Source: Leptolyngbya sp.
GTDB lineage: Bacteria; Cyanobacteriota; Cyanobacteriia; Leptolyngbyales; Leptolyngbyaceae
Assembly: GCA_003249025.1 (NCBI GenBank)
Contig: QBMH01000027.1
Location: 1 to 34,061 of the forward strand
DNA: 34,061 nt
Direction: 5' to 3'
Under the pieces are notes generated by a model that saw only the letters and a program-made list of their open reading frames with translations, was not told the DNA's origin and ran no database searches. Made by a program: the position numbers and the translations under genes. Of the stretch, positions 1 through 34,061 are shown in pieces; the stretch's first letter is position 1; every line of letters begins with the position of its first letter.

Positions 1-164
1 GAAAATTATGCCTCTAATTTCTCCCTGTGACACTTCAAAGGGCGGAATGTCGGGTCCAATCGTCTAACTGGAGATTCGGCACTAAAGCAAAATCACGTTG
101 ATTGCGAATTGCAACGATCGCCTGATTGTACTGGTAGCAAAATTCCTATTGCTTGGTGTTGAGG
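1..164. other. Left-edge intergenic DNA, possible 3' end of an off-window gene
   Basis: This stretch lies downstream of the leftward S9 peptidase stop. On the + strand, frame 2 is open from the left edge to a TAA at 65-67 (about 21 codons, containing the peptide DTSKGGMSGP). It could be the tail of a rightward gene that starts outside the window, but it is too short to identify. I see no RNA gene or convincing terminator here. Confidence 0.2.
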
Positions 165-2111
165 CTACGGGGAGATGAGGTTTGCGATCGCCACGGGTGC
201 AATCACCTCCGCAGGTTCAAACCCAAAGACCTTGGCATAAAAATAGAACTCACCATCTAGAGTTCGTTTGATATTTTCAGCTTTACGGAAACCATGCTGT
301 TCGCCTTCATATAAAACATAGGCAACAGGCAATCCTTTAGCTTTTAAAGCTGCGACCATCATTTCTGCCTGGTTGGGCGGCACGATTTTGTCCTCATCCC
401 CCTGGAAGAAAATCACCGGGCAGTTGAGCAGTTGCACCGAGTGAATGGGCGATCGCTCAATATACAGATTTTTCTGCTCTGGATAGGCTCCAATTAGGCT
501 ATCCAGGTAGCGTGACTCAAACTTATGAGTGTCGGTTGCCAGCGCTTCCAAATCGCTCACGCCATAGTAACTGGCACCCGCTTTGAATACATCCCGGAAG
601 GTGAGAGCGCAGAGGGTTGTGTAGCCGCCAGCACTGCCGCCATCAATCACCAAGCGATCGCCGTCTACTTTGCCCTGTGCCGCCAAGTATTTGGCTCCAT
701 TCACACAATCATCCACATCCACAATGCCCCATTGCCCATTTAAGCGTTCCCGATAGGCGCGTCCATAGCCCGTGCTGCCGCCATAGTTCACATCTAATAC
801 CGCAAAGCCGCGACTCGTCCAGTACTGAATCCGCAGGCTGAGCATGGTGGAGGTAGCAGACGTGGGTCCGCCGTGACTTTTGACCAGGAGCGGTGGATGC
901 TCATTGTCTGGGGCAGCAAAATCTTGGTTGTTGGGTGGATAATAAAAGCCGTAAGCCTCCAGTCCATTTTCCGTGGGAAAGGCGATCGCGGTCGGCACGG
1001 ATAAATAGCCGGGATCAATCTGTAACTCGCTCGATTTTTGTAGCACTTCAAGCTGACGAGTCGCCAAATCTAGCTGCACCAGTTCGCCTGATTGAGTTGC
1101 CGATCCTGCTTTAAACACCACCTTTCCGGGTGCGGCATGAATGCTGCCAATTTCAGAATAGGGCGTGTCAATCATTTCCAGCGCTTTGGTGTGGGGATTC
1201 AAGCTGGCGAGATAGGAAACGCCGTTTTCGGTGTAGGTGCAAATTATTTGATCGGCAGATTCAAACCCATAGGTAGACATGCCGAACACCCATTGAGGCA
1301 AGCCAAATTCTGCTTCCATGGGACACAGTGGCTCGATCGCTCCTGCCCAGCGATATAAATTCCACCAGCCTGTGCGATCGCTGACAAAATATAGCACTCC
1401 ATCCGGCGACCATTGGGGCTGAAAAATCGACTCGGTTAACCCACCCGCAATTTTTTGGCAATCGATCATCATGCCATCCGCATCCAGGGTTCCCAGCCAG
1501 AGTTCTGTGCCATCCCAGGGCATATTCGGGTGGTTCCAACTAATCCATGCCAGTTGCGATCCATCGGGACTGAGGCAGGGGGAAGCATAAAAATCTTTAT
1601 CCGAGGCGAGAATCTGCTGATTGCCTTTGCCGTCTAAGCGAAAGCTGGCGATCGCGTTCACGGCTTCACCTTCGCCGTTTTCATCACCCGTATGATCTTC
1701 ACGAATACAAATCATCCGGTTGCGCTGAGCATCGACCACGCCATCGGCATAGCGCCAGGGTTGTTCTGGGGTAATGGCAACAGATTCGCCGCCAGGAAGC
1801 TTGCGATAGAGCCGCTGGTCGGCAAAGTTGGAAAAGTAAACCGCGCCTTGATGCACGAGAAAGGCACCACCGCCATATTCATGCACCCGCGATCGCACGT
1901 TGAAGGGTGCAGGCGTAACATCCGAAACTTGCCCTGCCGCACTCCGCCGGACCACCACATTTCGCCCCGCTTCCGTGGCACGCTGTTCTGTCCAGTACAC
2001 CTCCCCGCGATCGAGGCGAATTTCACCTAGCCCAATCGTTCCCGCCACAATCAGGTCTGACGTGATGGGCGATTTCCAGGAGCCGTAGGAGGCAATATAT
2101 GGAGAATTCAT
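165..2111 (-). CDS. S9 family (prolyl oligopeptidase-type) serine peptidase
   Basis: This is a predicted cytosolic serine peptidase of the S9 (acylaminoacyl-peptidase/DPP-like) family; such enzymes cleave short peptides, and the natural substrate is not known. The N-terminal ~370 residues look like a beta-propeller with repeated WSPDG/LSPDG-type blades. The C-terminal ~250 residues are an alpha/beta hydrolase. The catalytic triad is visible: Ser493 in GGSAGG, Asp574 in GDEDKIVPP and His606 in EGEQHGF (numbered from the ATG at 2111, giving 648 aa). The open frame continues nine codons upstream to a TTG at 2138. I prefer the ATG, because the protein [10 protein letters not shown] then begins like its family; neither start has a convincing Shine-Dalgarno. 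No signal peptide is seen. It follows pstB on the same strand after about 110 bases, so it may receive read-through from the pst operon, but a functional link to phosphate is not indicated. Confidence 0.9.
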
Positions 2112-2224
2112 GTCGGGTACTCGTGCGTCAATAATCAACCTTGAGGATAAAGGGTTTTAGTGCAGGTTGCTAGTGTCTTGGGGTCTGTTGAACCCAGTGA
2201 AGGGATGAAGAAGTGAAGATCTGA

Positions 2225-3016
2225 TTAGCCAAATCGTCCGCTTACATAGTCTTGAGTTTTCTGGTCAGCCGGTGTATTGAACAGCAAGTTGGTTTCGTTG
2301 AACTCCACCATTTCGCCGAGATACATGAAGGCAGTGTAATCTGAAACCCGTGCTGCCTGCTGCATACTATGGGTCACAATCAAAATCGTGACTTGCTGCT
2401 TCAGGTCGTTGATCAGTTCTTCAATGCTGGCAGTGGCGATCGGGTCGAGGGCAGAGGTAGGCTCGTCGAATAGCACAATGTTGGGATCGGTTGCGATCGC
2501 CCGTGCAATACACAATCGCTGCTGTTGACCACCCGACAGATTGTAGGCAGGCTCTTTCAACCGATCTTTTGCCTCATTCCACAACGCCGCACCCTGCAAT
2601 GCCTTTTCCACTTTTTCATCGATCAGGCTTTTCTGGGTCATGCCTTGCACTCTCAAACCATAAGCCACATTTTCATAAATCGACTTAGGAAAGGGGTTAG
2701 GGCGCTGAAACACCATGCTGACGCGCATTCGGACTTCGATCGGGTCGATTTGCCTCTCTAAGATATTCACCCCATCCAGCAAGATTTCCCCGTCGTAGCG
2801 ATTGCCGGGATACAAATCGTGCATTCGATTGAAACACCGCAACAGGGTCGTTTTTCCACAACCCGAAGGACCGATCAACGCCGTCACGTTCCGATCCCAA
2901 ACGATCATGCTGACATCTTTGAGCGCCTTCGATGACCCGTAGTAAAAATCGAGATTTTTTACCTCCGCCTTCCGCTCCATCGCAGACCCCTTGAGTACAC
3001 GAATATCCTCTACCAT
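2225..3016 (-). CDS. pstB: Phosphate ABC transporter ATP-binding protein PstB
   Basis: PstB is the cytoplasmic ATPase that powers phosphate import by the PstSCAB transporter. The protein (263 aa) has Walker [10 protein letters not shown], the ABC signature [14 protein letters not shown], Walker [14 protein letters not shown] and the H-loop [14 protein letters not shown], all typical of PstB. The ends [18 protein letters not shown] are the usual PstB C-terminus. The open frame extends upstream into pstA, but those 43 residues are out-of-frame pstA sequence. I chose the ATG at 3016 because it has a Shine-Dalgarno AGGGAG about six bases upstream and overlaps the pstA stop as ATGGTAG, a translational-coupling arrangement. 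A second ATG at 2980 is possible. It is the last pst gene; phoU is not in the window. Confidence 0.96.
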
Positions 3017-3951
3017 TTGACTCCCTTCCGAAGACGATAACGTAAGTAAATTGCAAAAGCATTCAGCGATAGAGTCATTAAAATCAGAACGACACCAGCA
3101 GCAGCGGCATTCACTTGAAACTCTGGCTGAGGACGAGACACCCAATCAAACATTTGAATGGGCATCACCGTAAAGGGAGCCATCAGCCATTCAAATGAAA
3201 TAAACGGAAATTGAGATTTGACCGGAGAGGGCGGTAAAAACGCGATGAAGGTCAGCGCTCCAATCGTAATCAGGGGAGCCGTTTCACCGATCGCCCGCGA
3301 CAAGCCAATAATAATCCCAGTAAGAATACTACCGGATGAATAGGGCAAAATGTGATCCCAAATCATTTGCCATCGACTGGCACCCAAGGCGTAGGCAGCC
3401 TCTCTCAAACTACTAGGAATCGCCCGCAAAGCCTCTCGTGTCGTGACGATCACGATCGGCAAGATCAGCAACGCCAGCGTTAAGCCAGCCGTCAAAACAC
3501 TCTCCCCTAAGTTCAACATCGTACTAAAAAGACCCAACGCCAGCAGCCCGTACACAATAGACGGAACGCCTGCTAGATTCGTGACGTTGATTTCGATCAA
3601 GGCAGCTAACCAGTTCTTGGGTGCATATTCTTCTAAATACACGCCAGCCGCAACGCCTAAAGGAACCGCAACAAACATCGTGGTTAACATGACCAGCAGG
3701 GAGCCAACCCAAGCGGATAAGATGCCTGCTTCGTTAAAATCGCTGCTCGGAAACGACGTGAAAAACTTCCAGTTGAGCCGGGGTAGCCCCTGAATAAAGA
3801 GTTGAGCAACCAAGGCTATCAAGATCAAAGTTGCTATTGAAATGACCAGCAATCCCAGCACCCCGAATAGCTTGCTGATCAGTTGACGGCGGGAGACCGA
3901 TGCCCGAATCTGCTGTAAATCATTGCTTTGAGAAAAGTCTGCCTGTGCCAT
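3010..3951 (-). CDS. pstA: Phosphate ABC transporter permease PstA
   Basis: PstA is one of the two inner-membrane permease subunits that form the phosphate channel. The 313-aa protein has about six hydrophobic segments. The cytoplasmic EAA coupling loop reads [18 protein letters not shown], followed by the PstA signature [15 protein letters not shown]. The length matches the family. Its ATG at 3951 lies one base beyond the pstC stop (3953-3955), and its TAG at 3010-3012 overlaps the pstB start, so pstC, pstA and pstB are translated as a coupled block. Confidence 0.96.
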
Positions 3952-3952
3952 G

Positions 3953-4936
3953 TTAGTAGGTCTCGCGGAAGCGTTTCGTCAAGAAGTAACCAATGATGTT
4001 GAAAACTAAAGTGACTAACACCAGCACTAGCCCCGCCGCAAAAATAGTTTGGTACTCTAAAGTGCCGTGGGGCAAGTCACCTAAGCTGACTTGCACGATG
4101 TAGGCGGTAATCGTGGCGGCTGATTCGAGTGGATTAAACGTGAAAGTGGGCTGTAAGCCAGCCGCGATCGCCACAATCATTGTTTCACCCACCGCCCGCG
4201 ATACGCCCAAAATAAATGCCGCAATCACCCCAGAAGCCGCTGCTGGCAACACTACTTTTAGCGCAGTTTGCAAGCGAGTTGCCCCCGTTGCATAGGAGCC
4301 TTCCTTGAGATTCAACGGCACCGATCGCATGGCATCCTCGCTAATCGAGCTAATCAGCGGCGTAATCATCAACCCCATGACTAGCCCTGCTCCCAGCATA
4401 TTAAAGCCGGCCAATTCAGCCGGAAAAATGCTCGGAAAAATATTGGATAAAGGAGTGCCGACAAATTGGTATAGCCATTGCAAAGCCGGAATCACGCTCA
4501 ACAACGCAAAATATCCATAGACCACTGTGGGAATCCCCGCCAGCAGTTCCAAAATCGGCTTGACCACTTCTCGAACTCTGGGAGCCGCAAACTCACTTAA
4601 ATAAATCGCTGAAATCAGCCCCATCGGTAGCGCAACTACCAAGGCAACGGCAGTCGTCGTGAGCGTTCCTGAGACGAGCGGCAAAATTCCATAGCCCGGT
4701 GGATCAAACAAGGGCGACCAGTCTTTCCCCGTTAAAAACTCCACCAGCGAAACTTGCTGGAAGAACAAAACAGATTCACTAATCAAAATATACATAATGG
4801 CGATCGTCGTCGCCACACAGGAAAAAGCTGCTAAGAATAAAACAAATTCAATCAAACGCTCCTTCAATTCACGGGCTTTCTTTTTTTGGGTGAATTGAAG
4901 ATCCTGAGCAGAAGGTTTTGAGGGCTGAACGGTCAT
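3953..4936 (-). CDS. pstC: Phosphate ABC transporter permease PstC
   Basis: PstC pairs with PstA to form the membrane channel of the Pst transporter. The 327-aa protein has a charged cytoplasmic N-terminus rich in Lys and Arg, then about six membrane segments. The EAA loop reads YATGATRLQTALKVVLP and is followed by the PstC signature SRAVGETMIVAIAAG. Family signature LAGIPTVVYGYFAL is also present. The ATG is at 4936. It is separated from pstS by 116 bases that contain a terminator-like hairpin, unlike the nearly zero spacing to pstA, which suggests that permease and ATPase are made at lower levels than the binding protein. Confidence 0.96.
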   Translation of the reverse strand: MTVQPSKPSAQDLQFTQKKKARELKERLIEFVLFLAAFSCVATTIAIMYILISESVLFFQQVSLVEFLTGKDWSPLFDPPGYGILPLVSGTLTTTAVALVVALPMGLISAIYLSEFAAPRVREVVKPILELLAGIPTVVYGYFALLSVIPALQWLYQFVGTPLSNIFPSIFPAELAGFNMLGAGLVMGLMITPLISSISEDAMRSVPLNLKEGSYATGATRLQTALKVVLPAAASGVIAAFILGVSRAVGETMIVAIAAGLQPTFTFNPLESAATITAYIVQVSLGDLPHGTLEYQTIFAAGLVLVLVTLVFNIIGYFLTKRFRETY

Positions 4937-5012
4937 GATTGTAGTGTGTCAAAAAAGTGGAAAGTCAGCATATTTCTTGCTGACTTTAGTAGAGAGATCG
5001 CGGGACTCAGCC

Positions 5013-5036
5013 AAAAAGGGCACAACCAGTGTGCCC
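5013..5036 (-). terminator. Intra-operon terminator/attenuator between pstS and pstC
   Basis: On the minus strand the sequence reads GGGCACA-CTGGT-TGTGCCC followed directly by five T residues: a perfect 7-bp GC-rich stem with a 5-nt loop. It lies just after the pstS stop (5053) and before pstC. This is a good intrinsic terminator for pstS mRNA. Partial read-through would supply the permease and ATPase at lower levels. Confidence 0.75.
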
Positions 5037-5052
5037 CTTCGCTAAACGCCAA

Positions 5053-6060
5053 TTAATCTTGCAATTCGCGGCTGAGTAGTTCATCGATCTTAAGACCGAT
5101 CGCTTCTTTACCACCAAAGATACTCCCCGTCTTACCCGCTTTAAACCGTGCCGCCGCCGCTGTGTAAGCTCGTGGAGGCAGACCGATATAGCCGACGCTA
5201 TCGGCAATTTTGCCGCCATTCTTCAGGTAGTACTCAACGAACTTTTTCACTTCAGGCTTTTTCGCAGAATCCGCTTTGACGTAGATAAACAGTGGGCGAG
5301 AAAGGGGCGTATAAGTGCCATTTTCAACTGATTTCTCACCCGGCATTACCCCGCCGATTTTAACGGCTCTAAGGCGCTGCTGATTTGCTTTGAAGTAGGC
5401 ATATCCGAAATAGCCCAAGCCGCCTTTATCGCGAGAAACCCCTTGAACCAAAACGTTGTCATTTTCACTCGCAGTGAAATCCTTACGGCTTGCCTTTGCC
5501 TTGCCGTTGATCGCTTCAGTGAAGTAATCAAAGGTGCCGGAATCTGCACCCGGACCAAACAATTTCAGAGGTTGGTTCGGAAAGCTAGCGCGAACTTCTT
5601 TCCAGTTTTTAACCGCGCTACCCGGTTCCCAAATTTTCTTTAGCTCAGCCGTGGTTAAGTTGCTTGCCCAAGTATTGCTGGGATTGACCACAACGGTTAG
5701 GGCATCAAATGCGATTGGCAATTCGATGTATTTGACACCTTTTGCCTTACAAGCCGCTATTTCTTTTGCCAGGATGGGGCGGGATGCATTGGAAATATCT
5801 GTGTCTCCTGCACAAAATTTCTTAAAACCACCCCCAGTTCCAGAGACCCCCACGGTCACATTGGCACCGCCTGCTTTTCTAGAAGCTTCTGCAACCTTTT
5901 CAGTAATGGGGAAGACAGTGCTAGAGCCATCAACCTTGACGGCGGCACCCTGAGAGTTGACAGCGCTTACAGATAGACCCACCACTGCTGCCGTTACAGC
6001 CGCCGCGCTCACGATCGCCGTGAAGCGGTTAGACACAAGCTTCACTTTGTCAAACACCAT
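5053..6060 (-). CDS. pstS: Periplasmic phosphate-binding protein PstS
   Basis: PstS binds inorganic phosphate in the periplasm and hands it to PstCAB. The mature part begins VKVDGSSTVFPITEKVAE, the phosphate-loop signature, and includes GVSGTGGGFKKF and FGPGADSGTFDYFTEAI, which line the phosphate site in this family. A signal-type hydrophobic segment spans roughly residues 13-33; no lipobox cysteine is seen, so it is probably a soluble periplasmic protein. I chose the ATG at 6060 (335 aa) because it has GGAG about nine bases upstream and gives a standard signal peptide; the frame is open to 6132, but that extension runs into the promoter/Pho-box region. It is the first gene of the pst operon. 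Confidence 0.95.
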   Translation of the reverse strand: MVFDKVKLVSNRFTAIVSAAAVTAAVVGLSVSAVNSQGAAVKVDGSSTVFPITEKVAEASRKAGGANVTVGVSGTGGGFKKFCAGDTDISNASRPILAKEIAACKAKGVKYIELPIAFDALTVVVNPSNTWASNLTTAELKKIWEPGSAVKNWKEVRASFPNQPLKLFGPGADSGTFDYFTEAINGKAKASRKDFTASENDNVLVQGVSRDKGGLGYFGYAYFKANQQRLRAVKIGGVMPGEKSVENGTYTPLSRPLFIYVKADSAKKPEVKKFVEYYLKNGGKIADSVGYIGLPPRAYTAAAARFKAGKTGSIFGGKEAIGLKIDELLSRELQD

Positions 6061-6102
6061 ATTGATACTCCAGAAGGTTAAGTGTTCAGTCAAACATTCA
6101 GC

Positions 6103-6111
6103 ATTACAATA
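6103..6111 (-). promoter_or_regulatory. Candidate -10 element of pstS promoter
   Basis: On the minus strand TATTGTAAT lies about 43 bases upstream of the pstS ATG and just downstream of the candidate Pho box. TATTGT matches a -10 hexamer at four of six positions. This is an inference from position and composition only. Confidence 0.35.
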
Positions 6112-6119
6112 CTTTGCCA

Positions 6120-6170
6120 GGGTTAAGGGCAAGTGATTTAAAGTCGTATTTTGGTTATCGTAAGGTTAAA
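6120..6170 (-). promoter_or_regulatory. Candidate Pho box (SphR/PhoB-type operator) upstream of pstS
   Basis: Cyanobacterial Pho boxes are direct octamer repeats close to CTTAACCT separated by 3 bp. On the minus strand, TTTAACCT (6163-6170), a 3-bp spacer and GATAACCA (6152-6159) match this. A weaker octamer TACGACTT (6141-6148) is in the same 11-bp register. Another CTTAACCC (6120-6127) lies closer to the gene, one base off register. The location upstream of pstS fits induction under phosphate starvation. Confidence 0.6.
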
Positions 6171-6376
6171 TCTAAGTAAAATTGCTCTTTATGGACTTCT
6201 TCTTTGAACAAAAAGCTATTTAAAGCTGACAATTCCATCAAGGATAGTCATTCTTTTAGCGGGTTGGTTCATAGAGTTAATGTAAGTAACATAAAGGTTG
6301 AGCTGTGTTTTAGACTAAGAACCGAAATCACGCTCTTAGCTATGGTTTAACAACAGATTTAAAGCACTCTATTTTC

Positions 6377-8773
6377 ATGGATAGCCCTGAGGCAACGATT
6401 TATTGTCCAAACGCTCTTTGTCAAGCTCCTAACGTTGAGAGCGATCGCTATTGCTTGCAATGTGGAACTTTTCTGCCGAAACATTATCTATGGGCGATCG
6501 CTGAGCGATCGCTGCCACAGTCACCCGGCGAACTGCTGGCAGGACGCTATATCTGTAAACAGGGGCAGATTTTTTTAGATACCAAGCCGGGGTTGTTGCC
6601 AGACTCTTTGGAAGACTTGCCGCCTGAGGTGGTGTGCTATCAGCGATTAGTGTCGGATTGGCTGCATGTGCCACAGGTTTACGCCCTATTGCCCGATCTC
6701 CAACTGCCCGGTTCGGTGATCATGCTGCTCGAAAATGCGCCGATTTATCCGGCTGATATTCAGGATGGAGAGAGCGTGCAGTCTGGAGCCTTAATGCCCG
6801 GTTTGGAAGCAGTTTGGCGAGAGGCGAGTGCATTACAGCAACTTCATTGGTTCTGGCAAATGGCGCAGTTATGGGAGCCGTTGAATCAGGAAGGCGTGGC
6901 GGCTAGCTTGTTGTCGGCGGAAAATTTGCGCGTAGAAGGATCTTTAATTCGCCTCCTGAGCTTAGTGGGTGATTTCCAACCGTCGTCTTGCAGTTTGGTG
7001 GAATTAGGAGCTTTTTGGCGGCAGTGGCAGCGAGGAGCGCAGACTGCGATCGCGCCATTTTTGGGTGCAGTCTGTGACCAGATGCAGCAAGGGCAGATTG
7101 GCAGTAGTGAATCATTGATTGAGTTGTTAGATCAGGCGATCGCGGTGGGTAGTCAGGCGCAATCTCGCGCTGTGGAATTTGCCACTTTAACGGATCAAGG
7201 TCCTACCCGTCAGCGAAATGAAGATGCTTGCTATCCTGCCAGCGGCACAACGCAATCCGTCACGCTGACTCCAGCTACAAAAAAGGGGATTTCAACCGCT
7301 TTGATGGTGGTATGTGATGGAATTGGTGGACATGAAGGCGGAAATATTGCCTCGAATTTAGCGATCGCCACGGTGCAGCAGCGATTGCAAACAGCGCTGA
7401 GATCGGAGCATTTCAGTGATCCCGCCGCTTTGATACTGGAATTAAAACGAACGGCGATCGCTGCCAACGACACGATTGTGCAGCGAAACGACACCGAGCA
7501 TCGCCAAGAGCGGCAGCGCATGGGCACAACCCTGGTCATGGCAGTGGGACGAAACCATGAGCTATACCTGACCCATGTGGGAGATAGTCGCGCTTACCGC
7601 ATCACCCGCATCGGCTGCCATCAGGTCACCTTGGACGATGACTTGGCATCACGGGAAGTGCGGATGGGCTATGGACTGTATCGAGATGCGTTACAACAGC
7701 CAAGCTCAGGCTCTTTGGTGCAAGCATTAGGGATGAATGCCTCCATGCTGCATCCGACGGTGCAGCGATTTGTTTTAGATGAAGAGTGTTTATTTTTATT
7801 GTGTTCGGATGGGTTAAGCGACAACGATTTGATTGAAGAACATTGGCAAACCCTATTATTGCCCGTGTTGGAGGGTACGGTAGATATATCGACCGCTGTG
7901 CGGCAGTTGGTGGCGATCGCCAATCAACAAAATGGGCATGATAACGTCACTGTGGGGCTACTTCACTGTCGCGTTACTCTAGCGGCTCCATCGGGTGCGG
8001 CTGAGCTTCACTTATCCGAATCCCTGGCAGAATTAGCTGCCGCTCCCGTAGGGATCTCACGAATCGCTGCCGATAGCCCCCCTGCAACAGAGCCTCATTT
8101 AGCCGAGCCTGCCTATCTACCTGCTGCAAATCCTTCTACACTCAAGACTCAGCTAAAAAAACAGCCAGCGCGATCGCGCTCCAGTCTATTGCCCTGGCTA
8201 TTAGGACTACTTATCCTGTTGGCAGCCGCAGGTTCGCTGCTGGTCTGGCTGTTTCCCAGCATCGGTAGCCGACTATTTCCAACGATAGAAAGCACCGCCG
8301 TTTCGCCTGATGGTACTACGAGTCCCGCTCCTAGCGCGTCTGGGTTTGTGTATCCTAACCCCATTGCCACATCCCCATTTTTAACGACCCAATCGCGGGT
8401 GTTAGTCAATCGGGCGGCGGTGGACGGTGCGGGGCAAACTCCAGTGGTTTTACTTCCTCAGTTTCCCAGCCCTCCCGCATCGAGTCAGCCTTTATCACGC
8501 CCGATCCCTATTCCGGTGGGTACAGTATTGGAAGTGGTTGCGGTGCAAGTGCGATCGGATCAGCGGTGGCTACAGCTTAAAGTATGCTCTCTACCGACGG
8601 CTGTAAGAGCTACGGATCGAGCTAATGCCTCTGGGCAACCGGGCGATACTGGGTGGATTCAAGAGACCGCGATCGCGCCCCTAGTCACCTCCGACATCAG
8701 CCTCACCCCGGCACAACTGGGTGCCTGTACGGTTAAACGTCAAACCCCTGCCTCACCCATAGAAACTAATTGA
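6377..8773 (+). CDS. Zinc-ribbon / kinase-like / PP2C Ser/Thr phosphatase with C-terminal TM and SH3-like tail
   Basis: This 798-aa protein combines several parts. (a) A 4-Cys zinc ribbon, Cys10-x4-Cys15-x10-Cys26-x2-Cys29. (b) Residues ~40-250 have a layout recalling a degenerate protein kinase (GRY near 52, a hinge-like IMLLENAPI, and LLSAENLRVEGSLIRLLSL where HRDLKPEN...DFG would be), lacking catalytic residues; this is inference. (c) A complete PP2C domain, residues ~266-530, with metal-binding motifs RNEDA, CDGIGGHEGG (about 313), HVGDSRAYR, LLCSDGLSDND and GHDNVTVG (about 520). (d) One membrane segment, about 604-626. (e) A C-terminal ~140-residue tail with a bacterial-SH3-like ending. 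It should remove phosphate from Ser/Thr proteins at the membrane, catalytic domain in the cytoplasm. It starts at ATG 6377, divergent from pstS, and leads a cluster with the CHAT-FHA gene. Confidence 0.88.
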   Translation: MDSPEATIYCPNALCQAPNVESDRYCLQCGTFLPKHYLWAIAERSLPQSPGELLAGRYICKQGQIFLDTKPGLLPDSLEDLPPEVVCYQRLVSDWLHVPQVYALLPDLQLPGSVIMLLENAPIYPADIQDGESVQSGALMPGLEAVWREASALQQLHWFWQMAQLWEPLNQEGVAASLLSAENLRVEGSLIRLLSLVGDFQPSSCSLVELGAFWRQWQRGAQTAIAPFLGAVCDQMQQGQIGSSESLIELLDQAIAVGSQAQSRAVEFATLTDQGPTRQRNEDACYPASGTTQSVTLTPATKKGISTALMVVCDGIGGHEGGNIASNLAIATVQQRLQTALRSEHFSDPAALILELKRTAIAANDTIVQRNDTEHRQERQRMGTTLVMAVGRNHELYLTHVGDSRAYRITRIGCHQVTLDDDLASREVRMGYGLYRDALQQPSSGSLVQALGMNASMLHPTVQRFVLDEECLFLLCSDGLSDNDLIEEHWQTLLLPVLEGTVDISTAVRQLVAIANQQNGHDNVTVGLLHCRVTLAAPSGAAELHLSESLAELAAAPVGISRIAADSPPATEPHLAEPAYLPAANPSTLKTQLKKQPARSRSSLLPWLLGLLILLAAAGSLLVWLFPSIGSRLFPTIESTAVSPDGTTSPAPSASGFVYPNPIATSPFLTTQSRVLVNRAAVDGAGQTPVVLLPQFPSPPASSQPLSRPIPIPVGTVLEVVAVQVRSDQRWLQLKVCSLPTAVRATDRANASGQPGDTGWIQETAIAPLVTSDISLTPAQLGACTVKRQTPASPIETN

Positions 8774-8876
8774 GGACTGCAATTTCTACCCAAACACCGA
8801 TTAGACTGATAGAACGATAAATAACTACAGAAGATACTAAAAAAGTCTATTTTAGATTGGGCTACATCGCTTACGA

Positions 8877-10532
8877 ATGCCGTTACCTGAAAGCCCCTAT
8901 TTGAGTTTGGCAGTGACCCCGTTACAGATTTCTGGCGCGGCGCATTTCGCAATTCACGTGACCAAAGCGCCTTACCCCGGTGGGCTTGCCCTGCACAATT
9001 GCGTTTGGACTAATTCCCTCAGTCAATTGTGGCAACTGTGGCAGGAAATGTTTTTCACCCACCCGCTGCCACCCTACCCACTTGAGCAGACAACCCTACC
9101 CGATGCCCTAGACTCCAATCAACCGGGAGGGATGTCGGCGCGCTTGATGCAAACTTTGGGTGTGAGCCTGTGGCAATGGTTGTTCGATGGCTCAATTATG
9201 GTGAGCATCAATCAAAGTCGTGGGATTGCGATCGGGCAGGGACACCCGCTTAGATTACAGCTTGAAATCCGCGATCCCATGCTCATCTCCTTGCCCTGGG
9301 AAATTATGCAAGAAGCTCCCGGCACTCCCGCCATTTCCCTAAGCCAACACATTTTGTTTAGTCGCACCACGAGCGATGTTTCTGCATTGCCGCCCTCCCG
9401 TCCTGAAAGCGCGCTCAAAATCCTGCTCGTTCAGGGACAAGCATCCGATGTTAGCGGCACAGGGCTTAGTAATGATGCTCTACCCATGCTGAAGCTGGAG
9501 CAAGAAGCAGACCTGTTAGCACAAGTGCTAAAAAGTTCTGGCAACTCAGGCATTGGCGGTTCTAAGACAATTCCTTGTGAAGTCCGTACGCTGATTCAAC
9601 CCACTCCGATTGAACTGATTCAGGCACTTGAAACGCGCCATTACAATGTTTTGTTTTACGCAGGACATGGGATGCCGGGTCCCGATGGAGGGGTGTTGTT
9701 CGTCCGTCCAGATATGCCCCTGAATGGCACAGAATTAGCTCAGGTGTTGACTCGATGCCAAGTAAAACTAGCGGTATTCAATGCCTGTTGGGGTGCCCAA
9801 TCTGACCATTACTATCGCACCGATGCAACCATGCCGGGGGGGAAAATATCCCAACCCATGCCCCGCAGTAGCCTTGCCGAGGTGCTGATTCATCATGGGG
9901 TGCCAGCCGTGTTGGGGATGCGGAACTCCATTACGGATCAAGAGGCGCTGAGTTTTATTCAAGAACTGGCAAAAGCGTTAGCGGAACGGAAACCCATTGA
10001 TCAGGCAGTGGCGATCGCCCGTCAACATTTGCTAGCAGTGTACAAATTTAATCAGCAGGCTTGGACATTGCCCGTGCTTTACATGCATCCTGAGTTTGAT
10101 GGAGAACTGCTGACCCCGATCGCCGCCGTTACGCCTGGACATACTCAAATTGGCGCAGAATCATCGTCTTCCGTTGCCTGTTTGCGATCGCTGCAAGATA
10201 ACCGCGTTTGGCAAATTCGGGGCGGATACATGACGATCGGCAGAAGCCCAGACAACGATCTGATTTTGCGAGAAGAGGAAGCGGGTGCCTCTCGTGAACA
10301 CGCCATGATTCTACGGCGAGAAAGCCAAGAAACGTTGGACGATGCCACTTACTTTCTCCGAGATGTTTCTCGCTTTGGCACCTGGGTTTCCCTGGCAGAT
10401 AAGGGATGGCAAAGAGTGCATCAACAGGAAGTTCTGCTGCTGCCAGGAAGCCAGATAAAATTTGGCAGTTCTCAAAATAATCCCCTAGAGTTTACGATTT
10501 TCAGTCCACCGGAAGCCCCACCATTCAGCTAG
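8877..10532 (+). CDS. CHAT-domain (caspase-like) protein fused to a C-terminal FHA domain
   Basis: This 551-aa protein joins a CHAT domain, the caspase/HetF-type cysteine protease fold, to an FHA phosphothreonine-binding domain. The CHAT core spans about 150-410. Its predicted His-Cys dyad is His264 in YAGHGMPG and Cys304 in FNACWG, followed by AVLGMRNSITDQEA and the usual YM-HP ending near residue 400. The FHA domain spans about 440-540, with the binding motifs GRS (GRSPDND) and SREH intact, and a downstream GTWVS corresponding to the canonical G-T region. The N-terminal ~140 residues resemble the N-terminal part of many cyanobacterial CHAT proteins. ATG 8877 has no clear Shine-Dalgarno. It lies 103 bases after the PP2C phosphatase and 10 before the SUI1-like gene. 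Partner phosphoprotein and substrate are unknown. Confidence 0.88.
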   Translation: MPLPESPYLSLAVTPLQISGAAHFAIHVTKAPYPGGLALHNCVWTNSLSQLWQLWQEMFFTHPLPPYPLEQTTLPDALDSNQPGGMSARLMQTLGVSLWQWLFDGSIMVSINQSRGIAIGQGHPLRLQLEIRDPMLISLPWEIMQEAPGTPAISLSQHILFSRTTSDVSALPPSRPESALKILLVQGQASDVSGTGLSNDALPMLKLEQEADLLAQVLKSSGNSGIGGSKTIPCEVRTLIQPTPIELIQALETRHYNVLFYAGHGMPGPDGGVLFVRPDMPLNGTELAQVLTRCQVKLAVFNACWGAQSDHYYRTDATMPGGKISQPMPRSSLAEVLIHHGVPAVLGMRNSITDQEALSFIQELAKALAERKPIDQAVAIARQHLLAVYKFNQQAWTLPVLYMHPEFDGELLTPIAAVTPGHTQIGAESSSSVACLRSLQDNRVWQIRGGYMTIGRSPDNDLILREEEAGASREHAMILRRESQETLDDATYFLRDVSRFGTWVSLADKGWQRVHQQEVLLLPGSQIKFGSSQNNPLEFTIFSPPEAPPFS

Positions 10533-10542
10533 TCAGATTCTT

Positions 10543-10899
10543 GTGATTAAAAAGAAAACTCCTAATCCCAACCCTACCGAGCGATTCATCTATCGCGAAT
10601 TTGGTGCCTCCGAAAACCCAGAGGCATTACAGCGAGGTGTTCCTGATTTGCCTCCTAATCAGCAAAGCCCACGGGTAGAAACCTCTAGCAAAGGTCGCAA
10701 AGGAAAAACCGTCACCATCATTCGCGGTTTTCAGGCAAGTCCAGACACCCTGACCGACCTGCTAAAAAAACTTAAGAATCTGTGCGGTGCAGGGGGCACC
10801 CTCAAGGATAATGAACTTGAAATTCAAGGGGATCATAAGCAAAAGATTGTTCAACACCTACAGCAGCTTGGCTATAAAGCAAAAGCAAGCGGCGGTTAG
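10543..10899 (+). CDS. SUI1/eIF1-like translation initiation factor (YciH family)
   Basis: A 118-aa protein of the SUI1/eIF1 family, which in bacteria (YciH) is proposed to influence start-codon selection on the 30S subunit. The SUI1 core is visible from about residue 52: GRKGKTVTIIRGF, then LKKLKNLCGAGGTLKDNELEIQGDHKQKI and a final LQQLGYKAKASGG. The ~50-residue N-terminal extension is hydrophilic and probably disordered. The start is a GTG at 10543, 10 bases after the CHAT-FHA stop, so it is likely co-transcribed. Interestingly, a factor known for start-codon discrimination itself begins with GTG. Confidence 0.9.
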   Translation: MIKKKTPNPNPTERFIYREFGASENPEALQRGVPDLPPNQQSPRVETSSKGRKGKTVTIIRGFQASPDTLTDLLKKLKNLCGAGGTLKDNELEIQGDHKQKIVQHLQQLGYKAKASGG

Positions 10900-10977
10900 T
10901 GAGTGGATGAGTGCCAGTTGCATCTACTCCTCTTCCTCTACTTCCATAAGTAAATGGACAGAATTATTTGCCGTCGC

Positions 10978-11036
10978 GTTTCGACTCCGCTCAACGCTCA
11001 AGCCCAGTTTTTTCGCGGGTTGAGCGCAGCCGAAAC
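10978..11036. repeat. Inverted repeat (cyanobacterial hairpin repeat)
   Basis: GTTTCGACTCCGCTCAAC (10978-10995) is matched by GTTGAGCGCAGCCGAAAC (11019-11036): two 18-bp arms with two mismatches around a 23-bp spacer. Sequences of this type (TTTCGACT...CGCTCA inverted) are dispersed in many cyanobacterial genomes. It may act as a bidirectional hairpin after the SUI1-like gene. It lies in a 238-bp gap. Confidence 0.65.
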
Positions 11037-11063
11037 CCAAACCTCACAGTGAATTTAATTTTG

Positions 11064-11125
11064 CCCTCCTACTTACTCCCTCACCCCTCTACTCCTCCAC
11101 CCTTTCACCCTCTTCCCGTCCCTTC
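11064..11125 (+). repeat. C/T-rich low-complexity tract
   Basis: About 60 bases are almost purely pyrimidine on the + strand, built from irregular CCCTC / CTACTCCT / CACCCT units, ending just before the Shine-Dalgarno-like GGAG of the next gene. Similar irregular repeats occur between other genes here (22209-22300, 26829-26900). Confidence 0.55.
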
Positions 11126-11137
11126 CGGAGCCATCCC

Positions 11138-12547
11138 TTGACCGACACCATCACCCGCGTTCAGCCCCCTTTAGAGTTTCTTCCGCCTGCGTTTAATCCT
11201 TTAGTGCGGCAGGTCGTAAGTTGGGCCTTTCCGTTTGTGATTCGCTCTCAAACGGCGGTGCGCCAGATTGTGGCAGAAAACGTGAAAACGCTGGTTGATT
11301 TGTATCGCCAGTTTCAGGATGGCAAGATTCGGTTTTTACTCGCGTTTCGTCATCCCAGTGCCACCGATCCCTATTGCGTCGGGCAGTTGATCTGGAGATT
11401 GGTGCCTCAAGCTGCCAAACAGCAGGGAGTTTCGCTGAAACGCCCGGTGCATTCTCACTTTATGTACGATCGCGGCATTCCGATTTGGGCGGGTTCATGG
11501 GCTACTTGGCTTTACCCAAGACTGGGCGGCGTTCCGATTCGTCGCGGCAAGATTGACCTAATGGGGCTGAAAACTGCCCGAAATATTTTTGCCAATGGGG
11601 ATTTTCCCTTAGCGGCTGCGCCTGAAGGGGCGACCAATGGACACAACGAGATTATTAGTCCACTGGAACCGGGAGTGAGCCAGCTTGGTTTTTGGTGCGT
11701 GGAAGATATGGTGAAATCGGGGCGATCGGAGCAAGTTTTCATCTTGCCAGTTGGAATCGAATATCGCTATGTCACGCCTCCCTGGGCAGCAGTGGAAAAA
11801 ATTATTACGCAACTGGAGATAGACACGGGCATAGAAACCCCAGAAATGAGCCAATCACAACGATTAGATGAGACACTTCTCTACAAGCGCCTGTATCACT
11901 TGGGTGAACACCTTTTATTAGTGATGGAAGGCTTTTATACGCGCTTTTATCACAAGGCTTTATCGATGCCTCATAAAGCTGGCAAACCTGACTCTCCCTC
12001 TCTACCGTCATCTGATGAAGCTTTTTCGGATCGGCTAAATGCTTTATTAGATGCAGCTTTACAGGTCGCAGAAGATTATTTCAACCTACAACCCAGAGGC
12101 AGCTTAATCGATCGCTGTCGTCGATTGGAACAAGCTGGGTGGGATTGCATCTATCGAGAGGACATCAAGCTTGAAACGGCTTCTCCGCTTGAAAAAGGGC
12201 TAGCCGATCGCGTGGCGGAAGAAGCCGATTTGCGCGTGTGGCATATGCGACTGGTGGAAAGCTTTGTGGCAGTTACGGGCAATTACGTCAGCGAAAAACC
12301 GACTATTGATCGCTTTGCCGAAACAACGCTGCTGGTTTGGGATATGGTTTGCCGGATTAAGGGCGGAAATCCATTTGAACGACCGAAATTAGGCGAACAA
12401 AAAGCGTTCCTCAAGATTGGTGACCCGATTTCTGTCTCCGATCGCTGGGATGCTTATCAGGGTGGGCGAAAAAATGCGAAACAAGCCGTTGCAGATCTGA
12501 CTCAAGATTTGCAAATTGCTTTGGAAAGTATGATGCCGAAACAGTGA
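11138..12547 (+). CDS. PlsC-like acyltransferase family protein
   Basis: This 469-aa protein belongs to the glycerolipid acyltransferase (PlsC/LPLAT) superfamily, which transfers acyl chains to lysophospholipids or related acceptors. The catalytic HX4D motif is at HPSATD (residues ~76-81). It is followed by GVPIRRGKIDLMG (block II-like), AAPEGATNGHNE (block III, with the EG-T-NG phosphate-binding motif) and PLEPGVSQLGF (block IV). It is longer than a typical 1-acylglycerol-3-phosphate acyltransferase (~240 aa) because of a ~200-residue C-terminal region rich in charged helices that I do not recognise. The start is a TTG at 11138, with CGGAG about nine bases upstream; no upstream in-frame ATG was seen. 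It converges on birA. The exact acceptor is unknown. Confidence 0.8.
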   Translation: MTDTITRVQPPLEFLPPAFNPLVRQVVSWAFPFVIRSQTAVRQIVAENVKTLVDLYRQFQDGKIRFLLAFRHPSATDPYCVGQLIWRLVPQAAKQQGVSLKRPVHSHFMYDRGIPIWAGSWATWLYPRLGGVPIRRGKIDLMGLKTARNIFANGDFPLAAAPEGATNGHNEIISPLEPGVSQLGFWCVEDMVKSGRSEQVFILPVGIEYRYVTPPWAAVEKIITQLEIDTGIETPEMSQSQRLDETLLYKRLYHLGEHLLLVMEGFYTRFYHKALSMPHKAGKPDSPSLPSSDEAFSDRLNALLDAALQVAEDYFNLQPRGSLIDRCRRLEQAGWDCIYREDIKLETASPLEKGLADRVAEEADLRVWHMRLVESFVAVTGNYVSEKPTIDRFAETTLLVWDMVCRIKGGNPFERPKLGEQKAFLKIGDPISVSDRWDAYQGGRKNAKQAVADLTQDLQIALESMMPKQ

Positions 12548-12582
12548 AACCCTAACGCCCTCTCCCAGAGCGGTAGAAGACT

Positions 12583-13401
12583 TTAATACTGAATAATCCG
12601 CCCTGATGTAAAGGCGCGAGTGACTCCATTGAGCGATCGCACTAATAACCTGCCCTGATCGTCAAACCCCATGGCTTGCCCTGAAATCAATTCTCCATTC
12701 AGATCAATAGTCACGGAGCGATCGCGCAATCCATCGCGTTGATGCAGTTCGGGAAATAGCGGCACAATCCCAGAAAATTGAGTTGAGTCACATTTTTGTA
12801 CAATAATATCTCGCACCTGCATTAGATAGTGCCGCGATCGCTCTAGTAAAGCCAATTCTTCTGGTACTACATTAGAGATTTCATGGAGGCTAATCGCGTT
12901 GCCGACCTGATCTGGCGCTAACCCCGCTTGCACAAAATCCACACAGCGATTAATTCCAATGCCCACGATAACCCGTGTTTGTCCAGAGCGACTTCCAGAA
13001 GCTTCACACAAAATTCCTGCCGCTTTACGTCCTGCAATCAACACATCATTTGACCACTTCAAGCGCAATTTTCCGCGTTGGTCGGCGAGCAAATCCTCAA
13101 TAGCATGAATCACCGCTAACCCGATGACCAAACTCAAGCCTGATAGCTGGGCAATGGGAAAATCGAGAATAAAACTTACGGTTAATACACCCGTTGGAGA
13201 ATGCCAAGTGCGCCCATGCTGTCCGCGTCCTGCGGTTTGATGGCGCGTAAACACAACGGCACCATGGGGCAAGCGATCGGCGTGCGCTGTTGCCCATGTG
13301 TTTGTGCTAGAGCAACTATCCACCCAATGCAGCCAGTCAGGTAGATTCCTTGGATCGGGATCGCCAGAAGTGGGAAAAAGAATTAAAGGTCGGCTGTACA
13401 C
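12583..13401 (-). CDS. birA: Biotin--[acetyl-CoA-carboxylase] ligase (BirA), single-domain type
   Basis: BirA activates biotin with ATP and attaches it to the lysine of biotin carboxyl-carrier domains. The 272-aa protein has STNTWA (~31-36), the biotinyl-AMP loop GRGQHGRTW (58-66), KWSNDVLIAGRKAAGIL (115-131) and VIVGIGIN. There is no N-terminal helix-turn-helix, so this is a group I enzyme without repressor function. The start is a GTG at 13401; the sequence just upstream gives no better in-frame start. It faces away from the guanidine carboxylase operon, whose product carries a biotinyl domain, across a 357-bp intergenic region; the juxtaposition is functionally sensible, though BirA also serves acetyl-CoA carboxylase. 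Confidence 0.93.
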   Translation of the reverse strand: MYSRPLILFPTSGDPDPRNLPDWLHWVDSCSSTNTWATAHADRLPHGAVVFTRHQTAGRGQHGRTWHSPTGVLTVSFILDFPIAQLSGLSLVIGLAVIHAIEDLLADQRGKLRLKWSNDVLIAGRKAAGILCEASGSRSGQTRVIVGIGINRCVDFVQAGLAPDQVGNAISLHEISNVVPEELALLERSRHYLMQVRDIIVQKCDSTQFSGIVPLFPELHQRDGLRDRSVTIDLNGELISGQAMGFDDQGRLLVRSLNGVTRAFTSGRIIQY

Positions 13402-13445
13402 GGAAGAATTGACTCGCTACGGTGTGGAACTATAGCCTGGTAAGA

Positions 13446-13475
13446 TTGCGTTATCTTTGAGTTTGATTATATAAT
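13446..13475 (+). promoter_or_regulatory. Candidate sigma70-type promoter for the guanidine operon
   Basis: A perfect -10 TATAAT (13470-13475) lies 18 bp downstream of TTGCGT (13446-13451), a plausible -35. Transcription would begin near 13482, about 45 bases before the riboswitch aptamer. Position and spacing support it; not experimentally known. Confidence 0.55.
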
Positions 13476-13528
13476 CAGCCAAGTTTTATCTGACAGACAT
13501 TTGAATAGAAATTGCACAGGAATTTGCT

Positions 13529-13648
13529 TCTAGGGTTCCGATTTAGCGGTTTTCAGCTAGATGACTGGTCCAAGAGAAGCAGCCCACTTGAGATCCTCAA
13601 ATGCAAAATCTTAAGTGAGTCACACGGCGGGAAAAAAGCCCGGGAGAA
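13529..13648 (+). ncRNA. Guanidine-I (ykkC) riboswitch aptamer
   Basis: The conserved elements of the ykkC/guanidine-I aptamer appear in the expected order: CTAGGGTTCCG at 13530-13540, CTGGTCCAAGAGA at 13565-13577, ACACGGCGGGA at 13622-13632 and AAAAAGCCCGGGAGA at 13633-13647. The family's known role is to sense free guanidinium and switch ON downstream genes. It sits in the leader of two DUF1989 genes and a urea/guanidine-carboxylase-type gene, the classic genomic context. The promoter lies at 13446-13475 and a competing hairpin follows (13635-13688). Confidence 0.93.
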
Positions 13649-13688
13649 CCATACAGGGTTAAGTCACTGTTGGAATCTCCTGGGCTTT
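13635..13688 (+). terminator. Riboswitch expression platform: terminator-like hairpin competing with the aptamer
   Basis: AAAGCCCGGGAGA (13635-13647), the conserved 3' part of the aptamer, can pair over 13 bp with TCTCCTGGGCTTT (13676-13688), with one G-U wobble and a 28-nt loop. This structure and the ligand-bound aptamer cannot form together, so guanidine binding should prevent it. The T tract after it is short (TTTGATATTT), so termination may be partial. The AGGAGG of the first gene lies 60 bases downstream and is not inside the stem. Confidence 0.8.
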
Positions 13689-13758
13689 GATATTTAAGTT
13701 AGTACTAAAACTTCTGGAGATTCTCAACTGAATTGTTCACCGTCATTAGGAGGCTTTT

Positions 13759-14508
13759 ATGGTGCAAGCATCTGTTTCGCTAGATTCTGATCTATCCAAT
13801 CCAGCCGCGATCGCCCCAGACCTGATTCTATTGAATGAAACCCTGCCGGGTAGTGCCTATTGGCATGGCGTAATCAAGCGAGGCAATACCTTGCGTGTGA
13901 CTGATCTGGCAGGCTCTCAGGGTGTTTCCTTGATTTGCTACAACGCAGATAATGCGATCGAGCGGCTAAATGTTGCGGATACTGCCAAAATTCAGTTTAA
14001 TGCTGCTCTTAAAAAAGGCATGGTAATTTACTCCGATATGGGAAGAATTTTGTTTTCAATTACAGAAGATACCTCTGGCTGTCACGACTTATTTGGAGGA
14101 TGTAGTCATGCTGTCAGTAACGCGGCAAAGTATGGAGATGGCGAGTTTTGGATAAACTCCCGTGATAACTTCCGCAGAGCAGTGACGCGATATGGTTTGA
14201 GCAAAAAAGATATTATGCCCAACATCAATTTGTTTACACGGGTCGCGATCGCGTCAGACGGCAAAATGAGTTTTGTCGAGGGGTGTGAGCAGCCTGGAAG
14301 TTTTATCGATCTTCGTGCTGAAATGAACGTGCTGGTGGTTTTATCGAACTGCCCCCATGTAATGCATCCCAGCAAGATCTATGAGCCAAAACCCATTCAA
14401 GTAAACGTTTGGAACTCTCCATCGATCGCTGGAGATGATTTATGTCGCTCTGCCAACCCCGAAGCCATTCGTGGCTTTATCAACACCGATGCTTTGTTTG
14501 CTCAATAG
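13759..14508 (+). CDS. DUF1989 urea carboxylase-associated protein, probable carboxyguanidine deiminase subunit (first)
   Basis: The 249-aa protein is a urea-amidolyase-associated protein of the DUF1989 family. In guanidine-degrading bacteria, two paralogous subunits (CgdA and CgdB) form the carboxyguanidine deiminase that converts carboxyguanidine to allophanate. Probable metal/catalytic residues are in EDTSGCHDLFGGCSH (Cys108, His109, Asp110, Cys115), and the family signature RYGLSKKDIMPNINLF and EQPGSFIDLRAEMNVLVVLSNC are present. It starts at ATG 13759 with a strong AGGAGG at 13748-13753, five bases away, in contrast to its neighbours. It is the first gene after the riboswitch. By length it fits the longer UAAP type (urea_degr_2-like); which of CgdA/CgdB it is cannot be decided by eye. 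Confidence 0.9.
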   Translation: MVQASVSLDSDLSNPAAIAPDLILLNETLPGSAYWHGVIKRGNTLRVTDLAGSQGVSLICYNADNAIERLNVADTAKIQFNAALKKGMVIYSDMGRILFSITEDTSGCHDLFGGCSHAVSNAAKYGDGEFWINSRDNFRRAVTRYGLSKKDIMPNINLFTRVAIASDGKMSFVEGCEQPGSFIDLRAEMNVLVVLSNCPHVMHPSKIYEPKPIQVNVWNSPSIAGDDLCRSANPEAIRGFINTDALFAQ

Positions 14509-14539
14509 TGTACTAGCCGCATTTTGTTAGGACTGAATC

Positions 14540-15181
14540 ATGACGACGACTATTGAACCGATTCTCGACCCCAAGACTGTTATATATGACGAGGTGGTTT
14601 CTGCTAGACATCCGTGGTCGCGGGTGATCCAGAAAGGACAGATTCTTCGGATTGAAGATTTGGGTGGCAACCAAGCCGTTGATTTTTTGGTTTACAATGC
14701 CGATGATCCATCTGAGCGCTACAGTGCCCAAGATACGACTGTTGCCCAAGGCAATCTTTATTTGAATACAGGTAGCAAATTGATATCAAATGATGGGCGA
14801 TTGATGATGACGATCTTGAAAGACACTTGCGGAAGGCACGACACATCTGGCGGTGCTTGTAGCTGCGAGAGTAACTCGGTGCGCTTTGGGCTGGACAAAA
14901 AATATCAACATGCCTGTGTCGAAAATTTTCTTTCGGCTCTAGCACCCTATGGGTTAGGTAAACGCGATCTGGTCAGCAATATCAACTTTTTCATGAATGT
15001 TCCTGTTTCAGAAGATGGCACCTTAGAAATTGTTGATGGTATTTCTGCGCCGGGTAGCGTTATCGATTTGCAGGCAGAAATGAATGCGATCGTGGCTATT
15101 TCCAACTGTCCGCAAATCAATAATCCCTGTAATGCTTACAATCCCACGCCGATTCGATTGATTATTTGGGATACGGTGTAA
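14540..15181 (+). CDS. DUF1989 urea carboxylase-associated protein, probable carboxyguanidine deiminase subunit (second)
   Basis: A 213-aa paralogue of the preceding protein and its probable partner in a heteromeric carboxyguanidine deiminase. The core motif is KDTCGRHDTSGGACSCESN (Cys97, His100, Asp101, Cys107, Cys109), cysteine-richer than the upstream protein. YGLGKRDLVSNINFFMNVPV and APGSVIDLQAEMNAIVAISNCPQ align well to its paralogue. ATG 14540 is 31 bases after the previous stop with a modest AGGA upstream. The two proteins share the same fold throughout, so they likely arose by duplication. Confidence 0.9.
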   Translation: MTTTIEPILDPKTVIYDEVVSARHPWSRVIQKGQILRIEDLGGNQAVDFLVYNADDPSERYSAQDTTVAQGNLYLNTGSKLISNDGRLMMTILKDTCGRHDTSGGACSCESNSVRFGLDKKYQHACVENFLSALAPYGLGKRDLVSNINFFMNVPVSEDGTLEIVDGISAPGSVIDLQAEMNAIVAISNCPQINNPCNAYNPTPIRLIIWDTV

Positions 15182-15258
15182 GGAAAAAGACTAGAGAGTG
15201 GAGAAAGGATAATCCTTGCTCCCTGTTTGGTTTTTTCAGCATTTACTGAGAAAGCGTT

Positions 15259-15278
15259 CATGTTTAACCATGTTTAAC
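15259..15278 (+). repeat. Tandem 10-bp duplication over the carboxylase start codon
   Basis: CATGTTTAAC occurs twice head to tail (15259-15268 and 15269-15278). The second copy carries the ATG of the carboxylase; the first carries an ATG in another frame that reads MFNHV and stops at TAA 15275-15277, overlapping the real start. Confidence 0.8.
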
Positions 15279-18200
15279 AAAGTTTTGATTGCCAATCGGG
15301 GTGAAATCGCTTGTCGGGTGATTCGGACGCTCGATCGCCTGGGAATTGCGAGTGTTGCAGTTTACTCAGAAGCGGATGCTCATACTCAACATGTTTCAAT
15401 GGCAACAGAGGCAGTCTGTATTGGCGCGGCTCCGGTGGCAGAAAGCTATCTCAAGGGCGATCGCATCTTAGAAGTGGCACAACAAACCGGGGCGCAGGCA
15501 ATTCATCCCGGCTATGGTTTTTTAAGCGAGAACATCGACTTTGCAGAAGCCTGTGAAGCCGCAGGAATTGCTTTTATTGGTCCTACGCCACAACACATTC
15601 GCCAGTTTGGATTAAAGCATACTGCTCGTGAATTGGCGGAACAAAATCAGGTGCCGTTAGTGCCGGGAACAGGTCTGTTGGAGAGTTTAGAGCAGGCACA
15701 ACAGTTAGCAGCAGAAATTAGCTATCCAGTGATGCTGAAAAGTACCGCAGGTGGCGGCGGGATTGGAATGCAGGTTTGCTTGAATGAAACAGACCTGGTA
15801 GATGGGTTTGAGAAAGTGAAACGCTTAAGCCAGACAAACTTTAAGCAGAGTGGTGTATTTCTAGAAAAATATATTCAAACAGCACGACACATTGAAGTGC
15901 AAATTTTTGGGAATGGCAATGGCACTGTGATTGCACTGGGAGAACGAGACTGCTCAACTCAACGACGCAATCAAAAAGTGATTGAAGAAACTCCTGCACC
16001 AGGCATCAGTGATACGTTACGGCAGCAACTTTATGACTGTGCCGTGCGATTGGGGCAGGCAGCGAACTATCGCTCCGCAGGCACAGTCGAATTTGTGTTT
16101 GATGTAACTACGCAACAGTTCTACTTTTTGGAGGTGAACACGCGCCTACAGGTAGAACATGGAGTGACTGAAATGGTCAGCGGGATTGACCTAGTGGAGT
16201 GGATGGTACGACTGGCAGCAGGTGATTCTACATTTCTGAATCACTATCGATATCAACCTCAAGGGCATTCAATTCAGGTACGAATTTATGCCGAAGATGC
16301 GAACAAGAATTTTCAGCCGAGTTCTGGTTTATTGAGTGCTGTTCGGTTTCCAGACAATGTTCGCTGCGATCGCTGGATTAAAACGGGAACCGAGGTTACA
16401 CCATTTTATGATCCGTTGCTGGCAAAGGTGATTGTGCATGGGGAAGATAGAGAAGCCGCGATCGCCCAACTCCAAACTGCTTTACAAGAGTCCGCGATCG
16501 CGGGTATTGAAACGAATCTAGAGTATCTGCATCAGGTTATCGCCAGTCCAGCATTTCTTCAGGAAACTATTAGCACTCGCTATCTCAACACCTTTGAATA
16601 TAAACCCCACACTATCGATGTTCTCGATTCTGGCACATATACCACCATTCAAGATTACCCCGGAAGGATTGGCTATTGGGATATTGGAGTGCCGCCATCA
16701 GGACCGATGGATCATCTAGCGTTTCGCTTAGCCAACCGGATCATAGGCAATCCTGAATCGGCAGCGGGGCTGGAATTTACAGTTACAGGTTCAACCTTGC
16801 GCTTCAACTGTGACACCATCATTTGCCTGACGGGTGCCGCCATGAAAGCCACACTCAACGGTCAACCTGTACCCTATTGGACATCGATTCCTGTTAGTGC
16901 AGGCAGCACCTTCAAACTGAAAGCCATTCAAGGACATGGATATCGCACGTATCTCGCCATTCAAAATGGATTTGATGTCCCTGAATATCTAGGCAGCAAA
17001 GCCACATTCACGTTAGGGAAATTTGGCGGACATGCAGGACGAACGTTACGAACTGGAGATGTCCTACATCTATATCAAGTGGTTAATCAAGCACAAGATA
17101 TTAATAATCAATGCCCTACTGAATTAATTCCGCAATACACTAATGAATGGGAAATCGGCGTTCTCTACGGTCCTCATGGCGCACCCGATTTTTTCACCAA
17201 CAATGATATTGAGATGTTCTTCTCAACCCGCTGGACAATCCATCACAACTCAGCCCGGACTGGCATTCGCCTGATGGGTCCTAAACCTGAATGGGCGCGA
17301 TCGGATGGCGGTGAAGCCGGGTTACATCCCTCCAATATTCATGACAATGCCTATGCGATCGGCACCATTGATTTCACAGGCGACATGCCGATTATCCTGG
17401 CTTATGACGGTCCTAGTCTGGGCGGATTCGTCTGTCCTGCAACGATCGCCCACGCTGAACTTTGGAAAATTGGACAACTCAAACCGGGTGACACCGTTCA
17501 GTTCTATCATCTCACCCTTGAGGAAGCTCTTGAGCGGGAGTTAGCGCAAGATCATCAGATTGAAACGTTGTCACCCCTGCACTCCTGCACTCCTGCACTC
17601 CTGCACTCCTGCACTCCTGCACCTATCCTCCACCAGATCCCTCAATCATCGACTCAAATCGAGGTCACTTATCGACAAGCAGGCGACAAGTTCTTATTGA
17701 TTGAATACGGTTCACTCGTGCTGGATCTCAATTTACGCTTTCGGGTTTATACCTTGATGGAGTGGTTGAGCGCAAATCGCTTGCTAGGAATCATTGATCT
17801 CACACCGGGAATTCGATCGCTACAAATCCATTACGACAGTCGAGTTTTGCCCGTTCAAGTATTGCTCGATGCCTTAATTGCAGCAGAGCCAGAACTTCCA
17901 GAGATTGACGCGCTGGAGGTGCCCACGCGAATTGTGCACTTGCCGCTCTCATGGGATGACGAATCGACCCAATTAGCCATTCAAAAGTACATGCAATCGG
18001 TGCGATCGGATGCGCCCTGGTGTCCGAGTAATATCGAGTTCATTCGGCGGATTAACGGACTCGATACGATTGAGCAAGTGCGAGAAATCGTCTTTAATGC
18101 TAGCTATTTAGTGATGGGGTTGGGCGATGTCTACCTCGGCGCACCCGTTGCGACACCACTCGATCCTCGCCATCGGCTGGTCACAACAAAATATAATCCG

Positions 18201-18875
18201 GCTCGTACCTGGACACCCGAAAATGCAGTGGGAATTGGGGGTGCCTACATGTGCATTTATGGCATGGAAGGTCCAGGAGGCTATCAATTTGTCGGGCGCA
18301 CGGTGCCTGTCTGGAATCGCTACAAGCAAACTGAGGATTTTAAGCAACCCTGGCTGCTGCGCTTTTTTGATCAGATTCGTTTCTTTCCAGTTTCACCAGA
18401 AGAACTTTTGCATTATCGAGAAGCGGTGATTCAGGGCAAAGTGAAACTGGAGATTGAGGAAGAAACCTTTAGCTTAAGGCAGTATCACGAGTTCCTGAAT
18501 GCGGATGCAGAAGAGATTGCTGCCTTTAGAGTGAAACAACGGACTGCATTTGCGGCTGAACGCGATCGCTGGGCAACGGCTGGAGAATTTACCCGCCAAG
18601 ATGTAGAAGTATCCGAGGAGCCAGCAAGCCCTAAGATCACGCTTCCTGAGGATGTTGAAGCGGTTGTGGCTCATGTATCTGCAAATGTGTGGCAGGTTTT
18701 GGTACAACCCGGCGATCGCGTAGCTGAGGGCGATCGCCTGGTCATCCTCGAAGCGATGAAAATGGAAATCGCAGTGCTTGCCGATGTTGCGGGCACAATT
18801 ACAGACGTATTTTGCCAAGCAGGGCAAACAGTGACGGCTGGTCAATTTTTGGCAGCGATTCGGGTGGAGGGGTAG
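15270..18875 (+). CDS. Biotin-dependent urea/guanidine carboxylase
   Basis: The 1201-aa multidomain enzyme would carboxylate guanidine (or urea) using ATP, bicarbonate and biotin. Domains in order: biotin carboxylase (~1-446; [18 protein letters not shown] loop [24 protein letters not shown]); AHS2/KipA-type carboxyltransferase (~448-745; [19 protein letters not shown]); AHS1/KipI-type (~793-1010; [28 protein letters not shown]); biotinyl domain at the C-terminus with biotin-Lys1164 in EAMKMEIA. The riboswitch and two DUF1989 partners favour guanidine over urea, since fused urea amidolyase is not present; the substrate is inference. The frame is open back to TTG 15216, but [11 protein letters not shown] from ATG 15270 is the family's N-terminus. 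The AHS2-AHS1 linker carries an octamer tandem repeat (17576-17622). Confidence 0.93.
17576..17622 (+). repeat. In-gene octanucleotide tandem repeat (CCTGCACT)n
   Basis: CCTGCACT repeats five times exactly (17576-17615), plus a partial sixth copy (CCTGCAC, 17616-17622), inside the linker between the AHS2 and AHS1 domains of the carboxylase. Because 8 is not divisible by 3, the encoded peptide repeats only every 24 bases (LHSCTPAL / LHSCTPAP). Gain or loss of one unit would shift the frame. Confidence 0.9.
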
Positions 18876-18896
18876 AAGGGTAGAGAAGCCTGTGAA

Positions 18897-19649
18897 ATGA
18901 GTAAACCAAAACGGTTGTTGATATTGGGTGGAACGGGTGATGCAACAGAGCTAGCAATTAAAGCGACTGATATACCGGAAGTGGAGGTCACTACTTCTTT
19001 AGCAGGTCGAACTCGCCAACCTATTACATCCTTTGGAAACACTAGAATTGGGGGGTTTGGAGGGGTTGCAGGACTAATAGATTATTTGCGAGAACAGCAG
19101 ATTGATCTGCTGATTGATGCTACTCATCCATTTGCGGCTCAAATTTCGTTAAACGCCGCAGCCGCAGCCACAACAATGCATATTCCCCACTTGATGTTGA
19201 TTCGTCCAGTGTGGGAACCTAGAGCGGGAGATGAGTGGATTGAGGTAGAAAGCAATACAACGGCAGCAAAAGTCCTGCCAGGATTAGCCCAGCGGATTTT
19301 TCTGACAATCGGTCGGCAAGAACTCGCGGCTTTTGCTCACCTAAAAATCTGGTTTCTGATGCGGATGATTGATCCCCCTTTGCCAGATACTATAGTGCCA
19401 CCGGGCAAGATTTTACTTGATCGCGGACCTTTTTCCCTGGGAAATGAGCGATCGCTGTTACAGCAGTATGAGATTGGGGCGATCGTCAGCAAAAACAGCG
19501 GCGGGGATGCCACTTACGCCAAAATTATCGCTGCACGAGAACGAAGGATTCCAGTGGTGATGGTGCAACGCCCAGCCGTTCCAGCGGGAGAAAAAGTTGC
19601 AGATGTAGAAAGTGCGATCGCTTGGCTTAGAGACAGGGTATCTAAATAA
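18897..19649 (+). CDS. cobK: Precorrin-6A/cobalt-precorrin-6A reductase (CobK/CbiJ)
   Basis: This 250-aa enzyme reduces a double bond of (cobalt-)precorrin-6A with NADPH in cobalamin biosynthesis. The N-terminus RLLILGGTGDATELA is the CobK nucleotide-binding signature. LIDATHPFAAQIS and the later LTIGRQELAAF, VPPGKILLDRGPF, GAIVSKNSGGDATYAKI and RRIPVVMVQRP follow the family's order, and the length is normal. ATG 18897 lies 21 bases after the carboxylase stop, so it may be on the riboswitch transcript, although no guanidine-cobalamin link is known to me. Confidence 0.93.
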   Translation: MSKPKRLLILGGTGDATELAIKATDIPEVEVTTSLAGRTRQPITSFGNTRIGGFGGVAGLIDYLREQQIDLLIDATHPFAAQISLNAAAAATTMHIPHLMLIRPVWEPRAGDEWIEVESNTTAAKVLPGLAQRIFLTIGRQELAAFAHLKIWFLMRMIDPPLPDTIVPPGKILLDRGPFSLGNERSLLQQYEIGAIVSKNSGGDATYAKIIAARERRIPVVMVQRPAVPAGEKVADVESAIAWLRDRVSK

Positions 19650-19847
19650 TGACTGACTAATCGGTAGGACTGGCTCCTAAGTCGCCAATGAGCATTGTGG
19701 TCAGGGTGTTTTGAGCAAATTATTTGGTAATTGCTCAACTGGGATAAATTGAATTGTCAGTAGAGAATTGATGATTATAGAAAAACTTATTTCTGTTCTT
19801 GAATGACTCTACAATTCAGCCAACGAACAATGCCGCGAAACTACGGC
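19650..19847. other. Intergenic region between cobK and a methyltransferase
   Basis: About 200 bases between convergent genes. No credible ORF or RNA gene is seen; the few A/T-rich stretches (TTATTTGGTAATTGC, TAATTGATGATTATAG) do not form a clear terminator. Confidence 0.5.
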
Positions 19848-20498
19848 TCAAACACTCTCTTGATCGCGATCGCTCGACCCGATGGGCTTTGCCGACGAGA
19901 TCATCAACTCCCATGCTAGACCGATGCGAAATCGCGTGGCACGTTGGATTTGAAAGCCTGTTTGGTTCAGAAAGCGGTGAAATTCAGCTTGGGTATAGCA
20001 CTGCTCATGCGCTGGATCGAACCGCTTCAAGACAAAATCGTAGAGCCGACACAGCCAGTCATCTTTACACCAATCCAGAATCACCAATTCACCCGCTGGC
20101 TTGAGTACCCGTCTCATTTCGATCAGGGCGACGATCGGGTCATCAAAATAGTGAAACGCACTTGCAGACACCACCACATCAAAGCTGCGATCGGCAAATG
20201 GTAAGGCAGCAACAGAAGCTCTTTGAAACGAAACTGTGGGATAGGCACAACACTTTTGTCGAGCAATTTCTAACATATTCTCGGAAAGATCGATACCGAT
20301 CATGGGTTGGGTTGGCTGCTCCAGTAGAACCAAGTGTTCAAAGGTTCCAGTGCCACAAGCGACATCTAAGACACTGCTAGTTGAGGTAAGCTGCGCCCAG
20401 TCTTTGAGAAATGATAGGCTTTTAGAGATGTAGCGACTCCAAACGCGATCGTACACCGCTGCGATTTGGTTGTACTGTTGACGCACGGTTGTTTCCAT
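19848..20498 (-). CDS. Class I SAM-dependent methyltransferase
   Basis: A 216-aa Rossmann-fold methyltransferase that transfers a methyl group from S-adenosylmethionine to an unknown substrate. Motif I VLDVACGTG is at residues 43-51. The acidic end of strand 2 is MIGIDLSENML. Post-I motif ASVAALPFADRSFDVVVSASAFHYFDD is the motif II/III region, followed by VLKPAGELVILDW. The profile is closest to the UbiE/Methyltransf_11 type. ATG 20498. It sits on the same strand as phosphoglucomutase after a 78-base gap, upstream of which that gene ends; a shared transcript is possible. Confidence 0.88.
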   Translation of the reverse strand: METTVRQQYNQIAAVYDRVWSRYISKSLSFLKDWAQLTSTSSVLDVACGTGTFEHLVLLEQPTQPMIGIDLSENMLEIARQKCCAYPTVSFQRASVAALPFADRSFDVVVSASAFHYFDDPIVALIEMRRVLKPAGELVILDWCKDDWLCRLYDFVLKRFDPAHEQCYTQAEFHRFLNQTGFQIQRATRFRIGLAWELMISSAKPIGSSDRDQESV

Positions 20499-20576
20499 AG
20501 GGCTGTTTGACCGCCTAGCTAAAAATCGACGAGCTTGGCAGCCTAGGACTGCCTAACCAACGGTTACAAAGACTTT

Positions 20577-22300
<1,724 letters not shown>

Positions 22301-22311
22301 TACACCGCACT

Positions 22312-22827
22312 TCATTCCTCTTTCCGATAATCGCCGGATTTACCGCCTGTTTTGCTGAGCAGGTGAATGTCTTCGATGCAAATTGATTTTTCTAAGGCTT
22401 TTGCCATGTCGTATAGGGTGAGGGCAGCGATCGCGACAGCAGTGAGGGCTTCCATTTCAACCCCTGTTTCGGCTTTGATTTTGACGATCGCCTGAATTTG
22501 ATAGCCGGGTAAAGTTGGGTCGGGCATAATCTGAACCTCTACTTTGTGAATCGGCAGTGGATGACAAAGCGGAATCAGATTAGCGGTTTGTTTGGCTGCC
22601 ATAATGCCTGCCAGTCGTGCCGTTCCAAGCACATCGCCTTTGGGGTTGTTTCCGGCGGCGATCGCGGCGAGGGTTTCGGGTAGCATTCGGACACGCCCCA
22701 CGGCAACAGCTTCTCGGAAGGTTTGAGCTTTGCCAGAAACATCGACCATTTGAGCCTGTCCCTGTTCATCTAGGTGAGTCAACGCAGAAATAGGATTGTT
22801 GGAAAGAGAATCAGAATTTTGTGTCAT
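22312..22827 (-). CDS. moaC: Cyclic pyranopterin monophosphate synthase MoaC
   Basis: MoaC performs the second half of cPMP formation in molybdenum cofactor biosynthesis, acting after the radical SAM enzyme MoaA. The 171-aa protein has the signature [15 protein letters not shown] (~84-98), [23 protein letters not shown] with the catalytic Asp/Lys pair, and C-terminal [10 protein letters not shown]. Length is normal (about 160 aa). ATG 22825-22827. Its promoter must overlap the divergent tRNA promoter: only about 35 bases separate the two 5' ends. Mo cofactor is needed for, e.g., nitrate reductase, which is not in the window. Confidence 0.95.
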
Positions 22828-22848
22828 GTGGATAGGATATGCTACTAT
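22819..22848 (+). promoter_or_regulatory. Candidate promoter of tRNA-Arg
   Basis: TTGTGT (22819-22824), an 18-bp spacer and TACTAT (22843-22848), with an alternative TATAAC at 22846-22851, lie directly upstream of the tRNA at 22863. The -35 overlaps the moaC start codon (on the other strand). Confidence 0.45.
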
Positions 22849-22862
22849 AACAAAGCTAATAA

Positions 22863-22936
22863 GGGTGTGTAGCTCAGTGGACTAGAGCACGTGGCTACGA
22901 ACCACGGTGTCGGGGGTTCGAATCCCTCCTCGCCCG
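22863..22936 (+). tRNA. trnR: tRNA-Arg (anticodon ACG)
   Basis: The cloverleaf can be drawn: acceptor GGGTGTG with CTCGCCC (one U-U mismatch), D stem GCTC/GAGC, anticodon stem CGTGG/CCACG around the loop CTACGAA (anticodon ACG at the centre), and T arm GGGGG-TTCGAAT-CCCTC. The last base is discriminator G; CCA is not encoded. ACG is deaminated to ICG by TadA in bacteria and reads CGU/CGC/CGA. It is followed by a 9-bp terminator hairpin. Confidence 0.95.
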
Positions 22937-22954
22937 TTTTAATAATATGGTTAT

Positions 22955-22983
22955 AAGGACGCACTAGAATGCGTCCTTCTTTT
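22955..22983 (+). terminator. Intrinsic terminator of the tRNA-Arg transcript
   Basis: AAGGACGCA (22955-22963) and TGCGTCCTT (22970-22978) form a perfect 9-bp stem with a 6-nt loop, followed by CTTTTT. It ends about 20 bases before the MMADHC-like start codon. Confidence 0.85.
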
Positions 22984-23001
22984 TATCCAGCGCCCCCTCC
23001 G

Positions 23002-23544
23002 ATGCTTTATTCGGTTCATCCGCCTAGCCCATTTATATCTCGATATGCTGGTCAACTTTTGCCTAGTTGGTCTTGCTCGATCTCGTCTGTGTTGATTGTG
23101 CTACAGCAGGCAGACTGTGAGTTGATGGAGCGATCGCCGATGACAGAAACGCAAAAGCAGGTGTTGCGCGATCGCTTTTTACGAATCGGCAGCGCGATCA
23201 CAGCAGAATTGCAGGATCAGGCATACCAGGCTGACTTGTTTGATCCTAAAACGGGTCTGCCGATTTTGTCGCATGCAGGACGAGCGATCGATGCTGTTGC
23301 CGTGGTTAGAGCGTGTTTAGGCTATGCCACGATGGAAATAAATGGCTGTGCCATTCTGCTGCATCCAGAGTGGGGAAATGCGGTTTACCCGGCTGTTTTG
23401 GTGTCGTCGGCAATGCCGACTGTGGTTGAACAGGTTGCCAATCGAGTCATGGGTGCAGGGGGCTTAATTGACAATGGCACATCTCGCTTCAGGCGATCGG
23501 AGTACCACCATTCATTCATCGGTTGCGGCAATTTTACCCAGTAA
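23002..23544 (+). CDS. MMADHC-like (methylmalonic aciduria/homocystinuria type D-like) family protein
   Basis: A 180-aa protein that I recognise as a cyanobacterial relative of MMADHC, the human cobalamin-trafficking factor; in bacteria its function is not established. The N-terminal part reads MLYSVHPPSPFISRY and continues with QLLPSWSCSISSVLIVLQQADCELME, then QGYQADLF-type DQAYQADLFDPKTGLPILS and HPEWGNAVYPAVLVSSAMP. I chose ATG 23002 because an earlier in-frame ATG (22969) lies inside the tRNA terminator hairpin. The start codon is just ~20 bases past the terminator, and no Shine-Dalgarno is evident. The last 53 codons overlap an oppositely directed ORF. Family assignment rests on recall of the pattern. 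Confidence 0.7.
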   Translation: MLYSVHPPSPFISRYAGQLLPSWSCSISSVLIVLQQADCELMERSPMTETQKQVLRDRFLRIGSAITAELQDQAYQADLFDPKTGLPILSHAGRAIDAVAVVRACLGYATMEINGCAILLHPEWGNAVYPAVLVSSAMPTVVEQVANRVMGAGGLIDNGTSRFRRSEYHHSFIGCGNFTQ

Positions 23545-23825
23545 CACGTCAAAATCATTGGCTCTAATGAGTTATTTGATGGGGCACTGCGTCCTTGTCC
23601 CACCAGTTCAACGCTATAGGTTGGATGGGCGCGACTTGCCATATCTAAAATCAGTCGTCGCCCAATTCGTCGCCAACTGGGTTCTTTGCTGTGCCATTGC
23701 AATCGACAGCAAGGCCAGGGTAACTGCTCTCGATCAAACAGGCGGCAGCAAGCGCCAATCACCCGGTAGCTAAAATGGCATCCGGGGCTAGTGATGATTT
23801 GTCCGTGTTGCAAGGGATGAAGCAT
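23385..23825 (-). CDS. Hypothetical protein overlapping the MMADHC-like gene
   Basis: A 146-aa open frame on the opposite strand, not recognised. It is rich in Cys, Trp, His and Arg (LPWPCCRLQWHSKEPSWRRIGRRLILDMASRAHPTYSVELVGQ), which could be a metal-site or fold-conserved protein. The first ~90 residues are outside any other gene and look like real protein; the last ~53 are antisense to the 3' end of the MMADHC-like gene, a 160-base tail-to-tail overlap that would be unusual if both are full length. ATG 23825. If the gene is real, its C-terminus past MNEWWYSD or the partner's C-terminus may be non-conserved. Confidence 0.5.
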   Translation of the reverse strand: MLHPLQHGQIITSPGCHFSYRVIGACCRLFDREQLPWPCCRLQWHSKEPSWRRIGRRLILDMASRAHPTYSVELVGQGRSAPSNNSLEPMILTCYWVKLPQPMNEWWYSDRLKRDVPLSIKPPAPMTRLATCSTTVGIADDTKTAG

Positions 23826-24127
23826 GGCAGTGATCTTGCCACAGTTTGCTACGTTTAGCAGCCGCGATCGCCAAAAATCTCATAAATCATGCCTATTGCC
23901 GCTTGATTCAGTTGCCCACTTCAGCCTTTTTCCTTGAGAAATTGATAGTGATTTAATCATGTAGTTTGAGGCTGTAAATATTTTAAAGTTGAATTTTGAC
24001 AGTAAATTGTTTAGCTTTATGGATCGAACAGAAATTTTTGTCTGTTTTTCCTAGCCCATTATTTTAGATTTTCTAGAAAACCCGTTTGGGCTTGGAAATT
24101 AGTTACTAATAATTTGAAATCGCCTTC
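23826..24127. other. A/T-rich leader region upstream of the GH57 gene
   Basis: About 300 bases with no gene, very A/T-rich from about 23935 on. It contains a weak hairpin AACAGA/TCTGTT (24027-24032/24041-24046) followed by a short T run, a perfect 12-bp palindrome TTTTCTAGAAAA (24069-24080) and the pair AGCCCA/TGGGCT (24053-24058/24087-24092) that encloses it. It may hold the promoter and a structured leader; no known RNA family is recognised. Confidence 0.45.
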
Positions 24128-26830
24128 ATGACTTCTTTTTTTACTCAGCCTTCCAGTTCATCTTCGTCTCTAGTTCCTGCTCCACAGTTAGAGTCTAGTG
24201 ATAACCACGATATATCTGAGGAAGCGATCGCAACCGATAAAACGACCGATGCCTTGCAAGTGGCGCGGGGAGTTTATATTACGATTCATGGACACTTCTA
24301 TCAGCCTCCGCGTGAAAATCCTTATCTGGACGTAATTGAGCGTCAACCGAGTGCGGCTCCATTTCACAATTGGAATGAGCGCATCCATCACGAGTGCTAC
24401 CGTCCCAATGCCTTTGCCCGCATTGTCAACGATCGCGATGAGATTGTGGGGATCGTCAATAACTATGAATACCTCAGCTTTAATTTTGGCGCGACGCTGC
24501 TGAACTGGATGGAACGGCATGATGTAGAAGTGTATCAGCGGATTCTGGAAGCGGATCGAAAAAGCTGCGATCGCCTGAATGGACATGGCAACGCGATCGC
24601 CCAAGTTTATAACCACATCATTTTGCCCCTAGCCAACGAGCGGGACAAGCTAACCCAAATTCGCTGGGGAAAAGCTGATTTTCGCTCTCGGTTTGGACGT
24701 GATCCCAAAGGGATGTGGCTAGCAGAAACCGCCGTTGATTACGTAACCCTCGAAGCCCTCGTGTCAGAAGGAATTCAGTTCATCATTCTGGCTCCGTCTC
24801 AAGCCCAGCGTTGCCGCCCCATATTCACACCTGATCAGCCAGAACCGGAATGGCAGGAAGTGGGAGGGGGTCAAATCAATCCCACTCGCCCCTACCGCTG
24901 TTACTTACCATCCCTAGACCAAAATTCTCCTCCACCCTCCATCGACATCTTCTTTTACGACGGTCCCATTTCTCGCGATATGGGTTTTGACCAGGCGTTG
25001 TCAAATTCCCATCAGTTTGCGGGACGCTTAGGACAAGCCGTACAAGGGGATCAGCGATCGTCTCAACTAATTGCCGCTGCCACCGATGGCGAAACCTTTG
25101 GGCACCATAAAGGCGGCACCGAAAAGTGTCTTGCCTATGCGTTTGTGCATGAGTTTCCCAATCGCGGCTGGACGGTCACCAACTTTGCCCATTACCTGTC
25201 TATTTGCGCTCCCGCTTGGGAAGTGGAACTAAAGCCAGTGACCGCTTGGAGTTGTAGTCATGGGGTCGATCGCTGGCAAGCTGACTGCGGCTGTGGGAGT
25301 GGCGGTGGTTGGCATCAGCAATGGCGACGACCTTTGCGGGACTCACTTGATTGGCTGCGGGATCAGCTTGGGCGCGTCTATGAGGATGCAGGCAGTAAGC
25401 TGTTGCACGATCCTTGGAAGGCACGGGACGAATACATTGAGGTGGTGCGCGATCGCTCCCAATCTACAGTCAAAGCCTTTCTAGGTCACCATCAGTCCCA
25501 TTCATTAACTGCGGCAGAACGGGTGGATGTGTTGCGTCTTCTAGAAATGCAGCGTCATGCTTTGCTCATGTATACCAGTTGCGGCTGGTTTTTTGAAGAG
25601 CTTTCTCGTCCTGAAGGGGTGCAAATTCTCCGCTATGCCGCCAGAGCGCTAGAACTGGCAGGAGATGTTACCGGAATTCACTTGGAAAAAGCCTTGATTA
25701 AACGGTTAGCAACCGTACCCAGTAACGTAGACTGTTTCAAAAATGGAGCAGAAGTCTATCGCCAACTTGTAACTACGGCGCAGATTAGCTTAGAGCAAGT
25801 CGCCGCCCATTATGCCATTAGCTCTCTGTTTACCGCAGCGCCCAAAGAGCAACGAGTTTACTGCTACACCGCTCAACAGGTAGACTATCAACTCCAACGA
25901 ATGGGTTCGCTGACCCTCGCAGTCGGGCAACTTCAGTTGACATCAGAAATCACACGGGAATCAGTTGATTTGGTGTTTGCGGTGCTGCATTTAGGCGGCT
26001 GGGATTTTCACTGCTGCATTCAACCTTTTTCTGGGCGGCGCAACTATAGCCAGATGAAAGAGGGAGTATTTACAGCATTGGGAGAAGCCAGTTCTGCCAA
26101 GGTGATTTTGGCAATGCACCGCAGTTTTGGGGATCAGTCCTTCAGCTTACAAAATTTGTTTGCAGAAGAACGTCATCGAATTATGCAAATGCTGACCCAA
26201 AGTACCTTAACCCGATTAGATCAGCTTTATACTCAGGTCTATCGTGATAACTACGGTATTTTGATGGCATTTCATCGCGATGGGCTGACGGTGCCACGAG
26301 AGCTTCAAGTCGCCGCAGAGGTGGCGCTGAGCCATCGGGTGCTGCTGTCGCTGAGATTGTTAGAGCAAGAGTTAAGCGATCCCTTGGTGGAAGGAACCGT
26401 AGGATTAGGGCATTTAGCTGAACTGGAAGCGATCGCCGCAGAAGCCACTCAGATGCAGTGTCCTGTTAAGCTTCCCGAAGCCCGACAAATCCTAGAGCGG
26501 CTTATCCTACAGTCTTTACGAAATCTGCTGCAAGCCTTTAATCCTGCTACTTTAACCGCCGACTTAGAGCGAATCCAGCGGTTCATGGGGCTGGGTCAGC
26601 AATTCAATTTAAACCTGTCCTTGGCACAAGCCCAAGAATTTTACATGCGATCGCTCCACCAGTGGATTGTGCCCCAGTGTATTGCCTGGATTGCCGCATC
26701 TCAAGACCTAGACAAGGCTGCGGCTTATGGCAAGAAAAGTGAAATTCGTCTGGCGCATCTTCGTTCACTGTTGCGGTTAGGACAACTGCTGGCGATCAAT
26801 GTGACAAGTTGGCTGGAACAGTTACCGTGA
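24128..26830 (+). CDS. Glycoside hydrolase family 57 / DUF3536 protein
   Basis: A 900-aa cytosolic-looking protein with an N-terminal GH57 catalytic domain and a long C-terminal DUF3536 region. GH57 includes alpha-amylases and glucan branching enzymes, so an alpha-glucan substrate is likely but not proven. The motifs visible are the N-terminal IHGHFYQPPRENP (about 53-65), the catalytic-Glu region MWLAETAVD, the catalytic-Asp region TDGETFGHHKGG and C-rich ADCGCGSGGGWHQQW. The last ~500 residues are helical and leucine-rich, as in DUF3536. No signal peptide is seen; the first 45 residues are Ser-rich and probably disordered. ATG 24128. Confidence 0.92.
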   Translation: MTSFFTQPSSSSSSLVPAPQLESSDNHDISEEAIATDKTTDALQVARGVYITIHGHFYQPPRENPYLDVIERQPSAAPFHNWNERIHHECYRPNAFARIVNDRDEIVGIVNNYEYLSFNFGATLLNWMERHDVEVYQRILEADRKSCDRLNGHGNAIAQVYNHIILPLANERDKLTQIRWGKADFRSRFGRDPKGMWLAETAVDYVTLEALVSEGIQFIILAPSQAQRCRPIFTPDQPEPEWQEVGGGQINPTRPYRCYLPSLDQNSPPPSIDIFFYDGPISRDMGFDQALSNSHQFAGRLGQAVQGDQRSSQLIAAATDGETFGHHKGGTEKCLAYAFVHEFPNRGWTVTNFAHYLSICAPAWEVELKPVTAWSCSHGVDRWQADCGCGSGGGWHQQWRRPLRDSLDWLRDQLGRVYEDAGSKLLHDPWKARDEYIEVVRDRSQSTVKAFLGHHQSHSLTAAERVDVLRLLEMQRHALLMYTSCGWFFEELSRPEGVQILRYAARALELAGDVTGIHLEKALIKRLATVPSNVDCFKNGAEVYRQLVTTAQISLEQVAAHYAISSLFTAAPKEQRVYCYTAQQVDYQLQRMGSLTLAVGQLQLTSEITRESVDLVFAVLHLGGWDFHCCIQPFSGRRNYSQMKEGVFTALGEASSAKVILAMHRSFGDQSFSLQNLFAEERHRIMQMLTQSTLTRLDQLYTQVYRDNYGILMAFHRDGLTVPRELQVAAEVALSHRVLLSLRLLEQELSDPLVEGTVGLGHLAELEAIAAEATQMQCPVKLPEARQILERLILQSLRNLLQAFNPATLTADLERIQRFMGLGQQFNLNLSLAQAQEFYMRSLHQWIVPQCIAWIAASQDLDKAAAYGKKSEIRLAHLRSLLRLGQLLAINVTSWLEQLP

Positions 26831-26901
26831 GTTTTGAGTTTTGAGTTTTGAATTTTGAGTTTCATACTCTAATCCCTGACCCCTGATTCCTGACCCCTCG
26901 T
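26829..26901 (+). repeat. Heptanucleotide (GAGTTTT)n and CCTGACCCCT repeats
   Basis: Immediately after the GH57 stop come four to five copies of GAGTTTT/GAATTTT (26829-26862), then a CCCTGACCCCTGATTCCTGACCCCT tract, given here as positions 26874-26898, with C-rich ten-base-type units. Repeats like these are common between cyanobacterial genes and have no assigned function. Confidence 0.75.
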
Positions 26902-26974
26902 CATTCACCCTGAAGAGGTGTGCAATACTTTTTAGCATGTGCTTGATTGGTGGAAAACCCTGGAGATAGTCGCC

Positions 26975-27244
26975 ATGTCTTACGAAGTTGCTCAACAGGT
27001 TTTGGATAAGCTTGCCCTTGCTACTGAGCTTTTCACCGCTGGCTATGTGGGGATTGTCTTCCCCCTTTATGCTTGGAAGCGCAGCGCTGAAACCGCTAAA
27101 GTGCCCCTTGCAACGCCGCTATCTTTGCCCCAGTCCGCCGCACCAGAACCCCTTGAACGAGTCCCAAAATTAATGCCTGCCAACGCGATCGCCCTTTCCC
27201 TACCAGCCCCCGAATCGATTGAACAGCGATCGGAACATCAATAA
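26975..27244 (+). CDS. Small hypothetical protein with one hydrophobic segment
   Basis: An 89-aa protein that I do not recognise. It has a short helical N-terminus (MSYEVAQQVLDKLALATELF), a hydrophobic segment TAGYVGIVFPLYAW, probably membrane-inserted or amphipathic, and a Pro/Ala-rich, probably disordered C-terminal half (PLATPLSLPQ). The ORF could begin 12 codons earlier at a GTG (26939), but I prefer ATG 26975 because GGAG is about nine bases upstream. It precedes the beta-carbonic anhydrase by 161 bases on the same strand; a shared role is only speculation. Confidence 0.6.
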   Translation: MSYEVAQQVLDKLALATELFTAGYVGIVFPLYAWKRSAETAKVPLATPLSLPQSAAPEPLERVPKLMPANAIALSLPAPESIEQRSEHQ

Positions 27245-27405
27245 TCTGGGCTATTTGCGGCTTGCTCACCTCAACTGAAATTTCGCTTTTGCATATAAAA
27301 CTACGGAAAACTATACATCAATCCTGTAAAAGGGGAAGGATAGAGCGAGAGCTATCGACATTTTGGGCTGCCAATTGATTATTATTCAAATCCGGGAAAG
27401 GAATT

Positions 27406-28107
27406 ATGTCGCTTACAAGTTTAGTTAAAGGACTCAACGCCTTTCACACTAGCTATTTCAATGATCATCATGAGATGTTTGAACAACTCTCCCAGGGTCA
27501 GTCTCCCGAAGTATTGTTCATCACTTGTTCCGATTCCCGCATTGATCCCTGCCTCATTACTCAAGCGCAACCGGGCGAACTCTTTGTGATGCGAAATGTG
27601 GGTAACATCATTCCTTCCTACGGGGCTGCCAGTAGAGCCGAATCAGCCGGGATTGAGTATGCCGTACAGGGATTGGGCATTCGCGATATCGTCGTCTGTG
27701 GGCATTCTCACTGTGGCGCAATGCGGGGATTGTTGCAAGTGGGCAGCTTAGCCGAGCAAATGCCTGCGGTTTATGATTGGCTGAAACAGTATGGTGAACC
27801 GACTCGTCGCTTGGTGTTAGACAATTACGGAGATTTGGCACCGGCTGAACTATTGAAGATGGCGATCGAGCAAAATGTGTTGACGCAAATTGAAAATCTA
27901 GAGACCTATCCTGTGATTCGCTCAAAGTTGCACAGTCAAAAACTCAATCTTCACGCCTGGATGTATGAAATTGAGACGGGTAAAGTATTTGTTTACAATT
28001 CAGAACAGGGAAAATTTACGATCATCAAAAACCAATCGTTTCCAGTTCCTGATCCCTTGATCACAACCCCTCAATCGGGCGAAGGTGCTAAAGAAGTTCT
28101 AGTTTGA
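27406..28107 (+). CDS. Beta-class carbonic anhydrase
   Basis: The enzyme interconverts CO2 and bicarbonate with a Zn-bound hydroxide. The 233-aa protein has the zinc/catalytic residues Cys41 and Asp43 in CSDSRIDP, and His100 and Cys103 in CGHSHCGAM, with VMRNVGN in the expected place. In cyanobacteria such enzymes work in the carbon-concentrating mechanism. Carboxysomal CcaA is normally longer (about 270 aa) with a C-terminal extension; this protein ends soon after the catalytic domain and could be a CcaA variant or a non-carboxysomal beta-CA. ATG 27406 has AAAGGA six bases upstream. Its 3' end overlaps the convergent RNase III-like gene by 20 bases. Confidence 0.93.
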   Translation: MSLTSLVKGLNAFHTSYFNDHHEMFEQLSQGQSPEVLFITCSDSRIDPCLITQAQPGELFVMRNVGNIIPSYGAASRAESAGIEYAVQGLGIRDIVVCGHSHCGAMRGLLQVGSLAEQMPAVYDWLKQYGEPTRRLVLDNYGDLAPAELLKMAIEQNVLTQIENLETYPVIRSKLHSQKLNLHAWMYEIETGKVFVYNSEQGKFTIIKNQSFPVPDPLITTPQSGEGAKEVLV

Positions 28108-28522
28108 AGAGGCGCTGAATGGTTTGGCGAGCCGCGCTATAACCCCCATCCAAATAAATGCCCGCGATCGCTGCTTCCACTGTTTCCGCCAGTATATCCG
28201 GCTGGTCATCAATATTCTGATGTTTTTCCACAGTACTCCGCTTGATGCGGTAGCTCATCTCTAATTCCTGACCTATTCGCGCCAAATTTTCGACTTGCCT
28301 CAGTTCAATTTTGCGAAGCACAATCTCTGGTTGACTGTCGCAACCAGCCCGAATTAGCCATTCCGTCAACACCGTATCAATCAACGTACTTCCTAGTAAA
28401 CTATAGGCTTCTTGATCCGCGCAGGGTTGGGATTGTTCCATCGCGTAAGCTTTGCGAGTCAACGATCGCTCCAGAATCCGCTTATCAAAGAAAAAATAAC
28501 CTAGTTTCTCTTCCAAACTCAT
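28088..28522 (-). CDS. Ribonuclease III-domain protein, catalytically degenerate
   Basis: A 144-aa single RNase III domain without a dsRNA-binding domain, in the length range of Mini-III. The RNase III signature ERLEFLGD is replaced by EAYSLLGS (38-45): the essential Glu (Aquifex E40) is Ser41 and the essential Asp (D44) is Ser45. In the second signature, D107 is Glu113 and E110 is retained as Glu116 (DILAETVEAAIAGIYLDGG). Three of the four metal ligands are thus altered, so I infer it does not cleave RNA and may bind RNA or a partner instead. ATG 28522 with purine-rich upstream bases. It is the convergent neighbour of carbonic anhydrase. Confidence 0.85.
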   Translation of the reverse strand: MSLEEKLGYFFFDKRILERSLTRKAYAMEQSQPCADQEAYSLLGSTLIDTVLTEWLIRAGCDSQPEIVLRKIELRQVENLARIGQELEMSYRIKRSTVEKHQNIDDQPDILAETVEAAIAGIYLDGGYSAARQTIQRLFKLELL

Positions 28523-28643
28523 CTATATTTCTCTCTCCATTTCCCTGAGTCATATCGTTTTTTGAGTGCATTTCAGCTTTGCTCACTGCACCCAACTCGA
28601 TCGCCATCCGTAGTTCGCCTTCGTTAATTCGTCACTTCCTCCT

Positions 28644-29456
28644 ATGATGCACGGCTTCATTCCTCCTGAACGGTTCTTTGCCTATTTATCCTGGACTGAT
28701 ATTGAGGCGATGCCCCACAAAGATCGGGTGGTAATCATTCAGCCGATTGGGGCGATCGAGCAACATGGACCGCATTTGCCGCTGATAGTGGATAGCGCGA
28801 TCGCCCAAGCTGTATTGGGTAAAGCCTTGGAGAAACTTGATCCAGCCATTCCAGCTTACGCCTTGCCCTCGTTGTACTACGGTAAATCAAACGAACACTG
28901 GCATTTCCCCGGCACTATCACTTTGACCGCGCAAACCTTAATTACACTGCTAATGGAAGTGGGCGAAAGCATTTACCGAGCTGGCTTTCGGAAGTTTATC
29001 TTGCTGAATGCCCACGGGGGACAACCGCAAATTATGGAGATTGTGGCGCGAGATTTGCACCAAGTCCATGATGATTTTGAGGTGTTTCCATTTTTTGTCT
29101 GGAGAGCGCCCAATATTACCAAGCAGCTATTGACCGAAAAAGAGGCAGAGTTGGGCATTCATGCCGGAGATGCCGAAACTAGCTTACTGCTGTCGATTTT
29201 GCCCGATCATGTCAAGATGGATCGCGCCCAGGCAGAATATCCCCATGGGCTACCGCAGGATAGCTTACTCACTTTAGAACGCAATCTGCCGATTCCCTGG
29301 ATGACAAGAGATATCAGCCGTAGTGGTGTAATTGGTGATCCGACCCCTGCCACTCCTGAGAAAGGCGATCGCATCCTCGAATCGCTTGCAGATGGCTGGG
29401 CACAAGTGGTTGCTGATGTCCATCGGTTTCAGCAGCCACAAATTTGGCGAGAGTAG
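28644..29456 (+). CDS. Creatininase family protein (creatinine amidohydrolase-like)
   Basis: A 270-aa metal-dependent amidohydrolase of the creatininase superfamily (which also contains FAPy deformylase and mycofactocin-type members). Metal ligands are visible: Glu39 and His41 in GAIEQHGPHLP, Asp50 in LIVDSAIA, a His in LLNAHGGQP and a Glu in HAGDAETSLLL. GKSNEHWHFPGTITL is the usual substrate-side segment. The start ATG 28644 is followed at once by a second ATG at 28647; neither has a clear Shine-Dalgarno. The substrate is unknown; related cyanobacterial genes are not tied to creatinine use. It is convergent with the TIGR02652 gene, 32 bases apart. Confidence 0.88.
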   Translation: MMHGFIPPERFFAYLSWTDIEAMPHKDRVVIIQPIGAIEQHGPHLPLIVDSAIAQAVLGKALEKLDPAIPAYALPSLYYGKSNEHWHFPGTITLTAQTLITLLMEVGESIYRAGFRKFILLNAHGGQPQIMEIVARDLHQVHDDFEVFPFFVWRAPNITKQLLTEKEAELGIHAGDAETSLLLSILPDHVKMDRAQAEYPHGLPQDSLLTLERNLPIPWMTRDISRSGVIGDPTPATPEKGDRILESLADGWAQVVADVHRFQQPQIWRE

Positions 29457-29488
29457 GGTTTCGAGATGTAAGATTTGAACCTCATCAT

Positions 29489-29998
29489 CTACTCAAATAA
29501 CCGAAAGTAGGGATAGCGCACAGGTGCCCCTGGTTCTTTTTCCAGATCAAAATTAATCACTTCCCAGCAGGGAGTTTGTTCACTAGGGGGACTAAATTCC
29601 ACGGGTAGACCATAGAGACGAGGCTTCGTCGGTTCGCTTTGACCCCGCCAAGGCGCACTCCGCTCTAAATAAGTATTAATCAGGTCTTTATAACGACTAG
29701 CAATAATCACACGGGTTGCTCGATAGCCTTGTGTGTAAAGCCGGTCGAGCGCTTCATGAATTTCAAACCGAATTCCATCGGGATGAGTATGTTGACGATA
29801 CCATTCGTTGTCCCACTGCTTCCAGTGCCGCCCAGACTGTAGATGAACCAGTTCGCTGGTTTGGGAATCTGCCTCAAATGCCCCGTGACGCTGGCAGAGA
29901 TAGGTATCTGTCAACGTCAGCGCCTGAATTGTTTGGCGGCAATGGGGGCACTGTATTTCAGGACCAAAAATTGGGTATTGCAATACAAGGTTAATCAT
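29489..29998 (-). CDS. TIGR02652-type cyanobacterial conserved protein
   Basis: A 169-aa protein of a family found in cyanobacteria, without known function. It contains a possible zinc site CPHC-x17-C-x2-H (near residues 17-40), then the highly conserved HLQSGRHWKQWDNEWYRQHTHPDGIRFEIHEALD, and ends in NFDLEKEPGAPVRYPYFRLFE, which I recognise as the family's C-terminus. I chose ATG 29998 (MINLVLQYPIFGPEIQCP) because the family begins there; the open frame runs nine codons further. No membrane segment is seen. Confidence 0.85.
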   Translation of the reverse strand: MINLVLQYPIFGPEIQCPHCRQTIQALTLTDTYLCQRHGAFEADSQTSELVHLQSGRHWKQWDNEWYRQHTHPDGIRFEIHEALDRLYTQGYRATRVIIASRYKDLINTYLERSAPWRGQSEPTKPRLYGLPVEFSPPSEQTPCWEVINFDLEKEPGAPVRYPYFRLFE

Positions 29999-30106
29999 TG
30001 ATGGCGAGTTTGCCTGTCTATGCATCAGTGCCAGTGGCTCTATTATTCTCTAGAATAAACAGATCAGCCTTATAAATTCTATTTGATTTTCTAGCCTGGT
30101 TTCTTT

Positions 30107-30144
30107 AAAAAGCGATCGCACCTCTTCCAGGTCGATCGCTTTTT
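30107..30144. terminator. Strong bidirectional terminator at the edge of the phage-like cluster
   Basis: AAAAAGCGATCG (30107-30118) and CGATCGCTTTTT (30133-30144) are perfectly complementary over 12 bp. The loop contains ACCT/AGGT, which extends the stem with one bulged C. The arms end in A5/T5, so a U run follows the hairpin in both directions. It lies 43 bases downstream of the last leftward phage-like gene. Confidence 0.8.
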
Positions 30145-30152
30145 CAAAAGGC

Positions 30153-30175
30153 TCCTCTAATTTTAAAAAAGAGGA
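30153..30175. other. Weak second hairpin between phage-like gene and main terminator
   Basis: TCCTCT (30153-30158) and AGAGGA (30170-30175) form a 6-bp stem with an 11-nt A/T loop, flanked by T7 (30182-30188). It is weaker than its neighbour and could be a partial terminator for the leftward transcript. Confidence 0.4.
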
Positions 30176-30186
30176 TTTGAATTTTT

Positions 30187-30624
30187 TTAAGAGAGCCGGA
30201 AGGGGAATTGATGAGTTTCCAGCAACGAATTGATCCAGATCAACTCTTTAGAAGTGAAGTCGCCAACGGAAGCGATCGCGCTCAAATCTTCTCTCAAGGT
30301 GGCGATCGCAAACTGAAGATCATCCATACTTTCAGATTTAAACGAATCTTGCAGCAGGGTTAGAGCCGTGTTCGCCTTCACTGTTTTCTTTAGAGCGGCA
30401 ACCGTTGAAGCCTCCGGTTCTCTCGCCGCTGTCCAAATCTTTGCATAGACCGCGCTACCTCTAAGCGAGTCCATTAGTCCCGCCCAGTTTGGCTTTAGCT
30501 GATATTGCCATTCAGAGCCGTCCCAGACGTGCTGAGGGCTAGGTTTATCAGGAATTTTTGAATCTTCTGGTGATATTAAACCGCCTGTGTATACCAAATC
30601 TTGTTCAGCGTTGTAAAACCACAT
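30187..30624 (-). CDS. Hypothetical protein, tail-fibre-assembly-like N-terminus
   Basis: A 145-aa protein, not assigned to a family with certainty. The first ~50 residues (MWFYNAEQDLVYTGG ... PSPQHVWDGSEWQ) resemble the N-terminal part of phage tail fibre assembly proteins, in which a short H-x-WDG-x-W motif is common. The C-terminal ~90 residues are predicted helical. I chose ATG 30624 since it overlaps the previous gene's TGA as TGATG, allowing translational coupling; a GTG lies one codon earlier at 30627. It is the last of three leftward genes that lead to the terminator at 30107-30144. Confidence 0.55.
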   Translation of the reverse strand: MWFYNAEQDLVYTGGLISPEDSKIPDKPSPQHVWDGSEWQYQLKPNWAGLMDSLRGSAVYAKIWTAAREPEASTVAALKKTVKANTALTLLQDSFKSESMDDLQFAIATLREDLSAIASVGDFTSKELIWINSLLETHQFPFRLS

Positions 30625-31661
30625 CACCAGCCCCTCTTAAAAACAGGTAGAATTTGCCCCGTGGTCACGTAAGCGCTGCCGGAATAATAGGCTCCGCCCG
30701 CTCCAATGGTTACGGAGTGCTGGGATCTATTTGAGTTACCAAAAGGCATTACGCCGTATGTTGTGGCTCCGTTGTAGTAATACGAGGGGATAACTAAACA
30801 AACGTTAGTGTCGGCAGCATTGACCCTGCCATATATGGCGTAAGTTACTTGGGCTTCCAGAAGGGTCATACCTAAGCGATGCGGGATAACGGCAACGCTA
30901 GCCCCGGAATAGGCGATCGCGTCTGGGGTGCTCACCCCATTGTGGGCGTAGTTATGGATGGTGGTGACTGCGCTTGCACTGGTCACCACCTCGCCCAAAA
31001 AGACCCGTTGACGAGGCACCCAAGTCGAGCCATTCCACTCGTACATCGTGTAACCCTGCTGGGTCGAGAGCGAATCGACAGACGTTTTGAACCAGTGCTG
31101 ACCTACGGATGGAGAGGTGGGGGCAACGGTACTATAAACCGGGGCGATCGTGATCCTGCCTAAAGAGACGGCTCCAGTTGTAGCATTCCGCTCCATATAA
31201 AAATAATGAGTTGTGCTAGCAGTCAAGCTGCTATCAAACACTTGAGCGTTGGTAAAAAAGCCCGTGTAGTCGATAGGGGTCGGAGCTTGCCCTGCCACTG
31301 GCGGATCAAAGCCAGCCGCAAAATTAGCGACTAGGGGCACTGATGTCGATCCGGTAATGGTGCAACTTAGACCAGAGTTGGCGGTAATTGCGTTCGGCTG
31401 CCCAGTGGCGGTGATGGGTCCCTCAGAGATCGCTTGCCGTGCCGCGACTCCATACACTCTGCCAGCGGCTTGGAAGCCATCTAAATATAAATTCGCGGTT
31501 CGCAAATCCTTAAGTCGCGCATCCACATAGGCAGTGTCAGCAGGATTGCGAAATTCAACCGAGCCATTGCTCAGCATTTTGAGGGCGATCGCATTGACAT
31601 CACGCCCCAACAAAACAAAGTTGGGGAGTAGCTGATCAATCCATTCTTTAATCAGAGTCAC
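30624..31661 (-). CDS. Phage-tail-like structural protein, hypothetical
   Basis: A 345-aa protein rich in Ser, Thr, Ala, Gly and Tyr with few charged residues, in the style of phage tail or fibre proteins; no precise family was recognised. Notable segments are PVYSTVAPTSPSVGQHWF and MYEWNGSTWVPRQRVFLGEV, a W-x-G-x-W pattern common in tail-associated proteins, and the C-terminal Gly-rich GAGGAYYSGSAYVTTGQI. The start is a GTG at 31661, three bases after the stop of the next upstream gene, so all three genes appear coupled. Confidence 0.55.
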   Translation of the reverse strand: MTLIKEWIDQLLPNFVLLGRDVNAIALKMLSNGSVEFRNPADTAYVDARLKDLRTANLYLDGFQAAGRVYGVAARQAISEGPITATGQPNAITANSGLSCTITGSTSVPLVANFAAGFDPPVAGQAPTPIDYTGFFTNAQVFDSSLTASTTHYFYMERNATTGAVSLGRITIAPVYSTVAPTSPSVGQHWFKTSVDSLSTQQGYTMYEWNGSTWVPRQRVFLGEVVTSASAVTTIHNYAHNGVSTPDAIAYSGASVAVIPHRLGMTLLEAQVTYAIYGRVNAADTNVCLVIPSYYYNGATTYGVMPFGNSNRSQHSVTIGAGGAYYSGSAYVTTGQILPVFKRGW

Positions 31662-31664
31662 GGG

Positions 31665-34061
31665 CTAACCAAAATAATGTGCAATCAGTCGAGCGCTGCC
31701 CACAGTGGATGAACTGGCGGCATAGGTCAAGATAATCGGCTCGTCGGCACTAGGAGCATCTAACTGATTAGAAAAACCCAATAGACTGCCTGATGCTGAT
31801 TTTAGGTCAGCCAAGCCCGATGCCACATATTTTCCTGTGTTGCCAGCAATGCCGATCGCAATGGTCGGAGCCGTGCCGTTGAACGTGACAATCACCTGGC
31901 ACTCGATCCTACGCAGAAAGTCACCTGCTATCAGGGTAAAGAAGTTAGTCGTTGCGGCTGCGCCAAAGTTGAAAGCAAGCGGAACGGAGCGAATCACTGA
32001 GGCGTATTGCAGCACACCCGCGCCATCTCCAATCAATGCCTGTTGAGCCTGACCCTGATTTGTGGGCAGAGTGAGAGCTTGGTTTGCCGTCATGCCCGTG
32101 GCAGGCACATTTAAGCTGTATCGCCAATCCGCACCGCTCTGAGCCGCGTCGGAATTCAGCAACATAGATAAGCCAGTCTGGAGTAGCTGCGAGACGGTGA
32201 TGTCATCAGTGCCATTATTCCAAGCGGTGATCTGAGCATTGACCAACGCGATCGCCGCTGCCAGTTCGCCCAACGGCTGATTAAATTCAGTGATGCAGCC
32301 GTCAGCGGTGGAATGAGAAATCGAGCTTAGGGTCGTACCGTCATAGAGCCACGCCCAAGCGATGCGGTAGCTATCCGCTGCGAAGGTGCCGCCGCCGGAT
32401 TGAATGACCAGCGCTGGTGTGGTGGCACTGGCAAAGAAGCCGAAGTTACCAGCGGTGGACGGAACGGAACCGATCACTGTGCCGCTGGTGAAGCTAGTCA
32501 GTTGGAACACTTGAGACGCGCCAGGGACGACGGCAAAAGTTGTGAACTCGCGAATCTGTCCGTCCGATTGCCGTTGGGCATAAATCGCCACTTTCGGCGG
32601 GTTGAGTTCCACGCCCTGAGCGCTGCCAGCACCCGCAATTACATCGGGGTAATCGGCGCGGATGGTGGCAGCGGGATAGGTCAGGGTGACTTGGATGCCA
32701 GTGTTGAGGGCGGCGGCAGTGTAGCTGGTGAAAGCGCTGGCGTTGGAACGCCCGGTGGCAAGTGAGACGATCGCCCGTTGGGCTTCAGTCGGTTGCAGGG
32801 CACTGGAGCCGCGCCAGAATATTGAGCCGTTGGAGTCGATCGCGATTTTCTGATTGCTGACACTGGCAACGGGAATGGTCAAATCCTGGGCAGCTTGCTT
32901 GTCAAAGGCGAACCATTGAACCAGTCCCGATCCGGAGCCGACCCGCGCCGTTAGTCCCCGCTTGGGATAAATGCGACGGCGATCGCCCGTGCTGTAAATC
33001 AAATCTCCAAACAGGGGATAACCGCTGAAAAAGTTGCCAGCTTGGGTACTGAAATAAGGTTTGACTGAGAGCAGCGCACTGGTTAAGCCGCCGTCGATTT
33101 CTTCCTGTCGGAATCGGGGGAAGATTTTGAGGACTACGCCATAGCCGGACGGCAACGCCTTTTCTAGGGTATAGACCGGAATACCCACTTTGTAGGTTTG
33201 GTTGGCGTTGACGGTCAAACTGGCAGTGTCGAGGCTGGCATCACTGACTCGCACATATCCGGCGATCGCACTTTGCAGGCGACCGCTCATCAGTTGAGAT
33301 TTTGGCTGCAACGATTGAAACACGTCCAGGGCAATGCGACTGCCAGCAGTAATATCGCTGCCTGTTTCATCCAGCCCGTTGCACAGCCAGTAATTCACCG
33401 CCTGCCCGTCTGTGCCGTCCATGGGGTAGGCAGGGGCAGGGAAGAGGATATCAGAGTCAATCAGGCTTCTGGCATCACGGGAGCAGCCGCGCACTCCAGC
33501 CACGTCAGAAATGGAGCCGAGGGCAAAACTGTCGGGCAAGATCCACTTCAGCCAGCGCCCGGTGGCGGCAGAGATGACCGTGGTGTTATCGACTGTGGCG
33601 GTGGATGATGGCTCATAGTAAAAGGTCGTCACGAGCGAGGTCACATAGCGCTGCTGACCGGGCAAAGGAGAGGCTAGGGCAGTCAGCGCGGCAGGATTGG
33701 CAACCACGCCGCCAAGGACAATCTGAGCGGGGGTAGAGAGTTCGATCGTGGCGGGTAGGGTTGCCGGAGTTTCAAGGAAAAAGCCGGAAGTGGCAGCGGC
33801 GGTGAGAGTGACTCCTTTCCACCAGGCGACGGGTTGAGCGGTTGCCAGATTGTTCGTCGTGTTTGCTAAAATCACCACGCGCTGCAACGCTTCTACCGCT
33901 GTGCGGAATGTGGAAGCAAGGGTAATTACCAGTTTTTGGTTTACCGTCCAGGTCACCTGCTGTCCGGTGGATGCCCGGTTGAGTCCGACCCGGTTCATGC
34001 CCACTGCCCAAAACCAGAGAGAGCCAGCGGCGAGAGAGCCGCCGGATGCGGGGGTGATGAC
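31665..34061 (-). CDS. Large phage-tail-like protein, partial (5' end beyond window)
   Basis: The leftward frame is open from the right edge (34061) to the stop at 31665, 798 residues in the window. A GTG at 34004 is a possible start, but the frame continues upstream without a stop (TPASGGSLAAGSLWFWAV), so I treat the 5' end as missing. The protein is rich in Ala, Thr, Ser, Gly and beta-strand-like segments, with almost no Cys, like a tail or fibre structural protein. Segments such as LYDGTTLSSISHSTADG and RVSDASLDTASLTVNANQTYKVG look like repeated beta-rich modules. No catalytic motif is visible. HIP1 octamers occur in it and in the two following genes. Confidence 0.55.
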   Translation of the reverse strand, partial: VITPASGGSLAAGSLWFWAVGMNRVGLNRASTGQQVTWTVNQKLVITLASTFRTAVEALQRVVILANTTNNLATAQPVAWWKGVTLTAAATSGFFLETPATLPATIELSTPAQIVLGGVVANPAALTALASPLPGQQRYVTSLVTTFYYEPSSTATVDNTTVISAATGRWLKWILPDSFALGSISDVAGVRGCSRDARSLIDSDILFPAPAYPMDGTDGQAVNYWLCNGLDETGSDITAGSRIALDVFQSLQPKSQLMSGRLQSAIAGYVRVSDASLDTASLTVNANQTYKVGIPVYTLEKALPSGYGVVLKIFPRFRQEEIDGGLTSALLSVKPYFSTQAGNFFSGYPLFGDLIYSTGDRRRIYPKRGLTARVGSGSGLVQWFAFDKQAAQDLTIPVASVSNQKIAIDSNGSIFWRGSSALQPTEAQRAIVSLATGRSNASAFTSYTAAALNTGIQVTLTYPAATIRADYPDVIAGAGSAQGVELNPPKVAIYAQRQSDGQIREFTTFAVVPGASQVFQLTSFTSGTVIGSVPSTAGNFGFFASATTPALVIQSGGGTFAADSYRIAWAWLYDGTTLSSISHSTADGCITEFNQPLGELAAAIALVNAQITAWNNGTDDITVSQLLQTGLSMLLNSDAAQSGADWRYSLNVPATGMTANQALTLPTNQGQAQQALIGDGAGVLQYASVIRSVPLAFNFGAAATTNFFTLIAGDFLRRIECQVIVTFNGTAPTIAIGIAGNTGKYVASGLADLKSASGSLLGFSNQLDAPSADEPIILTYAASSSTVGSARLIAHYFG

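Follow-up and report, generated by a model that had tools for sequence, protein, structure and literature searches.

A guanidine-I riboswitch operon with a predicted guanidine carboxylase in Leptolyngbya, and a putative last step for its pathway

Leader RNA and operon genes

The window analysed here is a stretch of 34,061 nucleotides of Leptolyngbya sp. DNA in which a riboswitch aptamer, two DUF1989 genes (UAAP1 and UAAP2) and a biotin-dependent carboxylase gene lie collinear on the forward strand, with intergenic spacers of 31 and about 82-88 bp. The aptamer occupies 13519-13648 (+) and matches the full Rfam guanidine-I (ykkC) model RF00442 (model positions 1-107, all 107 covered), scoring 76.7 bits where the gathering threshold is 63 (E 3.6e-12). 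A first-pass annotation of the window had placed a ykkC leader before a DUF1989 pair and a biotin carboxylase, and both the covariance model and the protein models TIGR03425, TIGR03424 and TIGR02712 return the same assignment. An expression platform with an intrinsic-terminator hairpin lies at 13635-13695 (+), its arms AAAGCCCGGGAGA and UCUCCUGGGCUUU followed by UUUGAUAUUU. The hairpin, at 13635-13688, overlaps the end of the aptamer, and its 5' arm is the last (3') conserved block of the aptamer itself. The minimum free energy of 13630-13700 is -30.1 kcal/mol (z -5.0). Among 81 non-redundant related aptamers, 58 are followed by a stem of 9 bp or longer and a T-rich tail, where shuffled tails would be expected to give 0.2.

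The leader has the arrangement of a transcription-termination switch, with a predicted response to guanidine. Without guanidine, the leader RNA would form the terminator hairpin; the guanidine-bound aptamer would occupy the 5' arm of the hairpin and allow read-through into UAAP1, UAAP2 and the carboxylase. Ligand binding and antitermination are proposed here by analogy with characterised homologues.

The two adjacent DUF1989 proteins (PF09347) exceed the UAAP1 and UAAP2 cut-offs respectively. UAAP1, at 13759-14508 (+), scores 291.5 bits with TIGR03425 (cut-off 206), and UAAP2, at 14540-15181 (+), scores 335.1 bits with TIGR03424 (cut-off 285). On these HMM assignments they are predicted to be the subunits of a carboxyguanidine deiminase (CgdA/CgdB). 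The carboxylase open reading frame at 15216-18875 (+) matches positions 1-1200 of the 1201 in TIGR02712 with 1920.7 bits (cut-off 1304), and its biotin carboxylase, carboxyltransferase and biotin carrier domains are all complete by Pfam (PF00289, PF02786, PF02785, PF02626, PF02682, PF00364). The listed start, an in-frame TTG at 15216, probably lies upstream of the true one, with homology beginning at the ATGs at 15264/15270; we place the gene at 15264-18875. Its nearest named relatives are the carboxylases of Phormidium tenue FACHB-886 and Scytolyngbya HA4215-MV1 (82% identity), in keeping with an origin in a Leptolyngbya-like, filamentous cyanobacterium. Within the window, neither an importer nor an allophanate hydrolase gene adjoins the operon.

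Immediately upstream of the riboswitch, on the opposite strand and outside its transcript, lies the sole biotin-protein ligase gene (birA) detected in the genome, at 12583-13401 (-; TIGR00121, 137.8 bits). The ligase is expected to biotinylate the carboxylase and thus to be a functional neighbour, a sensible link because the carboxylase is biotin-dependent. In 15 of 45 genomes the one birA gene maps no further than about 10 kb from the guanidine genes. These cases span five families and several arrangements, and position alone would predict about 0.16 of them, although the genomes are not independent of one another.

Substrate of the carboxylase

The solved structures closest to the carboxylase are K. 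lactis urea carboxylase and urea amidolyase, and K. lactis positions 1330 and 1584 have been used to tell guanidine from urea carboxylases (PMC11410670). Alignment places Asp719 of the window enzyme (1219-aa numbering; codon 17370-17372, +) opposite K. lactis Asn1330, so that the guanidine-type residue stands where a urea carboxylase would carry Asn. Asp971 (codon 18126-18128, +), conserved in carboxylases of this family, aligns with K. lactis Asp1584. Among related sequences, in counts that include repeated genomes and some overlapping loci, Asp occurs at the 1330 position in 110/110 and at the 1584 position in 113/113. With Asp rather than Asn at the discriminating position, the enzyme is therefore predicted to be a guanidine carboxylase paired with a carboxyguanidine deiminase. 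Neither of the outcomes that the first-pass annotation had named as refuting was obtained, since the leader scores as guanidine-I and the active site is of the guanidine type.

A urea carboxylase belonging to a urea amidolyase pathway would be the conventional reading of such a gene. The NCBIfam name of the TIGR02712 family is still urea carboxylase, and the comparable "uc/ah" genes of cyanobacteria have been treated as urea-degrading (PMC6737895, PMC11844795). We regard this reading as highly improbable. The discriminating position carries Asp instead of Asn, here and in all 110 related sequences, and the reading therefore fails on the very residue used to separate the two enzymes; besides, a guanidine-I riboswitch lies immediately upstream of the operon, the same genome encodes a separate urease, and no part in urea carboxylation is known for the DUF1989 pair. 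Cyanobacterial urea amidolyase genes, including those of Microcoleus, share the carboxylase family and UAAP1/2 with the window operon and were published as urea catabolism, whereas the residues and riboswitches found here indicate guanidine. About one in seven sampled cyanobacterial genomes has the carboxylase, with the guanidine-type residue in every sequence checked. These results suggest re-testing with guanidine the genes described as urea carboxylase/allophanate hydrolase in cyanobacteria (PMC6737895), perhaps also those of Microcoleus (PMC11844795).

By analogy with characterised homologues of both enzymes, the biotin-loaded carboxylase would use ATP and bicarbonate to convert guanidine to carboxyguanidine, which the UAAP1/UAAP2 pair would deiminate to allophanate and ammonia. 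The operon itself extends an already known pathway.

Uptake and choice of route in the genome

A further contig of the genome that contains the window (5.46 Mb in 407 contigs, 99.3% complete) carries a second guanidine-I riboswitch (C369:15035, 75 bits). It is followed by genes for an ABC ATPase, a substrate-binding protein, a metallo-beta-lactamase-fold protein, GlnT (a type III glutamine synthetase, 602.6 bits), a permease and an isochorismatase-fold hydrolase. Guanidine would be taken up by the ABC importer encoded under this second riboswitch. The earlier statement that no transporter is adjacent is accurate for the window, but does not extend to the genome as a whole. The importer under the second riboswitch, the terminator hairpin and the upstream biotin ligase gene had all been missed at the first reading. 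We consider it very likely that the riboswitch, carboxylase and deiminase pair of the window form a transcription unit induced by guanidine and served by an importer under the second riboswitch; this judgement leaves the AH_C step discussed below aside.

The first-pass annotation had also pointed to allophanate hydrolase (AtzF), urease and guanidine hydrolase as enzymes to look for across the genome, and among these only urease was found. The sole arginase-family protein of the genome carries GT-PEPGG in place of the GW-PEPGG of the guanidinase GdmH, and there is thus no guanidinase by that signature; the protein is 29% identical to the GdmH of a relative and has no riboswitch. Five relatives of the same family (G105, G149, G163, G190, G300) have a riboswitch with GdmH, and the carboxylase in 0/5. 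Because the window genome lacks the guanidinase signature and these relatives have GdmH without the carboxylase, the contrast between the two routes is real and occurs inside one family, where guanidinase and carboxylase replace each other.

The GdmH operons of Synechocystis PCC 6803 and of the five relatives have guanidine-I control in common with the genes described here, and the G300 operon contains the same ABC, substrate-binding, metallo-beta-lactamase-fold, GlnT, permease and isochorismatase genes as the C369 operon. They differ in hydrolysing guanidine directly with a Ni-dependent enzyme, and in encoding HypA/HypB-like proteins absent from the C369 operon. The other known route, in Pseudomonas syringae, Raoultella and Klebsiella, runs through guanidine carboxylase, CgdA/CgdB and AtzF (PMC12186494). 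The window genome shares with it a guanidine-I riboswitch, an Asp-type carboxylase, the DUF1989 pair and a guanidine-controlled ABC importer. Unlike those bacteria, it lacks AtzF, has its importer in a separate regulon, and encodes a stand-alone AH_C protein together with urease. The layout of the genome is a variant of the known pathway with a putative last step.

Fate of allophanate

Canonical AtzF (TIGR02713, amidase plus C-domain) was not found anywhere in the genome, where the best match, a GatA-like amidase, reaches 225.9 bits against a cut-off of 511. The first-pass annotation had called the module complete and had also noted that the pathway stops before allophanate hydrolase. The second observation stands, with no such gene adjoining the operon and no AtzF above its cut-off genome-wide. 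As a pathway, the module is not complete, since the canonical hydrolase is missing from the window and from the 99%-complete genome alike. Across the class, 52 of 390 genomes have the carboxylase above cut-off, to which seven draft fragments were added for a set of 59. AtzF is present in 18 of these, as fused or split amidase and C-domain open reading frames that often lie beside the carboxylase, and absent from the other 41, so that most carboxylase genomes do without it. An AtzF gene lost in the gaps between 407 contigs would be a natural suspicion with a draft assembly, yet the genome is 99.3% complete and six relatives of 4-10 contigs (G115, G197, G204, G118, G340, G088) likewise have no AtzF. 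As near-finished genomes share the absence, it is not an assembly artefact, and we give a hidden AtzF almost no weight.

A small free-standing piece of AtzF is a plausible replacement as last enzyme. Contig C97 of the window genome (140-550) encodes AH_C, a 136-aa protein that matches the AtzF C-domain family PF21986 above cut-off (132.5 bits) and, unlike AtzF, has no amidase domain attached. Structures of the same family are its matches in the structure database, closest being the stand-alone 5c5z (E 7.6e-42), followed by the AtzF C-domain in 4gyr (E 2e-15) and then 4ist. No riboswitch accompanies the gene, which lies away from the operon. Of the 41 carboxylase genomes that lack AtzF, 38 encode a strong AH_C orthologue (E < 1e-40), against 0/18 of those that have AtzF. 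The three exceptions are two genomes only 69-72% complete and G017, with an AtzF-type C-domain match on another contig. Counted by genus, the split is 16/16 without AtzF versus 0/9 with AtzF. Restricted to within-family contrasts, the exclusion has an exact probability of about 0.0045, a value that describes the pattern and tests no prior hypothesis, the comparison groups having been chosen after the distribution was seen.

In G062, G327 and G061, which represent two families, the AH_C gene follows that of the carboxylase after 12-18 bp; in G089 it lies 16 bp behind a gene for a hydrolase like BiuH, an enzyme that produces allophanate (PMC6219798), and in G340 it is near a BiuH above its cut-off. 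AH_C is thus found repeatedly next to expected producers of allophanate. It is not a guanidine-specific gene, since 118 of the 331 cyanobacterial genomes that lack the carboxylase have it too. Eight carboxylase-free genomes contain AH_C together with an AtzF-type amidase, and the exclusion therefore applies only among carboxylase genomes.

We tentatively hypothesize, at somewhat less than even confidence, that AH_C N-decarboxylates allophanate to urea, which urease would finish, without hydrolysis by AtzF. Comparison among genomes suggests, just as tentatively, a role for AH_C that would consist either in decarboxylating allophanate for urease or in working with an amidase. Among AH_C-type genomes at least 90% complete, 33 of 34 encode urease, and 9 of 17 AtzF-type genomes lack it, although those nine belong to just two families and the genomes are phylogenetically related. 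Such a split would follow if allophanate went by way of urea in AH_C genomes; urease is found in most cyanobacteria anyway (PMC6737895). Our literature search found no paper on enzymatic allophanate decarboxylation. The hypothesis gives the stand-alone AH_C family a specific and cheaply testable candidate reaction. A shade more speculatively, most carboxylase-bearing cyanobacteria may have a third layout of carboxylase, deiminase, AH_C decarboxylase and urease, between the AtzF and guanidinase routes.

Two other fates of allophanate merit consideration. No enzyme may be needed after the deiminase, with CO2 lost spontaneously, urease taking the urea and the AH_C pattern reflecting shared ancestry. 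Allophanate has been described as unstable, giving urea and CO2 (PMC6219798), urease is encoded in the window genome and in nearly all genomes without AtzF, and AH_C is widespread among cyanobacteria. Such decay accounts for these observations with no enzyme involved, apart from the placement of AH_C in operons: ancestry and chemistry fit poorly with the three genomes, from two families, in which AH_C immediately follows the carboxylase, or with AH_C missing from 18/18 AtzF genomes, including within-family contrasts in three families (f1, f23, f34). We consider this explanation rather doubtful. Alternatively, AH_C could be one part of a split hydrolase together with AtzG and an AtzE-family amidase, all encoded on C97, where AH_C, an AtzG-like open reading frame and AtzE form a cluster conserved across the family. 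Precedent comes from Scytolyngbya, Myxacorys, Amazonocrinis, Rhizonema and Methylophilales, in which AtzF is split into separate amidase and C-domain open reading frames beside the carboxylase. AtzE is present in 26 of 38 AH_C-type genomes and could supply the amidase half there. It is missing from the other 12, genomes with AH_C inside the guanidine operon among them, and we reject it as a universal allophanate amidase. Furthermore, G015 has AtzE and AtzF with no AH_C, and the cluster also occurs in carboxylase-free genomes. AtzEG may act on a different substrate, given that the AtzG-like open reading frame shows a weak match, at 30 bits under a cut-off of 70, to HpxX from oxalurate catabolism. 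We consider a split hydrolase rather unlikely.

Other loci in the window genome were considered and set aside. Contigs C369 and C97 both have truncated ends, and the possibility that one runs on into the other is not supported by relatives: G294, of the same genus, has 6.8 kb beyond AH_C without any gene of the C369 operon, and in G300 the last gene of the shared operon is not followed by AH_C. The other top TIGR02713 match, on contig C257, looks like GatA. C-domain matches on C344 and C314 are divergent paralogues, and the C344 gene precedes a putative OHCU-decarboxylase-like and an allantoate-amidohydrolase-like gene, both named by eye only.

Guanidinase and carboxylase among related cyanobacteria

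Comparison of five loci (L056–L059 and L053) with the window genome shows that a single cyanobacterial family includes genomes that encode the guanidinase GdmH, together with HypA/HypB-like proteins, as well as genomes that encode the carboxylase. The transporter/GlnT gene set is common to the window genome and G300, a family relative with GdmH and without the carboxylase.

All Microcoleus 'urea carboxylase' sequences checked (loci L145, L146, L151, and L156) carry the guanidine-type Asp, the residue opposite K. lactis Asn1330, and a guanidine-I-like motif lies upstream of the carboxylase in L145 and L146. The uc/ah genes of Microcoleus vaginatus have been interpreted as urea genes (PMC11844795). 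The Asp and the riboswitch-like motif bear on that reading, the loci examined here being other than that paper's strain.

Companion genes of guanidine operons

GlnT (type III glutamine synthetase) and an ABC importer recur in guanidine operons of cyanobacteria and Methylophilales (L010, L164–L168, L170, L171, L173, L175, L179, L215, and L218), accompanied in the cyanobacterial operons by MBL-fold and isochorismatase-fold proteins. The GlnT-containing operon of the window genome occupies L010:7036–13270 (contig G000:C369).

Allophanate hydrolase (AtzF) occurs as separate amidase and C-domain ORFs adjoining the carboxylase in cyanobacteria and Methylophilales (L141, L144, L159, L160, L162, L164, L165, L167, and L168). 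Beyond its stand-alone AtzF C-terminal domain protein (AH_C), the window genome encodes two more AH_C-like proteins, both divergent, at L011:4384–4869 and L012:971–1423. The former gene directly precedes genes that, named by eye, resemble those of ureide catabolism.

Genes surrounding the carboxylase operon

The genome's sole biotin-protein ligase gene (window 12583–13401) adjoins the guanidine operon, an adjacency to guanidine genes found in 15 of 45 carboxylase genomes, spanning five families. The carboxylase is followed after 21 bp by a gene in the same orientation for cobalt-precorrin-6A reductase (CbiJ; window 18897–19649), and the two may share a transcript; CbiJ also lies downstream of the carboxylase in locus L080. 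Elsewhere in the window, judged by eye alone, 2225–6060 looks like a phosphate-type (pst-like) ABC transporter gene set, and the ORF at 28644–29456 is similar to members of the creatininase family.
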